From Polyangiaceae bacterium (GTDB lineage: Bacteria > Myxococcota_A > Polyangia > Polyangiales > Polyangiaceae): a DNA stretch of 64,000 nucleotides. The notes below the pieces were generated by a model, which saw nothing but the letters and a program-made list of their open reading frames with translations, had not been told where the DNA came from and did not search any database. Location of the stretch: contig JADLEQ010000107.1 in the NCBI GenBank assembly GCA_020846005.1, positions 62,001 through 126,000 on the forward strand, in the 5' to 3' direction. Shown piece by piece: positions 1 to 64,000 of the stretch; position 1 is the first letter of the stretch, and each line of letters begins with the position of its first letter. A program made the translations under genes and the position numbers.

Positions 1-936
1 GGCGCCGATCCGCTCGTGGTCGTGAAACGTGTAGTCGTTCGTCTTGGAGCTGAGCTCGCGCGAGCGGGGCTTGCCGATGTCGTGCAGGAGCGCGGCGACC
101 CGGAGCACCGCCTCGGGGGGACATGCGTCGACGCACGCGAGGGTGTGGGTCCACACGTCCCAGGCGTGGTGGCGGTTCTGCTCACAACCGACGGCGTCCA
201 GCAGCTCCGGAGCGGTCGCCTCGAGGAGCCCGTGCGCGCGCATCACCTCGAACGCCCGGGACGGGCGCCGCGCCTTCATCGTCTTCATCCACTCGTCGCG
301 GATGCGCTCCGCGCTCACCTTCCGATAGCTCGCCAGGGACGGCTCGATCGCCTGGGCCGTCCGCTCCTCGAGCTCGAGCTCCAGCGTGGCGACGAACCGC
401 GCGGCGCGGAGCACGCGCAGACCGTCCTCGGCGAAGCGCGCGGCCGGCTCGCCCACCGCGCGGAGGAGCTTCGCCTCGAGGTCCGCGACGCCACCGAAGG
501 GGTCGACCAGGCGCCCGCCGATCGGATCCCACGCCATCGCGTTCACGGTGAAGTCGCGACGGGCGAGGTCCTCCACGAGATCGTCGACGAAGCGCACCGC
601 GTCCGGTCGGCGACCGTCCGAGTACGACACGTCCCCGCGCAGCGTCGTGACCTCGTACGCGACGCCGCCGTCGAGCACCGTGACCGTGCCGTGGCGGAGC
701 CCGGTCGGGATCACCCTCGGGAACGCACGCATCACCTCCTCCGGGCGAGCGTCCGTCGCGAGATCCCAGTCATTGCGGCTCGCGGCGGCCGCGCCCTCGC
801 GTCGCGCGAGCAGCACGTCGCGGACGCACCCGCCGACGACCCAAGCGCGGCGCCCGACGCTCGCGAGTCGTCGCACAATCGCGAGCACCGGATCCGGCAC
901 GCTGGACGCGAGCGAGCGCTCGTCGGCGGTGGGCAT
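1..936 (-). CDS. cca: CCA-adding tRNA nucleotidyltransferase / poly(A) polymerase family, 3' end outside window
   Basis: This enzyme family adds or repairs the CCA end of tRNA, or adds A tails, in the cytoplasm. The visible 312 residues begin at an ATG and show the class II nucleotidyltransferase head: GGCVRD at residues 35-40 and the metal-binding pair in DWDLATD (D56, D58). These are followed by the RRDFTVNAMAW stretch and the DPFGG turn typical of the family. Near the window edge (residues 283-312) an HD-type phosphohydrolase domain starts, with LLHDIGKPR and HDHERIGA. This points to the Cca/PcnB branch that carries an HD domain. The reading frame is open at base 1, so the C-terminus lies outside. 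CCA addition is favoured over PcnB because the HD domain is present, but the motifs do not separate the two fully. The kinase gene downstream of the start runs on the same strand, 50 bp away. Confidence 0.9.
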   Translation of the reverse strand, partial: MPTADERSLASSVPDPVLAIVRRLASVGRRAWVVGGCVRDVLLARREGAAAASRNDWDLATDARPEEVMRAFPRVIPTGLRHGTVTVLDGGVAYEVTTLRGDVSYSDGRRPDAVRFVDDLVEDLARRDFTVNAMAWDPIGGRLVDPFGGVADLEAKLLRAVGEPAARFAEDGLRVLRAARFVATLELELEERTAQAIEPSLASYRKVSAERIRDEWMKTMKARRPSRAFEVMRAHGLLEATAPELLDAVGCEQNRHHAWDVWTHTLACVDACPPEAVLRVAALLHDIGKPRSRELSSKTNDYTFHDHERIGA

Positions 937-986
937 GCGCGGGAGTCCTAGCGCAGCCGGGCCGACCGCGGTCCCGAACGACGACC

Positions 987-2603
987 TCAGTTGCCCCAGG
1001 GGTCGACGATCTCGCCGCCGCCGATCTTCGGCTTCGGCTTCGGTTTCGTCGCCGGCGGGGGCTCGGGCTTGTCCGCCGGCTTGGCGGCGGCCGCCTTCGC
1101 GCCACCGCCGATCTTCGTGTCACGCTCGAGCTTCAGGCTGCGCCGCGGCTGCGTGGCGTCGATCGAGAACGACTCCGTCCGGAAGCCGTCCCGCCGCACC
1201 TCGACGGTCACGGCCTCGCCTTCGCCGACGTCGAGCACGACGGGGCTCGTACCGAGGTCGGTCTCCCCTCGGAACACGTGGGCGTCCAGCGGCTCGACCG
1301 CGAGTGCGACGGACACCTTCGCGGCGGTCGGTGGGGTCGGGGCCGCGTTCACGGCGGGCTCCGCGGGCTTCGTCGGCGCCGGAGCGGCGACGACGTCCGC
1401 GGCGGGGGCTGCGTCGCTGGCGGCGCTCCGCGCGAAGATGGCTAGGACCAGGCCCACGGCGACGGTCACGCCCGCTGCGCCGGCGACCAGCGGCAGCGCG
1501 CTCCGCCGGCGGCCGCCGCTCGCCGGGCTCGCCGGCAGCGGCTCCGGCATGCCCTTCTTGAAGTAGTCGGCCGGGACGTTGAAGCCGCCGGAGCGCTGCA
1601 TCATCTCGGCGACGGCCGTGGGGATCAGGCCCTCCTCGAGGCGCGTCAAATCCTCGAGCAGTTCCGACATCGTGGCGTAGCGCTGCTCGGGTCGCTTGGA
1701 CAAGCACTTCAGCACGATCGCCTCGAGGCCGGGCGGCACGTCGTTGGGCTGGGGCACCAGCGCGCGGATCGGCACCGGCGCCTTGTACATGTGCTGGGTG
1801 AGGATCCCCATGAAGTTGTCGGCGTCGAACGGCACCTTCCCGCTCGCCAGCTCGTAGAGGATCACACCGAAGGCGTAGATATCGCAGCGCAGGTCGATCT
1901 CGGCCCCGGCGGCCTGCTCGGGGGACATGTAGTGCGGCGTGCCGAACACGGTACCCGCGCGGGTGAGCTTCCCCTCGCTCGAGGTCGACACCTTGGCGAT
2001 GCCGAAGTCCAGAATCTTGACGAAATCCTTCTCGCTGCCGCGCGCAATGAGGAAGATGTTGTCGGGCTTGAGATCGCGGTGGACGATCCCCGCCGCGTGG
2101 GCGGCGGCCAGCCCCTCGGCGAGCTGCCGCGCGATGCGCAGGATGCGCGTGACCGGGACCGGGACGCCCCCCTCCACGATCTGGGTGAGCGGAGCGCCCT
2201 CGAGGAACTCCATCACGAAGTAAGTGGAGCCGTCGGGGAGGCGGCCGAAGTCGCTGATGTCGATGATGTGGAGGTTGCCGATCGCGGAGGCTGCCTTCGC
2301 CTCGTTCAGGAAGCGCTCCATCACCTCGGCGTCGCGCGCCAGATCCGCGCGCAGCACCTTCATCGCGACCTTCTTGCCGATCACCTTGTGGGTGCACCGG
2401 TAGACGACGCCCATCCCACCCTCGCCGAGGACACCCTCGACGCGGTAGCGATCGTCGATCAGACACCCCAGGTACGGGTCGACCCGGCCGCTCTGCGTCG
2501 GCGCGATCTCGAGGTCGGCCATGGACGCCGTGGCGGGCGCGATGGTCGCCTGCTTGAGCGCGACCCGACCGGTCGCGGCGAAGGGGCGGTCTTCTTGGCT
2601 CAT
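987..2603 (-). CDS. Membrane-anchored Ser/Thr protein kinase (PknB type) with PEGA-like C-terminal domain
   Basis: Eukaryotic-type Ser/Thr kinase of 538 residues. The kinase domain (about residues 53-325) looks complete: glycine loop GEGGMGVVY (60-68), ATP-binding lysine in VAMKVL (K82), catalytic loop HRDLKPDN, metal-binding DFGIAK, and SPEQ in place of APE. A single membrane helix follows at about 372-392. An Ala/Pro-rich linker leads to a PEGA-like beta domain with a GETDLGTSPV turn, and the protein ends in a Lys/Pro-rich tail. The short motif KIGGG appears twice, on each side of the Lys/Pro stretch. PEGA tails on myxobacterial kinases are thought to face the periplasm, so this is probably an inner-membrane sensor kinase; its substrate is unknown. 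The ATG at 2603 follows a 326-bp divergent spacer shared with the permease gene at 2930. Confidence 0.93.
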   Translation of the reverse strand: MSQEDRPFAATGRVALKQATIAPATASMADLEIAPTQSGRVDPYLGCLIDDRYRVEGVLGEGGMGVVYRCTHKVIGKKVAMKVLRADLARDAEVMERFLNEAKAASAIGNLHIIDISDFGRLPDGSTYFVMEFLEGAPLTQIVEGGVPVPVTRILRIARQLAEGLAAAHAAGIVHRDLKPDNIFLIARGSEKDFVKILDFGIAKVSTSSEGKLTRAGTVFGTPHYMSPEQAAGAEIDLRCDIYAFGVILYELASGKVPFDADNFMGILTQHMYKAPVPIRALVPQPNDVPPGLEAIVLKCLSKRPEQRYATMSELLEDLTRLEEGLIPTAVAEMMQRSGGFNVPADYFKKGMPEPLPASPASGGRRRSALPLVAGAAGVTVAVGLVLAIFARSAASDAAPAADVVAAPAPTKPAEPAVNAAPTPPTAAKVSVALAVEPLDAHVFRGETDLGTSPVVLDVGEGEAVTVEVRRDGFRTESFSIDATQPRRSLKLERDTKIGGGAKAAAAKPADKPEPPPATKPKPKPKIGGGEIVDPWGN

Positions 2604-2929
2604 GGCTCGAGTCGCTCGTACGTTCGAGGGAGGCGTTGGATCGATCGGGCGGGGCGGTGCGAGGGGCCCAGGCTGGACGTCCGTTCATACGCCGGACGGC
2701 GCCCCCTTGGAGTGCAAGATCCGTACGCAGGCAGGCCCCGGGCGTCGCCCCGAAAACGCCAGCGAGCGCTGCCGGGGCTCGCGGGCCGTGGACCCCGGCA
2801 GGCCTCCGGCCCTCGCAAACGTTGCACACCCCGCGACACGCTGCCCGCCGGGAGCCCTCGCTGCGCGGCGCTCGGCGCGTGGGGGCGCCACACGGGCGAG
2901 GGATTGCTGGTACACCCCCGGCCGCTGAC
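2604..2929. other. Divergent intergenic region between the kinase and LolC/E-type permease genes
   Basis: No gene is supported here. Both neighbours read outward, so promoters for both should lie in this 326-bp stretch, but I cannot point to convincing -35/-10 boxes in such GC-rich DNA. One imperfect 14-bp palindrome, CTCGTACGTTCGAG at 2615-2628, lies just upstream of the kinase start and could be an operator. The open frame that runs into the permease from 2636 lacks codon structure and is treated as non-coding before 2930. Confidence 0.5.
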
Positions 2930-4540
2930 ATGGGCTTCTCACTCGAGCTGGCGCTCCGCTACCTGGGGTCGAAGAAGCGCGACTTCGTGTCGCTCGGCAC
3001 GGTCTTCGCCATCCTCGGGGTGTCCATCGGCGTCGCGGCCCTCACCACGGTCGTGAGCGTCACGGGCGGCTTCCGCGCGCAGTTCCGCGACAAGGTGCTG
3101 GGCGTCAACGCGCACGTCCTCGTGCTGAAGCACACGAGCGACTTCCGCGAGTACCGGGACGTGATGGATCAGGTGCGCGACGTCCCGGGGGTGATCGGCA
3201 TCGCACCGTTCGTGATCAACCCGATGATGGTCACCCGCGGCGACCGGACCGCAACCGGCGTGCTCCTGAAGGGTGTCGACCCGGAGCGGATGGGCGAGGT
3301 GCTCGATCTGCCACGGTACGTGGTGCGGGGCTCGCTCGACGGGCTCCGGCTCGCCGGATCGCGGCCTCCCGCGCAGCGCCGCAGCTCGGCGCTCGACGAT
3401 CCCTGGAGCGTGAAGCGCCGTCCGCTCCCGGCGGCCTCGGGAGGCGCACGCGACGAGCCGGACGGAGGCGTGCCGTTCCTGAAGGCGCTCGAGCGTGCGA
3501 TCGCGTCGGACGGCGGCGCGACGGCGGCCGACGCGGGCGTCGATCACCGGGACGCGGGCGCGGGACCAGCCGACGCGGGCGCCGACTCGGACGACGACCC
3601 CGCCGCGGAGCTGGGCGCGCCCATCGGCGACGTGGAGCCGGACGGCGGGTACGCGAGCGTCCTGCCCGATGACGACGACGACGATCTGCCTGCGGACGTG
3701 GATCCCGATCCGTGCGCGAGCGCGGAGGCGGCGGGAGCGCTCCCGGGGATCGTCATCGGATCGACGCTCGAGCGCACGCTCGACGCGAAGGTCGGCGACT
3801 GCGTACAGGTGACCTCGCCGACGATCGGGTTCTCGTATCGGCGCGGCGCGATGCGCGCCCCGGTCGCGAAGCAGTTCCGGGTGATCGCGATCTTCGAGGC
3901 CGGCTTCGACCAGTACGACTCGAAGCTGGTGTACACCGATCTCTACGAGGCCCAGGCGTTCGCGGACTCCGGCGACAGCGTGACCGGCGTCGAGATGAAG
4001 ATCGCCGACATCGACCGCGCGAAGGAGGTCGGGGTGGCGCTCGAGGCCAAGCTCGCGAACGGGGTCTACAACATCGTGGACTGGGAGGAGCTGAACCGTG
4101 GCCTCTTCACCGCGCTGCGCATCCAACAGATCCTGATGAGCATCGTCCTCGGCCTCATCATCGTCGTCGCCGCGTTCACCGTCATCGCAACCCTCATCAT
4201 GGTCGTCCTCGACAAGAAGAAGGAGATCGCGGTGCTGAAGGCGATGGGAGCGACGGACGGCGCGCTGCTCCGCGCGTTCCTGTGGCAGGGGGCGATCATC
4301 GGCGGCGTGGGGACGGGCGTCGGGCTGCTGCTCGGGTGGGCGAGCTGTCGCGGACTCGAGGTGTGGGGGTTCCCCCTGGATCCGAAGGTCTATTTCATCT
4401 CGAAGCTCCCGGTGCAGATGCGGCTCGACCAGTTCGGATGGATCGGGCTCTTCGCGCTCCTCGTGTGTGTGGGCGCGACGGTTTGGCCGGCGCTCCACGC
4501 CGCGCGCCTGCGGCCGGCGGAGGCGTTCCGCGAGGTCTGA
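2930..4540 (+). CDS. LolC/LolE/FtsX-family ABC transporter permease with large acidic periplasmic insert
   Basis: Predicted inner-membrane permease of 536 residues, from the family that releases lipoproteins (LolC/E) or remodels the envelope (MacB/FtsX). The N-terminus matches LolC/E: YLGSKKRDFVSLGTVFAI, then a first helix with GVSIGVAALTTVVSVTGGF. Three more helices sit at the C-terminus, with the DKKKEIAVLKAMGATDG motif between them. Usual family length is about 410 residues; the extra comes from roughly residues 140-270, an Asp/Ala/Gly-rich insert in the periplasmic domain that contains a run of six Asp. The start is the ATG at 2930, because the family-like sequence begins there and the upstream frame is low-complexity. 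No LolD-type ATPase gene is adjacent. It converges with the receiver-domain gene at 4566. Confidence 0.88.
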   Translation: MGFSLELALRYLGSKKRDFVSLGTVFAILGVSIGVAALTTVVSVTGGFRAQFRDKVLGVNAHVLVLKHTSDFREYRDVMDQVRDVPGVIGIAPFVINPMMVTRGDRTATGVLLKGVDPERMGEVLDLPRYVVRGSLDGLRLAGSRPPAQRRSSALDDPWSVKRRPLPAASGGARDEPDGGVPFLKALERAIASDGGATAADAGVDHRDAGAGPADAGADSDDDPAAELGAPIGDVEPDGGYASVLPDDDDDDLPADVDPDPCASAEAAGALPGIVIGSTLERTLDAKVGDCVQVTSPTIGFSYRRGAMRAPVAKQFRVIAIFEAGFDQYDSKLVYTDLYEAQAFADSGDSVTGVEMKIADIDRAKEVGVALEAKLANGVYNIVDWEELNRGLFTALRIQQILMSIVLGLIIVVAAFTVIATLIMVVLDKKKEIAVLKAMGATDGALLRAFLWQGAIIGGVGTGVGLLLGWASCRGLEVWGFPLDPKVYFISKLPVQMRLDQFGWIGLFALLVCVGATVWPALHAARLRPAEAFREV

Positions 4541-4567
4541 TCCCGGCGCGGCAGCCGCGGGAGGATC
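4539..4567. terminator. Possible bidirectional terminator between convergent genes
   Basis: An inverted repeat (GATCC...GCGG, then CCGC...GGATC, with internal mismatches) lies exactly between the stop codons of the permease and the receiver-domain gene. It has no T tract, so it is only a candidate. Confidence 0.3.
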
Positions 4568-5306
4568 AGCTCGACGCGGGGAGCAGCGACCGCCGCAGGA
4601 GCCCCACGACGCGCGCGCCGAGCTCGGGCGCACGGAACGGCTTCGGCACGAAGTCATCCGCGCCGGCCTCGCGCGCAGCCTCGAGATCGCGCGCCGTCGC
4701 GTGGGCGGTGAGGAGCAGGACGGGCACGTGTGAGAGCGTCGGATCCGATCGGACACGGCGACACATCTCGAGCGCGCTCATCCCGGGCAGGCCGGCGTCG
4801 GCGACGACGAGCTCGAAGCCATCCCGCCGGAGCACGTCCAGCGCCTCCTCGCCGCTCGAGGCGATGCAAGCGTCGACGCCGGCCTTCGCCAGGATGCGCG
4901 AGACGAGTCGCGCGAGCGCGACATCGCCGTCCACGACGAGGACCCGCGCCCCGGCCGCGCGGCACCGGCACGTCTCCTCCTCGCTCGGCGGCGGGACGGA
5001 CGCCGGACACCCCTCACCGACGAATTCGAGCAGGTGACACCAGTCGCGCTCGGCGAAGGCGAGCTCGAGACCCTCTCCGTGATCGCAGACGTGGCCCGCG
5101 ACGGCGGTCGTCGCTTCGCCGACCACGAACGTGACCAGCACCCACTCGCCGTCCCGGGCCTCCTGACCTCCCGGCACGGGGAGGCAGCAGTCGGGGGCTC
5201 CTGCCTGGAGCGAGCTCGCCAGCTCGGTGGCGTCTCCGACCTCGTACCGTAGGCCGCGCAAGGCGGGCGGAAGATAGCGCGAGGCGAGCGACGCGCCAGG
5301 CCTCAA
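4566..5306 (-). CDS. Response regulator: PilZ-like N-terminal domain plus receiver domain
   Basis: About 246 residues from a TTG start at 5306. The first ~115 residues contain a stretch resembling a PilZ-type beta domain (WVLVTFVVGEATTAVAGHV, then LELAFAERDWCHLLEF). A receiver domain follows, from VLVVDGD through the likely phospho-acceptor in DAGLPGMSALE, then LLLTAHA and the conserved lysine in PKPF. There is no DNA-binding output domain. The TTG overlaps the TGA stop of the upstream membrane-protein gene (TTGA), the same 4-nt coupling seen at the two earlier junctions of this operon, which is why this start was chosen. A TTG at 5266 is the alternative. It may signal by protein contact or cyclic-di-GMP binding; the PilZ assignment is tentative. 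Confidence 0.78.
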   Translation of the reverse strand: MRPGASLASRYLPPALRGLRYEVGDATELASSLQAGAPDCCLPVPGGQEARDGEWVLVTFVVGEATTAVAGHVCDHGEGLELAFAERDWCHLLEFVGEGCPASVPPPSEEETCRCRAAGARVLVVDGDVALARLVSRILAKAGVDACIASSGEEALDVLRRDGFELVVADAGLPGMSALEMCRRVRSDPTLSHVPVLLLTAHATARDLEAAREAGADDFVPKPFRAPELGARVVGLLRRSLLPASS

Positions 5307-5974
5307 GGAGGCGTGCGGAGGAGCACGAACACCCAGCAGACCAACCCGAGCCCCGCCAGCCAGGGCGCGGAGGCGTACAGGGGAAGGTCCAGGATCGGCT
5401 CGGACACGGCGAGGGCGCGGAGCGGGCCGCGCGGCACCGCGAGCGAGGTCGCGCCGCCGACGGCCCCGAGGACCCAATCGACCGCGACGAAGAGCCCCGG
5501 ACCGACCGCCCCGAGCCTCGCGCCGGCCAGCACCCAGGCGAAGTACGCGGCCCCACCGAGCGCCCCGAGCCCCGCGCTCACGACGAGATCGGGGGCGAGC
5601 TGCGGATCGGAAGGGACGCGCGACGTCGCCACGCCGAGTACCGCAAGGAACATGCCAGCTCCGGCGGCGACCGCGCTCCCCGCCAGGCCGATCGCGACCA
5701 GCGCCCGGCGGCGGCTCACGCCGTGGCGCGCCCACGGGTAGAGCGCGAGGTCCAGCTGCCCGGGGAGCAGCGCGCGCAGGAGCGCGAACGCGAGCAGGGG
5801 GACGCCGACCCCGAGCGCGGCGTGGGCGACGGCGGGGTCGCTGCCGTACCCGGGAACCCCACGCCCAGCGACCCCGCTCGCCGCCACGAGCGCAGCCGCA
5901 GCGGCGACCCAGCCGACCTCGCGCCCTCCGAGGCGGCCGAGCGCGGCCCGGGCGGCGACGCGCGCGGTGCTCAT
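5303..5974 (-). CDS. Multi-helix membrane protein, second membrane subunit of an ABC-2-like operon
   Basis: 223 residues, starting at an ATG that overlaps the stop of the ABC-like ATPase gene (ATGA, 5971-5974). About six hydrophobic segments are visible, including VGWVAAAAALVAASGVAG, ALVAIGLAGSAVAAGAGMFL and a C-terminal LAGLGLVCWVFVLL, so it is an integral inner-membrane protein. No recognised domain could be read. Position suggests it is one of the two membrane subunits that work with the ATPase-like protein encoded just upstream. Its stop overlaps the TTG of the receiver-domain gene. It could equally be an unrelated membrane protein; function unknown. Confidence 0.82.
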   Translation of the reverse strand: MSTARVAARAALGRLGGREVGWVAAAAALVAASGVAGRGVPGYGSDPAVAHAALGVGVPLLAFALLRALLPGQLDLALYPWARHGVSRRRALVAIGLAGSAVAAGAGMFLAVLGVATSRVPSDPQLAPDLVVSAGLGALGGAAYFAWVLAGARLGAVGPGLFVAVDWVLGAVGGATSLAVPRGPLRALAVSEPILDLPLYASAPWLAGLGLVCWVFVLLRTPP

Positions 5975-7026
5975 GGGGCGTCCCCGTCGGCCTCGGGGGC
6001 CGGGCGCGCGCCGCCGTCTGCGGAGCTCGCGCCGCTCGATCGCGAGGGCACCGCGGGCGCCACGGCGGCCCGGACGCGCGCGAGCTGCTCGCTGCGCGCG
6101 GCCTCCCAGGCTCCACGCGCCAGGCCCGCGGCTGCGGCCGCGGCCTCGGCGAGCGTGGGGATCCGGGGCTCGACTCGCACGAGCCGCGCGCCGCTGGCGA
6201 GCGCGGCCCGTGCGAGCGCGAGTCCGAGGAGCGCGCGGTCCGGACCGGCGACCGTCAGGCGCCCGCCCGCGGTCGCGTCGAGCGCCACCCGACCGACCGC
6301 CGAGTCCGTCGCGAGCGCGGCGAGGAGCGCGCGCGCGTCGGTGGAGGTGACGAGCAGCTCGGTCGCGCCGGGGGCCGCCCCTACGCCGAGCGGCTGCGGG
6401 ATGGAGCGAACGACGCGCCCACCGAGCAGGAGGGTGACCGGCGCGCCGAGGCGCGCGGCGTCGACGGGCGACGAGGTGACGACCAGCGCGCACACCCCGC
6501 GCCGCGCCGCCTCGCGAAGCCGCGCGAGCGTCGAGCGCACGCGATCCGCGCCGTACGCGAGCGGCTCGTGCAGCACGAGGACCTCGGGCAGCGGATCGGC
6601 GAGCGCGAGCGCCAGGACGACCGCGCGGCAGCTCCATGCGTCGAGCCGCGAGCACCGGGCCGACGCGAGGTGCCCCAGGCCGGCACGCTCGAGCGCCGCG
6701 CGCGCGCCGCCGCGCGCGCCACGCGACGCGACGGCGAGCTCGACGGCCGCCTCCACGGTCGAGTCACCCGAGAGCACCTCGGCGGGGAGCAGCACACCCA
6801 TCCGACGACGCACCGCCGGCCGGCGATGCGGATCGGCGCCGAGGACCCGCACACGCCCTCGCCGGGGCGCGCGGACCCCTGCCACCCGGTCGACGAGTAC
6901 GTCGGCGCCGTCCGTCCGCCGCCCGAGGACGACGTGGAGGCCGGGCCCGAGCTGCAGGTCGACCCCCACCAGCGGGTCGTCGCTCACGCCCGCGACCGAC
7001 ACGATGGCCTCCGCCGCGCCGCTCAT
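5971..7026 (-). CDS. Degenerate (pseudo) ABC ATPase of the ABC-2/DrrA type
   Basis: 351 residues whose overall pattern follows an ABC-2 exporter ATPase, but each catalytic motif is altered. The Walker A position reads LGRRTDGADVLV, with no GK[ST]. The signature position reads SRLDAWSCRAV instead of LSGGQ. Walker B reads VLVLHEP, with His where the metal-binding Asp should be. The switch region reads VVTSSPVDAA, with no His. The C-terminal ~120 residues (from about ATELLVTSTDARALL to RIPTLAEAAA) resemble the DUF4162-like tail of DrrA/GldA-type ATPases. This domain order argues that it descends from a real ABC ATPase. The gene lies between two membrane-protein genes and overlaps both by ATGA. 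Inference: it is a non-hydrolysing scaffold or regulator; alternatively ATP binding uses unusual residues. Confidence 0.75.
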   Translation of the reverse strand: MSGAAEAIVSVAGVSDDPLVGVDLQLGPGLHVVLGRRTDGADVLVDRVAGVRAPRRGRVRVLGADPHRRPAVRRRMGVLLPAEVLSGDSTVEAAVELAVASRGARGGARAALERAGLGHLASARCSRLDAWSCRAVVLALALADPLPEVLVLHEPLAYGADRVRSTLARLREAARRGVCALVVTSSPVDAARLGAPVTLLLGGRVVRSIPQPLGVGAAPGATELLVTSTDARALLAALATDSAVGRVALDATAGGRLTVAGPDRALLGLALARAALASGARLVRVEPRIPTLAEAAAAAAGLARGAWEAARSEQLARVRAAVAPAVPSRSSGASSADGGARPAPEADGDAP

Positions 7027-7697
7027 GTCCCGGCTCCGAGGCGCGCTAGCCAGGCCGTGGTCGCCGTGATCGCGCGCGCGGGACCGGGGGCGCCCGGCCA
7101 CGCCGCGGCCGCGAGCTCCGCCGAGGCGACCAGCGCGACCAGCGCCGCGCGCGGGCGGGACGGCGCGATCGCCGCGGCGGCGCCCGCGAGGGCGGCGCCG
7201 AGCGCGCCGAGCGCGCCCGTGAGGACGATCGCGAGCGCGCCCACCCCGAGCCGCGTGATCAGCGACTGCCCGCTCGGCGAGAGCGCGGCCGAGGCGACGA
7301 GCAACGGCCCGACGGGGCGGAGCGCCGCCATGCCGATCACGACGGCCGCGGCGACGAACCGCGCCGCGCTCGTGGGGCCCGCGCGCTCGCCTCGCGTCGC
7401 CGCGAGCATCGCGACCCCAGCCGCTGGACCCTCGCCGAGCGCGGCCACGACCGAGAAGGTGGTGAGCCCGCCCAGCCAGAGCGCTGCGGAGCCGAGCGCG
7501 GCGGCCGCGACGCCGTCGACGAGCGCGCGCCCGCCGGGCGCGGCGGCCACGACACCGAGCGCCACGCCGTGGCCGAGCAGGAGCGACCACCCGAGCGCTC
7601 GCGCGACGCGCGCGCCCGTCCGCTCGCGGAGCGAGCGCGCCTCGACACGCGCGAGCGCGCAGAGGCGGCGACCGAGGCTCGGAGGTGGAGGGGACAA
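7023..7697 (-). CDS. Multi-helix membrane protein, first gene of the pseudo-ABC operon
   Basis: 224 residues from a TTG start (7697). Five or six hydrophobic segments are visible, for example ALVALVASAELAAAAW near the C-terminus and GALAIVLTGALGALGAALAG before it; the N-terminus is Arg-rich and cytoplasmic-looking. No family could be read with confidence. The stop overlaps the ATG of the ABC-like ATPase gene (ATGA at 7023-7026). It heads a four-gene unit (membrane protein, ATPase-like, membrane protein, receiver protein). The TTG start is the first in-frame candidate in front of the hydrophobic part and has no clear ribosome-binding site. The VWA-protein gene diverges 86 bp away. Confidence 0.78.
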   Translation of the reverse strand: MSPPPPSLGRRLCALARVEARSLRERTGARVARALGWSLLLGHGVALGVVAAAPGGRALVDGVAAAALGSAALWLGGLTTFSVVAALGEGPAAGVAMLAATRGERAGPTSAARFVAAAVVIGMAALRPVGPLLVASAALSPSGQSLITRLGVGALAIVLTGALGALGAALAGAAAAIAPSRPRAALVALVASAELAAAAWPGAPGPARAITATTAWLARLGAGT

Positions 7698-7783
7698 GCG
7701 GGGGACCTCGGACTCCCGAGCGGGGCTGCCTCGCCCGGGGGTGCGTCTTGCGGTACGCTAGCGCGCCAACGAAGGAGCTTGCG

Positions 7784-10381
7784 ATGCGCCTGGGATCGAG
7801 CTGGACGTTTGCGGTCGTGCTGGCGGCGGGTGTGGCGCAGGCGGCGTGCGGCGGGGGCGCCGATGCCCCGCCGCCGAGCGGCGGCGGCGCGTCCGCGGGG
7901 CCCGGGGGGAGCGGCGCCGCGGAGGCAGGCACCGACGCCTCGTCCGGCGGGGGTGGCTCGGGCGGCACCGCCGGCGACGGCGGCCCCGGCGGGACCTCGG
8001 GGACGGGCGGGGGCGGCACGGGCGCGTTCGGCGGGTTCGGGGGCTCGAGCGGCGACGGCGGGCTGGACTCCGGGGACGCTGGCTCGGCGCCGCTCTGTCC
8101 GCCGGACGAAGACGGCGACGACATCCCCGACGAGGTCGAGGGCAAGGCGACCGGGGTCGACACCGACAACGACGGGACGCCGGACTGGCAGGACCCCGAC
8201 AGCGACGACGACGGGATCCCGGACGCCGTGGAGCGAGGCGACGCTCGGTACGAGGGCTGCAACCTGGTGCCCGACGCCGACTTCGACGGGGTGCCCAACA
8301 CACGCGACGACGACAGCGACGGCAACGGCATCGACGACGCGGACGAGGTGTACCCCGACGGCGCGCCCTACGACCCGGGGACGCCCCCCTCCGACGTGGA
8401 CGGCGACGGCACCCCCGACCTGTACGACACCGACGACGACGGCGACACGTTCGACGACACCGTGGAGCTCGTCGGAGGCGCGCCGGTCGACACGGACAGC
8501 GACGGCAAGTGGGATCACCAGGACATCGACTCGGACGGCGACAACCTCGGCGACGAGTACGAGACCTTCGCGGACGCAGACGCGGACGGCAAGCCGAACC
8601 TCCGCGACCTCGACAGCGACAAGGACGGCGTCCCCGACGCGTGCGAGGCGGGCTTCCTCGCCGACCCAACGCGCCCCCCGGCGAACAGCGACGGCGACAA
8701 CAAGTACGACGCCTTCGACGTGGACGCCGACAACGACGGGCTCAAGGACGGCCTCGAGGACACGAACTTCGACTGCCTCGTGAACGTCGGCGAGACGGAC
8801 CGGACGAAGTACGACACCGACGCCGATGGCGCGAACGACCTCATCGAGGTGACGCTGGGGAGCGACCCGAGCAACAAGTTCGAGACGCCGCAGTCGCTCG
8901 GCAAGTACTACTTCGTGATGCCCTACCAGGAGCCCGCGCAGCCGGTCTCCCAGGATGTCGTCCTCCGCACGAACTTCTCCAAGGCAGACATCGCGTTCAT
9001 CGTAGACACCACCGGATCGATGGGGCCCGCGATCGACAACATCAAGGCGAACCTCTCGGCGATCGTCACCGCCGTGGCGGAAGACGCCCCGGAGGCGCGC
9101 TTCGGCGTCCTCGGGACGGAGGACTACCCCGTCACGCCCTACGGCGCGACCGGCGCGTTCGGCAACCGCCCGGTCTACCTGCCCGGCCCCACGGCGTACC
9201 TCTCGTCCCAGACGGCGGACACCCTGGCCGCGCTCAACGCGATGGTGCCGTTCGACGGCGCGGACAACGTCGAGGCGCAGATCCCGGCGATGTGGAAGGC
9301 CTTGACCAACGGGACGCTCACCTGGCCGGCCGGGGGACTGCAGGGCCCGTTCAGCCCGAGCTCGGGCTACGGGGCCCTGGGCTTCCGCGACGACGCGCTC
9401 CCCATCCTCGTCCTGGTCAGCGGGACGATCTTCCACAACGGGCGCTACGTCGCGGACTCCACGGGCATCCACGACCCGTACACGTTCAACGGCCCCGGCG
9501 CGACCGATCCGCCCGACATCGACGACCTGCTCGCCGTCATGGAGACGACCAAGGCGAAATTTCTCGGTGTCGCGCTGGACGGCGGCGGCCAGCAGCGCAC
9601 GGACGACGACTCCATCTACGGGGACATGGCGACGATCGCCGAGGCGACCAACTCCATCGTGCTCCCCGGCGAGGCGTTCCCCTACGTGAGCCAGGGCGGG
9701 ACGTCCGTCCCCGAGACGCAGTGCCGCACGGAGATCGCCGGCGGGGCCCGCAACCCGGACACCGTCTATTCGGTCGTCGGACAGCCGGACGTGCCCGCGT
9801 GTCGGCTCATCTTCTCGAGCTACGCCACGGGCGCGGCCGCGGGCAGCACGGTGAAGGACGGCCTGCGCGCGCTGCTGCGCGGCATCAAGCTGGAGGTCCG
9901 GGTCCTCGCGACGCCCGTCCAGACGCCGGCGCTCGTCTGCAACTCCGTAGTCATCGACACCGTCGCGGATTTCATCGAGGACGACCCGGCGACCGTCTCG
10001 GTGAAGGAGGGCATCCAGGTGAACCACGCCCCGGTCGGGATCGCCGATCCGTCCGATCCGAACGCCAACCGTTACTGCGAGGTCATCGACCTGTTGGACC
10101 TGCGCGACCAGTACTGCGGCGCCCGAGGCCTGATCGGCGGCAACCCGGCGTGCGGTGACTCCCTGAACGAGGCGGTCACGGACATCCCGGCCGGCGTCCT
10201 CGTCTGCTTCAAGATCACCCCGCGGCGCAACAAGGTCTGCCCCCAGCTCGCCGACGTGCAGGTCGCCCGGGCGGTGCTCGAGATCAAGGCCAAGACGGAC
10301 CTCACGGACCCGAACGCGCCCGAGCTGTCGGTGGGTCAGCCTCGCGACGTGTTCTTCGTGATCCCGCCGATCTTCCAGTGA
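7784..10381 (+). CDS. Secreted VWA-domain protein with Asp-rich calcium-binding-type repeats
   Basis: 865 residues. The ATG at 7784 follows a GAAGGAG ribosome-binding site and opens a signal sequence ending near AQAAC, which may be a loose lipobox. A Gly/Ser-rich linker spans about residues 25-100. A long run of thrombospondin-type-3-like Asp motifs follows (DxDxDGxxD spacing, e.g. DNDGTPDWQDPDSDDDGIPD) at about 105-365, expected to bind calcium. A von Willebrand factor A domain begins near residue 400 with IAFIVDTTGSMGPAI, where DTTGS fits the MIDAS metal site. The remaining ~240 residues have paired Cys and no recognised fold. It is probably a cell-surface adhesion or structural protein. 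Upstream in-frame codons from 7685 are less likely because they precede the signal peptide. Confidence 0.88.
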   Translation: MRLGSSWTFAVVLAAGVAQAACGGGADAPPPSGGGASAGPGGSGAAEAGTDASSGGGGSGGTAGDGGPGGTSGTGGGGTGAFGGFGGSSGDGGLDSGDAGSAPLCPPDEDGDDIPDEVEGKATGVDTDNDGTPDWQDPDSDDDGIPDAVERGDARYEGCNLVPDADFDGVPNTRDDDSDGNGIDDADEVYPDGAPYDPGTPPSDVDGDGTPDLYDTDDDGDTFDDTVELVGGAPVDTDSDGKWDHQDIDSDGDNLGDEYETFADADADGKPNLRDLDSDKDGVPDACEAGFLADPTRPPANSDGDNKYDAFDVDADNDGLKDGLEDTNFDCLVNVGETDRTKYDTDADGANDLIEVTLGSDPSNKFETPQSLGKYYFVMPYQEPAQPVSQDVVLRTNFSKADIAFIVDTTGSMGPAIDNIKANLSAIVTAVAEDAPEARFGVLGTEDYPVTPYGATGAFGNRPVYLPGPTAYLSSQTADTLAALNAMVPFDGADNVEAQIPAMWKALTNGTLTWPAGGLQGPFSPSSGYGALGFRDDALPILVLVSGTIFHNGRYVADSTGIHDPYTFNGPGATDPPDIDDLLAVMETTKAKFLGVALDGGGQQRTDDDSIYGDMATIAEATNSIVLPGEAFPYVSQGGTSVPETQCRTEIAGGARNPDTVYSVVGQPDVPACRLIFSSYATGAAAGSTVKDGLRALLRGIKLEVRVLATPVQTPALVCNSVVIDTVADFIEDDPATVSVKEGIQVNHAPVGIADPSDPNANRYCEVIDLLDLRDQYCGARGLIGGNPACGDSLNEAVTDIPAGVLVCFKITPRRNKVCPQLADVQVARAVLEIKAKTDLTDPNAPELSVGQPRDVFFVIPPIFQ
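8095..8880 (+). repeat. Asp-rich type-3-like repeat tract in the VWA protein
   Basis: Imperfect coding repeats of DxDxDGxxD motifs in the VWA protein gene. They are degenerate at DNA level but regular in protein; the aspartate spacing fits calcium-binding loops. Confidence 0.75.
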
Positions 10382-10388
10382 CCGGCGC

Positions 10389-11285
10389 TCAGCGCGCGGG
10401 CGCGCCCAGGCTCGCCGCCCGCTCCGCCCACGCCGGCGCCGCCGGATCGCCGGCGCGCTCCAGCGCGCGGGCGAGTACCCAGGTCGCGAACGGATCGCCC
10501 GGCGCCAGGCGCAGCGCGCGCTGGGCTCGGGCGGCGGCCCCCCGCGCGTCCCCCTCCGCGAGATCGGCGGCGGCGAGCCAGCCGAGCGCGGACACGCCGT
10601 GCGCGTCGCGTCTCTGGGCGAGCGGCCGCAGGAGCGCTCGCGCCTCCGTCGACGCGCCCCGGCGCAGGAGCGCGCGCGCCGAGAGCACGAGGAGCGCGGG
10701 GTCGGCCGGCCAGCGTCGCCGCGCGCGGTCGACGAGGTCGTCGGCCTCGGTGAGGCGATCGAGCCGGACGAGGCACTCGGCGAGCCCGATGGGGCCCTCG
10801 GGCCGATCGGGGGCGACCTCGGTGAGTCGCCGAAACTCGAGCAGCGCGTCCTCGACCCAGCCGCCATCGAACAGCAGTCGGGCCAGGTTGGCCCGCGAAG
10901 GCGCGAACCCGGGGTCGACGGCGAGCGCCTCGCGATAGTGATCGTGCGCGGCCTCGGGCTTGCGCTCCCGCTCCGCGAGCACGCCGAGCCCATGGTGGGG
11001 CTGCGCCACGTCCGGGTTCAGGCGGCGCGCGCGCTCGAGCAGCTCCCGAGACCGCGCGAAGTTGCCCCGCTGGGCCTCGACGATCCCGAGGTTCACCAGG
11101 GCCTCGACGAACTTCGGGTTGTACTCGAGCGCGAGCTCGAGCCGCGCGTCGGCGGTCTCCAGATCGCCCGCCTCGAGCGCCTGGACGCCGAGGCGATTGA
11201 GCTCGATGGCCTTCGCGGGCAGGGGCGCGGTCCCGGCGCAGGCGCTGCCGAGCGCGAACCACGCGAGGAGGAGGAGTCGCTGCAT
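10389..11285 (-). CDS. TPR-repeat lipoprotein
   Basis: 298 residues. The N-terminus is a lipoprotein signal peptide with lipobox LGSAC, so it should be exported and lipidated. The rest is made of tetratricopeptide repeats, about seven, with the usual small/aromatic spacing, for example LNRLGVQALEAGDLETADAR and the following ALVNLGIVEAQRGNFARSR. TPR lipoproteins generally act as protein-assembly scaffolds (pilus or outer-membrane machinery), but the partner cannot be named here. The gene converges with the VWA gene, with 7 bp between stops, and diverges from the gene at 11404 across a 118-bp spacer. Confidence 0.9.
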   Translation of the reverse strand: MQRLLLLAWFALGSACAGTAPLPAKAIELNRLGVQALEAGDLETADARLELALEYNPKFVEALVNLGIVEAQRGNFARSRELLERARRLNPDVAQPHHGLGVLAERERKPEAAHDHYREALAVDPGFAPSRANLARLLFDGGWVEDALLEFRRLTEVAPDRPEGPIGLAECLVRLDRLTEADDLVDRARRRWPADPALLVLSARALLRRGASTEARALLRPLAQRRDAHGVSALGWLAAADLAEGDARGAAARAQRALRLAPGDPFATWVLARALERAGDPAAPAWAERAASLGAPAR

Positions 11286-11403
11286 GCGTGCCCATCGGCT
11301 GCGGGCCGGCAGCAGTTGCGCGGAATTTCGCGCGCCTCACCGTGGCTTCGCTTCGCGCGCGGAACGGGTTGCGTCAGGCGGGCTCCGCGGGGATGCTCCG
11401 CCC

Positions 11404-12318
11404 ATGCCGAAGGGCCCGAAGACCCCCACCGATCCGGACCGCGACGAGGCCCTGGACGAAGACGACGCGCGCGACGAGGACGAGCTCGCGGCGACCGATG
11501 GTGACGAGGACGACGACGAGGAGCTGGAGCGGCGGGCCCGAGCGCGCAAGGCGCGCGCTCGTCGCCGCGCTCGCGGGCGGGGAGGGTCCTCGGCTGCCGG
11601 CCCGGCTCGGCCGAGCCGGAGGGTCGCCCCGCCTGCGACCGAGGCCGCGCTCGACAGCCCGAACCGGCAGACGCTCGGGATGCTCGGAGCCGTCGTCATC
11701 GCCACGCTCGGCATGTGGGTCTTCGCGCAGAAGTCGTGCAACCTGCACCCCGCCGAGACGCGGAAGCCGCGGGAGCTCGCGGTCGCCCAGCTGACGCGCG
11801 AGCCGAAGAACGCCGCGCTCGAGCTGCAGCAGCGTTGGAGCGGCTACGATTTCGCTGGCGCCAGCGAGCTGGCGCGCGGCGAGGTCCGGGCGCAAATCGA
11901 GAAGGACGCCGCGGGCTGCGGCGGCGACGCCTGTAGCCGCCAGCGCGGCGAGCTCGCGGACGCGACGCTGGCGCGGAGCGTGCTCGTCACGCGGAACGCC
12001 ACGCAGGCGGTCGTCCGCGTGGAGGTCCTGCGCGGGATCGGATCGCCCGGCACGTACCTGGTGACGCTCGAGCTCGAGGGAACGACGTGGGTCGCGGTGC
12101 GGCACGTGAAGGACTCGGGCGCCGCCGTCCCCAGCCTGGGCGGGGAGGGCCCGACCGAGCCGAGCCCGCCAGCGTCGGCCGGAGAGACGCCGGGCGCGAC
12201 GAGCGCCGCGAGCCCCCCGGGCGCCGCCAGCGCGGCACCAGCGGCCAGCGCGGCGGCGGCGCGACCTGCGGCCTCCGCCCAGCCGCCGGGCGCGGCCGCG
12301 TCCAGCTCCCCGCCCTGA
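11404..12318 (+). CDS. Single-pass membrane protein, function unknown
   Basis: 304 residues. The first ~85 are highly charged: an acidic stretch (EDDARDEDEL, then DGDEDDDEELE) followed by an Arg/Ala-rich stretch. One hydrophobic helix follows at about 97-115 (LGMLGAVVIATLGMWVFA). The external part has a compact domain of about 120 residues with three Cys, including CGGDAC, and then an Ala/Pro/Ser-rich tail. I do not recognise the family. By topology the acidic tail should be cytoplasmic and the small domain periplasmic. The ATG at 11404 was chosen because it opens the charged tail and gives a normal divergent gap to the TPR gene. Codon use matches neighbours. Confidence 0.72.
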   Translation: MPKGPKTPTDPDRDEALDEDDARDEDELAATDGDEDDDEELERRARARKARARRRARGRGGSSAAGPARPSRRVAPPATEAALDSPNRQTLGMLGAVVIATLGMWVFAQKSCNLHPAETRKPRELAVAQLTREPKNAALELQQRWSGYDFAGASELARGEVRAQIEKDAAGCGGDACSRQRGELADATLARSVLVTRNATQAVVRVEVLRGIGSPGTYLVTLELEGTTWVAVRHVKDSGAAVPSLGGEGPTEPSPPASAGETPGATSAASPPGAASAAPAASAAAARPAASAQPPGAAASSSPP

Positions 12319-12338
12319 GCCGGTCGAGCGCGCGGCGA

Positions 12339-13472
12339 TCAGCTCGCGAGCGCCCCGATCACCGCGGCCGCGACCCGCTCCACGTCGAGCGACCTCAGCG
12401 CGGCGTGGCACGGCAAGCTGACGACCTCGCTCGCGGCACGCTCGGCCTCGGGGAACTCCCCCCGGCGATGACCGAGCGACTCGAGGGCGGGCTGGAGGTG
12501 CAGCGGCGTCGGGTAGTAGATCCCGGTCTCGATACGCCCAGCCCCGAGCGCCTCGACCAGCGCGGCGCGCCGGCCGCCTCCCACGCGCGCGGTGTAGAGC
12601 GCCCAGCACGGCTCCTCCCGATCCGGGGCTCGCGGCAGCTCGAGGTCGGGCGCGGCGGAGAGGTGGTCGGCGTAGCGCGCGGCGTGCGCCGCGCGCGCGG
12701 CGCGCCACGCCACCGCGAGCGGGAGCTTCGCCGACAGCACGGCCGCCTGGATGGCGTCGAGGCGGAAGTTCCCGCCCACCTCGCGGTGCGTGCGCCGATC
12801 CGAGCTGCCATGCTGCCTCAGGCACCGCACCCGCGCGGCGACCTCCGCGCTGCGGGTGACGACAGCGCCGCCGTCTCCCCAGCCGCCGAGCGGCTTCGTC
12901 GGGAAGAAGCTGAAGCACCCCGCGAGCCCCCACGTCCCGAGCGCGACGCCTCCGAGCGCTCCACCGAACGCCTGCGCCGCGTCCTCGACGAGCGCGACGT
13001 CCGCGCGAGCCGCGAGCCGCGCGAGCGCCTCCAACGGGGCGGCGTGCCCGTACAGGTGCACGGGGACGATCGCCCGCGTGCGCGGGCCGAGCGCCGCGTC
13101 AACCGCGCCGGGATCGAGGTTGGGCACGCCGGGCGCCACGTCGACGAGCCGCGGGCGCGCGCCCAGCCGGAGCACCGCCTCCACCGTCGCGAAGAAGCCG
13201 AACGCCGGGGTGATCACCTCGTCCCCTGGCCCGACGCCCGCAGCCGCCAGCGCGCACACGAGCGCGTCGCTCCCGCTCGAGACGCCGACCGCGTGCGGCA
13301 CGCCGAGCGCATCGGCGAGCTCCTGCTCGAACCGCTCGACGGGCGCGCCGAGCACGTACCGGCCGGTCTGCGCGACCTCGGACACCGCCTCGAGGAGGCG
13401 CCCGCGGTGCGGCGCCTCGGCGCGCGCCAGATCGAAGAGCGCGATCGGCTCGAGCTCACCGGCCGCGCTCAC
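12339..13472 (-). CDS. DegT/DnrJ/EryC1-family sugar aminotransferase (WbpE-like)
   Basis: 377 residues. PLP-dependent aminotransferase that places an amino group on a keto-sugar nucleotide. Seen: SSGSDALVCAL cofactor loop, ITPAFGFFATVEAV, LVEDAAQAFG (aspartate contacting the PLP ring), and the Schiff-base lysine in FSFFPTKPLGGWGDGG (K193). The end has the TGIYYPTPLHLQPAL block found in the WbpE/WlbC branch, which makes 2,3-diamino sugars by C3 amination. The WbpD/WlbB-like acetyltransferase gene two genes upstream supports this. The start is a GTG at 13472 overlapping the acyltransferase stop (GTGA). The partner oxidoreductase (WbpB type) is not in the window. Exact substrate is inferred. Confidence 0.87.
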   Translation of the reverse strand: MSAAGELEPIALFDLARAEAPHRGRLLEAVSEVAQTGRYVLGAPVERFEQELADALGVPHAVGVSSGSDALVCALAAAGVGPGDEVITPAFGFFATVEAVLRLGARPRLVDVAPGVPNLDPGAVDAALGPRTRAIVPVHLYGHAAPLEALARLAARADVALVEDAAQAFGGALGGVALGTWGLAGCFSFFPTKPLGGWGDGGAVVTRSAEVAARVRCLRQHGSSDRRTHREVGGNFRLDAIQAAVLSAKLPLAVAWRAARAAHAARYADHLSAAPDLELPRAPDREEPCWALYTARVGGGRRAALVEALGAGRIETGIYYPTPLHLQPALESLGHRRGEFPEAERAASEVVSLPCHAALRSLDVERVAAAVIGALAS

Positions 13473-14335
13473 GGCCGCGCTCCGCGCGCGTCTTTCCAGC
13501 GCCGATGCATCCACAGCCACTGCTCGGGTCGCTCCCGGACGAAGCGATCGAGCGCGCGGGTCGCCTCGCGCATCGCCGCTTCGGCCCAGGCGCGCCCGCC
13601 GCGGGCCGGCGGGCAGAGGACACCGCGGAGCTCGCCGGTGACCACGCCATCGCGACCGCGCCGACCGAACACCACGACCAACGGCACACGCGCGCGCGCG
13701 GCGAGGAGCGCCGGCGCCAGATCGATCCTGGCGGCCCGCCCGAGGAACGGCTGCACCACCGTGCCACGGCGCCGCTCTGGCGCCTGGTCGATCATCATCG
13801 CGACCACGCCGCCGCGCGCGAGCGCGGCGCGCGCCGCGTGGGCCGCCGCCCCCGGGTGGGCCAGCGCCACGCCCCGGTCGTGGCGGAGGCGCTGCCAGAG
13901 GGCGTCCAGCCAGCGCACCGAGAGGCGCTTGGAGACCACGGTGAGCTCGACGCGCTCGGCCGCCGCGCAGGCGAGCACGTCCCACCCCGCCGTGTGCGCG
14001 GTGGCGACGACGGCACCGCCCTGGTGCCCGCTCAACCAGGCGACGAGCGACTCGTCCAGCTTCACGAGATCACTCGGCGAACCGGAGCGCCGCAGGCCGA
14101 GCGCGAGGAGGTCGAGCAGCCCGCGCGCGAGCTCTCGGTACATGCGCTTCGCGACGCCGGCAGCATCGGCGATCCCAGCCTGACGCACGCTCTGCTCCAC
14201 GTGCCGGCGCCGGACGCGCAGCACGCCGCCGACCACCCACCCGAGGAGGACCGCCAGTGATCGCACGAGGCGGCGCGGCGGTGGCGCCGCGTGTGAGCGC
14301 GGCGCCGCCTCGATCGCGAGCGCCGGCTCAACCAC
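13469..14335 (-). CDS. LpxL/HtrB-type lysophospholipid (lipid A) acyltransferase
   Basis: 288 residues from a GTG at 14335 that overlaps the end of the upstream gene by 8 bp. An N-terminal hydrophobic segment (RSLAVLLGWVVGGVLRV) would anchor it at the inner membrane. The catalytic HX4D motif is visible as HTAGWD. Later features fit the family: a MMIDQAPERRRGTVVQPFLG block, VPLVVVFGRR, and the C-terminal RPEQWLWMHRRWKD, which is the usual ending of late lipid A acyltransferases. Such enzymes transfer secondary acyl chains to lipid A. Its position between two amino-sugar genes is unusual and suggests a link to an amide-acylated lipid A or glycolipid, but this is inference. Confidence 0.88.
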   Translation of the reverse strand: MVEPALAIEAAPRSHAAPPPRRLVRSLAVLLGWVVGGVLRVRRRHVEQSVRQAGIADAAGVAKRMYRELARGLLDLLALGLRRSGSPSDLVKLDESLVAWLSGHQGGAVVATAHTAGWDVLACAAAERVELTVVSKRLSVRWLDALWQRLRHDRGVALAHPGAAAHAARAALARGGVVAMMIDQAPERRRGTVVQPFLGRAARIDLAPALLAARARVPLVVVFGRRGRDGVVTGELRGVLCPPARGGRAWAEAAMREATRALDRFVRERPEQWLWMHRRWKDARGARP

Positions 14336-14918
14336 CGTCTTCCGCCTCCACGCTGAGCCCGCCCACCAGACGGTAGGAGCGGCCGCCCGCACAGCGCGCC
14401 CGCCCGCCGGCGTCGAACGCGAGCGCGTCGCCGTCCACGCCGACCCAGCCCACCGCTCGCGCGGGTACACCCTGCACGCACGCGTGCGCCGGCACGTCGC
14501 GGGTCACTACGGCGCCCGCCGCCACGAAGCCGTAGCGACCGACGCGCACCCCCGGCAAGAGCACGCAGCCCGCCCCGAGCGTCACCCCGCGCCCGACGTG
14601 CGTGCGCTCGAACCGCTCCCGCGCACGCGCGAACGCGCGCGGCCGGCGGACGTTGGTGAACGTCACGTTCGGCCCGACGAACACGTCCTCCTCGAGCTCG
14701 AGGCCCTCGAACAGACTCACGCCGTTCTGCACGCGACACCCGGCTCCGACGACGACCCCGCTCCCGACGAAGCACCCCTGCCCGAGCATCACCCGCTCAC
14801 CGATCCTCGCGCCGCCGAGCACGTGACAATGCCTCCAGATGCGCGCACCGGCGCCGACGTCGCTCGGCTCCTCGACCTCCGAGGTGGGGTGCACGAACGC
14901 GGACGGATGGACCGGCAC
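14328..14918 (-). CDS. Left-handed beta-helix sugar N-acetyltransferase (WbpD/WlbB-like)
   Basis: 196 residues made of hexapeptide repeats (IGERVMLGQGCFVGSGVVVG and similar). The order HPTSEV, GARIWRHCHV, GQGCFVGSG, VQNGVSLFEG, VFVGPNVTFTN follows the WbpD/WlbB family. That family acetylates UDP-2-acetamido-3-amino-2,3-dideoxy-D-glucuronate or a related 3-amino sugar. The extra ~40 residues at the C-terminus, after RAVGWVGVDG, lie past the helix. Together with the WbpE-like aminotransferase two genes downstream it suggests a 2,3-diacetamido sugar pathway, though the dehydrogenase step is not in this block. It may be the first gene of the unit, or follow the small gene at 14928-15206, whose stop lies 9 bp upstream of its ATG. 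Confidence 0.88.
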   Translation of the reverse strand: MPVHPSAFVHPTSEVEEPSDVGAGARIWRHCHVLGGARIGERVMLGQGCFVGSGVVVGAGCRVQNGVSLFEGLELEEDVFVGPNVTFTNVRRPRAFARARERFERTHVGRGVTLGAGCVLLPGVRVGRYGFVAAGAVVTRDVPAHACVQGVPARAVGWVGVDGDALAFDAGGRARCAGGRSYRLVGGLSVEAEDGG

Positions 14919-14927
14919 CCGGCCCGC

Positions 14928-15206
14928 CTAGACGAAGCCGGCCTTGCGCGCCGTGGCCGGCGGGGCCTCGATCGCCGCAGCGAACACCGAGTCGAGCGAC
15001 GTGACGAAGATCTCGCCCTTCGCCGTCCGCGCCTCGAGCACGCTCGCGCGCTGCCGGAGCGCCACGACGCGCCCGACGGTCAGGCTCGCGCCGTGACTCG
15101 CGAGGTGGAGGCTGATCATCCGGTGCTCGGGCGACTCGAGCCAGCCGTCGGCGCCGGGGGTCGCGCCGGCAGCCTCGAGGAGCGCTCGCATCTGGTCGTC
15201 GGTCAT
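14928..15206 (-). CDS. Small hypothetical protein
   Basis: 92 residues from an ATG at 15206. It begins MTDDQMRALLEAAGA and holds a compact alpha/beta-looking region (HRMISLHLASHGASLTVGRVVAL) with no signal peptide and no Cys. No family recognised. The upstream part of the open frame (to 15284) is Arg-rich and probably not translated. It reads into the acetyltransferase gene with 9 bp between stop and start, so it is probably co-transcribed with the sugar genes. It diverges from the MlaF-like ATPase gene. Confidence 0.62.
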   Translation of the reverse strand: MTDDQMRALLEAAGATPGADGWLESPEHRMISLHLASHGASLTVGRVVALRQRASVLEARTAKGEIFVTSLDSVFAAAIEAPPATARKAGFV

Positions 15207-15286
15207 GGCGGAGCTTTGCCGCCCCCGGGCGCCCGTTGTCAAGGCGTCCGCCGCGCGGCCCCGCCGGGAGGCGCTATCGTCCACCC

Positions 15287-16090
15287 GTGGCCGAACGCCC
15301 GCCCGAGCCCGAGGCCCCCCACCTGGTGGTGGAGGGCGTGGAGAAGCGCTTCGGCGACTTCGTGGCGCTCACCGGGATCGACATGCGCGTCGGGCGCAGC
15401 GAGATCGCCGTCATCATCGGCGGCTCCGGGGCAGGCAAGACGACGCTCCTCAAGATCCTCGTCGGGCTCGATGAGCCCACGTCGGGTCGCATCGTGGTCA
15501 GCGGCGAGGACGTGGCCGCGCTCCGTGGCCGCGCGCGGGAGCGCATGCGCCGCAAGTTCGGGATGGTCTTCCAGTACTCGGCGCTCCTCGACAGCCTGGA
15601 TGTCTTCGACAACGTCGCCTTCCCGCTGCGGGAGCACACGAAGCTCAGCGAGAAGGAGATCCGCGCGAAGGTCCTCGAGAAGCTCGCCGTGTTGAAGCTC
15701 GAGGGCACCGAGCGCCGCTTCCCGAGCCAGCTCTCGGGCGGCATGCGCAAGCGGGTCGGCCTCGCGCGCGCCCTCATGCTGGACCCGGAGGTGCTCATGT
15801 ACGACGAGCCGACGAGCGGCCTCGATCCGCTCTCGTCGCGCCTCGTCGACGAGCTGATCGTCGAGACGCGGGATCGGTACGGCGTGACCAGCCTCGTCAT
15901 CTCGCACGACATGGCCGGCGCGCTCCAGATCGCGGACCGCATCTTCATGCTGCAGAAGGGGCGGTTGGTCGTGCAGGGGACGCCCGAGGAGCTGGTCGCG
16001 CTCCAGGGGACGCTCGCCAACGAGTTCTTCGCCGCGAGCGGCATCGCCGCCGAGCACCTCGTGCAGGCGCGCGCGGCGGCCCGCCGTTGA
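15287..16090 (+). CDS. mlaF: MlaF-type ABC transporter ATP-binding protein
   Basis: 267 residues from a GTG at 15287; a GGGAGG lies about 15 bp upstream. Intact ABC ATPase: Walker A GGSGAGKTTLLK, Q-loop MVFQYSALLDSL, signature LSGGMRKRVGLARAL, Walker B VLMYDEPTSGLDP and switch His in VISHDM. The LFDSL-like Q-loop and GGMRKR signature are typical of the MlaF/TTG2A group that moves phospholipids between the membranes with MlaE and MlaD. The neighbouring genes are a small protein and AsnB, so partner genes must lie elsewhere if it works in a Mla system. This contrasts with the degenerate ATPase at 5971-7026. Confidence 0.88.
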   Translation: MAERPPEPEAPHLVVEGVEKRFGDFVALTGIDMRVGRSEIAVIIGGSGAGKTTLLKILVGLDEPTSGRIVVSGEDVAALRGRARERMRRKFGMVFQYSALLDSLDVFDNVAFPLREHTKLSEKEIRAKVLEKLAVLKLEGTERRFPSQLSGGMRKRVGLARALMLDPEVLMYDEPTSGLDPLSSRLVDELIVETRDRYGVTSLVISHDMAGALQIADRIFMLQKGRLVVQGTPEELVALQGTLANEFFAASGIAAEHLVQARAAARR

Positions 16091-16100
16091 GGCTCGGCGC

Positions 16101-17987
16101 TCAGCCCCGGCGCATCCAGCGCTCGTACCACTGCTCGAGGTGGAGCAGCGCCCAGAGGAGCTGCGCGTGATCGGCGGTGCCGCGAGCGTGCTCCTCGATC
16201 GCCGTCGCCACGCCTCGCGGCTCGAACAGACCCCGGCGCGAGATCACGGACGTCGCGAGCCGGTCGCGGACCTCCCCCGCGAGGTCCTCCCGGAGCCAGC
16301 GCCCCATCGGCGGGGTGAACCCCTGCTTCGGCCGCTCGAACAGCGCGCGCGGGAGATAGCGCGCGAGCAGCGCGCGGAGCACGCGCTTCTTGGACAACCC
16401 ACGGACCCGGTGCTCGAGCGGGAGGCGGAAGGCGAGCTCGAGCACACGGCGCCGCAACATCGGGGCGCGGGTCTCGAGCGACACGAACATCGACGCGCGG
16501 TCCACCTTGCAGAGCCAGGCGCCGGGGAGCGTGTTCGTGGCATCCCAGAGCAGCCCGGCCTCGGTGGCCGACGGCACCCCGGACGCCACGGCCTCCCGGA
16601 TGGCGACGGCGACCGCCTCGGCCGCTCCAGCGGCCGCGCCAGGCAGCACGAGCTCCAGCCCGCGCGCGGCGGTCGGCCCGCGGTAGAAGCCGCTCGCGGC
16701 CAGGAGCGCCGCGGTGTCGGGCGTCCCCGCGCGCGCGAGCGCCCGGCGCGCCCGTGCGGTCGGCACGAACCGCGACGCATGGGACGCGAGCCGACGCGCC
16801 GAGGCGGGGAGGCCCTCCGCCCACCGCTCGAAGAGCGCGGCCCCGGCGTAGTAGCGATAGCCGGCGAAGGCCTCGTCGCCGCCGTCGCCGGTGAGCGCCA
16901 CGGTGACGTGCCGCCGCGCGAGGCGCGAGACGGCGAGCGTCGGCAACGCCGAGTAGTCCGCCATGGGCTCGTCGAACGCCTCGGCGAGCGCGGGGACCTC
17001 GTCCAGCACGTCGCGCGGGCTCACCACCATCATCGTGTTCTCCACGCCAAGGTGGCGCGCGATCGCGTGCGCGTGCCCGCTCTCGTCGAGTTCGCGGTCA
17101 GCGAACCCCACGGTGAAGGTGCGGACCGAGCGAGGATCCCGCCGCGCCATCAGGGCGACGACGAGCGATGAGTCGACGCCGCCAGACAGGAAGGCCCCGA
17201 GCGGCACGTCCGCGACGCGGCACGTCTCGACCGCTTCGCCGAGCGCGACGTCCAGCCGAGCGACGGCGTCCTCGAACCTCGCGGGCTCGCGACGCGCGCG
17301 GGCGGTCGGTCCGAGATCGAAGTGCACCCGCTCACGCTCCGTCCCGCTCGCCTCGATCACCAGCGCCGTGCCCGGCCGGAGCTTGCGAACCCCGCGGAGG
17401 ATCGACCGCGGCGCGCCGACGTAGCCCAGGCTCGCGTACTCGCGCACGGCGGCCGGGTCGACCTCCAGCTCCAGGCTGGGCCAGGCGAGCAGCGGCGCGA
17501 GCGTGGAGCCAAAGACCAGCCGCCGGCCGGGCTCGTGGGCGAAGTAGAGCGGCTTCTCGCCCGCGGCGTCGCGGGCCAGCACGACGCGGCGCCGCGGGCG
17601 GTCCCACAGCGCGACGGCGAACATGCCGTCGAGCCGCGCGAAGCACTCGTCGCCCCACTCCTCGTAGGCGTGGATGATCACCTCGGAGTCGGTGCGTGAC
17701 CGGAACACGTGGCCGCGCTCGGCGAGCTCGGCGCGGAGCCGCTGAAACTCGTAGATCTCGCCGTTGAAGACGCACCACACGTCGCCAGCCTCGTTCGCCA
17801 TCGGCATCCGGCCGGCGGCCGAGAGATCTACGATGGCGAGCCGCCGGTGCGCGAGGGCCAGCCCGGGCTCGAGGTGGAGCCCGGCGTCGTCCGGGCCACG
17901 GCGAGTGAGGGTGTCCCGAGACCGGACGACGTCCGCCTCGACGAGCGGCTCGCCCGTTGGATGCCACACGCCGAAGATCCCGCACAT
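16101..17987 (-). CDS. asnB: Asparagine synthetase-type glutamine amidotransferase
   Basis: 628 residues, normal for AsnB. After Met comes Cys2 (MCGIFGVWHP), the catalytic nucleophile of class II glutaminase domains. The glutaminase part shows RRGPDDAG, LAHRRLAIVDLS and CVFNGEIYEF. The synthetase half has the ATP-pyrophosphatase loop LSGGVDSSLVVAL (about 268-280) and ALTGDGGDEAFAGYRYY. All key residues appear present, so it is probably active. AsnB-like proteins are common in bacterial surface-polysaccharide loci, where some are thought to amidate uronic acids or other acceptors. Here it sits next to a GT2 gene on the same strand with 33 bp between, so a role in glycan amidation is possible. 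Plain asparagine synthesis is equally consistent. Confidence 0.92.
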   Translation of the reverse strand: MCGIFGVWHPTGEPLVEADVVRSRDTLTRRGPDDAGLHLEPGLALAHRRLAIVDLSAAGRMPMANEAGDVWCVFNGEIYEFQRLRAELAERGHVFRSRTDSEVIIHAYEEWGDECFARLDGMFAVALWDRPRRRVVLARDAAGEKPLYFAHEPGRRLVFGSTLAPLLAWPSLELEVDPAAVREYASLGYVGAPRSILRGVRKLRPGTALVIEASGTERERVHFDLGPTARARREPARFEDAVARLDVALGEAVETCRVADVPLGAFLSGGVDSSLVVALMARRDPRSVRTFTVGFADRELDESGHAHAIARHLGVENTMMVVSPRDVLDEVPALAEAFDEPMADYSALPTLAVSRLARRHVTVALTGDGGDEAFAGYRYYAGAALFERWAEGLPASARRLASHASRFVPTARARRALARAGTPDTAALLAASGFYRGPTAARGLELVLPGAAAGAAEAVAVAIREAVASGVPSATEAGLLWDATNTLPGAWLCKVDRASMFVSLETRAPMLRRRVLELAFRLPLEHRVRGLSKKRVLRALLARYLPRALFERPKQGFTPPMGRWLREDLAGEVRDRLATSVISRRGLFEPRGVATAIEEHARGTADHAQLLWALLHLEQWYERWMRRG

Positions 17988-18020
17988 CCTAGCTGCCTCC
18001 GTCCCGCCACGCCGGGAGCG

Positions 18021-18914
18021 TCACTCGCCGAAGAGCTCCCGGCGGCGCCCCGCCACCACGGCGCGCGCCGCCTCGAACCGCCCCGCCTCGGCGCGCTCGA
18101 GCGGCTGCCAGCGGCGCTCGATCAGCCAGCGCGCGCCACGCTCCCCGGCGGCCTGGTAGAGGGCGAGCTTCAGCGCCGTCTCGGCGACCGTGCGCGCCAC
18201 CCGGAGCGGGTGGCGGCGCCCGTGTCGGAGGTGGGAGCGGATCCGATACCGGTACCCCTCGATCGTCTTGGCCCGGGTCGCCGCCGCACCCTGCGAGTAC
18301 GCGTAGAGGATCTCGTGGAGGACCCCGTAGCGGCGCCCGAGCAGCGCGCGGATGAGGAAGTCGGAGTCCTGGCTCCGTCGCAGCTCCACGTCGAACCCGG
18401 CCGCGCGAGCCACGTCGAGCCGAAGCAGGCTCGGCGGGAAGGAGAACCTCGGCGGCTCCGGACGATCGAAGCTCGCGACCGTGAGCTCGCGACCGGGCCG
18501 CGCCCCGCCGCGGAGCTGCCCCACGGCTCGATCGCGCTCGTCGGTGATCAGCACGCCGGCCGACACCAGCGCGAGCTCGGGCTGCGCCTCGAGCACGGCC
18601 ACCTGGCGCGACAGCTTCTCGGGGTACAGCCAGTCGTCCGAGTCGAGGAACGCCAGGTACTCCCCGCGAGCGAGCTCGAGGCAGCGCTGCCGCGCGGCCC
18701 CTCTCCCGCGGTTCCGCGCGAAGCGCTCGGTTCGGAACCGGGCGTCGACGCCCCGCGCCCGCTCGAGCAGCTCCCACGTGGTGTCGTCCGATCCGTCATC
18801 GACGCAGACGCACTCCCAGTCGGGGTGCGTCTGCGCGACGACCGAGGCGAGCGCCATCGGCAACGTCGCCGCCGCGCGGTAGCACGGCAGCATGAGGGAG
18901 ACGTGCGCGCTCAT
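18021..18914 (-). CDS. Family 2 glycosyltransferase
   Basis: 297 residues. The GT-A fold start is clear: VSLMLPCYRAAATLPMALAS, then VDDGSDDTTWE (first metal/nucleotide contact), ARNRGRGAARQRCLELARGEY and the DxD-type FLDSDDW. The C-terminal part (YSQGAAATRAKTIEGYRYR) is typical of GT2 enzymes that add sugars to lipid-linked chains. There is no transmembrane segment, so it should act at the inner face of the membrane. It is followed on the same strand by AsnB. Donor and acceptor cannot be read from sequence. Confidence 0.9.
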   Translation of the reverse strand: MSAHVSLMLPCYRAAATLPMALASVVAQTHPDWECVCVDDGSDDTTWELLERARGVDARFRTERFARNRGRGAARQRCLELARGEYLAFLDSDDWLYPEKLSRQVAVLEAQPELALVSAGVLITDERDRAVGQLRGGARPGRELTVASFDRPEPPRFSFPPSLLRLDVARAAGFDVELRRSQDSDFLIRALLGRRYGVLHEILYAYSQGAAATRAKTIEGYRYRIRSHLRHGRRHPLRVARTVAETALKLALYQAAGERGARWLIERRWQPLERAEAGRFEAARAVVAGRRRELFGE

Positions 18915-18998
18915 GCCAGGCCGAGGAGGCGAGACGCTAGTGGACGGCGCGGGACGAAGGCAAGCCGGGCGCTCGCCCCGTCGAGCGGCGTGCTGACA

Positions 18999-20777
18999 CT
19001 ACACGCAGACGCCGGCGGTGCACTTCGTGCCACCCAGGCAGGCCTTCGCGTCGCAGTCCGCGTCCGCGCAGTCGGTGGAGCCGTCGCCATCGTTGTCCTG
19101 CCCGTCGTTGCAGGTGCCCTCCGTCGGGACTCCGGCCTTGCACGTGCACCCGGCGCCGCACGCGGCGTTGTTGCAGTCGGCATCGACGCAGTCGCTGCTG
19201 CCGTCGCCGTCGTTGTCGAACCCGTCGCCACACTGATTCTCCGTGCGCAGCCCGAACTTGCACACGCACCCGACCCCGCAGGCCGAGGTGGCGCAAGCAG
19301 GGTCCAGGCAATCGGTGACGCCATTGCCGTCGTTGTCTTGAGCGTCGGCGCAGGCCGTCTCCACGCGGCCCCCGAAGCGACACGAGCAACCCGTGCCGCA
19401 CGACTGCTGGTCGCAGCTGGGGTCGACGCAGTCGACCTGGGCGTCGCCGTCGTTGTCTTGCGCGTCGTTACAGGTCGTCTCTACTGCCTCGAGGAAGCGG
19501 CACGAGCACCCCAGCCCGCACGCGCGCCCGTCGCAGCTCGGGTCCACGCAATCGATGAGTGTGTCGTCGTCGTTGTCCTGGCCATCACTGCAGGTGCTCT
19601 CGTGCGGCACGAGCGACCGGCAGACGCACCCGAGCGCGCACGCCTCGGCCTCGCAGTCCGCGTCCGCGCAGTCGACCGGACCGTCCCCGTCGTTGTCCGC
19701 GCCGTCGTCGCAGGCGCGCTCCGCGCGCACCAGGTTCGCGCACCGGCAGCCGTCGCCGCACTCGAGGCCAGCGCAGTCGGCGTCGTCGCAGTCGACGGCC
19801 CCGTCGCCGTCGTTGTCGTTGGCGTCCCCGCAGGCCTCCTCTCGCGCGACACCTTGACCGCAGAAGCAGCCGTAGCCGCAGTCGACGAGATCGCAGTCCG
19901 GGTCGGCGCAGTCGAGGTCGGCGTCTCCGTCGTTGTCGACGCCGTCGCCACAGCGCACCTCGACCGCTCGGAGCGACTGGCACTCGCATCCTAGCCCGCA
20001 GGCTTGTTCACCGCAGTCAGGGTCCGCGCAGTCGAGCGCGGCGTCCTGGTCGTTGTCCGCGCCGTCTCCGCAGCGCTCCTCGACTGCCTCGCCCGCGATG
20101 CAGCGGCAGCCCAGCGCACACTCCTGCGTGTCGCAGTCGGCGTCCGCGCAGTCGGCTTCGCCGTCCGCGTCGTTGTCGGTGGCGTCGGAGCAGCGCGTCT
20201 CGGTGGCTACGCCCGAGACGCAAAGGCAGCCCGTACCGCAGGACCTATCGTCGCAGTCGGGGTCGGGGCAGTCCGCCAGGCCGTCTGCGTCGTTGTCGGC
20301 GCCATCCGCGCAGCGCGTCTCGCTGGCCTCTCCTGCCGCGCACAGGCAGCCGACGCCACAGGCGAGTTGCTCGCAGTCGGAGTCGGCGCAGTCGGCGTGC
20401 TGGTCGTTGTCGTTGTCAGCGCCATCCGAGCAGCGGGTCTCGCGGCCCTGCCCGCCCACGCACACGCAACCGACGCCACACGAGCGCCCGTCACAGTCAA
20501 GATCCGCGCAGTCGGCGTCGCCGTCTCCGTCGTCGTCGGCCGAGTTGGTGCACTCCTCCGGCGGAGGGGGGGGCTCGTCCGCGGCGTCCTCGCCGCCCGT
20601 CTCCTGGCCGCTGTCGCCGGCGTCGACGTAGGCGACCTGCGCGTCCGCGTCCCCACCGGCGTCCAGGGGGCGGTTCTTCGAGTCGTGCGTCCCGGAGGAG
20701 CCGCACGCCGCGGTCGCTCCCAGGGCCCACAGGAGCGTCGCGATTCGCCTGCCCACCTGATCGTACCGGCACATCAT
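18999..20777 (-). CDS. Lipoprotein of thirteen 40-residue Asp/Cys repeats
   Basis: 592 residues from an ATG at 20777 with a GGGAG ribosome-binding site 5 nt upstream; a second ATG follows directly. The N-terminus has twin Arg, a hydrophobic stretch and TAACGSSG, a lipoprotein-type cleavage site. An Asp/Glu/Pro-rich linker follows. The rest is thirteen consecutive units of 40 residues with the pattern C.DGADNDxDGxxDCxDPDC, then CGxGCxC. Most units carry six Cys (three likely disulfides) and one DNDGDG calcium-loop-like motif. They resemble MopE-type metal-binding and FG-GAP-associated repeats in delta-proteobacteria. It is likely an outer-surface, metal-stabilised rod. The neighbouring genes make polysaccharide, so a glycan-binding role is possible but unproven. 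Confidence 0.88.
   Translation of the reverse strand: MMCRYDQVGRRIATLLWALGATAACGSSGTHDSKNRPLDAGGDADAQVAYVDAGDSGQETGGEDAADEPPPPPEECTNSADDDGDGDADCADLDCDGRSCGVGCVCVGGQGRETRCSDGADNDNDQHADCADSDCEQLACGVGCLCAAGEASETRCADGADNDADGLADCPDPDCDDRSCGTGCLCVSGVATETRCSDATDNDADGEADCADADCDTQECALGCRCIAGEAVEERCGDGADNDQDAALDCADPDCGEQACGLGCECQSLRAVEVRCGDGVDNDGDADLDCADPDCDLVDCGYGCFCGQGVAREEACGDANDNDGDGAVDCDDADCAGLECGDGCRCANLVRAERACDDGADNDGDGPVDCADADCEAEACALGCVCRSLVPHESTCSDGQDNDDDTLIDCVDPSCDGRACGLGCSCRFLEAVETTCNDAQDNDGDAQVDCVDPSCDQQSCGTGCSCRFGGRVETACADAQDNDGNGVTDCLDPACATSACGVGCVCKFGLRTENQCGDGFDNDGDGSSDCVDADCNNAACGAGCTCKAGVPTEGTCNDGQDNDGDGSTDCADADCDAKACLGGTKCTAGVCV
19002..20555 (-). repeat. 120-bp tandem coding repeat, about 13 copies
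   Basis: The DNA repeats every 120 bp, matching the 40-residue protein units. The best-conserved core encodes DNDGDG/DNDxDG and the following DCxDxDC. Copies differ at many positions but keep length exactly, with no frame slips, which suggests selection for phase. Confidence 0.9.
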
Positions 20778-20870
20778 GAAGGCTCCCTCGGGCGCTGTTG
20801 CGTTCGTTGCGTCGAACACCCGCGTCGTTCAAGGGGACCCCAACGGTCACCTGCCCTTCGCCGGGCCGGC

Positions 20871-22151
20871 TCACGGGCCCGCGCGCGCGGGCTGCCCGCG
20901 GGCCCGTGCCTCCCCAACGATCGCGGCGCCCGCGCACGCGAGCAGGATCCAGAGCACGCGAAACCGCATGCCGTTGTGGAACGCGCCGTACAGCGCCACC
21001 GGAGCCAGCAGGAGCGCCGTCCGCCCTTCACCGCCACGGACGAGGACGACCACGAACGCGCCGAGCGCGATCACGCCGAGGACTCCGTAGCTGAACGCGA
21101 CGCTGGCGAAGCTCGAGTGGAGCTCCAGGCCGAGAGGATGGAACCGCCCGTGCGCCCCCTCTCCGGCGCCTGCGATGAGGTACTCGGGATGGTCGAGCAC
21201 GCGCTGGATCCCGCGGTCCTCGACGTAGTCTTCGAGCCCGCCCTCGGCGACCGCGGAGAACCGCTCGCGCAGCAGTTCGTCCTCCGCGAGGTCGTCGCCG
21301 ATCGCGAGGCCGCCGACCAGCAGCGGGAGCGCGAGCACTAGGACGAGCGCGGGCCGCCGCACCAGGGCGACCAGCGCCAGCGTCCCGAGCGCCAGGAGCG
21401 CCGCCCGGGAGTACGTCCGGAAGATGAGGAAGCCCGCCGCCGTGGCGGCGACCAGCGGCAGCCACTGGGGAACGGCGGCGACCCGGGCCGCGACGAAGAC
21501 GAGGCTCGCGAGCCCGAGGGAGGCGTAGGCGAGCTGATTCGGGTTGTTGGTGAAGAGGTGCAGACGGCCGGAGAGCTCGAGCGCCGGGAAGGCGAACGCC
21601 GCGGCGACGTGGGCCACGAGCGACACTCCCGCCGCCCACGCCACGACTCGCGCGAACGCAGGCCCGTGCGCCTCGGCCATCACCCCCGCGCCCGTGAACA
21701 CCAGAAGGTTGAACACGTAGAACAGCGTGGTCGTGACGAAATCGTGCGAACCGGTCAACTCGAGCCACACGGCGTTGACCGCCACGACCACTGCGACGAA
21801 GAGCGCGAGGACGCCAGCGCTGCGCAGAGTACCGGGCGCCCGACTCCGCGCCGACCCCAGCAGCGCGACCGGGGCGAGGACCGCGAGCACCCAGTCCGTG
21901 GGCTGGGGCTGGCCCGACGAGAAGAAGTAGATGGGGAGGGTGGCGATGGCCGCGCCCCACGCTGCGGCTTGGATCGGGTGCAGCGGAGCAGCGTCGGTGG
22001 GCGAGGCCGCTCCGACCGAAGCCAGCGGATCTCCGGGCGTCAGCGGGGCGCCTCGCGCGTGCGGGGAGCGCTCCTCCGCGGCGGGCGCGCCCGGGCGCCT
22101 CCCCGCCGGGCCGGGGTTCGGCGTGGAGCCGGTGGGTTCGGCGCGCACCAC
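20871..22151 (-). CDS. O-antigen ligase / Wzy-type polymerase family membrane protein
   Basis: 426 residues, GTG start at 22151, 7 bp from the stop of the chain-length kinase gene, so probably one operon. An N-terminal Pro/Gly-rich tail precedes about ten hydrophobic helices. The family pattern is a large periplasmic loop late in the protein, with RGIQRVLDHPEYLIAGAGEG and then LELHSSFASVAFSYGVLG, where the HSS-type motif is characteristic of Wzy_C/WaaL proteins. Wzy polymerases and O-antigen ligases share this fold and sequence does not separate them. The neighbouring Wzc-type kinase makes the polymerase reading slightly better. It would act at the periplasmic face of the inner membrane. Confidence 0.85.
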   Translation of the reverse strand: MVRAEPTGSTPNPGPAGRRPGAPAAEERSPHARGAPLTPGDPLASVGAASPTDAAPLHPIQAAAWGAAIATLPIYFFSSGQPQPTDWVLAVLAPVALLGSARSRAPGTLRSAGVLALFVAVVVAVNAVWLELTGSHDFVTTTLFYVFNLLVFTGAGVMAEAHGPAFARVVAWAAGVSLVAHVAAAFAFPALELSGRLHLFTNNPNQLAYASLGLASLVFVAARVAAVPQWLPLVAATAAGFLIFRTYSRAALLALGTLALVALVRRPALVLVLALPLLVGGLAIGDDLAEDELLRERFSAVAEGGLEDYVEDRGIQRVLDHPEYLIAGAGEGAHGRFHPLGLELHSSFASVAFSYGVLGVIALGAFVVVLVRGGEGRTALLLAPVALYGAFHNGMRFRVLWILLACAGAAIVGEARARGQPARAGP

Positions 22152-22158
22152 CGCGGAG

Positions 22159-24441
22159 TCAGTCTGTCGATAGCGCGGAGTCGCGCGCCGGCGCCGTGTA
22201 GTAGGGCGCGTAGTAGTAGTAGTAGTCGTACCCGCGCTCGTCGATGTTCACGTCGTTCAGGATGCAGCCCAGCACCCGCGCGCCCACGTCACGTAGCGCT
22301 CGGATCGCGTGCCCGGCCAGGTCCCGCCGCGTGCGGAGCGGGCGCGCCACGAGGATGACGCCGTCGACGCGCGTCGCGATGATGGCGGCGTCCGTCACGG
22401 GCACCAGCGGGGGGCTGTCGATGACGACCCGGTCGAACCGCTCGGAGAGCGTATCGAGGAGGCGTCCGAACGCCGCGCTGTGCAGCAACTCGGCAGGCGT
22501 CGGCGGCAGCGCGCCGGCAGGGAGCAGCGTCAAGTTGGGGACCTCGGTCGACACCAGCGCCTCATCGAGCGATTGGAGATCGAGCACGGCGTTCGACACG
22601 CCGAGGTGGGACGGCGCCGAGAAGACCTTGTGAAGCCGCGGCCGGCGAAGATCGCAGTCGAGGAGCAGCACGCGCTGGCCGGCCTGGGCCATCGCGATGG
22701 CGACCGAGCACGCGACCGTGGTCTTCCCCTCGGACGGGACGGCGCTCGTCACGAGCAAGCGGCGCGGCGGCTGGTCGGGTGACATGAACATCAGGTTGGT
22801 CCGGATGGCGCGGGCGGCCTCCGCGGTGCCGCTCTTCGGCTTGGCGTGGACCGTGAGCTCCGGCGGCTCGCTGGACGGTGCGCGACGGCGCGCCCGCCGG
22901 CCCTCGCGCGCGCCTTCGCCCGTCCGCGGGAGGAGGCCGAGGTACGTCAACCCGAGCACGTCGCGGACGTCGTCGGGCGACTTGAGCGTGCGGTCGAGCA
23001 GCTCGCGGCCGAGCGCGAAGGCCACGCCGAGCCCCAACCCAGCCAGGAGCCCTACGGCGAGGCTCAACGGGACGTTCGGACGGACGGGCGACTTCGGCGT
23101 GAGCGGCGCGTCCACCACCCGGATGTTGTTGAACCGCATCTGGCGGGTGAGATCGCTGTCCTTGGACCGCTCGAGCAGGAGCGAGAAGAGACGCTCGGTG
23201 TTGTTCTTGTTGCGCTCGAGGCGCCGGTACTCGATCTCGAGGAGGTTGATGTCGAGCGCCCGCTGCTTGGCGGCCTCGAACAGCTTCGAGAGACCACCGG
23301 CTTGGCGGCCCACCCCGGACAGATCGCGGCGCAGCGCCTCTTTCACGTTCTTCACCTCGGCGAGAAGCGCCGCCCGCGTGGTGGCGATCTTGGCGGCGGC
23401 GGCGAGCACGTCCGGGTGGCGAGCGGCGCGGCCTCCGCCGAGCTGGGCGTCGCGGTCACGCTTGGCCTCGATGTAGTTCTCCCGGAGCTTCGTGAGCAGC
23501 GGGTTGGCGAGCAGCTCCGAGGCCGGCAGATCCTCCGGGTCGCGCGTGTCGATCTTGTCGAGCTCCGCGACTCGCGAGGCGAGGCGCTCCCGCTCCGCCC
23601 GAACGCGCGTCAGCTCGTCGTTGAGCGCCTTCATCTCGTCGCGGAGCATGTTGTTCTGGTCGTCGAGGCTGACCGAGAGGATGCGCTTCTCTTTCTTGTA
23701 TTCGTGGAGCGCCAGCTCGCTCGTCTCCAGCTCGGTGCGCAGCCGGCCGAGTTGGTCCTTCATCCAGTCAGCCGTGGTGCCGGTCGACGCGAGCGCGTCA
23801 TCCAGGTTCTGCTGGACGAAGAGCGCGACGTGCGCCGAGAGGACGCGGCGCGCGCGCTCCGGATCCGCGTCCTCGTACGAGATGGTGACCAGCCTCGTAC
23901 CCTTGACGGGCTCGACCGCGAGCCGGCTCGCCAGCACGCCCGCCGCCACGTCTGAGTCGACCTGCCGCTCGCCCGCCACGCTACCCGCCGGCCTCCCGGC
24001 CAGGAAAGCAGCGTCGCGCTCCAGCCCCAGCGTCCGGACCGTCTCCGTGGCGATTCGGCGGGACCGGATGAGCTGAAACTGGGTCTCGTAGTACTCCTTG
24101 TTTGTCCAGTAGGCGCCGGCGCTCACGTCGACCGCGCTCATCACGTCCTTGCCGAGCGGGCGCGGCGGCGACGGATCGATGAGCACCGACGCCGTGGTTC
24201 GGTAGAACTTGGTCCGACTGAGCGCCACGAACGCCGCGACGCCGACCCCGACGACCGTGAGCGCCAAGATCCAGATGGCGTTCTTGCGGAGGAGCCTGCC
24301 TACCAGGGGAAGCGAGAGCCCGCCGACGCCCCCCTTCGGCTGCACAAGTATCGGATCTTCCAAGACTAATTCTCGTGGCGCCGGCGCCCGCTGGTAGCGG
24401 CGGGAGGATGGTTGCGCTAGGCGCCCCCCGCGTTCAAGCAT
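22159..24441 (-). CDS. Wzc-type polysaccharide co-polymerase with bacterial tyrosine-kinase domain
   Basis: Up to 760 residues. The N-terminal Wzz part has a helix near residue 60 (IWILALTVVGVGVAAFVA) and a second near 470, flanking a periplasmic coiled-coil region. The cytoplasmic BY-kinase half is intact: Walker A TSAVPSEGKTT (about 565-575), Walker A' LLLDCDLRRP and Walker B VVIDSPPL. The C-terminal tail has eight tyrosines in eleven residues, the usual autophosphorylation cluster. Such proteins control chain length and export of Wzy-made polymers. The start is uncertain: the ATG at 24441 is the longest, but a GTG at 24345 with GGAAGA about 10 bp upstream would leave out the Arg/Ser-rich N-terminus. 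It diverges from the CapD-type gene across 56 bp. Confidence 0.92.
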   Translation of the reverse strand: MLERGGRLAQPSSRRYQRAPAPRELVLEDPILVQPKGGVGGLSLPLVGRLLRKNAIWILALTVVGVGVAAFVALSRTKFYRTTASVLIDPSPPRPLGKDVMSAVDVSAGAYWTNKEYYETQFQLIRSRRIATETVRTLGLERDAAFLAGRPAGSVAGERQVDSDVAAGVLASRLAVEPVKGTRLVTISYEDADPERARRVLSAHVALFVQQNLDDALASTGTTADWMKDQLGRLRTELETSELALHEYKKEKRILSVSLDDQNNMLRDEMKALNDELTRVRAERERLASRVAELDKIDTRDPEDLPASELLANPLLTKLRENYIEAKRDRDAQLGGGRAARHPDVLAAAAKIATTRAALLAEVKNVKEALRRDLSGVGRQAGGLSKLFEAAKQRALDINLLEIEYRRLERNKNNTERLFSLLLERSKDSDLTRQMRFNNIRVVDAPLTPKSPVRPNVPLSLAVGLLAGLGLGVAFALGRELLDRTLKSPDDVRDVLGLTYLGLLPRTGEGAREGRRARRRAPSSEPPELTVHAKPKSGTAEAARAIRTNLMFMSPDQPPRRLLVTSAVPSEGKTTVACSVAIAMAQAGQRVLLLDCDLRRPRLHKVFSAPSHLGVSNAVLDLQSLDEALVSTEVPNLTLLPAGALPPTPAELLHSAAFGRLLDTLSERFDRVVIDSPPLVPVTDAAIIATRVDGVILVARPLRTRRDLAGHAIRALRDVGARVLGCILNDVNIDERGYDYYYYYAPYYTAPARDSALSTD
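22198..22224 (-). repeat. (TAC)5 microsatellite plus nearby TACTAC in the tyrosine tail
   Basis: On the coding strand five perfect TAC codons lie in a row at 22210-22224, with two more at 22198-22203. Slippage here would change tyrosine number in the kinase tail without shifting frame. Confidence 0.85.
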
Positions 24442-24497
24442 GAATCCCGGCGAGCGGCACGCACCGAAGCCGCAACCCGGAGGCAGAGGACCCGACC

Positions 24498-26417
24498 ATG
24501 CGCCGTACCGTCGTGCGTTCGCTCCAGATCGCGGCTGATCTGGTCGTCCTCTCCGCGGCCTTCTGGGCAGCGTTCGGCCTCCGCTTCGAGGGAGACCTGC
24601 CGTACGCCATGGTCAAGCGCGCCGCGTTCGCCTGGCCATACGTCGTGGCGCTGCAGTACGCCGTCCTGGCGACGCTAGGCGTGCCACGCATCGCCTGGCG
24701 TTTCGTCGGCATGCGGGACGCCATCCGGATCGGGCAGGCGCTGGGCGTCGCCGCCGTGTTGCTGGTGGTCGCCAGGCAGGTCGCCGCTGCACTCCGCCCG
24801 CAGTGGTGGGCCTTCGAGTACGCGTGGATCCCCCTCGGCGTCACCGCCATCGACCTCGCCTTCGCGTTCTTGGGCCTGGTTGGCCTGCGCGCGGTTCGTC
24901 GCCTCATGGCGGAGGGGCGCCCAGATGTGAGCGTCCCGAGGCGAGAACTCGCGCCGACGCTGCTCGTGGGCGCCGGCAAGGGGGGCCTGTTGGTCGCGCG
25001 CGAGCTCGAGGCCCGCCCCGATCTGGGCCTGCGGGCGATCGGCTTCGTCGACGATGACCCGATGAAGGTCGGCAGCTCGGTGCACGGGCTGCGCGTCCTC
25101 GGATCGACCAGCGAGCTCCCCGCCATCCTCGAGCACCATCAGGCGACGACCGCGCTCATCACGATGTCCAGCGCGCCCGGCGACGCGATCCGACGCATCA
25201 GCGATCGGTGTCGAGCGGCTGGCCTCGCCACCAAGATCGTACCCGGCCTGCACGAGATCGTGGGCGGCTCCGCTGGGCTCTCACGCATCCGGGACGTCGC
25301 GATCGAGGACCTGCTCCGCCGCGAGGCCGTGGCGCTCGACCAGGACGGTCTCTCGGCGTTCGTCAGCGGCCGCTCGGTGCTGGTGACGGGCGCGGGCGGG
25401 AGCATTGGCAGCGAGCTCTGCCGCCAGCTCCTGCGCTTCGGCCCCAGGAAGCTCGTGCTGGCGGAGCGCTTCGAGAACGCGCTGTTCGAGATCCACCGCG
25501 AGTTGGCTTCGGCGGGCACGGACGTGGACCTGGTGCCCGTGGTCGCCGACGTGACCGACGAGCTGCGCCTCCGGACGCTCTTCGAGCGACATCGGCCCGA
25601 GGTGGTCTTCCACGCCGCCGCGCACAAGCACGTGCCCATGATGGAGCGGGACCCCGGGGAGGCCGTGAAGAACAACGTCTTCGGCACGAAGACGGTCGCG
25701 GATCTGAGCGCCCGTTACGCAGCCGGCGTCTTCGTGTTGATTTCGACGGACAAGGCCGTGAACCCGACCAGCGTGATGGGCGCGACGAAGCGCGTCGCCG
25801 AGTGCTACGTGCAGACCCTGGCGAGCTCGGGCGCCACACGTTTCGTCACGGTGCGGTTCGGGAACGTGCTCGGCTCGAACGGGAGCGTGATCCCGATCTT
25901 CAAGCGCCAGATCGAGGCCGGTGGGCCCATCACCGTCACACATCCGGAGATGCGCCGCTACTTCATGACGATCCCGGAGGCCTCGCAGCTCGTCCTCCAG
26001 GCCGCGTCGATGGGGCGCGGGGGGGAGATCTTCGTGCTCGACATGGGCGAGCCGGTCAAGATCGTCGACCTCGCCCGTGACCTCATACGGCTCTCCGGGT
26101 TCGCCGAGTCGGAGATCGCGATCGAGTTCACCGGAGTGCGCCCCGGCGAGAAGCTGTTCGAGGAGCTGAGCTTCGATGAGGAGGCGGCGGACAAGACACG
26201 CCACCCGAAGATCTACGTGGGACGGCGGCGCGGGCCGGCGAGCGGGCTGGAGGCCGCGCTCGCGGCGCTCCGGCACGTCTGCGACGGCGCGGCTCCGGAG
26301 GACGTGCGCCAGACCCTGATGCGTGCGCTGCCGGAGTATCGCCCTCCGTCGCCGCCGGAGCCCCAGGGAGGCGTGGCGCAGGGACCGGTGGTCGAGTCGA
26401 CGGCGGGGATGGCGTGA
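24498..26417 (+). CDS. WbpM/CapD-type UDP-N-acetylglucosamine 4,6-dehydratase, membrane-bound
   Basis: 639 residues. Four hydrophobic helices at the N-terminus, then a first nucleotide-binding fold (LLVGAGKGGLLVA, about 158) and the catalytic extended-SDR domain beginning VLVTGAGGSIGSELCRQL (about 295). The active-site stretch reads STDKAVNPTSVMGATKR. Met takes the usual Tyr position before xxxK, as in the Ser-Met-Lys triad described for WbpM. Full-length members make UDP-4-keto-6-deoxy-GlcNAc, the parent of QuiNAc, FucNAc and bacillosamine-type sugars. A GGAGGCAGAGGA ribosome-binding site precedes the ATG. The stop overlaps the GTG of the sulfotransferase gene. The WbpV-like reductase and WbpL-like transferase about 3-6 kb on would complete the pathway. 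Confidence 0.93.
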   Translation: MRRTVVRSLQIAADLVVLSAAFWAAFGLRFEGDLPYAMVKRAAFAWPYVVALQYAVLATLGVPRIAWRFVGMRDAIRIGQALGVAAVLLVVARQVAAALRPQWWAFEYAWIPLGVTAIDLAFAFLGLVGLRAVRRLMAEGRPDVSVPRRELAPTLLVGAGKGGLLVARELEARPDLGLRAIGFVDDDPMKVGSSVHGLRVLGSTSELPAILEHHQATTALITMSSAPGDAIRRISDRCRAAGLATKIVPGLHEIVGGSAGLSRIRDVAIEDLLRREAVALDQDGLSAFVSGRSVLVTGAGGSIGSELCRQLLRFGPRKLVLAERFENALFEIHRELASAGTDVDLVPVVADVTDELRLRTLFERHRPEVVFHAAAHKHVPMMERDPGEAVKNNVFGTKTVADLSARYAAGVFVLISTDKAVNPTSVMGATKRVAECYVQTLASSGATRFVTVRFGNVLGSNGSVIPIFKRQIEAGGPITVTHPEMRRYFMTIPEASQLVLQAASMGRGGEIFVLDMGEPVKIVDLARDLIRLSGFAESEIAIEFTGVRPGEKLFEELSFDEEAADKTRHPKIYVGRRRGPASGLEAALAALRHVCDGAAPEDVRQTLMRALPEYRPPSPPEPQGGVAQGPVVESTAGMA

Positions 26418-27313
26418 GGCGCGCCGGCGCGCCAGACGCGGCGGTCGGCGAACCGCGACTCCCAGATTTCCTCATCGGCGGCGCGCCGAAGTGCGGGACG
26501 ACCTCGCTCACCGCCGCCCTCGCTCGCCATCCGGGCGTCTTCATCCCGGGGAAGAAGGAGCTGTCGTTCTTTCACGATGCCGCGTTCGCCAAGGGGCTGG
26601 GTTGGTACATGGACCAATTCCGCGGCGCGGGGCGAGGGCAGGTCGCGGGCGAGGGCACGCCGGACTACCTCGCCTCGGAGGTAGCCGCGAGACGGATCGC
26701 GCTCGCGGCGCCAGGGATGCGCCACGTCTTCCTGGTCCGGGATCCAGTGGCTCGAGCGCTGTCCCACTATCGATTCCGCTTCGGCACCGGCCGCGAGCGC
26801 CGTCCGCTGGCGCGGGTGGTGCGCGATGAGCTCACCCGCCCCGACGCGGATGATGGGTACGTCCTGCGGTTCAGCAGATACGCCGAGGGGATCCAACGCT
26901 ACTGGGATCTCTTCGGGCCGCGGCGCGTCCACGTCGTCGTCTTCGAGGAGCTCCTCGCGAGCCCAGCTGCTGAGCTGGCCGCGATCCAGCAATTCCTCGG
27001 CGTGCCGGTGGTCGTCGACACTTTGCCGCGCGAGAACGCCAGTCGCGAAGCCCGATCGCAGTGGGCGCTCCGCGCGGTCCAGGTGGTCACACGCTCGCAG
27101 GGCCCCGTGAAGCGGACGCTGCGAGTCCTCTTTCCGGATGCCCAGCGTCGCCAGGTGAGAGGCTGGGCGCTCCGCGCGCTCACCCGCAGGCCCGCGCGCT
27201 CCGTGCGGCTCCCCGACGGTGCCGAAGCGCTCGAGGCCGTACTGGGCGGGGAGCGGGCGGCGCTCGAGCGACTCCTCGGTCGGTCCATCGACACGTGGCG
27301 ACAGCTCAGCTGA
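26414..27313 (+). CDS. Sulfotransferase family protein
   Basis: 299 residues, GTG start overlapping the dehydratase stop (GTGA). The PAPS-binding motifs are present: GGAPKCGTTSLTAAL for the 5'-phosphosulfate loop (about residue 22-36) and VRDPVARALSHYRF for the 3'-phosphate site. FFHDAAFAKGLGWYMDQF and EGTPDYL fit the heparan/chondroitin-type Sulfotransfer_1 branch that also works on bacterial glycans. There is no signal peptide, so it should act in the cytoplasm on lipid-linked sugars or nodulation-factor-like lipids. Genetic coupling to a UDP-sugar dehydratase suggests that the surface polysaccharide carries sulfate. It converges with the next gene, with an 8-bp overlap at the 3' ends. Confidence 0.88.
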   Translation: MRRAGAPDAAVGEPRLPDFLIGGAPKCGTTSLTAALARHPGVFIPGKKELSFFHDAAFAKGLGWYMDQFRGAGRGQVAGEGTPDYLASEVAARRIALAAPGMRHVFLVRDPVARALSHYRFRFGTGRERRPLARVVRDELTRPDADDGYVLRFSRYAEGIQRYWDLFGPRRVHVVVFEELLASPAAELAAIQQFLGVPVVVDTLPRENASREARSQWALRAVQVVTRSQGPVKRTLRVLFPDAQRRQVRGWALRALTRRPARSVRLPDGAEALEAVLGGERAALERLLGRSIDTWRQLS

Positions 27314-28571
27314 GCCAGCCGGCTCGCGGCCTTGCGCCAACCCGCAGCGCGGCGGCGAGCGCCCGCTCGTACTTGGGGATCTGCGCCTCAAACGTGAAGT
27401 GGCGGTCGTAAGTGGCTCTCACGGCGTTCGCCAGCCGCTTCCGGTCGGCGATCGACCGCGCGACGGCGTCGAGTTGCTGAGCGAGCGCCTCGGGTCCCTG
27501 GGCCACGAGGCAGTCCTCGCCGGGCGTGAACTCCGGCGCACACTCGAAGGTCTCCGGGTAGCCGGCGCTGACCACACCGTGCGCGGCAGCCACCGTGAAC
27601 TTCGTTCGGAATCCCGTATCGAACCCATACGGCACGAGCGAGATGTCACCGGGGCGCAGCACGGACTCCAGACACGGGACGAAGCCGTGCATCGAGTGGA
27701 AGTGTCGCCGCGCCCACTCCCAATCAGCATCGCCCTCTTCGGCCGGGACCTGCCCCACCTGATGCCATTCGACAGGGCTCGCTCGCGTCACGACGGCCGG
27801 CCAAAGCCGCGCGCGGATCTCGGTGAGCACGGCTCGGTTTGCCGTGTTGTGGTTACCGAAGAGCAGCAACCGGGCGGGGGCTGCCGGTTCCCCGGTGCGC
27901 GCAGGGAGGGTGGGCCCGACGATGGGCACATGATCGGCCGCGATGCCGTGCTCGCGCAGCAGGCCGCAGGCCGACGCCGACACGGAGACGACGAGCGACG
28001 CTTCCCGACAGCACCGCAGCTCGAGCCGCTCCAGCTGCTCGGTGGACATCGAGTCGGGGCGGCGGAGCGCCGAGCGGAACCTGCGCCAGCCCTCGGGCCC
28101 ACTCGCGAGGTCGCCCAACCTCGGCGCGGGCCGGCTCTCGGCCCGCACGGCCTTCAGCAGGTACAGGAAGTCGTAGTGACCGTAGATGGTCGGGAAGCGA
28201 GTTCGCGGCGCGACCGCGATCCCGAAGGTGGTGTCGGCCCACACCAGATCGACCGCGAGGCGCTCTGCGAGTCGGAGGAGGCCGGTCGCGTACCCATCGC
28301 GATCCGGGAATCGGAGACGAAGTGTGTCGAGCTGGAAGCATCGCCCGGCCGCCCGCTGCGCCAGGCTCTCCCGACGCGCCGGCACCCAATGGACCTGCGC
28401 TGCGAGCGCCGCCACCTCGGGCTCGACTTCGAACGGCCCACCGCACACGGCCAAGTGGACCTCGTGGCCGAGCGCGCTGAGCGCCTGGAGGTTCTGGAAG
28501 GTCCCCAAGTCGCCGCCAGCTCGCGCTCGCGAGCGCGGGATCCGCCGATACGACACCTGCAGGATTCGCAC
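27306..28571 (-). CDS. GT4-like glycosyltransferase
   Basis: 421 residues, GTG start. The N-terminal MRILQVSYRRIPRSRARAGGDLGTFQNLQALSALGHEVHL is the first Rossmann fold of a GT-B enzyme with the usual Gly-rich loop. In the C-terminal half LLLFGNHNTANRAVL takes the place of the usual GRL.xxKG segment, and SLVPYGFDTGFRTKFTVAAAHGVVSAG holds the nucleotide-binding region; the usual EX7E motif is not obvious. This is close to the group-1 enzymes that use the poorly conserved 'Glyco_trans_1_4' layout. Donor unknown. It lies within the polysaccharide locus but on the opposite strand from its sulfotransferase neighbour. Confidence 0.8.
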   Translation of the reverse strand: MRILQVSYRRIPRSRARAGGDLGTFQNLQALSALGHEVHLAVCGGPFEVEPEVAALAAQVHWVPARRESLAQRAAGRCFQLDTLRLRFPDRDGYATGLLRLAERLAVDLVWADTTFGIAVAPRTRFPTIYGHYDFLYLLKAVRAESRPAPRLGDLASGPEGWRRFRSALRRPDSMSTEQLERLELRCCREASLVVSVSASACGLLREHGIAADHVPIVGPTLPARTGEPAAPARLLLFGNHNTANRAVLTEIRARLWPAVVTRASPVEWHQVGQVPAEEGDADWEWARRHFHSMHGFVPCLESVLRPGDISLVPYGFDTGFRTKFTVAAAHGVVSAGYPETFECAPEFTPGEDCLVAQGPEALAQQLDAVARSIADRKRLANAVRATYDRHFTFEAQIPKYERALAAALRVGARPRAGWLS

Positions 28572-28654
28572 CGGTGCGCGCTACCTCGCGTCCGCAGCTT
28601 CGTCAACACCGGCGCCACGACGCTCGGAACGCGACGACGCCGCCCGACGCCCAC

Positions 28655-29770
28655 TTATCCGAGGCCCAGCGCCTCGACCATCGCGGCGTTCACCTTTCGG
28701 ACGTCGTAGCGAGCCTCGGCGAGCGCGCGGCTGCGCTGCCCCATGCGCGGGATCAGCTCGGGCTCCCGCACGAAACGCTCCATCGCGGCGCGCAGCGCGC
28801 CCGGATCCCGCACCGGCACGAGGAAGCCGTTGTCACCGTGCCGGACCGTCTCGCGGCAACCCGGTGCGTCCGTCGTCACGATGGCGCGCCCGACCGAGAG
28901 CGCCTCGAGGACGGAGCGCGGAGTTCCCTCGCGATACGAGGGCAGCACGTAGACGCTCGCTCGTTCCAGCTCGGGGCGGACGTCGTCCACTGGGCCGGCC
29001 CATGCGAGCGCGCCGTCACGTTCCCAGCCGCGGACGACCGCCTCCGAGACGGCGGCGGGGTGCGAGTCGAGCGGGCCGACGAGCCTCACCTCCACTTCGG
29101 GGTGCGACGCGCGGAGCGCGCGGGCTGCCTCCGCGTACTCGAGGACGCCCTTCTCTCGCTGCACGCGCGCGACGAGCAGGAAGCGCGGCGGCGGAGCTGG
29201 CGGTGGGACGTGGGCGAAATGGGCGGTGTCGATCCCGGAACCCGCGACGAGGGCCACGCGCGCGCGCTTGCCCAGGACGCCGCGGCGGTGGAGCTCGTCG
29301 CGGTCGTCTGGGTTCTGGAAGATCACGCCGTCGACCATCCGGAGTGCAGCGCCGAGCAACGTGCGAGCCGTGGAGTTCACCAGCCGGCGCTCCGGTCGCT
29401 CGTCGATGAATGCGGTGCCGAGCCCCGTCATCAAAGCGTGCACGCGGCGCGCCCCCGCCAGGCGCGCCGCGAACGTGCCGTAGGCGATGATCTTGGGCGT
29501 GTAGCTCAGGACGAGCTCCGCTCGGAAGCGCCGGAGGTGCCTCGTGATCTCGCCCACCGTCCGAAGCTCCTGGCGCGGGGCAATCCCTTGGCGATCGAGG
29601 CCAAAGCTCGCATACTGCGCGCCGAGTCGGGCGATCCCGGCGCGGACCACGGGATCGTCGCCCCCGCCGAGCCCGAGCACGACGTGCCCGCGCCCAACCA
29701 AGTCGGCGATCAAGGCTCCCCGCAGGTTCAATAGGTACCGTGGATCTCCACCAACGATCGCGATGCGCAT
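28655..29770 (-). CDS. GT4 glycosyltransferase
   Basis: 371 residues. The start MRIAIVGGDPRYLLNLRGALIADL resembles WbpX/WcfS-type enzymes that transfer FucNAc or related sugars. The C-terminal part is canonical GT4: FLLVARVQREKGVLEYAEAARAL, then SVYVLPSYREGTPRSVLEALSVGRAIVTTDAPGCRETV with the EX7E pair. The ATG at 29770 overlaps the start codon of the divergent reductase gene in the palindrome CATG, so no promoter fits between the two starts. Its 84-bp spacing to the next gene on the same strand allows co-transcription. Donor sugar not assigned. Confidence 0.9.
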   Translation of the reverse strand: MRIAIVGGDPRYLLNLRGALIADLVGRGHVVLGLGGGDDPVVRAGIARLGAQYASFGLDRQGIAPRQELRTVGEITRHLRRFRAELVLSYTPKIIAYGTFAARLAGARRVHALMTGLGTAFIDERPERRLVNSTARTLLGAALRMVDGVIFQNPDDRDELHRRGVLGKRARVALVAGSGIDTAHFAHVPPPAPPPRFLLVARVQREKGVLEYAEAARALRASHPEVEVRLVGPLDSHPAAVSEAVVRGWERDGALAWAGPVDDVRPELERASVYVLPSYREGTPRSVLEALSVGRAIVTTDAPGCRETVRHGDNGFLVPVRDPGALRAAMERFVREPELIPRMGQRSRALAEARYDVRKVNAAMVEALGLG

Positions 29771-30758
29771 GAGGAACGACGCGCAGCATAGCGGAGCCAA
29801 GAGCGCGCGCAGAGCCGCGGTCGTGGGCGCGGGGGGCTTCCTCGGGGCTCGCCTGGCGGCGGGCCTCGCCCAGCGCGGTTGGGCCGTCCGCGGCCTGGTG
29901 CGCCGACCCGGAGTCCGGGTCTCCGGGGTGGAGCTGGTGCGCGGCGACGCCGCCGATCCCGAGGCAGTCGCGCGGGTCGCGAGCGGCGCGGACTGCGTGT
30001 TCGTCGTGGCGGCGTGGGTGCATCGGCGAGCCCGCGGCGCAGAAGCGGCCGCCGCGTGCTTCGCCGCGAACGCGTCGATCGCCCGAGCCTCGGCCGAGGC
30101 GCTCTCGAGCTCGGTTCGCCCGTGGCGAACGGTGTATGTCAGCACGAGCGCGGTCTATGGAACCCGTTTCCTCCAAGCCAGGGAGACGGATCCGTGTCAC
30201 CCGGCGACTCCGTACGCGGAAGGGAAGCTCGCCGGGGAGCGCCTGATCCTCGAGGCGGCGCGCTCGGCCGGGTTGCCTGCCGTCGTCCTGCGCCCTAGCT
30301 CGATCGTGGGGCCGGCGGCGCCTGGCAACGTGCCGCTGCTGCGCCGCGCGAGCGCCCTCGGGTGGCTGCCGCTGCCCGGGGGCGGGGGCGCGCCGAAGTC
30401 GATGGTGCACGTCGACACCGTCGTGGAGGCGTGCGCGAGAGTCGCCGTCGTGCCGCTACGACACGGGACGGTCCTGAACCTCGCGGACCCGGCGCCGGTG
30501 ACCCCCCGCGAGGTCGCGCTCGCGCTAGCCGCGTCCAGGGGCGACCGCCTACGAGTGACCTCCCTCCCTGTGGGCGCGGCTCGGCTCGTCACCCGGACCT
30601 GGGACTCGACCCTCGGTGGGCGCGCGGGGATCCCCCCCCTGGGAGCGTTCCTGGACACGTGGCTCGCGCCCGCCGTGGTCGACGTGGGCGCGAGTCGCGC
30701 CCGACTGGGGGACTATGTGGTGCTCGGCGCGCTCGAGTCGCTCGGGCAAGATGCGTAG
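29769..30758 (+). CDS. NAD-dependent sugar epimerase/reductase (WbpV-like)
   Basis: 329 residues from ATG 29769 (an in-frame ATG at 29763 is equally possible). Extended SDR: nucleotide loop AAVVGAGGFLGARLAAGL, DAADPEAV, YVSTSAVYGTR and catalytic TPYAEGKLAGE (YxxxK). The VVLRPSSIVGP and NLADPAPVTPREVA segments fit. The length and its place before a WecA/WbpL-like transferase gene match WbpV, the C4-reductase that makes UDP-D-QuiNAc (or FucNAc) from the WbpM product. This is the best reading, not a proof; UDP-Glc/GlcNAc 4-epimerase is the main alternative. Its start overlaps that of the divergent GT4 gene. Confidence 0.84.
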   Translation: MRNDAQHSGAKSARRAAVVGAGGFLGARLAAGLAQRGWAVRGLVRRPGVRVSGVELVRGDAADPEAVARVASGADCVFVVAAWVHRRARGAEAAAACFAANASIARASAEALSSSVRPWRTVYVSTSAVYGTRFLQARETDPCHPATPYAEGKLAGERLILEAARSAGLPAVVLRPSSIVGPAAPGNVPLLRRASALGWLPLPGGGGAPKSMVHVDTVVEACARVAVVPLRHGTVLNLADPAPVTPREVALALAASRGDRLRVTSLPVGAARLVTRTWDSTLGGRAGIPPLGAFLDTWLAPAVVDVGASRARLGDYVVLGALESLGQDA

Positions 30759-30770
30759 CGGACTCGGTGG

Positions 30771-31847
30771 ATGCCGGCAGCCCCGTGCGGGGGCGCTCCG
30801 GCAGCGGAGGCGGTGCCGCGCAGCGCTGCCGTCTGGTACGGTGCGGGCGCCGCGATGATCGTCCCTGCGCTCGTAGCCTTCGTAGTCGGCACCACCGGAA
30901 CGTGGGCTTGGAGGGGGTACGCGCGCCGCGCGATGCTCGACCTCCCCGGGGCACGCAGCTCGCACACCGCGCCGACACCTCGAGGCGGCGGTGTCGGCGC
31001 GCTGGGCGGCCTGGCCGCGGGGGTGGTGACCTCCATCCTGCGAGGGGAGGCCGGCTCGCGGGCGCTCCTCCTCGCCGCGGCGACGGCGCTCCTGCCGCTC
31101 GCTGGCGTCAGCCTCGTCGACGACGCGCGTGGGACGAGCGTGCGCGCACGCTACGCGGTGCACGTCGCCGCCGCCGCCGGGGCGGTGGCGTGGTTGGGAG
31201 CGGTCGAGCCCGCGTGGCTCCCGGGCGGGGCGGTCGTCGCCGCCATGATCAGCGCGATCGGCGTCACCGCGCTCGTCAGCTTCTACAACTTCATGGACGG
31301 GCTCGACGGACTCGTGGCCGGCTCGGGCGTGATCCAGTTCGGCTTCGTCGCCTGCTGGTCCGGGGAGCCGCTCTGGCTCGTCACGGCGGGCGGGCTCCTT
31401 GGCTTTCTGGTGTGGAACCGTCCGCCGGCCAGCATCTTCCTCGGGGACGTGGGCAGCACGGCGATCGGCGCCCTCGCCGGGCTCGCGATCCTCGCGGAGT
31501 GGCGCTCGCTCGGTATCCAGCACGCTTGCGTGGCGCTGCCGATCGTCGGCGACGCCATGTACACTCTCGCGCGGCGCGCGGCGGCACGGCAGAACCTGTT
31601 GCGGGCGCACCACAGCCACGTGTACCAGCGCCTGCTGCGCAGCGGCCTCTCGCACCGAGCGATCTCCGGAGCGTACGCAGCGCTGACGCTGGCTTGCGGC
31701 GTGGCGGTGAGCGTCGCGGGGACGATGGGCGCGGTCGGCGCGAGCGCGGTCGTGCTTGGCGCGCTCGCAGCAGCGGAGCTCCGCATCCTCCGGCGGGGCG
31801 TCCCCTTCGTCCGGCCGGCGGCAGCGTCGCCGGAGGCTGCCCCGTGA
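30771..31847 (+). CDS. WecA/WbpL-type undecaprenyl-phosphate sugar-1-phosphate transferase
   Basis: 358 residues from ATG 30771 (ATG 30855 leaves 330 and starts directly at the first helix). About ten hydrophobic helices. Family markers: LDLPGARSSHTAPTPRGGG near the first cytoplasmic loop, LVDDARG for the Asp-Asp metal site, YNFMDGLDGL, SIFLGDVGST and a C-terminal AHHSHVYQRLL basic loop. These fit the WbpL/WecA subfamily that links GlcNAc-1-P, FucNAc-1-P or QuiNAc-1-P to undecaprenyl phosphate at the cytoplasmic face. It would start each repeat unit. The WbpV-like gene ends 12 bp before it, and the next gene's GTG overlaps its stop. Confidence 0.93.
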   Translation: MPAAPCGGAPAAEAVPRSAAVWYGAGAAMIVPALVAFVVGTTGTWAWRGYARRAMLDLPGARSSHTAPTPRGGGVGALGGLAAGVVTSILRGEAGSRALLLAAATALLPLAGVSLVDDARGTSVRARYAVHVAAAAGAVAWLGAVEPAWLPGGAVVAAMISAIGVTALVSFYNFMDGLDGLVAGSGVIQFGFVACWSGEPLWLVTAGGLLGFLVWNRPPASIFLGDVGSTAIGALAGLAILAEWRSLGIQHACVALPIVGDAMYTLARRAAARQNLLRAHHSHVYQRLLRSGLSHRAISGAYAALTLACGVAVSVAGTMGAVGASAVVLGALAAAELRILRRGVPFVRPAAASPEAAP

Positions 31848-33001
31848 AGCTCACCCGGCCGCTGCGCGTCGCGCACGTCGCGACGGTGGATCTCACCCTG
31901 CGCTACCAGCTCCTCGGGGAGCTACGCCTCGTCCGCGACGCCGGTCACGACGTGACGCTGCTGTCCGCACGCGGGCCCGACACGACCGAGCTCGAAGCGA
32001 GCGGCTTCCGCCACCTCCACGTGCCCTTCAATCGGCGGCTCACCCCAGCACGCGATCTCGCCGCGCTCGCGCGACTCGTGGCCCACTTCCGGCGTGAGCG
32101 CTTCGATCTGGTCCACGTCCACACGCCGAAGGCGAGCCTCGTCGGCGCCCTCGCGGCCCGGATGGCCGGAGTCCCCCATGTCGTGGGGACGGCGCACGGG
32201 CTCCGCGTTCCGGTTGCCGGGGACCCCGCCACGCGCGCGGGCTGGATCGCGGCCGAGCGCGCCATAGCGAGCCTGGTGGACGTGCTGCTCGTCGAGAGCC
32301 GCGAGGACGCGGCCGCGGCCCCGCGCCTGGGGCTCCGCCCGCGCAGGGAGGTCCGCTGGATCGGCGGCGGCATCGACCTGGTTCGATTCTCGCCGTCTGC
32401 GCGCGCCGCGGAGCTTCGCGCCGGCGTCCGCGAGGAGCTCGGGGTCCCACCGGGAGCGCTGGTGGTGGGCTTCGTCGGTCGCCTGGTCGAGGAGAAGGGC
32501 GTGCTCGATCTCGTGCGCGCGATCGGCACGGTACGCCAGCGGATCCCAGGCGCACACGCGCTGATCGTGGGTGCTCCCGACCTCGAGAAGGCGGACGCCG
32601 TGCGGGTCACCGCCGGAGTCCGCAGCGGGCCGCGCGAGGGCTGCACGTTCACCGGACTACGGCACGACGTGGAGCGCCTGCACGCGGCGTTCGATGTGTT
32701 CTGCCTGCCTTCACGACGGGAGGGCCTCCCGCGCGTAGCGATGGAGGCGGCTGCTATGGGCGTGCCGTCCGTCCTGAGTGACGTGCGCGGTTGCCGCGAG
32801 ATCGTCGACGAAGGCGTGGAGGGCCTGCTCGTGCCCCCGGGGGACGTCCCTGCGCTCGCCGGCGCGCTCGAGCGGCTGCTGACGGACGCCGCCCTCGCCC
32901 AGCGGCTTGGGGCAGCGGCGCGGGAACGTGCGCTGCGCCAGTTCGACGAACGCGCGGCTGCGGCGCGGATCGTGGCGGTCTACGCCGAGCTCGCCGGGTG
33001 A
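31844..33001 (+). CDS. GT4 glycosyltransferase
   Basis: 385 residues, GTG overlapping the stop of the WecA/WbpL-type gene (GTGA). Canonical GT-B: RVAHVATVDLTLRYQLLGELRLVRDAGHDV at the N-terminus, VHVHTPKASLVGALAARMAG, and in the second half VVGFVGRLVEEKGVLDLVRAI, then VFCLPSRREGLPRVAMEAAAMGVPSVLSDVRGCREIV with the EX7E pair. The N-terminal and VHTPKA segments are close to enzymes that add the second sugar after WbpL-type initiation. It ends inside the convergent KpsC-like gene, overlapping it by 22 bp. Confidence 0.92.
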   Translation: MKLTRPLRVAHVATVDLTLRYQLLGELRLVRDAGHDVTLLSARGPDTTELEASGFRHLHVPFNRRLTPARDLAALARLVAHFRRERFDLVHVHTPKASLVGALAARMAGVPHVVGTAHGLRVPVAGDPATRAGWIAAERAIASLVDVLLVESREDAAAAPRLGLRPRREVRWIGGGIDLVRFSPSARAAELRAGVREELGVPPGALVVGFVGRLVEEKGVLDLVRAIGTVRQRIPGAHALIVGAPDLEKADAVRVTAGVRSGPREGCTFTGLRHDVERLHAAFDVFCLPSRREGLPRVAMEAAAMGVPSVLSDVRGCREIVDEGVEGLLVPPGDVPALAGALERLLTDAALAQRLGAAARERALRQFDERAAAARIVAVYAELAG

Positions 33002-34419
33002 GCGCGCCCCGTCGCGGACGCCCCGATGGCGTCGGCGATGGCGCGTACGTTTCCAGGCTGCAGCACGGCAGGGAACGTATTCGGGTTCTTCATGAAGCCC
33101 GGGAAGGAGGTCTCCCGAATGGCCGACACGAGCGCGTAGACGGGCGTCATGTCCGCCGGTTCAGGCCGGACCGCACGCGCAAGGAGCGCGCCCCAGTCAT
33201 CCTTCGGCAGCGCCCCCGCCCGGAACACCGTGGGCACGACATTGTAGAAGACGTCCCCGAACGTCACCACCGGCTTCCCTAGTAGGAGCCCCTCCCATCC
33301 CATCGTTCCCGTGATGACCGCGACCGCTGCGGCGCCCCTCACCAACTCCCAGCCGTCCACGTCCGGGCCCAGGAGCCTTACGCCGAACGTGTCACGGATC
33401 CTCCTGAGCTCCGCCAGCGGCCGGCGACCGCGGTTGCTCAGGTGATCCTTGACCCACAGGCGGTGACCCGCGGGGAGGCTCTTCGCCAAGTCCTCGATGA
33501 GCGCCGCCTGGTCCAAGTAGTACGGCGCCTGCACCAAGGTAGATGCTTCCGGCTGGAAGTGGATGGGATAGAGGACATACCGCTCGCCGTGCGCGGGCGC
33601 TTCGTACAGACGAGTCGCCGCCGCCCAGCGCATGCGCACCAGGCGAGTGGCGCGGTGGGCGACCATCGTCGTCGGCGAGGTCACGGTGGGGTCACGACGG
33701 TCCGCGGCCCACCGGGCGGTGAACTCCCACAGCCGCCCGGCGTCGGCCGTCTCGAGACCGGGGACTCGCGCCCGCGTCTCCATGCCGGTCGGCCGTGAAG
33801 GCCGGGCGCGGAACTCGGCGACCCATCGCTCCGCCGCGCCGCGCTGTTCGGCGTCGAGGCCCCCGGCCATGAACTGCGCGAAGCGGGCGTTCGTGCGCTC
33901 CCACCGTTGCAGACCGGAGGCATAGACGCTGAGCCGGTTCGGGAGCCGCGCGCTCCCCACGCACCAGAACGGGATCCCCTGCCTGCGCGCCTCGGCGAAG
34001 CAGAGGTAGCTGCTCAGGCAGGAGATGTCCTCGGTGAAGACGAAGTCCGGTCGCGCGGACTGGAGCGCCGCCTCGAACTCCCTGATCAGGACCTCGGCGA
34101 GCCTCATCACCTGACGCCAGGACCGCCCAGCGAGGAGGTGTCGTTCGGCATGCACCATCCGGGCCAGCGAGATGCCGTATTCGCGCTCGCGCGCTTCCAG
34201 GAACCCCAGGTCCGGCTCGTCCCGCGCCGCGCGAGGGAGCACATCGCGGGTGAACACGACCAGCGGGTCGAACCGGACGGGGCCCGCGGCCAGGAAACGC
34301 TGCTGCCAGGTTCCCCAGGCGAACCCCGAGAACTCGGCCACACCCCATCGGGCGCGCAGCTCGGCCGCGACGGGCGCGAAGAGCTTCTCGTGGACGGAGA
34401 CGAAGCAGAAGGCTCGCAT
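32980..34419 (-). CDS. KpsC/KpsS-like polysaccharide protein, candidate nonulosonate transferase
   Basis: 479 residues from ATG 34419, which overlaps the stop of the CMP-nonulosonate synthase gene (ATGA). The C-terminal third carries a pattern seen in capsule proteins KpsC and KpsS: AVAVITGTMGWEGLLLGKPVVTFGDVFYN. KpsC and KpsS transfer Kdo to capsule lipid acceptors. MRAFCFVSVHEKLFAPVAAEL and the YLCFAEARRQGIPFWCVGSARL segment look like a GT-B N-domain. Because the gene is coupled to neuA, its donor may be CMP-nonulosonate rather than CMP-Kdo. It has no membrane helix, so it should act in the cytoplasm. The assignment rests on motif resemblance only. Confidence 0.72.
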   Translation of the reverse strand: MRAFCFVSVHEKLFAPVAAELRARWGVAEFSGFAWGTWQQRFLAAGPVRFDPLVVFTRDVLPRAARDEPDLGFLEAREREYGISLARMVHAERHLLAGRSWRQVMRLAEVLIREFEAALQSARPDFVFTEDISCLSSYLCFAEARRQGIPFWCVGSARLPNRLSVYASGLQRWERTNARFAQFMAGGLDAEQRGAAERWVAEFRARPSRPTGMETRARVPGLETADAGRLWEFTARWAADRRDPTVTSPTTMVAHRATRLVRMRWAAATRLYEAPAHGERYVLYPIHFQPEASTLVQAPYYLDQAALIEDLAKSLPAGHRLWVKDHLSNRGRRPLAELRRIRDTFGVRLLGPDVDGWELVRGAAAVAVITGTMGWEGLLLGKPVVTFGDVFYNVVPTVFRAGALPKDDWGALLARAVRPEPADMTPVYALVSAIRETSFPGFMKNPNTFPAVLQPGNVRAIADAIGASATGRAHPASSA

Positions 34420-35111
34420 CAGCCGTCCGCGCGCAGCAGCGCCTCGGCTCGATCGAAGTCCGCCAGCGTGTCCAGGTTCACCGAACGGTCCACCGGTACG
34501 GGGACTCCGAGCACTCGATCCCCGTAGAGGCTTCCGCCGTCCACCACCCGGGTCTGCGTCACGTAGACGGAACCGGATCTGTGCCAGGCGGGCGCGAGCT
34601 CTTGCCGCCGAGGGACGGGGCTGGAGCGGCCGGTGGCCAACCGGAGCGCGGCCGCGGGCTCGCCAAGCCAGACCCAGTCGGGGTGGTACGCGTGCGGCAC
34701 GGCGTGCACCGTCATGACGCAATCGGCGCCCGTGCGCTCGAGGAGCGCGACGCAGTCGTCGATTTCGCCAGGCCCGCGGAGCGGGCTCGTCGGCTGGAGG
34801 AGGCAGACGGCGTCGAAGCGCTCGCCGCCCTCGCGGAGCGCGGCCAGCGCGTGCGCGACGACGGGGAGGGTCGGGGTCGCGTCCGCCGCCAGTTCGGCGG
34901 GGCGGAGGAAAGGCACAGCGAGCCCGAGGGCGCGGCCAACCTCGGCGATCTCGTCGTCGTCCGTGGACAGCACGACGCGCGCCAGAGTGGCGGCAGCGAG
35001 CGCAGCCTCGGCGGTGTACGCGAGCAGCGGGCGGCCTCCGAGGAGTCGCAGGTTCTTCCGCGGAACGCCGCGGGAGCCGCCGCGAGCGGGGACGAGACCG
35101 AGGACACGCAT
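34419..35111 (-). CDS. neuA: CMP-nonulosonate (acylneuraminate) cytidylyltransferase
   Basis: 230 residues. The nucleotide-binding start LVPARGGSRGVPRKNLRLLGGRPLL is characteristic of NeuA-type CMP-sugar synthetases. Later TDDDEIAEVGRALG, LLQPTSPLRGPGEIDDCV and the terminal SVNLDTLADFDRAE fit. It activates a nonulosonic acid with CTP to give the CMP donor. The substrate (Neu5Ac, legionaminate or another) cannot be told from these motifs. The stop overlaps the ATG of the KpsC-like gene, which suggests that one transfers what the other activates. Divergent from the synthase gene at 35198, with 86 bp between. Confidence 0.93.
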   Translation of the reverse strand: MRVLGLVPARGGSRGVPRKNLRLLGGRPLLAYTAEAALAAATLARVVLSTDDDEIAEVGRALGLAVPFLRPAELAADATPTLPVVAHALAALREGGERFDAVCLLQPTSPLRGPGEIDDCVALLERTGADCVMTVHAVPHAYHPDWVWLGEPAAALRLATGRSSPVPRRQELAPAWHRSGSVYVTQTRVVDGGSLYGDRVLGVPVPVDRSVNLDTLADFDRAEALLRADG

Positions 35112-35197
35112 CGCGAGCGTCGTGCACGGTACCCGGTGGCCTTCGCCCGCGCAATCCCGTGGCCGTCTGCCTCGACGCGTGGTATCCGGCGCGGCCG

Positions 35198-36226
35198 ATG
35201 GAACGCGCCGAGGCGCAGGATGCCGGCTGCCTCGTCATCGGCGAGGTGGCGCAGGCGCATGACGGGAGCCTGGGCTTCGCGCACGCCTTCATCGACGCTG
35301 TGGCCGCGGCCGGCGCGGGCGCCGTCAAGTTCCAGACTCACATCGCGGCCGCCGAGAGCACCCCGGCCGAGCCCTGGCGGGTGAAGTTCAGCCCGCAAGA
35401 CGATTCCCGCTTCGCGTACTGGCGACGCATGGAGTTCACCGCCGACCAGTGGGCCGGGCTGGCGCGCCACGCGGAGGCCGCGGGGCTCCTCTTCCTGAGC
35501 TCGCCCTTCTCCGGCGAAGCAGTGGCGCTCCTCGACCGCCTCGGCATGAAGATGTGGAAACTCGCGTCGGGCGAGCTCGACAACCCCTTCGTCGTCGATC
35601 CCATCCTCGCGACCGGTAAGCCCATCCTGGCGTCGACCGGCATGTCGAGCTGGGCCGACCTCGACGCAAGTGTCGAGCGTTTCCGCCGCTCGCGCGTCGC
35701 GTTCACGCTGCTCCAGTGCACCTCGGAGTACCCCTGCCCGCCGGAGCGCGTCGGCCTGAACATCATGCAGGAGCTGGGCACCCGATACGGAGCGCCGGTG
35801 GGCCTCTCGGACCACTCCGGGACGCCTTTCCCCTCGCTCGCGGCCGTGGCTCTCGGTGCGTCCGTGGTCGAGGTGCATGTCACCTTCAGCCGAGCCGCCT
35901 TCGGGCCCGACGTGCCAGCGAGCATCACCTTCCCAGAGCTTCAAGAGCTGGTCCGCGGGGTCCGATTCCTCGAGCAGGCTCGCCGTGCGCCGGTGGACAA
36001 GGACGCGGCAGCGGAGCGCCTCGCGCCGACACGCCGGATCTTCGGCAAGAGCCTCGTCGCGGCCCGGGATCTGGAGGCGGGCACCTCGTTGACCCGCAGC
36101 GATCTCGACGCCCGCAAGCCGGGCATCGGGCTGGCAGCCAGCGTGGTGGACACGGTGATCGGGCGGCGCCTCACGCGGGCGGTGCGAGCCGGGGAGCACC
36201 TCGTGCCGGAGGATCTCGCGCCGTGA
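35198..36226 (+). CDS. neuB: Nonulosonate synthase (NeuB family) with C-terminal SAF domain
   Basis: 342 residues. Condenses a six-carbon N-acyl sugar with phosphoenolpyruvate. The barrel begins CLVIGEVAQAHDGSLGFAHAFIDAV, with AVKFQTH soon after. Next come MKMWKLASGELDNPFVVD and GKPILASTGMSS, then LQCTSEYPCP and GLSDHSG. The C-terminal ~60 residues (FGKSLVAARDLEAGTSLT onward) are an antifreeze-like SAF domain. The EVHVTFSRAAFGPDVPAS stretch differs from E. coli-type NeuB, so the exact product (Neu5Ac-like or other) is open. The ATG at 35198 is taken over an upstream GTG at 35159. Its stop is coupled to the epimerase gene by GTGA. Confidence 0.9.
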   Translation: MERAEAQDAGCLVIGEVAQAHDGSLGFAHAFIDAVAAAGAGAVKFQTHIAAAESTPAEPWRVKFSPQDDSRFAYWRRMEFTADQWAGLARHAEAAGLLFLSSPFSGEAVALLDRLGMKMWKLASGELDNPFVVDPILATGKPILASTGMSSWADLDASVERFRRSRVAFTLLQCTSEYPCPPERVGLNIMQELGTRYGAPVGLSDHSGTPFPSLAAVALGASVVEVHVTFSRAAFGPDVPASITFPELQELVRGVRFLEQARRAPVDKDAAAERLAPTRRIFGKSLVAARDLEAGTSLTRSDLDARKPGIGLAASVVDTVIGRRLTRAVRAGEHLVPEDLAP

Positions 36227-37380
36227 GCCGCCGCCGGATCTGTGTGGTCGTCACCGCGCGCCCGAGCTACAGCCGCATCAAGACGGCGCTCCTCGCCATC
36301 CATGAGCACGGCGACCTGGAGCTCGAGCTGGTCGTTGCCGCGTCCGCCCTCATTGATCGCTACGGCGGCGTGGTGCGCCAGATCGAGCGAGATGGGCTGC
36401 CCGTGGCGCATCGCGTCCACATGCTGGTGGACGGCGAGAGCCCGGTCGCGATGGCGAAGACCACGGGGCTCGGGATCATCGAGCTCTCGACGGTCTTCCA
36501 CCACCTCGCCCCGGATTTCGTCGTTACTGTGGCCGACCGCTACGAGACGCTCGCGACCGCCGTCGCCGCCTCGTACCAGAACCTGCCGCTGGTTCACGTT
36601 CAAGGGGGCGAGGTCACTGGTTCCATCGACGAGAAGGTCCGCCATTCCATCACGAAGCTCGCGGACGCCCACCTGGTCGCATCGGAGGGCGCCGCCGAGC
36701 GGGTGCGACGCATGGGCGAGCGGCCCGAGTCGATCTTCGTCACGGGCTGTCCCTCGATCGATCTGGCGGCCGCCGTGCGCGAGTCCCCGGCGCTCGATTT
36801 CGACGTATTCGAGCGCTATGGCGGGGTCGGTGCGCAGCTCGACCTGTCGGGCGGCTACCTCGTAGTCCTGCAGCACCCCGTGACGACCGAGCATGACCTG
36901 GCGCTCGAGCACGTGTCGGCGACGCTCGAGGCGGTGTCGCGCGTGGGTCTCCCGACGCTCTGGTTCTGGCCCAACCCAGACGCGGGATCCGACGGCACCT
37001 CTAAGGGGCTGAGGCGCTACCGGGAGCAGCATCGGCCAGCGTGGCTTCACTTCTTCCGGAACATGGCGCCAGATGATTTCCTCCGGTTATTGTTGGGGGC
37101 CGCGTGCCTCGTGGGCAACTCCAGCGTCGGGATTCGGGAGTGCAGCTTCTTGGGCGTCCCGGTCGTCAACATCGGGTCGCGTCAGGCGGGGCGCGAGCGC
37201 GGCGGCAACGTCCTCGATGTCCCTCACTCTCCGGGGCAGATCGAAGCGGCCATCCGCGATCACCTGGCTCGCCCTCGCCCCAGCGAGGACCACCTCTACG
37301 GCGACGGCCGCGCGGGCAGCCGCATCGCCGACCGCCTCGCCGTCCTCACCCCCACCTTCGAGAAACGCATCGCGTACTGA
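36223..37380 (+). CDS. neuC: UDP-N-acetylglucosamine 2-epimerase, hydrolysing (NeuC family)
   Basis: 385 residues, GTG overlapping the neuB stop. Converts UDP-GlcNAc (or a related UDP-sugar) to free ManNAc-type sugar plus UDP, the usual source for NeuB. Seen: CVVVTARPSYSRIKTALLAI at the N-terminus, VVTVADRYETLATAVAASY, HVQGGEVTGSIDEKVRHSITKLADAHLV, and VGNSSVGIRECSFLGVPVVNIGSRQ near the C-terminus. All are standard for the hydrolysing branch, including the VTGSIDE block. With neuB and neuA it gives a short nonulosonate pathway. A LegG-type role on a UDP-diNAcBac substrate is possible because LegG is homologous, but no LegB/LegC genes are seen nearby. Confidence 0.93.
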   Translation: MSRRRICVVVTARPSYSRIKTALLAIHEHGDLELELVVAASALIDRYGGVVRQIERDGLPVAHRVHMLVDGESPVAMAKTTGLGIIELSTVFHHLAPDFVVTVADRYETLATAVAASYQNLPLVHVQGGEVTGSIDEKVRHSITKLADAHLVASEGAAERVRRMGERPESIFVTGCPSIDLAAAVRESPALDFDVFERYGGVGAQLDLSGGYLVVLQHPVTTEHDLALEHVSATLEAVSRVGLPTLWFWPNPDAGSDGTSKGLRRYREQHRPAWLHFFRNMAPDDFLRLLLGAACLVGNSSVGIRECSFLGVPVVNIGSRQAGRERGGNVLDVPHSPGQIEAAIRDHLARPRPSEDHLYGDGRAGSRIADRLAVLTPTFEKRIAY

Positions 37381-37433
37381 ACCATGACCGAGTCCGCCTC
37401 CCTCATCTCCTCGCTCCGCGTCCAGGTCCAGCC

Positions 37434-38699
37434 GTGAGCGCGCCTCGCGTCGCCGTGATCGGCACCGGCCGCGTCGGCCTACCGCTCGCGCTCGCCTTCA
37501 TCGAGGCCGGCGCCGAGGTGATCGGCGTCGACATCGACCCGCGCGTCCGCCGCATCATCAACGAGGAGCGACGCATGCCGTTCCACGAGCCAGGGTTCGA
37601 GGACGCTGCGGCCTCGGGGAAGCTACGGATCGTCGAGCGGGTCGCCGACGCCGGCGACGTGGACGTCTTCGTGATCACGGTCGGCACCCCTCTCCTCCAT
37701 CACATCGAGACGGATCTCTCCGCGGTCACCCGCGTCATCGCGGAGCTCAGCCCGTCACTGCGCGCTGGGCACTGCGTCATCATGCGGTCCACGACCGCCC
37801 CGCGCACGACCCGATACGTCCGCACGCTCCTCGAGCGGCACTCGGGTCTCGGCGTGGGCACGGACCTCGCGCTCGCGTGCTGCCCCGAGCGCATCGTCGA
37901 GGGCAAGGCGCACGAGGAGCTCCGCTCCCTGCCGCAGGTGATCGGGACGGAGGATCCCCTCTCGCGCGACGCTGCGGCGCGCCTCTTCGGTCTGCTCGGC
38001 GTGGAGCTCCTGCACTGCGATTACATCACCGCCGAGCTGGTCAAGTTGGCCAACAACGTCTCGCGCTACGCGTTCTTCGCCACGGCGAACGTGCTGGCGA
38101 TGATCGCCCTCGACTACGACGCCGAGCCGCACGAGGTGCTGCGGCTCGGCAACTACCGCTACCCGCGGCCGATCGGGGCCCGGCCGGGGCTGACGGCGGG
38201 CACCTGCCTCCGCAAGGACTTCGGCATGTTGAGCGAGGCGTACTGGAGCAGCGACATCCTCATCGACTCCTGGCGCATCAACGAGAGCATGCCCAAGTTC
38301 CTGGTCGACGCAGCGAAGCGGCGGTGGGGGCCACTCGCTGGCGAGCGCGCCCTCGTGCTCGGGTACTCGTTCAAGCGCGACACGGACGACGTCCGGGATT
38401 CGCTGAGCGCGAAGCTCCTCCGCTATCTGCAGCGGGAGTGTCCCGCTCGCCTCGCGGTCCACGATCCCTGGGTATCTGCCTCCCGCCTCGAGCCACTCCA
38501 TGAGCTGCGCTTCGAGACCGATCTCCTCGAGGCGCTCGACGCGAGCTCCGTGGCGTTCATCGCTACGAACCACACCGTCTACGAGGAGCAGCGCGAGGCG
38601 ATCCTCGCCCGGGTCGCCGCGGGTTCGCTCCGCGTGGTCGACCTCTGGAACTGTCTCGGCACGGGGCACACCCTGATCGCGAAGGACGGGCTCCGATGA
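37434..38699 (+). CDS. UDP-sugar 6-dehydrogenase (WecC/WbpO type)
   Basis: 421 residues from a GTG at 37434. Oxidises C6 of a UDP-sugar twice to give a UDP-uronate. The NAD-binding start is RVAVIGTGRVGLPLALAFIEAGAEVIGVDID; then MRSTTAPRTT, the KLANNVSRYAFF active-site Lys/Asn block and the catalytic Cys in GLTAGTCLRKDFGML. The C-terminal domain has ALVLGYSFKRDTDDVRDS. Length fits UDP-ManNAc/GlcNAc dehydrogenases (WecC, WbpO). Such an enzyme would supply a HexNAcA, and the WbpE/WbpD-like enzymes at 12.3-14.9 kb act on such uronates. The next gene overlaps by ATGA. Confidence 0.92.
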   Translation: MSAPRVAVIGTGRVGLPLALAFIEAGAEVIGVDIDPRVRRIINEERRMPFHEPGFEDAAASGKLRIVERVADAGDVDVFVITVGTPLLHHIETDLSAVTRVIAELSPSLRAGHCVIMRSTTAPRTTRYVRTLLERHSGLGVGTDLALACCPERIVEGKAHEELRSLPQVIGTEDPLSRDAAARLFGLLGVELLHCDYITAELVKLANNVSRYAFFATANVLAMIALDYDAEPHEVLRLGNYRYPRPIGARPGLTAGTCLRKDFGMLSEAYWSSDILIDSWRINESMPKFLVDAAKRRWGPLAGERALVLGYSFKRDTDDVRDSLSAKLLRYLQRECPARLAVHDPWVSASRLEPLHELRFETDLLEALDASSVAFIATNHTVYEEQREAILARVAAGSLRVVDLWNCLGTGHTLIAKDGLR

Positions 38700-39670
38700 G
38701 GGCCCTGGTCAGTGGCGCGGCAGGCTTCCTCGGCCTCGCGCTGGCGGAACGGCTGGCCGAGGCCGGCGCGGAGCAGGTTCTCTGCGTGGACAACTTCGTG
38801 CGTGGGGAACGGGACGACGCGTTCCGTGCCCTTTGCCAGCGCCCGAACGTGACCTTCCTGGAGCTGGATCTCGCCGCTCCGGACGCCGCTCGACGCTTGC
38901 CGCGTGAGCCCGTCGACGTGGTCTACCACCTCGCCGCGCTGAACGGCACCCAGAACTTCTACGAGCGGCCCTGGGAGGTGCTCCGCTGCTCGACGCTCCC
39001 CACGTTCGCCCTGCTCGAGGCGTACGCGACCCGCCCGGGGCTGAGTCGTTTCGTATACGCCGGCAGCTCGGAGTCGTACGCCTCCACCGTGACACGGTTC
39101 GGTTGGCAGGTGCCCACCGCAGAGGATGTCCCGCTCTGCATCGAGGACCCACTCAACGCGCGGTGGTCGTACGGGGTGTCGAAGCTGCACGGCGAGGTGG
39201 CCGTGGCCCAGGGCTGCCGCCAGCACGGTACCCCGTTCACGGTGATCCGCTACCACAACGTCTACGGCCCGCGGATGGGCGACCGCCACGTCGTCCCCGA
39301 TTTCATTGAGCGCATGCGCCGGGGTGTCTACGAGCTGCACGGCTGGGAGGACACCCGCTCCTTCCTCTACGTGGACGACGCGGTACGTGCCACCATCGCG
39401 CTCGCCGAGTGCGCCGGAGCGCGCGACCAGATCGTCAACGTGGGCAGTGACGAGGAGCTGAGCATCCTCGATCTCGGTCGCCGGCTGCTCGCGACCATCG
39501 GCATCGAGGCCGAGATCGCGCTGCATCCGTCACCGGCGGGGAGCGTTCGGCGGCGTGCGCCCGACGTCACGAAGCTCCGCGAGCTCGTCGGGTTCACGCC
39601 AGCGGTCGCTCTCGAGGAAGGGCTCCGTCGGACGGTCGAGTTCTACTGGCCCACGCCAGATCGAGCATAG
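38696..39670 (+). CDS. NAD-dependent UDP-sugar epimerase/dehydratase
   Basis: 324 residues, ATG overlapping the dehydrogenase stop. Extended SDR: ALVSGAAGFLGLALAERLAEA, VVYHLAALNGTQNFYERPWEVL, SSESYAS, YGVSKLHGE (YxxxK) and a TVIRYHNVYGPRMGD block. The LNGTQNFYERPWEVLRCSTL stretch is a variant of the family pattern. It looks like a UDP-uronate or UDP-hexose C4-epimerase, but a 4,6-dehydratase or decarboxylase cannot be ruled out. Coupling to a UDP-sugar dehydrogenase suggests that it acts on the uronate product (WbpP/GalE-like). Confidence 0.87.
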   Translation: MRALVSGAAGFLGLALAERLAEAGAEQVLCVDNFVRGERDDAFRALCQRPNVTFLELDLAAPDAARRLPREPVDVVYHLAALNGTQNFYERPWEVLRCSTLPTFALLEAYATRPGLSRFVYAGSSESYASTVTRFGWQVPTAEDVPLCIEDPLNARWSYGVSKLHGEVAVAQGCRQHGTPFTVIRYHNVYGPRMGDRHVVPDFIERMRRGVYELHGWEDTRSFLYVDDAVRATIALAECAGARDQIVNVGSDEELSILDLGRRLLATIGIEAEIALHPSPAGSVRRRAPDVTKLRELVGFTPAVALEEGLRRTVEFYWPTPDRA

Positions 39671-39705
39671 CCCTACGACACGCGGCGCGACCGGACGCCT
39701 CGCGC

Positions 39706-41199
39706 TCAGGCGGCCGTGCGACGGCGGCCGCGCGCGACCTCCATCGCCTCGCGGAGACTCCCTCGTGCGAGCACCGCGAGCGCTGTCAGGTACGTGACCA
39801 CGCCAGCCGCGCTCGCTGCGACCAGGCGGGTCGCCGGCTCCGAGGCACCCAACTCGGTGCGCAGCAGCCAGACTGCGACCGCCATGAAGCCGAGGCTGGC
39901 AGCGATCGGTGTGAGGAGCAGGGCAAGGCGCGCGAGGTCGATCCGAGCGTGCACTCTCACGAGCCAGAGGTAGAGCGGGAGCACCGCCACCGATGCCACT
40001 GCGCTGGCCCACGCCAGCGCGGTCACGCCCGCGCCCTTCGCCACTGCGAGACCGCCGACGAGGACCACTGCTTCGATCAACACGACCCGCAGGACCAGGT
40101 ACGGGCGCCCGCCGGCTCGCAGCGTCGCGCCCGTCAGGTACGACACGACGCGGGCGCTACCCAGTACGCTGAAAGCGACCAGCGGGCCCGCCGCCGCGGC
40201 CCAGCCATCACCGAGCACGACGACGAGCGCGTCCGACGCCACGAGCGCCAGACCGGCGAACGCCGGCCAGGCGACGGCTGCCGCGAGGGAAGCCGTCCTC
40301 ACGAACATCTCCGAAGCTACGGTCGGATCGTCGCGCAGGCGAGCCAGAGTCGGCAGAGCGACCGTGTCCACTGGTTTGATCAGGAGCTGGGTGGCGATCT
40401 GCTGCACGCGCTGTGCGACGGCGTAGAAGCCCGCCGAGGTGGCGCTGGTCCAGCCGCCGACGATTGCCATCGTCACCCTTTGCGCGAGAGCGTTCACCAC
40501 GGAGACTCCGAGCATGTTGCCGCCGTAAGACCACAGCTCCCGCGCGTGGCGCCACGTCCCGACCGGCCGTGGCCAGAAGCGGACGGCGCCGGCCAGCACG
40601 AGCAAGCCGACAACGTCGCTCACCAGGGACTGGATGACCAGCGCCCAACGGCCGGCGCCTCCCAGGGCGGCGCCCATCCCGGCCGCAGCCGCGATGGCCG
40701 TCGCAGCCGCGTTTCGCGCTGCGGCAGCCTTGAACCTCCCCTCGCGGAGGAGCAGAGCGGCGGGCACGACCGTCGCGCCGTGGAAGATCAGACCGACCGA
40801 CAGCCATCGGATCAGCGGGGTCGTGTCGGGGGTACCGGTCCACGCTTCCAGCACGGGCGCGGCTACGGAGAGTGCTCCCGCCACGAGCCCGCCCGCCACG
40901 ATGTTGATCCAGAACGCGGTGTCGAGGTGCGCGCGCTCGAGCCGGGGGTGCGAGACGACGAAGTCGCCCATCCCTTGGCCGACCCAGCTCTCGAGCGCGA
41001 GCGCGAAGGCAGCAGCGACGGCGACCAGGCCGAACTCCCGCGCGCCGACGCTGCGCGCGATCACCGCGAAGGCGACGGCCGCGATCAGCTTGGATGCCAG
41101 GGCCGAGGCCGCGAACGAGAGCACCCCACCGACCACGCGGCGCCCGCCAATCGGTGCCGGCGACTCCTCGGGGCGATGCTCACCTGTCGTTGGGTCCAC
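39706..41199 (-). CDS. Polysaccharide flippase (Wzx/MVF family)
   Basis: 497 residues from a GTG. About 12-14 hydrophobic helices with short polar loops. The N-terminal SFAASALASKLIAAVAFAVIARSVGAREFGLVAV is typical of Polysacc_synt lipid-linked oligosaccharide flippases: a Gly-Ala-xx-Phe-Gly near the start, then ERAHLDTAFWINIVAGG. The central GFYAVAQRVQQIATQLLIKPVDTVALPTLARL block fits the family. It would turn undecaprenyl-linked repeat units to the periplasmic face for polymerisation. It converges with the epimerase gene, 35 bp apart. A 12-bp perfect palindrome lies 1 bp upstream of the GTG. Confidence 0.9.
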   Translation of the reverse strand: MDPTTGEHRPEESPAPIGGRRVVGGVLSFAASALASKLIAAVAFAVIARSVGAREFGLVAVAAAFALALESWVGQGMGDFVVSHPRLERAHLDTAFWINIVAGGLVAGALSVAAPVLEAWTGTPDTTPLIRWLSVGLIFHGATVVPAALLLREGRFKAAAARNAAATAIAAAAGMGAALGGAGRWALVIQSLVSDVVGLLVLAGAVRFWPRPVGTWRHARELWSYGGNMLGVSVVNALAQRVTMAIVGGWTSATSAGFYAVAQRVQQIATQLLIKPVDTVALPTLARLRDDPTVASEMFVRTASLAAAVAWPAFAGLALVASDALVVVLGDGWAAAAGPLVAFSVLGSARVVSYLTGATLRAGGRPYLVLRVVLIEAVVLVGGLAVAKGAGVTALAWASAVASVAVLPLYLWLVRVHARIDLARLALLLTPIAASLGFMAVAVWLLRTELGASEPATRLVAASAAGVVTYLTALAVLARGSLREAMEVARGRRRTAA

Positions 41200-41200
41200 C

Positions 41201-41212
41201 GCTGTCGACAGC
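41201..41212. promoter_or_regulatory. Perfect 12-bp palindrome next to the flippase start
   Basis: GCTGTCGACAGC is its own reverse complement and sits directly upstream of the flippase GTG. It is a possible operator or a chance palindrome; such 12-mers are not rare in a window this size. Confidence 0.2.
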
Positions 41213-41267
41213 TCGCCGGGAATTGCTGCGGCTTGCGTCCGATGGAGCTGCCACGCCGACGATCAGG

Positions 41268-43346
41268 TCACTGTCCGCGCACGTCCCCAGCGGGGACCCA
41301 GAATGCGTGGGTGCCGGAGCTACCTGCGACCACCGCCCCGGGCGAGGTGAACCCTACGAAGCGCGCGTCTCGGCTGAACGCGGGGGCGTAGTCCGTCACC
41401 GTCTGGCTCACCGGGGAGAACGTCCGGTCGCCGCTGGACAGGAACGCCCTGAGGAAAGGTGCCTTGCTCGCGGAGCGGTCGAGGACGTAGACCTGCGCGC
41501 CGGAGACGGAGGCCGAAGCCACCAGATCGGTCGCCTCCGAACGGAAGGCGACGAACCGCGCGTTCGTGCCGCCCATGACCCCGTAGGTGCTAGGGCCGTT
41601 GCCGATTGTCCCCGCCGGCGTCCGGCTCACGAGCGCGACCGAGGAGGCTGAACTCCTAGCGCGCGTGTACACCTGCGCATTCCCGTTGCTGCCCGCCGCT
41701 GCGATGACCGTCCCCGCGTTGTGGAATGCGACCCACTCGCCGTCCGGCGCTACGGCGCCACCGCCGCTGGCGCCGGTCAGCTGGGAGCCGTCTGCGGCCG
41801 TGCTGACCCGGGCACGCGACGACGGAAACGAGCCCGAAGTGCTGTGGGTGAACACGAACACGTCGGTCACACCATTGGTGTCACCCGAGGCGATGGCGTT
41901 GGTCGCCGCGCTCTCGAACGCTACGACGGTCACCGTCGAAGCGATGCCGATGCTCGGATAGTACGAGTCGGCGTTCACCCACTCGGTTCCCCCTGACGTG
42001 ATCTTGGTCACGGGGATGATCGACGTGGACGGCGCCGCCAGGCTGGACACGTCGCGGCGGTAGATGTCGCGGAAGGTCCTGCCGCCGGGCCGGTAGAGCA
42101 CCAGGTTCGTCGCGTCCGACTCGAACGCGACGTACGCGCCATTCGGCGAGATTGACGCGTTGCGCGCGCCGCGGTTCGGGTTGGCCGGGTAGCTGGGCGC
42201 GGTGCCGGTGCGCGTGCGGCTCGCGAAGATCGTCCCCGGCGTGCCCGACAGCCTGCGCACATACACGTCATCGTACGAGTTGGTGTCGAGCGGATCGAGC
42301 TGGCAGTCGGACTCGAACGCCACCACTTGGCCGTCGTCCGAGATCGACGGGTTCTTCGAGTCGCAGTTCTCCGGATCGGTCACCGTGTCGCTCACGCTGA
42401 CGAGTTCTACGGTGCCCGTTTCAAGGTCCGCCCGGTACACGCGCTTGTAGCCAGTGTCCGTACCGGCCACGAGGTTGGTCGACGCCGAGGTGAAGGCCAT
42501 GTATCGGCCGTCCGAGCTCAGAGAGACGCGGCCCGAGGCGGGCCCGTTCCCCGCAGTCGCGGCTCCGTACGTTCCCAGCACGTCGCTCGTGCCACTCACC
42601 ACGTCCGCGCGCGCGGGCGCCGCGATGTGATCCGCGCGCAGCGCACCCTTGAAGTAGTACGAGAAGGACTGCCCCGCCGGCGTCGCGCCGTGGACCAAGA
42701 AGGCGATGTCGGGGCCGTCGTTGAGCGGGCTCCCCGTGCCCTCCGAGCCCCAACGGTAGCGCCCGGCGGCGCTCACCCCGTAGAACGTGTCGGCGGCGTG
42801 GACGTCGTTGGCGGTGTTCGGCGCTGGCACGAACACGCTCGTCGTGGAGCCGGTCGGCGTGAGGGTGGTGATCTCGAAGAAGGCGTGCGTCAGCACCTTC
42901 GTCGAGAAGAGGTCGCGGAGGATGAGCTTCGCGCACGTCCCGGTGGTGGGGATGCCGCCGCAGCGACTGGTGTCCCACGCGGCACCGGAGGAGACGCCGT
43001 TGGTCCGCGTCGACCGCGTGTCCGGGACCTGCTCGATGGCGATCGTGTCGGGCGTGGTGCCGTCGCTCGTCGACCCGTAGGTACCAGCGTCGACGCTCGG
43101 CAGGACCATCGACCGCACCATGGCCCGCCCCAGGGCGTCCCGACTGCGTACGGTGAGGTGGAGGACCTCGCCGTCGAAGATCCCCTCGACCTCGGCGAGC
43201 GCGTCCGTCTCGGCCACCGCAGGCGGCTCCCACGGAGGCGGGGGCGCGGCCTCCTCGCCCTCGCCCGCGTCGCCGCACGCCGCCGCCATCGCGGCAGCGG
43301 CCGCGAGCGAGAGAACCGAGCCGAAGAGGTAGCTGGGACGCTTCAT
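41268..43346 (-). CDS. Lipoprotein with TolB-like/WD40-type beta-propeller
   Basis: 692 residues from ATG 43346, with GGGGAGA upstream. The signal peptide ends in MAAACGDAG, a lipoprotein-type site. The body has repeated blades of the form RVSLSSDGRYMAFTSASTNL, then DIYRRDV, separated by about 45-60 residues; at least five are visible (around PSISDDGQVVAFESD, ASISPNGAYVAFESD, GAVAPDGEWVAFHN and FSRDARFVGFTS). These are PD40/TolB-type units. It is likely an outer-membrane or periplasmic propeller. It is transcribed after the giant surface protein gene with 38 bp between, so the two may be expressed together. Ligand unknown. Confidence 0.87.
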   Translation of the reverse strand: MKRPSYLFGSVLSLAAAAAMAAACGDAGEGEEAAPPPPWEPPAVAETDALAEVEGIFDGEVLHLTVRSRDALGRAMVRSMVLPSVDAGTYGSTSDGTTPDTIAIEQVPDTRSTRTNGVSSGAAWDTSRCGGIPTTGTCAKLILRDLFSTKVLTHAFFEITTLTPTGSTTSVFVPAPNTANDVHAADTFYGVSAAGRYRWGSEGTGSPLNDGPDIAFLVHGATPAGQSFSYYFKGALRADHIAAPARADVVSGTSDVLGTYGAATAGNGPASGRVSLSSDGRYMAFTSASTNLVAGTDTGYKRVYRADLETGTVELVSVSDTVTDPENCDSKNPSISDDGQVVAFESDCQLDPLDTNSYDDVYVRRLSGTPGTIFASRTRTGTAPSYPANPNRGARNASISPNGAYVAFESDATNLVLYRPGGRTFRDIYRRDVSSLAAPSTSIIPVTKITSGGTEWVNADSYYPSIGIASTVTVVAFESAATNAIASGDTNGVTDVFVFTHSTSGSFPSSRARVSTAADGSQLTGASGGGAVAPDGEWVAFHNAGTVIAAAGSNGNAQVYTRARSSASSVALVSRTPAGTIGNGPSTYGVMGGTNARFVAFRSEATDLVASASVSGAQVYVLDRSASKAPFLRAFLSSGDRTFSPVSQTVTDYAPAFSRDARFVGFTSPGAVVAGSSGTHAFWVPAGDVRGQ

Positions 43347-43384
43347 GGATGTCTCCCCTGACGCAGGAGGCCAGACGTATGGCT

Positions 43385-46300
43385 TCAGGCTAGGTTGCCC
43401 CAATTCGCCGCGCGGTTCAAGCGCCGGCCCCGCCGCCGGGCTGCCCCGAGCGCCAGCGCCGCCGCCAGCGCCGCGAGCCAGGCCGTCCGGGGGGTGCGCG
43501 GGGCGCCGCCCGCCGCCCGGCAGCCGCAGCCGCCGTCGTCGGCCGCGGCGGCGCGGCTCGGCTGGACGCAGACCGCGTCGCCGTTGCAGACGGCCGGCGC
43601 GACGCAGTCCTCGGTCGAACGGCAGCGGGGGATGCAGGCGCCGCTCTGGTCGCACTTGAACGGCGAGCAGTCGGTCGTCTCGCCGGTCGGCGAGGTGAGC
43701 GTGTGGTCGCCGTCGCAGGTCGTGCTGCTGACGCACTGGCCGCTCGGGTCGCAACGGCTCCCCGCCTGGCAGTCGGTGTCTGCGGCGCAGGTGTCGCGGC
43801 ACGTCCTGTCGTCGAGGCACTGGAACGGCGCGCAGCGCTTCGTCCGCACCGCGCCGTCGCCTTCGTCGCACGCGCCCTGGCCGTTGCACGCGGCGCTGAA
43901 CGTCTCGACGCCCTCGCTGCACGCCTGGTCCCGGCACGCCACGTCCGTCCCGACGAAGCCTACGCAGGTCGTCACGTCCCGCGTCCCGTCGCAGGTCCGC
44001 GCCTGACAGAGCTCGTTCGGGGAGGTGCCCGTGGCCGCGGGGCACGCGGTGCGCCGCCCGTCCGCGACGCCGTGGGGCTCCCCGATCACCGGGCTGCACT
44101 TGCCGAGCGCGGTCGGCAGGTCGCAGGCCTCGCATTGGCCGCCGCACGCGGCGTCGCAGCACACGCCATCGACGCAGAGGCCGGTCGCGCACGTCCGCGC
44201 CTCGGTGCACGGCTCGCCGTTCGGCGATCTGGGCAGGCAGACGCTGGTCGTGAGGTCGCACCACGCGGCCGCGGCGCAGTCCCCGTCCGCCGCGCAGCTC
44301 GACTTGCAAGCGCCGCCCGCGCAAGCGTACACGCCGCAGGGGACGGTCGAGTCGGAGTCGCAGGTCCCGAGGCCGTCGCAGGCGTAACCCGTCTGCGTGT
44401 TGCCGTCGCACGCGGTCGCTCCGCACGCCGTCCCCGCCGCGTAGCTGCTGCACGCGCCGTTCCCGTCGCACGTCCCGTCGAGCCCGCAGGTCGTCACGGA
44501 CTCCGCGGTGCAGTCGTTGTGAGGGTCGACGCCCACGCGGGCGTTCCCGCACAGGCCGTCGGTGCCGCTCTCTTGGTTGGCCGCGGTGCACGCCTGACAC
44601 TTGCCGTCGCAGAGCGTGTTGCAGCACACCCCCTCGACGCAGAATCCGCTCTTGCACTCACCGGCGCTGGTGCACGCGGCGCCGAGATCCTGCTGCCCCT
44701 GGCAGGTGGAGTCCGCCGCGCAGTACGTCCCCGGGATGCACTCCGCGCTCGACAGGCACGTCGTCGGGCACGAGCTCGATCCGAGGCAGACGTAGGGGGC
44801 GCAGTCCGTCGTCGCGCTGCTCTGGCAGGCGCCGAAGCCGTCGCACTGCGCGCCCGTCAGCACCGAGCCGACCGCTCCGCCGCAGGTCGTGACGCCGCAC
44901 GCCGTGCCCGGGAGCCAGTTGCGGCACGCCCCGGCGCCGTCACAGGCGCCGTCGCTCCCGCAGCTCGTGGGCGATGCGGCGGCGCACTCGTCGTCCGGAT
45001 CCAGGCCGGCGGCGATCGCCCCGCAGGTGCCGTCGCCGCCCTGCCCCTTGCGCGCCGCGCTGCACGCCTGGCAACCCGCGGTGCACCCCGTGTCGCAACA
45101 GACGCCATCGGCGCAGTGCCCTGACTGGCACTCCGAGTCGCGGCTGCACGTGCCCCCGACGCCCAGGTCGCCGGCGCAGGTACCCGAAGCCGTGTCGCAG
45201 TGCGCGCTCCCCACGCAGTCGTCGTCTACGGAACAGGTCGTCCCGCAGGCCGAGCCCTTGCACTGGAAGAGGCCGCAGCTCGTCTGCTGGCCCGCCTGGC
45301 AGGTGCCGTAGCCGTCGCACGCCTGGCCCTGCTGACTCCCCGCCGTGCAGGTCGTCGCGCCGCACGCGACGCCGGCGGCGTAGAGCGCGCAGGCCGCCGA
45401 CCCCGCGCACACACCCCGCCGTGCGCAGGTGCCCGGACCGTCGTCGGGGCACTCGTCGTCGGGATCCGTCTCCGCGGCGACGCTCGCGCAGGTGCCGTCG
45501 GCGCCTCCGGTGCGCGTGGCGGAGCACGCCTGGCACGTCCCGCTGCACGGGCTGTCGCAGCACACGCCGTCCACGCACTGGCCGCTCTGGCACTGGCTCG
45601 CGAGCGTGCAGGAGCCGCCGAGCGCACCGTCCGGGAGGCAGGTGCCCGCGACCGTGTCGCAGAAGTGCGACGCGATACAGTCCGTGTCGGCGAGGCACGC
45701 GGCGCCGCACGCGGCGCCCTGGCAGACGTACGGGGCGCACGCGGAGGTGGAGCTCGCCACGCACACGCCGCTGCCGTTGCAGGTAGAGCCGGTCTGTGTG
45801 CCGCCGGTCACCGTGTCCGGCGTGCACGTCGTCGCGCCGCAGGCCGTCCCCGCCCCGTAGAGGGCACAGGCCCCGAACCCATTGCACGTGCCGTTCGTGC
45901 CGCAGCTCGAGCTGCCCTGGTCCGCGCACTCGAGATCCGGGTCGGTGCCGGCGCCGACGGGTCCGCACTCGCCGTCGGCGCCGGCGCCCTTGCGCGCCGC
46001 AGTGCACGCCTGGCACGTCCCCGCGCAGGCCTGGCCGCAGCACACGCCGTCCACGCAGAACCCGGACGCGCACTGCCCGGCCGCACCGCACGCAGCGCCG
46101 GTGGCCCGCTTGTCTACGCAGGTGTGGCTCGTCGTGTCGCAGAAGGCGGATCCGATGCACTCGCCGTCGACGTTGCAGGTCGTGCCGCACGCGCTGCCCG
46201 CGCAGCGATAGCGGCCACAGCTCGTTACGTTCGCGGGGAGGCAGGCGCCGAAGCCGTCACACGACGCGCCCGATTGCTGGTCCGGCAGCCCGCCGCTCCC

Positions 46301-49300
46301 CGCGGTGCAGGTGGTGGCGCCGCACGAGGTGCCCGCCGAGTACTTCTGACAGGCGCCGCTGCCGTCGCACGCGCCGTTCTGCGCGCACGTGGACGGCGAC
46401 GCCTGGGCGCACTCGGCGTCCGGATCGGAGCCGGCGCTGACCGCTCCGCACTGACCGTTCGCGCCGCTCCCCTTCTTCGCCGTGGTGCACGCCTGGCACG
46501 CACCGGTACATGCCGTGTCGCAGCAGACGCCGTCGACGCAGCTCCCCGAGGTGCACTGGGTGCCCGTAGAGCAGGCGGCGCCGTTGGCCTGGCGGGGCTG
46601 GCAGGTGGAGTCGGACGTCCGGCAGTAATAGAGTGCGGCGCACTGGGCGTCCCCCGTGCACGATGTCGCGCAGGAGGTCGCGGTCGCGCAGACGTAGCCG
46701 ACCGCGCAGCTCACGCTCTGCCCGTTCGTGCAGGTGCCGCTGCCGTCACACACCTGACCCGTCTGGACGGCGCCGACGCAGGACGAGCTCCCGCAGCTCG
46801 TCCCGAACGCCCACTTCTTGCAGGCCCCGGCGCCGTCGCAGGCGCCGTTCTCCTGGCAAGTCGCCTGCGGTGTCGCGGCGCACTCGTTGTCCGGGTCCGT
46901 GGCCGGCTGGACGGGCGCGCACGTGCCGTTGGCTGAGCCCGTCTTCGCGGCGCTGCACGCCTGGCACGTCCCCGCGCACTGGCCGTTGCAGCAGTAGCCG
47001 TCCACGCAGTAGGCGTTCGCGCACTGGCGCGCGCGATCGCACGTGGCGCCGGTGGGCTGCGCCGGCACACACGCGTTGCCGGCGCCGCAGAAGTAGCCGG
47101 CGGCGCACTGGGTGTCGTCGGTGCAGCTCGTGGCGCAGACGCTCGCGCTGAGGCAGGCGTAGCCGGCGGCGCACGGTACACTGGAGGCGTTCGAGCAGGT
47201 GCCGGCGCCGTCGCACTGCTGGCCGGTCTGCAGCGCGTTGGCGCACGTGGTCGTGCCGCACACGGTGCCCACCGACGCCAGCTTGCAGGCCCCGCTACCG
47301 TTGCAATTGCCCGTCTGGCCGCAGGTCGAGCCATCGGCGGCACAGTCGGCGTCCGGGTCGGTGTCGCCCTTCGTGGGGCCGCACGCGCCGTTGGCGCCGC
47401 TCTGCTTCTTTGCCGCGCTGCACGATTGGCACGGCTGGTTGCACGCGGCGTCACAGCAGACGCCATCGGCGCAATAGCCGCTGTTGCACTCGTTCGCGCC
47501 GCCGCAGGCGACGCCGTTGGCGAGCTTGGACGCGCACGTGCCCCCGGTGCGGCAGTAGTTGCCGGCCGCGCAGTGAGTGTCCGCCGTGCAGCTCGACCGG
47601 CACGCCGTCCCGCCGGCGTCGCACGCGTAGGGGCTGCACCCGACCGAGCTCGCGGAGCAGGTGTGGGAGGCCGTGCACGTGGACGAGACCAGGGTCCCGC
47701 TGGAGCACGTCGGCGCGCCGCACACGGTCCCCGTCGCGTAGAGGCGGCAGGCGCCGACGCCGTCGCACGCACCATCACGCTGACAGGTACCCACGAGGTC
47801 GAGCGCGCACTCGTTGTCCGGGTCCGTGCCGACGGCGACGGCCGCGCACGTCCCGTTGGTGCCGCCCGTCTTCCCGGCGCTGCAGGCCTGACAGGCGCCG
47901 GTGCACGCCGAACTGCAGCAGTAGCCGTCGGCGCAGTTGCCGCTCGAGCACTGGCTCCCCGTGGCGCAGGCGCCACCGAGCGCCTGGTCCGGCTGGCAGG
48001 TGCCGTCGCTCGTCCGGCAGTAGGCGGCCGCGGTGCACTGCGCGTCGGTCGTGCAGCTCGCGGGCTGGCACGCGCTGGCCACGCACACGCCGCTGGCGCA
48101 CTCCGAGCCGCCAGCGCAGGCCGTGCCGTTCTGCTTCTTGCAGGTGCCGGCCGCGGTGCACTCGTTCGGGCTGGTGCAGGTGCCGGGATCCTGCCCGCTC
48201 GTGAGCGTCTGGCAGGTGCCGGGCGTCGAGCCGTTGCACGTCTGGCACGTGCCCGAGCACGCAGACGCGCAGCACACGTTATCGGCGCAGGTGAGGCCGG
48301 CCAGACACTCGCCGCAGCCCGCGGTGGCGCAGTCACCGCCCGCTGCGGTGTTGCAGTACGTGCCCTGCGCGCGGCGGAGCTGGCAGGTGCCTCCCGAGGC
48401 GCAGAAGTACCCCGAGGTGCACTGCGCGTCGGTCGTGCACGAGGTGGGACAGGCCCCGCTCGACCCGGTGCAGGCGAAGCCCCCGCAGCTCGGGTTCGAC
48501 CCGCCGTTGCCGGCCGCGAGGCGTGTGCACGTGCCCGCCGGCGAGTTGCAGCGATCACAGCCGCCGGTGCAGGCGGCGTCGCAGCAGTAGCCGTCGCTGC
48601 AGTACCCGCTCGCGCACTCGCCCGCGCCCGAGCAGCCCTGGCCTTCCTTCTTCTTGCATTGCCCCTGGGCGTCGCAGCGATTGGTCCCGGAGCACGAGTC
48701 GGGATCCTCTGCGTCCGTGACGGCCGCGCAGAGCCCGGGGCTCGAGGCCAGGTCACACGCCTGGCACGTGCCGCAGAGCGAGGACTCGCAGCACACGCCG
48801 TCTACGCAGAACCCGGTCGAGCAGGACATGCCGACGGAGCAGCCGTTGCCGCGGAGGTGGTACTCCCAGGTGTCGCCGAGGCGGGTGCCGTTGAACGTGC
48901 CACCCCCGAAGATCACCGTTCGCCGCCGCACGCGGTCATGCACCATGGTGTGGCCGTAGCGCTTCGCCGGCACCGCGCCGACGGCGGCGGGGCCCGTCTT
49001 GATCCACGCGGTGCCGTCCCACTCCCACGAGTCGTCCAGATAGTTGCCGCCCCCGTCCGCGCCGCCGACCAGCACCGTCCGGCCTCGCGTCTCGTCCCAC
49101 GCGAGCTGGGACCACGAGCGGGGCGAGGGGCGGTTGGTGTTACACGGCGCGCCCGTGCACTTCTGTGACCAGGCCGTGCCGTTCCACTCCCAGAGATCGC
49201 CGAGCGCCGTGCCCGACGAGTAGTCGGCGCCGCCGAAGAGCACCGCGACGCCTCGAGTCGAGTCGAAGGCGAAGGCGGCGAAGTTTCGGGCCGCGGGGCG

Positions 49301-51430
49301 CGTCGCCTGACACGCCCCGCTCGTGCAGCGCTCGCTCCAGGCCGTGCCGTTCCAGGCCCAGAGGTCCGGCGTGGCCACGCCTCCGAAGACGAGCGAGTGC
49401 TGGCGCACGGTGTCGTACGCCATCGCGAAGTAGTTGCGCTGGCTCGGCAGCGTGCCGTTGCAGGGGAAGGTGTTGCACATCTCCGTCCACGCCGTACCCG
49501 TGTATTCCCAGGTGTCGTTCAGGGCGTACCCGCCGAAGAGGACGACCCGTTGGCGGGTGGAGTCGTAGGTCATCCCGTGGCCCGTGCGCGCGCTCGGGAG
49601 GGTGGAGCTGCAGGGCGGCTGCGTGCAGGTGCGCAGCCACCCGAACCCATCCCACTCCCAGGTGTCGCGCCGCACCGTCGCCGATCCGGAGTCCCCGCCG
49701 AAGAGGACGGTGCGTGATCGCGACGCGTCGTAGGCCATGGCCATCTCCCGCCGCGGCGCGGGGACCGTCGTCGGCTCCGACCAGTCCGTCCCGTTCCACT
49801 CCCAGGTGTCGCCCCTGGAGCTGCCGGCGAAGAGCACCACTCGGTGCAGCGCCGCCGAGTAGGCGCTGCCCTGCAGGAAGCGCTCGCCGGGCGACGTGGC
49901 CGGGGACTTCTGCGTCCACGACGTGCCGTTCCACTCCCAGGTGTCGCCCTTGATGCTGCTGGTGGAGTCCAGACCGCCGAACAGCACGGTGCGCCCGGTG
50001 TCGACGTGGTGGCTGAACGCCGCGCCCCAGCGCGCCGTCGGGTTGGTGACGGCCTTCTGGGTCCAGCTCGTGCCGTTCCACGTCCAGGTGTCGTTCAAGT
50101 AGACGAACGGGAAGTCGACGCCGCTGAAGAGCACCGTCTCGCCGCGCGTAGAGTCGTACGTCATCGCTCCGTCGACCCGGACGGGGGGGCCGGAGCTGGC
50201 GCGCAGCGACCACGTCGTGCCGTTCCACTCCCAGGTGTCGTTCTGGTAGGATCCGGCGTTGCCGCCGAAGAGCACGACGCGCTGGCGGGCGCTGTCGTAG
50301 CTCATCATGTGGTCTGACCTCGCGGTGGGATGCGTGCAGCTCCCCGTGCAGGTCTCCGTCCACGTCGTGCCATCCCAGAGCCAGGTGTCGCCGCGGATGC
50401 CGCCCGCGTCCTCGCCGCCGAACAGCACCAGGCGCCCGCGCGCCGCGTCGAATTCCATCATCGCACCCTGGCGCGCCGACGGCCCCACCGTCGAGCGCAG
50501 CACCCAGGTGGTGCCGTCGTACGCCCAGGTGTCACCGACGAGCGCGCCCGCCGAGGCGCCGCCGAACACCATCACCCGCTGGCGGGTCGAGTCGTACGCG
50601 ATCGCGAAGTTCTCCCGCGCGGTGGGCGGCCCGTTGCGGAGCTCCCACGCGGCCGTCTCGATCGCGGGGTCGACGAGCAGCGGGTACGTGAGCCCCTCGC
50701 GGTCGACGACGATGCGCAGGCGACCCTCCGCCCAGTCGAGCCCGGCGTCGCGCCTCGCGCCCTTGGCGTCGACGACGAACGGGCGGCTCACGCGCAGGAG
50801 CGCCTGGTCGGCGGCGTCCACGAACAGCCAGGCGCCGGTGTTCTCCAGGCGGGCGCCAGCGAGGCCAGCCCCGAGCGCCGTCTCGAGCACCAGCTCGGCG
50901 GGCGCCCGATCGTCGTGCTGCACGTAGAACCACTCCACGCTCGCGTCGTCGGCGACGTGGACGATGTCCGTGGACGGGTAGGCGCCGCGGAACACCACCC
51001 GCCCGCCGTCGAGCTCGGCCTCGACCGGCGCCGCGCCGACCGGGAGGAGCGTGACGGTGACCTCGTCGCTCGCGCCGATGCCGACGCGGAGCGCCTCGTC
51101 CGCGCGCGCTCCGAGCCGCGCGCCGACATCGTAGCTCGCGCCTCCCGTCGCGTTTCGGAAGCCGGGCGAGGTGAAGCCCGTGGCGGCGATCGCCCAGCCG
51201 CCGGCGGCCTGTGCGCGCACGCGATGCGCGAGGCCCGGGTCGGGGCCTGCGAGCCGCTCGACGAGCGCGAGCGACCCGCCGAGAGGCGCCGGCGCGCTCG
51301 CGTCGAGCGCCGCACGGCCCGCCGGCTCGCCCAGGCTGCCCCCCGGATCCGAACAGCTCGCGCCAACCAGCGCCACGAGGGCCGCTGCTGCCGCCCGCGC
51401 GCCACGCACCGAACAGATCCACCGGCTCAT
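43385..51430 (-). CDS. Giant surface protein: Kelch propellers, Cys-rich modules and MYXO-CTERM-like tail
   Basis: 2,681 residues from ATG 51430 with a GGGAGGAAGCTC ribosome-binding site. Signal sequence with VGASCSDPGG. Residues about 20-260 form an N-terminal beta-rich domain. Twelve Kelch-type units (core DTWEWNGTxW preceded by VVLFGG) cover about 265-860. Then about 1,780 residues of Cys-rich sequence: twelve modules built on CVDGVCCDxxCxGxCQAC, about 135 residues apart, with intervening CTTDAQC-type subunits. The C-terminus GGCGCRAAGG plus a hydrophobic helix and RRRGRR matches the MYXO-CTERM sorting tail, so it should be anchored at the surface. It may bind sugars or ligands through the propellers. 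Start context is strong and no frame break is seen in 8 kb. Confidence 0.92.
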   Translation of the reverse strand: MSRWICSVRGARAAAAALVALVGASCSDPGGSLGEPAGRAALDASAPAPLGGSLALVERLAGPDPGLAHRVRAQAAGGWAIAATGFTSPGFRNATGGASYDVGARLGARADEALRVGIGASDEVTVTLLPVGAAPVEAELDGGRVVFRGAYPSTDIVHVADDASVEWFYVQHDDRAPAELVLETALGAGLAGARLENTGAWLFVDAADQALLRVSRPFVVDAKGARRDAGLDWAEGRLRIVVDREGLTYPLLVDPAIETAAWELRNGPPTARENFAIAYDSTRQRVMVFGGASAGALVGDTWAYDGTTWVLRSTVGPSARQGAMMEFDAARGRLVLFGGEDAGGIRGDTWLWDGTTWTETCTGSCTHPTARSDHMMSYDSARQRVVLFGGNAGSYQNDTWEWNGTTWSLRASSGPPVRVDGAMTYDSTRGETVLFSGVDFPFVYLNDTWTWNGTSWTQKAVTNPTARWGAAFSHHVDTGRTVLFGGLDSTSSIKGDTWEWNGTSWTQKSPATSPGERFLQGSAYSAALHRVVLFAGSSRGDTWEWNGTDWSEPTTVPAPRREMAMAYDASRSRTVLFGGDSGSATVRRDTWEWDGFGWLRTCTQPPCSSTLPSARTGHGMTYDSTRQRVVLFGGYALNDTWEYTGTAWTEMCNTFPCNGTLPSQRNYFAMAYDTVRQHSLVFGGVATPDLWAWNGTAWSERCTSGACQATRPAARNFAAFAFDSTRGVAVLFGGADYSSGTALGDLWEWNGTAWSQKCTGAPCNTNRPSPRSWSQLAWDETRGRTVLVGGADGGGNYLDDSWEWDGTAWIKTGPAAVGAVPAKRYGHTMVHDRVRRRTVIFGGGTFNGTRLGDTWEYHLRGNGCSVGMSCSTGFCVDGVCCESSLCGTCQACDLASSPGLCAAVTDAEDPDSCSGTNRCDAQGQCKKKEGQGCSGAGECASGYCSDGYCCDAACTGGCDRCNSPAGTCTRLAAGNGGSNPSCGGFACTGSSGACPTSCTTDAQCTSGYFCASGGTCQLRRAQGTYCNTAAGGDCATAGCGECLAGLTCADNVCCASACSGTCQTCNGSTPGTCQTLTSGQDPGTCTSPNECTAAGTCKKQNGTACAGGSECASGVCVASACQPASCTTDAQCTAAAYCRTSDGTCQPDQALGGACATGSQCSSGNCADGYCCSSACTGACQACSAGKTGGTNGTCAAVAVGTDPDNECALDLVGTCQRDGACDGVGACRLYATGTVCGAPTCSSGTLVSSTCTASHTCSASSVGCSPYACDAGGTACRSSCTADTHCAAGNYCRTGGTCASKLANGVACGGANECNSGYCADGVCCDAACNQPCQSCSAAKKQSGANGACGPTKGDTDPDADCAADGSTCGQTGNCNGSGACKLASVGTVCGTTTCANALQTGQQCDGAGTCSNASSVPCAAGYACLSASVCATSCTDDTQCAAGYFCGAGNACVPAQPTGATCDRARQCANAYCVDGYCCNGQCAGTCQACSAAKTGSANGTCAPVQPATDPDNECAATPQATCQENGACDGAGACKKWAFGTSCGSSSCVGAVQTGQVCDGSGTCTNGQSVSCAVGYVCATATSCATSCTGDAQCAALYYCRTSDSTCQPRQANGAACSTGTQCTSGSCVDGVCCDTACTGACQACTTAKKGSGANGQCGAVSAGSDPDAECAQASPSTCAQNGACDGSGACQKYSAGTSCGATTCTAGSGGLPDQQSGASCDGFGACLPANVTSCGRYRCAGSACGTTCNVDGECIGSAFCDTTSHTCVDKRATGAACGAAGQCASGFCVDGVCCGQACAGTCQACTAARKGAGADGECGPVGAGTDPDLECADQGSSSCGTNGTCNGFGACALYGAGTACGATTCTPDTVTGGTQTGSTCNGSGVCVASSTSACAPYVCQGAACGAACLADTDCIASHFCDTVAGTCLPDGALGGSCTLASQCQSGQCVDGVCCDSPCSGTCQACSATRTGGADGTCASVAAETDPDDECPDDGPGTCARRGVCAGSAACALYAAGVACGATTCTAGSQQGQACDGYGTCQAGQQTSCGLFQCKGSACGTTCSVDDDCVGSAHCDTASGTCAGDLGVGGTCSRDSECQSGHCADGVCCDTGCTAGCQACSAARKGQGGDGTCGAIAAGLDPDDECAAASPTSCGSDGACDGAGACRNWLPGTACGVTTCGGAVGSVLTGAQCDGFGACQSSATTDCAPYVCLGSSSCPTTCLSSAECIPGTYCAADSTCQGQQDLGAACTSAGECKSGFCVEGVCCNTLCDGKCQACTAANQESGTDGLCGNARVGVDPHNDCTAESVTTCGLDGTCDGNGACSSYAAGTACGATACDGNTQTGYACDGLGTCDSDSTVPCGVYACAGGACKSSCAADGDCAAAAWCDLTTSVCLPRSPNGEPCTEARTCATGLCVDGVCCDAACGGQCEACDLPTALGKCSPVIGEPHGVADGRRTACPAATGTSPNELCQARTCDGTRDVTTCVGFVGTDVACRDQACSEGVETFSAACNGQGACDEGDGAVRTKRCAPFQCLDDRTCRDTCAADTDCQAGSRCDPSGQCVSSTTCDGDHTLTSPTGETTDCSPFKCDQSGACIPRCRSTEDCVAPAVCNGDAVCVQPSRAAAADDGGCGCRAAGGAPRTPRTAWLAALAAALALGAARRRGRRLNRAANWGNLA
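43520..48845 (-). repeat. Twelve Cys-rich modules in the giant surface protein
   Basis: The CC-motif (DGVCCDxxCxGxCQAC or variants, e.g. DGYCCNGQCAGTC) recurs twelve times in regular phase, each followed by paired Cys/Gly stretches (GTxCGxTxC, CDGxGxC). They diverge too much at DNA level to be seen as near-identical copies. Confidence 0.85.
48850..50640 (-). repeat. Twelve Kelch-type repeats in the giant surface protein
   Basis: The motif VVLFGG ... DTWEWNGTxW occurs about every 50 residues, with inserts of up to about 30 residues in some units (e.g. CTGSCTHPTARS). Twelve units would fit two six-bladed propellers, or one large one. Confidence 0.82.
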
Positions 51431-51706
51431 GAGCTTCCTCCCGGTCGCTCGCGCGACCGGGACCGCCGCTACCACCGGACGAGCAGCCGCACAACGGACG
51501 AGCCCCGGCCGGCGCGCCGGGGTCGCCGCTCGGTCCAGTTGCAGAGCGTCAGCGATCCCCGCCGTGCCGGGCACACGACTCGCCGACTCGATCGCGCCCC
51601 CCACGGTGACGGCCTCCGGCGCCGGCGGGGAGCCGCTCGACACGATCAGCGCGCGCCCTCCTCGCGAGCCGCGACGTCGGCTACGTCCCGAGGCGGCTCC
51701 CGCACG

Positions 51707-52630
51707 ATGACGAGACGACCCCGACTCTGGCCGACCGGCGCCGCGGCGGCCGCGATCGGCGCCGTGTTCGCCGTCGTCGCGCTCGCACGGCGCTGGCCGT
51801 GGTCCGGCGGCGACGCGCCCCCGGGGGGGCTTGCGCCGGCGGCGCCCGCGTGCCCGCGCCGCCCCGCGGTCGTGGCGAGGGCGCGGACGCGGGAGGTGGT
51901 CGCTACCCCGAGCCCCGGTGATCCGACCTGGCGGTGGCGCACCACGCCGAGCGGCGCCAAGGTCACCGACTGCACGGGGCGAAGCTTCGCGCCGCCGGAG
52001 CCGCCCCGCCTCGCGCTCGTCGCCGCGCCGGAGCTCGAGCTGGAGAGCTCGAACGCGGCAGGGGACGGCGCCGCGAGCACGCGGCGGACGTTCCCCTCCC
52101 TCGGGGTCGAGCTTCGCGCCGTCGCGGGGGAGCGACACGTCTGGGCGACGCGCCTCGACGACCCGGGCCGCCCCCCGCGGCGGGTCGAGCTTCGCGACGC
52201 AGGGGAGCTCTACGATGCCCGCGAGGTCCGCGCCGAGCTCGCGACGTGGGCCGAGACGCCGGCGCGGCTCTGGATCCCGATCGCGTCGGATGACCGGATC
52301 TGGGTCCTCGGCGCGGATCTGCTCCTCACCACGTCGGTGCGGCTCGAGGGCGGGCCAGCGGCGGCGGTCGCCGACGCCGCCGGGCGCGCGGTGTGGGTGC
52401 GCTTCGCGGGCGACGCCCGGCTCCTCGCGCGGATCGACGTCGCGACGGGTCGCGTCGCCCGGGCGACCGCGCCGTTCGACGTGGGCGCGCTGGCTCCGTC
52501 GCCGGACGGCGAGCGGGTGGTCGCGCGGGCGGCCAGCGGCGCGCGCCTCTGCTGGTGGGACTCCACGCAGATCGAGTGCGGCGACGCCCGCGAGCTCCCG
52601 GCGCACGCGACGGTCTGGGCGGAGTGGTGA
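51707..52630 (+). CDS. Single-helix exported protein, function unknown
   Basis: 307 residues. N-terminal Arg/Pro then a hydrophobic segment (TGAAAAAIGAVFAVVALARR), so it is inner-membrane-anchored or secreted, followed by a Pro/Ala linker. The remainder is beta-rich with repeated WxxR and VWAT/VWVL turns (ERHVWATRLDD, DDRIWVLGADLLL, AGRAVWVRFAGDARLLARID), resembling a small propeller or WD-like blades, and a C-terminal CWWDSTQIECGDA. I do not recognise the family. It diverges from the giant surface protein gene over 276 bp, in which no further gene is seen. The ATG at 51707 was chosen because it opens the hydrophobic segment. Confidence 0.65.
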   Translation: MTRRPRLWPTGAAAAAIGAVFAVVALARRWPWSGGDAPPGGLAPAAPACPRRPAVVARARTREVVATPSPGDPTWRWRTTPSGAKVTDCTGRSFAPPEPPRLALVAAPELELESSNAAGDGAASTRRTFPSLGVELRAVAGERHVWATRLDDPGRPPRRVELRDAGELYDAREVRAELATWAETPARLWIPIASDDRIWVLGADLLLTTSVRLEGGPAAAVADAAGRAVWVRFAGDARLLARIDVATGRVARATAPFDVGALAPSPDGERVVARAASGARLCWWDSTQIECGDARELPAHATVWAEW

Positions 52631-52648
52631 TCGCGGGCCCCGCGGATC
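52629..52648. terminator. Possible terminator between convergent genes
   Basis: CGCGG-GCC-CCGCG hairpin (52632-52644), extended by GATC on each side with one bulge, between the stop codons of two convergent genes. There is no T tract. Confidence 0.3.
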
Positions 52649-52666
52649 GCCGCGGCTCGCGCGCGC

Positions 52667-53083
52667 CTAGGGGGTTGGCTCGTTCAACACGAGCCAGTAG
52701 AGGCCGAGCTGACCTACGGCGCGGACGAACTCCTCGAACACGACCGGCTTGCGAACGTAGCTGTTGGCGCCCCGATCGTAGCTCTGCACGAGGTCCTGCT
52801 CCTCGGCGGAGGTGGTCAGGACCACGATCGGCAAGCGGCGGGTGCGGTCGTCGGCCCGGAGGCGTGTGAGCACCTCGAGCCCACCGAGCCGCGGCATCTT
52901 CAAGTCCAGCAGCACGACGGCGGGGCGGAGCGGCGGCTCGCCGTGAAGCCACTCGAGGGCCTCGACGCCGTCGCGCGCTCGGACGAGCTCGTTGACGATG
53001 CCGTTCTTCGTGAGCGCGCGACGGGTGAGCGTCACGTCGTCGTCGTTGTCCTCGACGAGCAGGATCGGCCGCGAGTCGGGCAT
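52667..53083 (-). CDS. Single-domain response regulator (Rcp1-like)
   Basis: 138 residues, only a receiver domain. PILLVEDNDDDVTLTRRAL has the acidic pair, LLDLKMPRLGG the phospho-acceptor Asp, LTTSAEE the conserved Thr and VRKPV the Lys. The LVEDNDDDVxLTRRAL start and the SYDRGANSYVRKPVxFEEF block are characteristic of Rcp1/CheY-like partners of phytochrome-type kinases. It is just downstream of the PAS-GAF kinase (12 bp), its probable partner. Confidence 0.9.
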   Translation of the reverse strand: MPDSRPILLVEDNDDDVTLTRRALTKNGIVNELVRARDGVEALEWLHGEPPLRPAVVLLDLKMPRLGGLEVLTRLRADDRTRRLPIVVLTTSAEEQDLVQSYDRGANSYVRKPVVFEEFVRAVGQLGLYWLVLNEPTP

Positions 53084-53095
53084 GCGAGACCTCCG

Positions 53096-55078
53096 TCAGG
53101 GAAGATACAACGAGAACCGCGCCCCGCGCCCCACCTCGCCCTCGGCGAGGACGAGGCCGCCGTGTCGCCGCACCACCCGCGCGACCGTCGCCAGGCCGAT
53201 CCCGCTCCCCTCCAGCACGGACGACGCGTGGAGCCGCTGGAACGGCTCGAACGCCTGCCCCGCCCAGCGGGGGTCGAAGCCCATCCCGTTGTCCTCCACG
53301 ACGAGCCAGCGCTGGCCGTCCCGCTCGCGCGAGCCCAGGTGAACTCGGGGCGCGGGCGCGTCGACCGTGTACTTCCAGGCGTTGGAGAGCAGGTTCATCA
53401 GCGCCACGCGGAGCAGCCCCGCGTCCGCCCGCGCGCGGAGCCCCGGCTCGATCTCCAGCTGGACCTCCCGGGCAGGCGCTGCCGCGGCGAGCTCGGCGCC
53501 GAGCTCGCGCGCGAGCGAGCTCACGTCGACATCCTCGAGCGTGAGCTCACGCCGCGAGAGCCGGGCGAGCGTGAGCAAGTCCTCGATGAGCCGCCCCATC
53601 CGAGCGCCCGCAGCCTGGATCCGCCCGAGGAGCTCGACGCCGTCTGGAGGGAGCCGGGCGCCGTGGTCCTCGGCGAGCGCCTGCGCGAACCCCGTGACGG
53701 CCCGGAGTGGCGCGCGCAGATCGTGCGACACGGCGTAGCTGAACGACTCCAACTCCGCGCGGCTCGCGGCCAGGGCAGCGGTGCGCTCGACCACGCGCCG
53801 CTCGAGCTCCTCGGCGAGCGCGCGCGTGGCGGCGTCCGCGCGCTCGCGCTCGAGCTCCGCCGCGAGGCGCGTGGCGAACAGGTCCATCACCGTGGTCGTC
53901 TCGACCGCCGTGCGGAGGGGGCGTTCGTGGAACACCGCGAGGACGCCGAGCGCCTGCCCGCCCGTCCCCGCGAGCCGAACGCCGGAGAACGACTCGGCGC
54001 CACAGGGCGCCAGCAACGGGTCGTCCGGGAATCGCAGCGCGGCTCCCGTGGCCAGCCGGCAGGCGCCCGCCGCGAGCACCTCCGCGCACGCCGAGCCCGC
54101 GAGCGAGATCTCTCGAGCCTCGAGGGGGCGCCCTCCGTCGATCAGCGCACGCACCTCCGCGCGCGATCCATCGACGGACACGCTCGCCGCCACCGCCCAC
54201 CGCGCGCCGGCCAGCGACGCGAGCTCTCGCGCCAGCGCGACGAACGGCCCCTCGGGCGGCGCACCGGCGGCGACGCGGAGCGCCCGCTCGATCCGGGCGG
54301 TGGCGGTGACATCGACGTCCATGCAGACGTAGCGCCGTGCGTCCCCGGCTCCGGGGATCCCGAACACCGTGGAGAACGCCAGCACCTCGCCGCCCTCGCG
54401 GTGCTGGACGGGGTAGACGCCGGGGCCCACCGGGGCATGGGTCTGCTCGACGGCCTCGATCGACTCGAGCAGGTCCTCGAAGCCGCGCGCCGCCAGGAAG
54501 GTCTCTCGAGCGGAGCGCCCTTCGGTCTCCGCCGCCGTCCACCCGAACATGCGCGTCGAGGCGTCGTTCCACAGCACGATGGTGCCGTCGCGCTCGTAGA
54601 CTTGCACCGCGACGTTCGGCGTGTGTTGCACGACCGCTGCGAAGGCGGCCTCGGCACGCCGCTGCGGCGTCACGTCGGTACCCGTGCCGATCACCAGATC
54701 GACGCTGCCGTCCGCGGCGACCGTGCAGGTGTTGCTCCACGCGATGGTGATCCGGCTGCCGTCGCGCCGGAGCCAGTCGTTCTCGTGGCGGTTGGGGAAC
54801 GCGCCTGCGCTCAACGCCTCGAACACCGCCTCGACCCCGGGGCGCTGCTCGGGCGGCACGAAGACGGACATGAAGCGCTGCCCGATCAGCTCGGCCTCCG
54901 TCCAGCCCGTGGCTCGCTCACACGTGTCGTTGAAGCGCACGATGCGGCCGTGCCGGTCGAGCACGACGACGAACGCGCCGACCGCCGCGAGCACGGCCTC
55001 CGCCAGCGCGGCGGGATCGGGGGGGGGGACCGGCTGAATCGCCGCGTCAGGTGGGGGTGAAGCGGGCGAGGACGGCAT
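53096..55078 (-). CDS. PAS-PAS-GAF sensor histidine kinase
   Basis: 660 residues. PAS at about 20-140 (VVVLDRHGRIVRFNDTCERATGWTEAEL), a second PAS at about 145-265 (QVYERDGTIVLWNDASTRMFGW), a GAF-like domain at about 275-420 and a helical linker. The kinase has HisKA with FSYAVSHDLRAPLRAVTG (His near 450), then LLSNAWKYT (N box), VEDNGMGFDPRWAGQAFEPFQRLH (G1/F boxes) and GSGIGLATVARVVRRHGG (G2). The kinase half is close to bacteriophytochrome/Rcp1-type kinases. No membrane helix, so it should be a soluble sensor. No chromophore Cys was found in the GAF. Its start overlaps the end of the hybrid kinase gene by 32 bp. Confidence 0.93.
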   Translation of the reverse strand: MPSSPASPPPDAAIQPVPPPDPAALAEAVLAAVGAFVVVLDRHGRIVRFNDTCERATGWTEAELIGQRFMSVFVPPEQRPGVEAVFEALSAGAFPNRHENDWLRRDGSRITIAWSNTCTVAADGSVDLVIGTGTDVTPQRRAEAAFAAVVQHTPNVAVQVYERDGTIVLWNDASTRMFGWTAAETEGRSARETFLAARGFEDLLESIEAVEQTHAPVGPGVYPVQHREGGEVLAFSTVFGIPGAGDARRYVCMDVDVTATARIERALRVAAGAPPEGPFVALARELASLAGARWAVAASVSVDGSRAEVRALIDGGRPLEAREISLAGSACAEVLAAGACRLATGAALRFPDDPLLAPCGAESFSGVRLAGTGGQALGVLAVFHERPLRTAVETTTVMDLFATRLAAELERERADAATRALAEELERRVVERTAALAASRAELESFSYAVSHDLRAPLRAVTGFAQALAEDHGARLPPDGVELLGRIQAAGARMGRLIEDLLTLARLSRRELTLEDVDVSSLARELGAELAAAAPAREVQLEIEPGLRARADAGLLRVALMNLLSNAWKYTVDAPAPRVHLGSRERDGQRWLVVEDNGMGFDPRWAGQAFEPFQRLHASSVLEGSGIGLATVARVVRRHGGLVLAEGEVGRGARFSLYLP

Positions 55079-56942
55079 GGAGTTGCTCGCTGGTGAAGGG
55101 CTTGAACAGCACCCGCTCGGGGGGCAGCGCCTCGAGGAACTGCTCGGCCTCCCGCGTGACCGCGCCGCCGGACATGACGACGAGGCGGTCGTGCGCGCGG
55201 GGGAACCGGGCCTCGACCTGGTGGTGGAAATCGGCGCCGGACATGCCGGGCATCATGAGATCGCAGAGGAGCACGTCGAAGTCGCGGCCCTCCTCCAGGA
55301 GCGCGAGCCCCTCCGCCGCGCCCGGCACCGCCGTCACGTCGTGGCGCCGGAGCAGCCGCCTCGTGACGCTCCGCAGCATGGGCTCGTCGTCGATGACGAG
55401 GACGCGCAGCGTGGAGCCCTGCGCGGCGGGGGGCAGGCGGACGGGGACGGACGAGGGCGGCGACGTGACCGCGAGCGGCCACCGCACCGTGAACGCCGTG
55501 CCCTCGCCCAACCGCGACTCCACCTCGATCGTGCCGCCCGCGCGCTCGACCAGGTCGCGGCAAACGGAGAGGCCGAGCCCCGTTCCCACGCCCGGAGGCT
55601 TCGTCGTGAAGAACGGCGCGAAGATCCGCGGGAGCACCTCCTCCGGGATGCCGGCGCCGTTGTCCGTGACGCGCACGACGGCGCGGTCGCCCTCCTCGCG
55701 TCCAGCTACGGCGACGCGGTTGGCGGCGGCCCGCCGGCGAGGCATCGCCTGCACGGCGTTGATCACGAGGTTGGTGAGCACCTGCGCCACTCGCGCCGCG
55801 GGCACGCCGACGACGAGACCCGGGCGCACGTCGTGCTGGATGGCGGCCGCGTGCTTGAGGTCGACACCCAAGAGCGCGATCACGGAGCCGACCACCTCGG
55901 CGAGGTCGCACTGGCCTGCTGTCTCCTCGGCCTGGGAGAACACCTTGAGGTCCCGCACCACGGCCGCGATGCGCTGCGTCGCCGCGACGCACTCGACCAG
56001 CGAAGGCACCAGATCGGGATCCGGAGGCGCCCAACGGTGCGCAGCCTCCAGCACCATGGGCAGCGACGCCACGAGGTGCGTCAGCGGGTTGTTGATCTCG
56101 TGGGCGACCCCCGCGGCGATCGTCCCCATCGCGACGAGGCGATCCGACTGCCGCACGCTCGCCTCGAGCTGGCGCCGCTCCGTCTCGTCGTGCACGATCC
56201 CCGTGAGGCGCTGGATCCTCCCGCCACGCCGCTCCACGCGCGCGATCACGCGCACGAGCAGGTCGCGCCCTCCGAAGCTCGTGACGCGGACATCGGAGAG
56301 ATCGAGGGAGTCCGCCTCGCCGGCGAGCGCGCCAATGAACCGCTCGAGCTGACCCGGCGCGAGCCGCTCGCGGAGCACGTCCACGGACCACGGCTGGCCG
56401 TCCGGTGCGTCGAGGAGTCGCTGGGCGCCCTCCGTACAGAACAGCTCGCTCGGCCGCCTGCGCCACTCCCACCCCCCGGTGCGGGTGATCGCCTGCGTCT
56501 GCAGCAGCACCTGGGCGCTCCGTCGCTCCGAGCGCCGCACCTGGGACTCGCCGAGCTCTCGCTCCACCGCCGCGGCGAGACGGGTGAGGGCGTTCTTCAG
56601 GACGAAGTCGCGCGCGCCGCGCCGCATCAGCTCCGTCGCGACCTCCTCGCCGACGGTTCCGCTCACGACGATCACCGGCAGATCGGGGTCTCGCGAAGCA
56701 ACGATCTCCAGGACGTCGAGCGCGGTGAACCCGGGGAGGCGAAAGTCGGTCACGACGAGGTCGTGTGCGCCCTCCTCCACCTCACGCTCGACGTCGGCGA
56801 GCGTGTCGACACGGCAGGGGACGACGCCCAGCCCATCGCGCTCGAGCTGCCGGAGCACGAGCGCCGAGTCGTCGGGCGAGTCCTCGACGAAGAGGATGCG
56901 GGTGGGGCTTCGCACGGGCCGGGGAGGATAGGCCTCGCTCAT
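55047..56942 (-). CDS. Hybrid REC-PAS-histidine kinase-REC protein
   Basis: 631 residues from ATG 56942. An N-terminal receiver (ILFVEDSPDDSALVLRQLERDG, then VVTDFRLPG) at about 15-130 lies before a PAS-like region (about 150-250). HisKA follows with LVAMGTIAAGVAHEINNPLTHLVASLP (His near 278), then NLVINAVQAMP, VTDNGAGIPEEVLPRIFAPFFTTK and GTGLGLSVCRDLVERAGG. A second receiver ends the protein (VLVIDDEPMLRSVTRR, LLCDLMMPGMS, LFKPF). Receiver domains at both ends suggest that it receives and passes phosphate within a relay. With the two genes downstream it forms a same-strand signalling block; input signal unknown. Alternative start codons upstream are in low-quality frame. Confidence 0.93.
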   Translation of the reverse strand: MSEAYPPRPVRSPTRILFVEDSPDDSALVLRQLERDGLGVVPCRVDTLADVEREVEEGAHDLVVTDFRLPGFTALDVLEIVASRDPDLPVIVVSGTVGEEVATELMRRGARDFVLKNALTRLAAAVERELGESQVRRSERRSAQVLLQTQAITRTGGWEWRRRPSELFCTEGAQRLLDAPDGQPWSVDVLRERLAPGQLERFIGALAGEADSLDLSDVRVTSFGGRDLLVRVIARVERRGGRIQRLTGIVHDETERRQLEASVRQSDRLVAMGTIAAGVAHEINNPLTHLVASLPMVLEAAHRWAPPDPDLVPSLVECVAATQRIAAVVRDLKVFSQAEETAGQCDLAEVVGSVIALLGVDLKHAAAIQHDVRPGLVVGVPAARVAQVLTNLVINAVQAMPRRRAAANRVAVAGREEGDRAVVRVTDNGAGIPEEVLPRIFAPFFTTKPPGVGTGLGLSVCRDLVERAGGTIEVESRLGEGTAFTVRWPLAVTSPPSSVPVRLPPAAQGSTLRVLVIDDEPMLRSVTRRLLRRHDVTAVPGAAEGLALLEEGRDFDVLLCDLMMPGMSGADFHHQVEARFPRAHDRLVVMSGGAVTREAEQFLEALPPERVLFKPFTSEQLHAVLARFTPT

Positions 56943-57093
56943 CGTCCCCGCGATGGGGAGCGCGGCGCGAGCAAGATGCCTGGGTGTTGGGGGCGCGTCC
57001 TGCCCTTGGACGCGGCTGCCCGCGCACGCCGGCCGCGCGGGCGGGCGCCGGGCGCGGCGCAGCTCGCGTGGCGCGGCGCGAGGGCCCCCCGCC

Positions 57094-57633
57094 TCAGCGC
57101 GCCGCTGCCCCGAGGTCGCTGAGCCAGCCCTCGAGCCGCCTCCGACTCGGCGCTCCCGTGGAGGTGTGGCGCACGTTGCCCGCCTCGTCGACGACGATGA
57201 ACGTCGGCAGCACCTCGACCTGGTACGCAGCGATGAATTGTCGATCGGCGTGCACCGTGTCGAATGGAGTCCGCCGCGCGACCTCGACCGCGGCCTCCCG
57301 GTCGTCGTCGATGCTGACGGCGAGGAAGCGCACGGGCCGCGCGCGCTGCGCGTGGTGAGCGTCGCGCACGACCGGCGCCGCCTGTTTGCACGCGCCACAC
57401 CAGCTCGCCATCACCTCGATCACGACGGGTGTCCCGCGGTGCTCGGAGAGGCGAAACGCGCCCCCCTCGCCGTTCAGGCGCGGGAGCGCGAATTCGGGCG
57501 CCGGGCGACCGTCGGGCAGGCTCGACGCGCGGCGGCCGAGGATCGTGGCCACCGCGATCACCGCGAGCGCGATCGCCGCGATCGTCCTCGCGATGGAGCC
57601 TGGGCTCGGACCCGCGGCGGGCTCGGCGCTCAC
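57094..57633 (-). CDS. Membrane-anchored thioredoxin-like protein (TlpA/ResA type)
   Basis: 179 residues, GTG overlapping the stop of the NrsF-like gene (GTGA). N-terminal helix IARTIAAIALAVIAVATILG anchors it, with the domain in the periplasm. Active site WCGACK in MASWCGACKQAAPVV and cis-Pro in VLPTFIVVDEAG are intact. It fits the ResA/TlpA group, periplasmic oxidoreductases that handle thiol-disulfide exchange or report redox state. Genetic coupling to an ECF sigma factor and its membrane anti-sigma protein suggests a role in an envelope redox response. Other TlpA roles, e.g. cytochrome maturation, remain possible. Confidence 0.92.
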   Translation of the reverse strand: MSAEPAAGPSPGSIARTIAAIALAVIAVATILGRRASSLPDGRPAPEFALPRLNGEGGAFRLSEHRGTPVVIEVMASWCGACKQAAPVVRDAHHAQRARPVRFLAVSIDDDREAAVEVARRTPFDTVHADRQFIAAYQVEVLPTFIVVDEAGNVRHTSTGAPSRRRLEGWLSDLGAAAR

Positions 57634-58328
57634 GGGGCGAGCGCCCTACGCCCTACCAGCCACCCCGCGGCGCTCAACAACGCGACGAGCGTGCCGTGCG
57701 ACAGCAAGAGGTGCCAGGCGTCGTGCGTGGGGCACACCGCCCCGACGGCGAGCGCTCCGACCAGGCCGCCCGCGAGGCCGACAAGGGCCCCGGAGAGGCC
57801 CGGCGAGAAGGGATCCGTGCGGCGCCACACCAGCATCATCGCTGCGGTGAGGAACGCGCTGATCACGATCGCGTGGAGCCCGCAGTCGGCGGCGCGCGCC
57901 TGGTGCTCCGCACCGAAGCTCGCGAGCGGGATCCACTCGTCGGCGATCAGCATCAGGTACACCGCGAACGACGCCGGGAGGACTCCGAGGAGCGCGAAGC
58001 GGCCCCACCGAGACGCCCGATGACCGACCGGCGCCCACAGCCCGACGACGAGCACGATCCCGACGACCGACATCCACCCAGCCAGCCCCGCGAGGCCGGC
58101 GCCCGCCAGGCCCCCGGGACGCATGCCGCCGCCGACCAGCACCAGCGCGCCGATCGTCACTGCTCCGATCGCCAGGCTGCGCACCAGCCGCTGCGTCGCC
58201 GTCAGGCACCGCCTGCCCTTGCCGAGGCCGGCCGCGCACTCGCCCCGGATCGCCGCGGAGAGCGCCGCCGGGGGCTCGACCCCGCCCGGCCACTCGGCGC
58301 GCTCGAGGAGGTCGTCCGGCTGGGTCAT
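57630..58328 (-). CDS. NrsF-like (DUF1109) membrane anti-sigma factor
   Basis: 232 residues. Hydrophilic N-terminal ~50 residues, then about six helices. The C-terminal pattern TDPFSPGLSGALVGLAGGLVGALAVGAVCPTHDAWHLLLSHGTLVALLSAAGWLV is close to DUF1109/NrsF proteins, which hold ECF sigma factors at the inner membrane. Cys residues lie in the N-terminal and membrane parts (GECAAG, GRRCLTA, ADCGLH, AVCPTH). In Caulobacter NrsF, Cys are reported to be needed for response to metals. The ATG overlaps the sigma factor stop (ATGA) and the stop overlaps the thioredoxin start, so all three genes are coupled. The family call is good but not certain. Confidence 0.82.
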   Translation of the reverse strand: MTQPDDLLERAEWPGGVEPPAALSAAIRGECAAGLGKGRRCLTATQRLVRSLAIGAVTIGALVLVGGGMRPGGLAGAGLAGLAGWMSVVGIVLVVGLWAPVGHRASRWGRFALLGVLPASFAVYLMLIADEWIPLASFGAEHQARAADCGLHAIVISAFLTAAMMLVWRRTDPFSPGLSGALVGLAGGLVGALAVGAVCPTHDAWHLLLSHGTLVALLSAAGWLVGRRALAP

Positions 58329-58972
58329 TCCGAGAATCTCCTGAAGCGAGCGAGCTGCTTGCGCAAGATCTCGTAGCCTCGAAACACCCTGAGCTTGACC
58401 GCCGTGCCCGTCGTCCCCAGCACCTCCGCGGCCTCGGCCACCGAGAGCCCGTTGATCTTCGTCAATTCGATCGCCTCCCGATAGCTCACGGGGAGGTCGA
58501 GCAGAGCTCGATCGAGCGCCTCTGAGAGGTCCGCGCCGACCGCCTCGGGCTCCGCTCGGGGCTCGGGCAGCGATCCGTCGTCGCTCAGGTGCTCGGTGCG
58601 GACCTTGGCCGCGCGCCGCTCGTCGAGGAAGGACCGTCGCGCGATGGCGAGCATCCAGGGGAGGACGGGCGCCCCTCGCAGGTAGCTCGCGCGGGCGCGG
58701 TGGATCTTCGAGAAGGTGACCTGCAAGAGATCCTCGGCGCGAGCCCGGTCGCGAGTCAGGCGCAGCAGGTAGCCGAACAGCCGGGGTGCGGTGCAGGCGT
58801 ACAGCGCGTCGAACGCCGCCGGGTCGCCCTCTACGTATCGGACCATGAGCGACTCGGGCGCCAGCGCGCCGAGCCCTGCGTCGGCGGTCGCCGCGCCGCC
58901 AGCCAATCCGTCCGCGGAGGCACCCACGGCCACGATGGCTAGCGGCGAAGCGCCCTGAGGGCCAGGGGGCAC
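58325..58972 (-). CDS. ECF RNA polymerase sigma factor
   Basis: Up to 215 residues (GTG 58972; ATG 58847 gives about 174). Sigma-2: MVRYVEGDPAAFDALYACTAPRLFGYLLRLTRDRARAEDLLQVTF, typical of ECF group sigma factors, then SKIHRARASY and PWMLAIARRSFLDERR. Sigma-4: LDLPVSYREAIELTKINGLSVAEAAEVLGTTGTAVKLRVFRGY with the recognition helix. The first ~45 residues are Ala/Gly-rich, so the shorter start at 58847 is quite possible. It is coupled to the NrsF-like anti-sigma gene (ATGA) and reads away from the 112-bp gap that separates it from the OmpA-type lipoprotein gene. Confidence 0.92.
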   Translation of the reverse strand: MPPGPQGASPLAIVAVGASADGLAGGAATADAGLGALAPESLMVRYVEGDPAAFDALYACTAPRLFGYLLRLTRDRARAEDLLQVTFSKIHRARASYLRGAPVLPWMLAIARRSFLDERRAAKVRTEHLSDDGSLPEPRAEPEAVGADLSEALDRALLDLPVSYREAIELTKINGLSVAEAAEVLGTTGTAVKLRVFRGYEILRKQLARFRRFSE

Positions 58973-59084
58973 AGGTGCGTCAGGTTACGGCGCGACGCGG
59001 CGGCCGGTTTCACCGTCACGTCACGGGTGGACCGCCCAGGGGGCGCGGGCTGCCGCGCCGTGGGATCGGGGCAGCGGGCGGCGA

Positions 59085-59936
59085 TCACTCGGAGAGCTTG
59101 CGGAGATCGAGCATCTCCTCCACGTCCGGCATCAGCACGAGCTCCACGCGCCGGTTCGACGTCCGCCCCTCGTCGGTGCCGTTGTCGGCGACCGGATCGG
59201 TCTCGCCGTAGCCAGCCGCGTGGAGCTTCTTCACGTCGAGGCCGCCGCCGCCCTCCTTGGCCTCGGGCGGCGAGGTGAGCCACACGAGCACGCCCCGCGC
59301 GCGCATCGCGGAGAGCCCCCAGTTGTCCTTGTACGGCCCCCCCTTGAGCGGGCGGTCGTCGGTGTGGCCGGCGATCTGGAAGTATCGGGCCGCGAGCTGG
59401 GTGTCGCTGCGAACGACGTCGGCGACGGCCTTGAGCACCTCCACGCCCTCCTTGCGGAGCTTGTCCGACCCGGAGTCGAAGAGCACGTCGCCGGGCAGAG
59501 AGATGACCATCCGGTTGTTGCGGATGCTCACCTTGAGCCCCATCTCGGTGAGCTTCTTGAGCTTCTCGCGGAGCTGCTCGAACCGCGCCTTGATGCGCTC
59601 GAGGACCTCGGCGCGCCGCTTGTACTCCTCGAGCGCCCGCTGGAGCTGGGTCTTCTCCTTGCCCTCGGCCTCGAGCTTCTGCTCGAGCGCCGCCACGTCG
59701 ACGCCCATCTTCTTCAGCTCGGCGATCAGCTCGCCGACGCGCTCCTCGGCGCGTTCGAGCTCCTCCTTCGTCTTCTCGAGCTCGGCGCGGGTCTTGCCGT
59801 GCGCGCCCTTCTCCGCGTCGTGCTGCTTGCGCAGCGCCTCGTACTTCGCGAGCTGGGCCTGCCACTCGTCTTCCGAGTAGCCGCACGAGGCGAGCGTGGG
59901 GAGCAGCAGGAGCGGGACGAGGCTTCGGACGCGCAC
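59085..59936 (-). CDS. Coiled-coil OmpA/MotB-type lipoprotein
   Basis: 283 residues from a GTG at 59936 with a GGAGG 6 bp upstream. Signal peptide with lipobox LASC (LLLLPTLASCGYSED). Then a long Lys/Glu coiled coil, about residues 25-140. The OmpA/MotB domain follows: NNRMVISLPGDVLFDSGSDKL, then AGHTDDRPLKGG and AMRARGVLVWL, ending with a GYGETDPVADNGTDEGRTSNRRVELVL block. OmpA-type domains bind peptidoglycan, so this probably links the outer membrane or a periplasmic assembly to the wall. The longer ORF from 59978 has no good ribosome-binding site. Confidence 0.93.
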   Translation of the reverse strand: MRVRSLVPLLLLPTLASCGYSEDEWQAQLAKYEALRKQHDAEKGAHGKTRAELEKTKEELERAEERVGELIAELKKMGVDVAALEQKLEAEGKEKTQLQRALEEYKRRAEVLERIKARFEQLREKLKKLTEMGLKVSIRNNRMVISLPGDVLFDSGSDKLRKEGVEVLKAVADVVRSDTQLAARYFQIAGHTDDRPLKGGPYKDNWGLSAMRARGVLVWLTSPPEAKEGGGGLDVKKLHAAGYGETDPVADNGTDEGRTSNRRVELVLMPDVEEMLDLRKLSE

Positions 59937-60093
59937 GGGGTACCTCCGGGGTGGGGCCGGCGCCCGCCGGCGCGTCATTCGTCGCGCACGCGGGGCGTGC
60001 GGTCAATCGCGAGCCGCGCCCGGCCGAATTCCCGGCCGCGCGACGCGAGGTCGGGCCGACACGCCCGCCGCGCCGAACACCGGCCACAAAGCG

Positions 60094-60121
60094 GCGAGGG
60101 CGGCCCTCGCGGACCGCCCTC
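60094..60121 (-). terminator. Terminator candidate: two overlapping hairpins after the beta-helix lipoprotein gene
   Basis: GCGAGGG-CGG-CCCTCGC (60094-60110) forms one hairpin. GAGGGCGG...CCGCCCTC (60096-60121) forms a second, mutually exclusive hairpin. On the minus strand they follow the stop codon at 60157 and are followed by GCTTTGTG, a short T run. A Rho-independent terminator is plausible; a switch is not excluded. Confidence 0.45.
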
Positions 60122-60156
60122 CCCCTCCCGGCTGGCGGGAGCGCCGTCGACGCGGC

Positions 60157-61689
60157 TCAGTTCTCGGCGAACTCGACCCAGGCGCCGGACATCCAGGTGT
60201 CCGTCTTGTCCTTGAACGCGCCGACGTAGGCGGCGCTGGTGTCGAAGCCCGCGGGCGGCGTGGCGCCGGCGATCATCGCGTTCGGCGCGGGCATCACGTC
60301 CGCGCAGTTGATCCCGGGGTCGGTCGTCGAGTTCCCGGTCCCCGCGTTCCAGAGGTCGATCGCCGCCTGCGGCGAGCCGACCGGCGCGCCCGCCACCTTG
60401 GTGAAGGCGACCGAGTGGTGGAGGGTCGGGGCGGTGGTGCCGGGCGTCGTGTCCGTGGGGAAGTGCACCAGGAAGAGCCCGCCCTCGACGTAGTCGAGGA
60501 ACGCGCTGTTGACGACCTCGCCCTTCGAGCCGCCGCGGAAGGCAGCGCCGTAGCGCTTCTTGGCGCCGACGGCGCCCTCGAGGCAGACCGTCATGTTGTA
60601 GACGGTCGCGGCCGTCTCGGGGGTGCGCGTGTTGTTGTCCTTGTCGTCGCCCGACTCGAGCGCGTTCAGGCTCTCGGTGGAGCCCGTCGACTTGCCGTAC
60701 AAGAACTGCAGCTTGCCGCGGTAGCCCGTGTCGACGTCGAACATGTCGTCGTCGTTCTTGAAGCAGACGAGGTGCGTGGCGTTCGCCGTACCCCCGAACC
60801 ACTCGAAGCAGTCGTCCGTCACGTTGGACACCATCACGTAGTCGACCACGGTGCCGCTGCCGACGCCCGCGAACGAGAGGCCGTTGACCTCCTTGTCGGG
60901 GGCGACCTCCTTGCCCGCGAACTCGATGCGCACGTAGCGCAGCGTGCCGCTGCTCTCGGTGTCGTTCGCCGCGTTGGAGCCGCCGAACGTCTCGCCCGGG
61001 AGCGCCTCGAAGTCGGCCGTGCCACCGCCAGCGTAGTTCGCCGTCGCGTTGCCCAGGATCACCACGCCGCCCCAGTCGCCGGCCGCGCGGCTGCCCGGCG
61101 CGTTCGCGCTGGTGAAGAGGATCGGCTCGTCCTTCGTGCCGTCCGCCATCAGCTTGCCACCGGGCTTCACGATGAGGAGGCCGAGCGGGCTGTTCAGACC
61201 CTCGATGCGCGTGCACGGCTCGATCGTCAGCGTGACCCCGGCGTTCACGTGCACGGTCCCGGAGAGCTGCCACACCTTGTCCGACGTCCAGGTCGTGTTC
61301 GCGGTGATGTCGCCACTGACGGTCTGCTTCGCCTTTCCGGCGCCCGTGATGTCGCAGGTCGGACCGCCGCCGCCGGAGCCGCCCTGGCCCGCGGTGCCGC
61401 CCGTCGCGCTGCCGCTCGAACCGCCCTGGCCCGCCGTGCCGCCGCTCGCGCCGCCGCCCTGGCCCGCGGTGCCGCCGGTCGCGCCGCCGCCCGTGCCGCC
61501 GCCGCCGGTCGCGCCGCTGCCGCTCGCGCCGCCGCTCGCGCCGCCGTCCGTCCCTCCGGTACCGCCGCCGCCCGTGCCGCCCGTCGCCTTCGGCTTGTCG
61601 GCCTCGTCGTCGTCACCCCCGCACGCCACGGCGGCGAACGGGACCACCCCCACCATCAGAATCGCAGAAACCAGAGAAAGCTTTCGCAT
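60157..61689 (-). CDS. Gly-rich surface lipoprotein with beta-helix-type repeats
   Basis: 510 residues from ATG 61689 with AGGAG upstream. Lipoprotein signal ending in FAAVACGGD. A low-complexity Gly/Thr/Ala/Ser linker (GTGGTAGQGG repeats) covers about 30-110. The rest begins near TWTSDKVWQLSGTVHVNAGV and has parallel-beta-helix style rungs (LTIEPCTRIEG, LLIVKPGGKLMADGT, WGGVVILGN). A later CFEWFGGTANATHLVCFKN block is a widespread motif in proteins often found beside TonB receptors. It is likely a partner of the receptor gene immediately upstream. Cargo unknown. Confidence 0.88.
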   Translation of the reverse strand: MRKLSLVSAILMVGVVPFAAVACGGDDDEADKPKATGGTGGGGTGGTDGGASGGASGSGATGGGGTGGGATGGTAGQGGGASGGTAGQGGSSGSATGGTAGQGGSGGGGPTCDITGAGKAKQTVSGDITANTTWTSDKVWQLSGTVHVNAGVTLTIEPCTRIEGLNSPLGLLIVKPGGKLMADGTKDEPILFTSANAPGSRAAGDWGGVVILGNATANYAGGGTADFEALPGETFGGSNAANDTESSGTLRYVRIEFAGKEVAPDKEVNGLSFAGVGSGTVVDYVMVSNVTDDCFEWFGGTANATHLVCFKNDDDMFDVDTGYRGKLQFLYGKSTGSTESLNALESGDDKDNNTRTPETAATVYNMTVCLEGAVGAKKRYGAAFRGGSKGEVVNSAFLDYVEGGLFLVHFPTDTTPGTTAPTLHHSVAFTKVAGAPVGSPQAAIDLWNAGTGNSTTDPGINCADVMPAPNAMIAGATPPAGFDTSAAYVGAFKDKTDTWMSGAWVEFAEN

Positions 61690-61872
61690 GGAGAACTCCT
61701 TCGTTGGGGGGCCTTCATCCCTGCGGTGCGTGTCCCCCGCGTGGTGGCTCGGCAACATTTCGGGCGCACCCCGTGGCGATCGCGTGACGCTGGGTCGTGC
61801 CCGGAGGGCCCCAGTCGGCGGCGCGGGGGCTCTCTCGTCGAGCGCCGCCGGAGCGCGGGACGCCGAGGAGCC

Positions 61873-64000
61873 TCAGTAGGTGTACGTCGCCGTGAGCGTG
61901 TACGTCTGCCCGGTCTCGTAGCTCTCGACGACGTTCGACTCGTCCGGGCGCCTCACCTTGCCCTGGGTGGTGCGAAACTTCGACAACAGGAGGTTCGACG
62001 CCGCCAGCTTCACCTCGAAGTGCTCGCCGAGCTCCTTCGCAGCGGTGAAGTCGAGCACGTTCCGGGGCTGCTCGTACACGTCCGGCAAGCGGTTCGTGCC
62101 GACGGTCGTGATGCGGCGCCCGTACACGTTGTAGAGCAGCCGGGCCCGCATCCCGAGGTCGGCGTCCGCCCAGTCGAGCGCCAGGTTCAGGATGTAGGGC
62201 GACTGGTTGCTCATCGGGCGGCTGCGGTTCGTGGCGACTCGCGCGGACTCGGGGCTCAGCTCCACCCGGCTGCGGGCGAACGTGAGGTTGCCCACCACCG
62301 CGAAGTCGGCGAGCGCCTCGGTGAGGAAGTCCAGCCCCTCACGCGCCTCGAGCTCGACGCCGAGGAGGTTGGCCGCGTCGGCGTTGTCATACGAGATGAT
62401 GGTGCCATTGCTGGCCGGCTTCACGACCTCCTCGATCGGGTCGTCGAATCGCTTGAAGAAGAACGAGACCGCGAGCACCTCCTTCAGCGTGGGGAAATGC
62501 TCGAACCGGAGATCGAAGTTGTGGATCCGGGTGAGCTTCAGATCCGGGTTGCCCTGCACCTCGAAGGCGCCATACGACGACGTGAAGCCAAACGGCGCGA
62601 TCTCACGGACCTGCGGCCGCGCGAGGGTACGGCCGTACGAGACGCGGAGCGCCGAGCGCTCCGTGGCCGCGAAGACGAGGCCGGCCGCGGGGAGCAGGTC
62701 GGTGCCGCGCACGCGCTCCTGGACCTTCACCTCGCTGCCGCTGCGATCGTCGGTCGTCTTCACGAACTGCCGGGTGACCTCGATTCGCTCGCCGGCGACG
62801 AGCCGGAGCCGCTTCCCGAGCGAGGTGTCGGTCATCACGTACCCGGCGTAGACATCGAGGCCGGCCGTGTAGTCGTCGGTCTTGCGCGTGCTGTCCCGCA
62901 GGCGAAGCGGCGCCTCCGGAGGGCCGGCCCAGATGTTCTCGTCGCGGAAGAGCCGATCCGGGCACGACGGATCCCAGCTCGACCCGGGGCAGGTGTAGGT
63001 GTCGAGCGGCACCGCGCCCGAGCTGTCGTAGAAGAAGCGACGCGCGGTGAAGTCGCGCTCGCGCCGGGAGAGCGCGCCGCCGACCTTCACCCGGGTGGGG
63101 CGCGCCTCCGTGCCGAGCGGCTGTGTCCAGTCGACGCCGCCGGAGTAACCCCGCTCGGTCTGGTCGGACCAGAAGTGCGAGCCGCTCTGGGCGCCGGTCG
63201 CGTAGATCCAGCCGAGCGGCTCGCGGAGCGTGTAGGTCGTCTCGCGGGCGTCGGGCTCCTCGCGAACGGCGACGGAGTGGTTCAGGTTCCAGCCGAGCAC
63301 CGCCCCGCCAGCGCCCTCGAGCGTGTGCTCGCCGCGCAGCTGGTAGTAGTCGAGGCTGCGGCTCACGTAACCGAGCCTCGTGTAGTGGAGGCGCTCATCG
63401 GTCAGGAAGTTCTCCCCTTCGAGGTCGCGCACCTCGAGGTCGCCGGCCTGGCTGTGGAAGTAGCCGAGGACGAGCCGATGATCGCGCGTGGGCTCCCACG
63501 CGGTCGTGGCGAAGCCGCCCCACCGCACCTGATCGGTGTCGACGGCGCCCCGCATCTCCGTCGCGGCCGCGTAGCCGACGCCGCCGGTCGCGAAGGTCGG
63601 CGTGAAGGTGCGCTGGACGTAGCGATGGCGCCGCACGTACGAGCGCCCGTAGTTCAGCGCGCCGAGGAGCCCGATCTTGCCCTCCCCCAGGCGGAACGAG
63701 TCGCCCACGACGAGGCTCGCCGAGCCGTTCGGCAGCGAGGTCGTCCGCTGAGCGGACATGTAGGCGTTCACGCTCCGCGCCCAGCGGGTCCGCTCCTCGA
63801 CCGTGGTCGGAGTGCCGTCCGGCCGCTGCTGGGCGTCGGCGGGGAAGTCGGGGAGCTCGTCCGGGAGCGCGCGGGTGCCGCCGTCATAGCCGAGCCAGTC
63901 GGTGCTGCTGCCCCGGTACGTGAAGCGATCCGCGAAGGTCGTGACGGTGTTGAACCCGACGCCCAGGGAGACCTGGAAGAGCCGCTGCTTCGGCAGCTCG
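61873..64000 (-). CDS. TonB-dependent receptor, beta-barrel part (5' end outside window)
   Basis: The frame is open from 64000 to the stop at 61873, giving about 708 visible residues. They are alternating Arg/Asp/Tyr-rich strands of an outer-membrane barrel, for example VGGALSRRERDFTARRFFYDS, RLRLVAGERIEVTRQFVKTTDDR, SALRVSYGRTLARPQVREIAPFGF and a C-terminus ending YTLTATYTY. The last residue is an aromatic, the usual signal for barrel insertion. The plug and TonB box lie outside. Such proteins take up metal chelates, vitamins or oligosaccharides. The beta-helix lipoprotein gene lies 183 bp downstream, a common pairing. Confidence 0.9.
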   Translation of the reverse strand, partial: ELPKQRLFQVSLGVGFNTVTTFADRFTYRGSSTDWLGYDGGTRALPDELPDFPADAQQRPDGTPTTVEERTRWARSVNAYMSAQRTTSLPNGSASLVVGDSFRLGEGKIGLLGALNYGRSYVRRHRYVQRTFTPTFATGGVGYAAATEMRGAVDTDQVRWGGFATTAWEPTRDHRLVLGYFHSQAGDLEVRDLEGENFLTDERLHYTRLGYVSRSLDYYQLRGEHTLEGAGGAVLGWNLNHSVAVREEPDARETTYTLREPLGWIYATGAQSGSHFWSDQTERGYSGGVDWTQPLGTEARPTRVKVGGALSRRERDFTARRFFYDSSGAVPLDTYTCPGSSWDPSCPDRLFRDENIWAGPPEAPLRLRDSTRKTDDYTAGLDVYAGYVMTDTSLGKRLRLVAGERIEVTRQFVKTTDDRSGSEVKVQERVRGTDLLPAAGLVFAATERSALRVSYGRTLARPQVREIAPFGFTSSYGAFEVQGNPDLKLTRIHNFDLRFEHFPTLKEVLAVSFFFKRFDDPIEEVVKPASNGTIISYDNADAANLLGVELEAREGLDFLTEALADFAVVGNLTFARSRVELSPESARVATNRSRPMSNQSPYILNLALDWADADLGMRARLLYNVYGRRITTVGTNRLPDVYEQPRNVLDFTAAKELGEHFEVKLAASNLLLSKFRTTQGKVRRPDESNVVESYETGQTYTLTATYTY

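Follow-up and report, generated by a model that had tools for sequence, protein, structure and literature searches.

Among the described ABC systems, NosFY of the NosDFY complex and the ABCA family (ABCA1/A3/A4/A7) are those to which the locus described here is most readily compared. NosF has ATPase activity (E154Q is the mutant used to trap ATP, PDB 7o17) and one kind of transmembrane subunit is present in NosFY, whereas each ABCA protein carries two nucleotide-binding domains (NBDs) on a single chain and has an architecture of NBD plus R-domain. Catalytic residues have been lost under selection in Pdr5, TAP, TM287/288 and ABCG5/G8. In such degenerate ABC systems, one working site is supplied by the intact partner NBD, and the signature remains intact in the NBD whose Walker motifs are defective (PMC7756269). 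In Pdr5 NBD1, the Walker A Lys is replaced by Cys and the switch His by Tyr, and the domain works with NBD2 (PMC7756269).

In the window (the whole stretch of 64,000 nucleotides analysed here), three open reading frames for a membrane protein, an ABC-like protein and a second membrane protein lie on the minus strand from 7697 to 5303, as had been given in the preliminary description. They are designated TM1 (7023..7697, minus strand; 224 aa, with an uncertain TTG start), psi-NBD (5971..7026, minus strand; 351 aa) and TM2 (5303..5974, minus strand; 223 aa), respectively. TM1 is followed by psi-NBD and psi-NBD by TM2 through exact 4-base ATGA stop/start overlaps (7023..7026 and 5971..5974, respectively, both on the minus strand), which were read directly from the sequence and whose offsets are identical in most homologous loci. 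A membrane ORF was found upstream of psi-NBD in nearly all homologous loci, and psi-NBD was located between membrane genes in nearly all of them, in most cases with a 4-base overlap at each of its ends. In two genomes (loci L043 and L114), psi-NBD and TM2 form a single ORF as natural fusions. An apparent TM1-psi-NBD fusion in another locus (L172) was rejected, since the middle of the ORF is out-of-frame sequence and points to a frameshift or an overlap. Scanning for sigma-70 promoters and terminators gave none, a result that is uninformative at such a G+C content.

The AlphaFold2 model of psi-NBD, built from 65 aligned natural sequences, reached a mean pLDDT of 91.1 and a pTM of 0.85. Foldseek returned 1127 PDB matches below 0.001 for this model, and almost all of the 50 listed were annotated as ABC proteins. 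With VIA-align, the model was superposed on TM_1403 (Z 24.4), on NosF (Z 24.2 over 288 residues, with model residues 7-304 on NosF residues 2-299) and on ABCA4 (Z 23.7 over 293 residues). Because the alignments with NosF and ABCA4 extend over 288 and 293 residues, respectively, the C-terminal domain is assigned to the NosF / R-domain kind, and psi-NBD is, according to the model, an ABC NBD with a NosF / ABCA-like C-terminal domain. The ABC-type fold proposed earlier for the 351-residue protein was thus returned by structure prediction, and a non-ABC fold did not appear; its DUF4162-like tail holds good as a structural statement (NosF / R-domain-like), but a DUF4162 match was not seen with Pfam. 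The best sequence-profile matches of psi-NBD were to the ABCA family (ABCA7, 8e-45). The NCBIfam ABC models matched weakly over the right span (best 7e-9). The drrA model matched at 6.9e-5, which places psi-NBD in the same broad NBD class as DrrA and GldA; however, the score of 22 of 312 bits is far below the drrA cut-off, and the catalytic motifs are missing. PF00005 was matched by 52 of the 65 relatives and not by the psi-NBD of the window.

TM2 was modelled with a pLDDT of 94.3 and aligned best with NosY (Z 19.3, 220 of 223 residues, 2.9 A), followed by ABCG and ABCA transporters and CcmB; Z values of 14-16 were obtained with the ABCA transmembrane domains. The Foldseek E-values for TM2 were weak (best 0.018), with NosY and other ABC exporters in the top rows, and no family was found for it in a Pfam search. 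Six helices, a cytoplasmic coupling helix and re-entrant helices, which are features of type V exporters, are present in the model. From the likeness of psi-NBD to NosF and the ABCA proteins and that of TM2 to NosY, the cassette is assigned, on the models, to the relatives of ABC-2 / type V exporters. TM1 is a putative, divergent ABC-2-like permease subunit, and its identity is less certain than that of TM2. It carries the motif D-R-x-x-G-x-x-x-L-A-x-x-R-G-x-S where a coupling helix stands in relatives. One relative matched ABC2_membrane_3 (1.2e-4), and TM1 weakly matched the TM1 of a distant canonical system (L174, 7e-4). Comparison of TM1 with TM2 by hhalign gave a probability of 11%.

The likeness to NosFY thus extends over both NosF, with its C-terminal domain included, and NosY. 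The cassette differs from NosFY in carrying two different transmembrane subunits instead of one, in that no NosD gene was seen at its locus and, above all, in the NBD itself, in which the Walker A Lys, the signature Gly and the switch His of an ATPase are missing. It differs from the ABCA proteins in being made of separate subunits with a single degenerate NBD. In the window protein, the Walker A region reads LGRRTDGADVL without Lys, the signature region reads LDAWSCR without the signature glycines, the Walker B region reads VLVLHEP with Asp replaced by His, and the switch region reads VTSS without His. The losses of the Walker A Lys, the signature, the Walker B Asp and the switch His that had been reported for this protein were therefore all confirmed. 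Since the catalytic Glu (E154) and the following P155 of Walker B are intact, the term fully degenerate is too strong; Pdr5 NBD1, by comparison, has lost the Walker B Glu, which psi-NBD keeps. The 42 strongest PF00005 domains elsewhere in the genome served as a control; the Walker A Lys was present in all of them, and 41 fitted the Walker A and Walker B patterns of the script, the 42nd reading APNGAGKS ... LLLLDEP. Against these intact motifs, psi-NBD is a clear outlier.

Homologues were gathered from the family of the window, the Polyangiaceae, and motifs were counted over 72 distinct loci with open frames, in which the identity to the window protein within the family was 27-41%. Both the Walker A Lys and the switch His were absent from every locus (0/72 each), the Walker B Asp was retained in 7/72 and the second Gly of the signature in only 7/72, and the catalytic Glu was found in 69/72 (Asp in the other 3) with the following Pro in 72/72. 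The P-loop is replaced by G-x-x-x-D-G (D in 61/72 and the second G in 62/72), and the signature region now reads L-S-x-x-E-x-R. The Walker A Lys was also absent from nine further loci, two of which belong to another family of the order, and three Polyangium loci were found in a single-protein scan of genome contigs. Ranked by conservation, the top positions of psi-NBD include E154, P155, D39, R134, residue 132 and T184; residue 132 is Glu in 60/72 loci and Ser in the window protein. Since residues of the former ATP site are among these positions, the site seems, from its sequence, to be conserved in a new form and still in use. The altered motifs and the gene order are conserved across the Polyangiaceae loci, close relatives with intact Walker motifs were not encountered, and the altered motifs are a trait of the family and not local decay.

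In a maximum-likelihood tree of 67 sequences, a single branch (support 99/97, the bootstrap being not fully settled) divided the 50 degenerate NBDs from the 17 intact ones. The degenerate NBDs have one origin, cleanly split from the working NBDs, and the root most likely lies on the intact side because distant ABC classes are placed there. In distant canonical systems (L174 and L193-L203), as in the cassette, a gene for a TM2-like permease adjoins the ATPase gene; a TM1-like gene is also present in L174, where the operon contains two ATPase genes in the order ATPase A, TM1-like, ATPase B, TM2-like. These systems differ from the cassette in an intact Walker A (GPNGAGKS / GPNGSGKT), and their TM2 is only distantly similar (8e-8). 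Judged by gene order and sequence, the L174 arrangement is likely the kind of ancestor from which the cassette was derived.

TM2 was found in 86 of the 108 family genomes, as a single copy in nearly all. The other 22 lack it, among them the one further genome that belongs to the genus of the window, which shows that the unit is dispensable. Outside the family, clear matches were confined to two genomes of the order, and sampling across the remainder of the phylum gave borderline matches only. The cassette itself is intact in three types of neighbourhood, between which the outer neighbours vary: type (i), as in the window, with a TPR protein, the cassette, a receiver protein, LolC/E and a kinase; type (ii), with an NtrC-like regulator, the cassette, a YceI-like and a DUF362-like protein (both names rest on sequence appearance, and the YceI score was only 0.07); and type (iii), with a divergent regulator, a diverged TM1 and other neighbours. 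A gene for an intact NBD was found at the locus in none of the three types. No family for the cassette is described in Pfam or NCBIfam, PADLOC returned nothing for the three proteins, and a described pseudo-ATPase ABC system was not found in the open-access literature, in agreement with the earlier statement that the content matches no described family. The architecture of ABC exporters is known, and a conserved cassette in which the only NBD is dead is apparently undescribed.

The cassette is best read as a non-hydrolysing NosFY-like complex that would serve as an ATP-independent scaffold, regulator or conformational relay and would no longer be a pump, with a probability of roughly one half. 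TM1, psi-NBD and TM2 would form one membrane complex of NosFY / ABCA-type (ABC-2, type V) architecture, in which a TM1-TM2 pair would most likely carry two copies of psi-NBD docked beneath the coupling helices. psi-NBD would have arisen from a working ABC ATPase whose ATP binding and hydrolysis were lost in an ancestor of these systems of the Polyangiaceae, and the former ATP site would have been rebuilt around the conserved G-x-x-x-D-G, E-P, E-x-R and T-x-S. At the inner membrane, the psi-NBD dimer may then hold or sense the state of the transmembrane pair, which may be passed on to a partner in the envelope or the cytosol. psi-NBD is accordingly predicted, from its residues, to lack ATPase activity, and the loss of nearly all ATP residues from a protein that is kept under selection makes a regulator or a scaffold more probable than a pump. 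The stricter form of this reading is put forward more tentatively, at odds slightly short of even: a wholly ATP-free NosFY/ABCA-like complex of the Polyangiaceae would act as an ATP-independent transmembrane relay, its sole NBD being a pseudoATPase in which the site has been rebuilt and is conserved.

That the operon is a decaying transporter on its way to a pseudogene is very improbable. The low identity within the family, the 22 genomes without TM2 and one more distant pair (L112/L117), with truncated NBD models and dN/dS of 0.46-0.71, agree with decay, but the 72 distinct loci, with their open frames and shared losses, and the conserved overlaps and gene order do not, nor do the dN/dS values of about 0.1-0.4 in 11 of 12 close-relative pairs, which were similar for TM1, psi-NBD and TM2 (simple pairwise Nei-Gojobori estimates on G+C-rich genes). 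The cassette is under purifying selection, and the earlier view of a working unit and not decay is borne out by these homologues, their selection and the conserved junctions and flanking membrane genes. The loss of catalytic residues under selection is shared with Pdr5, TAP, TM287/288 and ABCG5/G8, and psi-NBD could, in the manner of Pdr5 or TAP, be half of an asymmetric exporter in which an intact ABC ATPase encoded elsewhere supplies the motor. An asymmetric dimer would be natural with two different proteins as TM1 and TM2, intact ATPases stand beside TM2-like genes in the distant canonical systems (the L174 order), 42 intact NBD domains are encoded in the genome, and Pdr5 NBD1 works in spite of similar losses. 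This arrangement is nevertheless unlikely, for the locus encodes no partner NBD in any neighbourhood type, and psi-NBD, in which both the Walker motifs and the signature are lost, does not carry the intact signature of the Walker-less NBDs of the Pdr5/TAP type, so that the site formed jointly with an intact NBD would be poor as well.

A re-tooled site, in which the altered P-loop binds nucleotide or another ligand through Asp-Gly and Glu-Pro and thereby drives a conformational change, is a similarly doubtful explanation. It draws on the changed site being among the most conserved parts of psi-NBD and on the replacement being a specific motif and not random residues; a site without Walker A could still bind nucleotide or another ligand, and the retained Glu-Pro may hint at residual chemistry. 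The new motif, however, deviates too (S132 in the window protein, and no D-G in L048, L088, L098 and L112), and ordinary ATP chemistry is improbable with Lys, the signature Gly and His all lost. With both halves of the site degraded and no partner nearby, a structural or relay role without ATP is the simplest reading. If the non-hydrolysing complex is real, an ABC scaffold can be retained for work that is not driven by ATP, and the structural role of an NBD would have been separated naturally from its role as a motor; the conservation of the replacement motif makes tests by point mutation straightforward.

The genes next to the cassette are variable. A response-regulator protein (4566..5261, minus strand), with a C-terminal receiver domain after an N-terminal part of about 100 aa, had been counted as the end of the unit, but only 17 of 60 long loci, from one of the three neighbourhood types, have it after the cassette; it was therefore rejected as an obligatory member and is treated as an optional neighbour. 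The letters TTGA at 5306-5303, which had been taken as a third coupled junction, are present; translational coupling there is doubtful because the homologues have their first residue at the equivalent of TTG 5261, which is the probable start instead of 5306, and because the receiver gene in several relatives begins about 70-90 nt past TM2. On the other side, the intergenic region of TM1 is shared with a divergent gene for a CglD-like lipoprotein (7784..10381, plus strand; 865 aa, with TSP3 repeats / a VWA region), a secreted protein weakly similar to the gliding lipoprotein CglD of M. xanthus (1e-7, well below the model cut-off). Most loci are without a CglD-like gene beside TM1, and the protein is considered a possible optional partner of the cassette, as a lead only. 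The window and seven further loci, from types (i) and (ii), have the gene, which is divergent from TM1 and constant in its position.

Neither psi-NBD (the ABC nucleotide-binding domain homologue lacking its Walker A Lys) nor TM2 (one of the two membrane proteins encoded on either side of it) was matched when both were searched for in G001, the sole other genome of the window's genus, and the cassette was therefore lost from or absent in this genome. A rare canonical system with intact motifs, in the order ATPase A, TM1-like, ATPase B and TM2-like (L174:2548-6111), was carried by one genome of the family, and intact ATPases adjoined TM2-like genes in L193-L203, loci that belong to different families within the order. 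NBD relatives altered even more were found in L180, L181, L172 and L173, where they were still flanked by TM1 and TM2 genes and where Walker B read LLDEG or LLSFPE in some.

Divergently from TM1, a gene for a large VWA/TSP3 protein (7784-10381, plus strand) with weak similarity to the gliding lipoprotein CglD was located. This divergent CglD-like gene was observed in eight loci (the window, L035, L038, L044, L049, L092, L093 and L094) representing two different gene neighbourhoods, with constant spacing to TM1. The response-regulator protein (4566-5261, minus strand), in which an unassigned N-terminal region of about 100 residues precedes a C-terminal receiver domain, was kept in 17 loci. The LolC/E-like lipoprotein-release permease (2930-4540, plus strand) carries a big acidic low-complexity insertion and matched the lolCE model at 1.1e-85, under the model's cut-off.

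Follow-up and report, generated by a model that had tools for sequence, protein, structure and literature searches.

The locus lies in a 64,000-nucleotide stretch of a Polyangiaceae bacterium (the window) and consists of three minus-strand genes at 57094 to 58972, which follow one another without gaps in the order ECF sigma factor, NrsF, and thioredoxin (Table 1). The products of all three exceed the Pfam cut-offs, bearing out the identities that an earlier note on this DNA had assigned to them; the note had made its model depend on the membrane protein being a DUF1109 protein, and this match holds. The overlaps described there are also present in the sequence, each four bases long, with ATGA joining the sigma and NrsF genes and GTGA joining NrsF and the thioredoxin. 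The term "fused" that it used for the unit is apt as far as the genes overlap, but it is too strong for the products, which are separate proteins. Because the conserved core of the sigma factor does not begin until about residue 43, its true start may be internal to the frame given here. No second NrsF match was found in this genome, and neither terminators nor sigma-70 promoters were detected in 56850 to 59200.

Table 1. Positions of the genes, overlaps, residues, and predicted promoter in the window
Feature	Positions	Strand	Details
ECF sigma factor	58325-58972	-	215 aa; PF04542 44.2 bits, PF08281 44.0 bits (Pfam)
NrsF/DUF1109-type anti-sigma factor, six predicted membrane helices	57630-58328	-	232 aa; PF06532 39.8 bits, cut-off 26.8
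Membrane-anchored ResA-like thioredoxin	57094-57633	-	179 aa; PF08534 62.5 bits, PF00578 59.1 bits
Sigma/NrsF overlap	58325-58328		ATGA
NrsF/thioredoxin overlap	57630-57633		GTGA
NrsF C149, outer end of predicted helix 4	57882-57884	-	C in 99/100 aligned family frames
NrsF C199, outer end of predicted helix 5	57732-57734	-	C in 100/100; 50 residues past C149
NrsF H206 to H211, near the start of predicted helix 6	57696-57713	-	H in 100/100 at both
NrsF C31, predicted cytoplasmic	58236-58238	-	15/18 thioredoxin-linked, 4/82 other NrsF
Thioredoxin active site CGAC, residues 79-82	57388-57399	-	WCxxC in 18/18
Predicted sigma-specific promoter	58986-59011	-	GAAACC-N16-CGTA (= GAAAC-N17-CGTA); the first GTG of sigma lies 13 bases downstream
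OmpA-domain lipoprotein gene	59085-59978	-	Upstream of sigma
Sensor/hybrid histidine kinase	53096-55078	-	Overlaps the next kinase
Sensor/hybrid histidine kinase	55047-56942	-	About 150 bases after the thioredoxin gene

Hydropathy and charge distribution predict that NrsF has six hydrophobic segments with positive-inside loops and an internal N terminus, an arrangement in which C149, C199, H206, and H211 lie at the periplasmic ends of helices 4 to 6 or close to them. These four residues are near-invariant among 100 aligned NrsF sequences of the family, with or without a thioredoxin, and the two cysteines answer the question raised in the earlier note as to which anti-sigma cysteines are conserved. 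The predicted structure (m6744ad8087f0) is helical, with a pLDDT of 78. Foldseek gave no match for this model at E 0.001 or better, and no solved NrsF relative was found by profile search. The likeness of the model to the zinc transporter ZnT1 (best VIA-align Z 7.1) was discounted and left unused, since helical bundles can be expected to give values of this size. A Paraburkholderia DUF1109 protein has no second cysteine and does not show the same H-x4-H spacing, so the histidine pair was rejected as a universal feature of DUF1109 proteins, and the four-residue site is claimed for the sampled family only. A profile comparison with this protein gave a probability of 0.25%. The available passages on the NrsF-type proteins of Caulobacter and Bradyrhizobium do not discuss the invariant histidines.

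Two further cysteines were considered as thiol partners and rejected. All four carriers of NrsF C31 that are not thioredoxin linked are thioredoxin-less members of the clade described below; on these grounds, and because the anchor charge mostly places the thioredoxin outside, we regard C31 as a clade trait rather than as a cytoplasmic partner of the thioredoxin. C60 of the sigma factor is present in 1/18 thioredoxin-linked rows and in 0/73 others. The predicted cytoplasmic N terminus of NrsF carries at least two cysteines in 8 of the 18 thioredoxin-linked loci (L001, L019, L046, L069, L070, L076, L082, and L089).

Like ResA, which serves cytochrome c maturation in Bacillus, the third protein has a thioredoxin fold with a CxxC motif, whereas its gene, unlike that of ResA, sits in a stress-sigma operon. 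ResA structures (3c71, 2h1b, and 1st9) are its best solved relatives in the PDB (E 6e-26 by profile); the cut-off of the ResA subfamily model, NCBIfam PRK03147, is missed (61.6 bits versus 170). Its N terminus contains a hydrophobic segment by hydropathy. The charge rule places the domain outside in 12 of the 18 NrsF-linked thioredoxins, with four ties and two opposite assignments, one of them being the protein studied here. The domain is likely to be periplasmic, because in 12/18 the anchor is N-in by charge. A DsbD_TM protein encoded in the same genome could supply electrons to it, and related thioredoxins are found elsewhere in the genomes of the family.

NrsF was detected in 71 of the 108 genomes that make up the family sample, whose members, where named, are MAGs of Polyangiaceae and Myxococcales, and 100 NrsF reading frames in 99 loci were read. 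In 18 loci from 18 different genomes, the present one included, NrsF is immediately followed by a thioredoxin gene in the same orientation, and the active-site WCxxC is found in every copy. The earlier note had treated absence of the thioredoxin from the operons of relatives as a reason to abandon its model; the gene is present in 17 genomes besides this one. A start permitting the 4-base overlap exists in 13/18 for sigma/NrsF and in 15/18 for NrsF/thioredoxin. The tree comprised 95 NrsF rows, frames outside 190 to 300 aa having been excluded from the 100 and L124 added; in it, all 18 thioredoxin-linked proteins fall into one clade of 25 (support 100/99), and the thioredoxin label requires 5 changes, compared with 16.8 when labels are shuffled. 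Seven of the 25 clade members have no adjacent thioredoxin, and a single gain followed by several losses would fit the tree. A search for the gene order across Myxococcota, as suggested in the earlier note, found the unit in this family only (377 phylum-sampled genomes); no clade-profile score above 100 bits was obtained outside the family among these and 183 genomes of the order, the best outside score being 67.6 bits. No description of an NrsF-thioredoxin operon was found in the openly accessible literature searched.

The gene upstream of sigma, coding for an OmpA-domain lipoprotein, occupies the same place in 14/14 other loci compared. Homologues occur in 22 of 25 other loci, a set that includes two same-genome pairs (L029/L137 and L050/L142), and the three loci with no match (L018, L039, and L074) are all thioredoxin-less. 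Three thioredoxin-less clade loci (L029, L050, and L061) retain it. This gene is possibly linked to envelope stress. Downstream, relatives often carry a TPR-like lipoprotein and, on the opposite strand, an acidic protein with a single predicted helix; in the window, a histidine kinase stands there instead. In L029, L050, and L061, the acidic gene comes immediately after NrsF. A different order is found in genome G028, where one contig carries the overlapping sigma and thioredoxin genes and another carries NrsF by itself (loci L146/L074); this may reflect either rearrangement of the operon or an artifact of assembly, and caution is needed because the MAG consists of 680 contigs with 8% estimated contamination.

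The predicted promoter before sigma is the single match to its motif in the window, where 0.02 would be expected. GAAAC-N17-CGTA stands upstream of sigma in 17/18 thioredoxin loci, in 20/23 clade loci with a sigma hit, and in 4/68 other NrsF loci, and the total is 25 matches in 1.28 million strand-bases. Three thioredoxin-less members of the clade keep it. The clade motif is distinct from the ECF16-type promoter, GTAAC-N-CGAA, and a 220-base region around the window promoter contains no GTAAC-N14-18-CG(A/T). From the comparison of loci, the sigma factor is likely to autoregulate its operon through GAAAC-N17-CGTA.

In relatives, genome-wide motif matches suggested three candidate targets: msrA, msrP, and an MNIO (DUF692) operon. 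With a spacer of 16 or 17, 15/30 clade loci carry the motif no more than 750 bp upstream of an MNIO gene, versus 3/30 loci of non-clade genomes (Fisher p 0.0015), the loci being 30 of 60 places in 25 clade genomes plus G024 and 30 of 62 places for comparison. The reversed control motif gave 0 in both sets, and the background estimate, 0.03 per region, sets an upper limit, since true sites are counted in. Counted by genome, 14 of the 23 MNIO-bearing clade genomes have the motif, ours and two genomes of thioredoxin-less members among them; in the other nine, the loci tested show none upstream. Downstream of the motif, 12 of the 14 loci scanned for it encode a precursor that begins with a signal-peptide-like segment and has at least 9 Cys, the remaining two having a 6-Cys frame and no such frame, respectively. 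The target in this genome, on contig C21 (L192), has the layout of a bufferin cluster (DUF692, 346.8 bits; DUF2063, 57.3 bits), and its precursor is an 84-aa, lipoprotein-like protein with 9 Cys, a signal-like N terminus, and no Pfam match. Such 9-Cys precursors beside MNIO enzymes, here and in relatives, share the pattern KxCCKGxNECKGKGGC...GGCNAHCPK.

Across the whole genome, GAAACY-N15/16-CGTA has 10 matches, compared with 1 for the reversed control, and clear promoter-like placing is seen at the sigma and MNIO operons only. The strict motif precedes msrA in 3/30 loci, which are all three g16 genomes, and msrP in 4/30, where it is well placed in one genome only (G021). No motif lies upstream of the msrBA gene of the present genome, which makes any link to Msr an indirect one in this case. 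Taken by comparison across genomes, the sigma factor of the operon probably turns on a metal-binding-peptide pathway, namely, bufferin-like copper chelation. A further match, at C19:32732 (L158), stands before an rpoH-like sigma frame; this placing was not seen in the other genomes and may be due to chance. Contig C79 (L221) encodes a possible lipoprotein MsrB-MsrA fusion without a thioredoxin domain.

The closest parallel is SigF-NrsF of Caulobacter, likewise an ECF sigma factor with a six-helix DUF1109 anti-sigma factor, whose cysteines are 50 residues apart (131/181 there and 149/199 here) and whose output is a DUF692-type operon, with a response to metals (PMC3511200, PMC8224329). The SigF regulon is reported to comprise DUF2282-DUF692-DUF2063-DoxX and a YedY/MsrP-type protein; it is copper induced, and the sigF mutant is copper sensitive. 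As described in the available text, however, the sigF operon contains no thioredoxin and has the bufferin genes beside it, whereas the Polyangiaceae operon has a coupled thioredoxin and its bufferin-like genes lie elsewhere in the genome (PMC3511200, PMC8224329). EcfF-OsrA of Bradyrhizobium has the same type of anti-sigma factor (C129/C179), in which the H2O2 response requires C179 and binding requires C129, and its regulon combines Msr enzymes with a membrane-anchored periplasmic thioredoxin, Bll1026; this thioredoxin and a DsbD-like partner are encoded together in another operon, and the promoter is of the GTAAC type (PMC3420878). The earlier note had regarded the thioredoxin as foreign to the known system, which agrees with the Caulobacter operon as reported but not with the EcfF-OsrA regulon. 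In both organisms, the matching cysteines are reported to control sigma release (PMC3511200, PMC8224329, PMC3420878). BcrS-AbcS of Brucella pairs an ECF16 sigma factor with an NrsF-family anti-sigma factor (C129/C179) and has an Msr output and a hypochlorite response; it differs in its GTAAC-type promoter, and no operon thioredoxin is reported in the text available (PMC8315932). Bufferin clusters share the secreted Cys-rich precursor, the MNIO (DUF692) enzyme, and the DUF2063 partner, and those of the Buf1 type can contain sigma and NrsF genes, whereas the Polyangiaceae cluster lies away from them and its lipoprotein-like precursor has no Pfam hit (PMC12452194). What is new in the NrsF family, judged from these sequences, is the distinct predicted promoter, the predicted output in trans, and the coupled thioredoxin.

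We therefore favor, with a probability of about 0.6, a myxobacterial envelope-stress switch of the SigF-NrsF type that is autoregulated, has a bufferin-type output, and co-induces a repair thioredoxin that is not needed for release. As in other members of the family, NrsF would hold the sigma factor at the inner membrane. Metal or oxidant stress would modify the periplasmic-side site formed by C149, C199, H206, and H211, as experiments in the family and the conservation of these residues suggest, and the freed sigma factor would transcribe its own operon and the MNIO/bufferin-like operon from GAAAC-N16/17-CGTA. By analogy with other organisms, copper may be the signal. The thioredoxin would be a third, translationally coupled gene gained by the switch, and its product most likely acts as a periplasmic reductant that repairs envelope thiols or feeds a periplasmic methionine sulfoxide reductase; it may also re-reduce NrsF and thereby end the response. 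For the periplasmic thioredoxin of the EcfF regulon, feeding of a periplasmic Msr was likewise put forward as a speculation (PMC3420878).

Alternative readings differ mainly in what the thioredoxin does. According to the earlier note, it exchanges thiols with NrsF and thereby triggers sigma release, a proposal that the coupling of the genes and the periplasmic-side cysteines had made attractive. We found no support for it. The thioredoxin-less clade members that were scored keep C149 and C199, three of them also keep the promoter, and two of their genomes keep the motif before the MNIO operon, indicating that the thioredoxin is not needed for release; moreover, the product of an autoregulated operon would be made mostly after the signal, not before it. 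NrsF family members are reported to free their sigma factors without an operon thioredoxin, and in Bradyrhizobium, C179 mediates H2O2 release with no thioredoxin gene described in the operon (PMC3420878). Release by the thioredoxin is thus very improbable, and a repair or reset role fits better. A light or singlet-oxygen switch like that of Myxococcus CarQ-CarR-CarS has still less in its favor. The likeness lies in three coupled myxobacterial genes with a six-helix DUF1109-type anti-sigma factor, CarR, which both copper and light-driven singlet oxygen inactivate; however, the third Car gene encodes the CarS antirepressor rather than a thioredoxin, the output is carotenoid rather than bufferin-like as predicted here, and CarR orthologues are reported in Cystobacterineae only, in the portions of the reviews available (PMC8156234, PMC9304148). 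We consider it far-fetched.

The main rival to a repair or Msr-feeding role, which we favor for the thioredoxin, is that it serves as the redox partner of NrsF, reducing a C149-C199 disulfide and so resetting the anti-sigma factor. The sigmaR-RsrA-thioredoxin system forms such a redox feedback loop in the cytoplasm, and the loop proposed here would be its periplasmic counterpart, with negative feedback of the same kind. The coupling of the gene to NrsF, for which the 4-base overlap is possible in 15/18, would be explained in this way, as would the position of both cysteines on the predicted periplasmic face and the confinement of the linkage to one NrsF clade. Against this, the clade members without an adjacent thioredoxin, where scored, keep the cysteines, and the G028 gene is coupled to sigma while NrsF is on another contig. 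The NrsF literature, in the parts available, reports no NrsF disulfide, and C129S and C179S of Bradyrhizobium behave differently, which does not suggest a simple pair (PMC3420878). Resetting of NrsF is therefore possible but on the unlikely side. The same holds for its fuller form, which we offer tentatively: a self-resetting, membrane-spanning switch in which the thioredoxin specifically reduces the Cys/His site, so that a copper or oxidant response would read the periplasmic thiol state and shut itself off. Alternatively, the thioredoxin might be a passenger, a general periplasmic TlpA/ResA-like protein with no tie to the response. Its absence from 7 of 25 clade members would agree with this, as would the position of the next conserved gene right after NrsF in L029, L050, and L061 and the presence of related thioredoxins elsewhere in these genomes; yet it has been retained in place in 18 genomes across the clade, the deepest branches included, and it stays beside sigma in G028 though NrsF is apart. 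We judge a mere passenger to be improbable.

How six-helix DUF1109 anti-sigma factors sense their signals is unsolved, as reviews state for CarR. The NrsF clade offers a natural experiment, with the same sensor present with and without a dedicated thioredoxin, and a small predicted regulon with an exact promoter. The comparison also yields a prediction of which sigma factor drives a set of myxobacterial MNIO/bufferin-like operons, and it draws attention to two invariant histidines of NrsF.

The two histidine kinase genes that follow the thioredoxin in the window overlap each other, and no terminator was detected before them. They were not found after the thioredoxin in the other clade loci compared, except that a kinase-like frame is present in L070 and L076.
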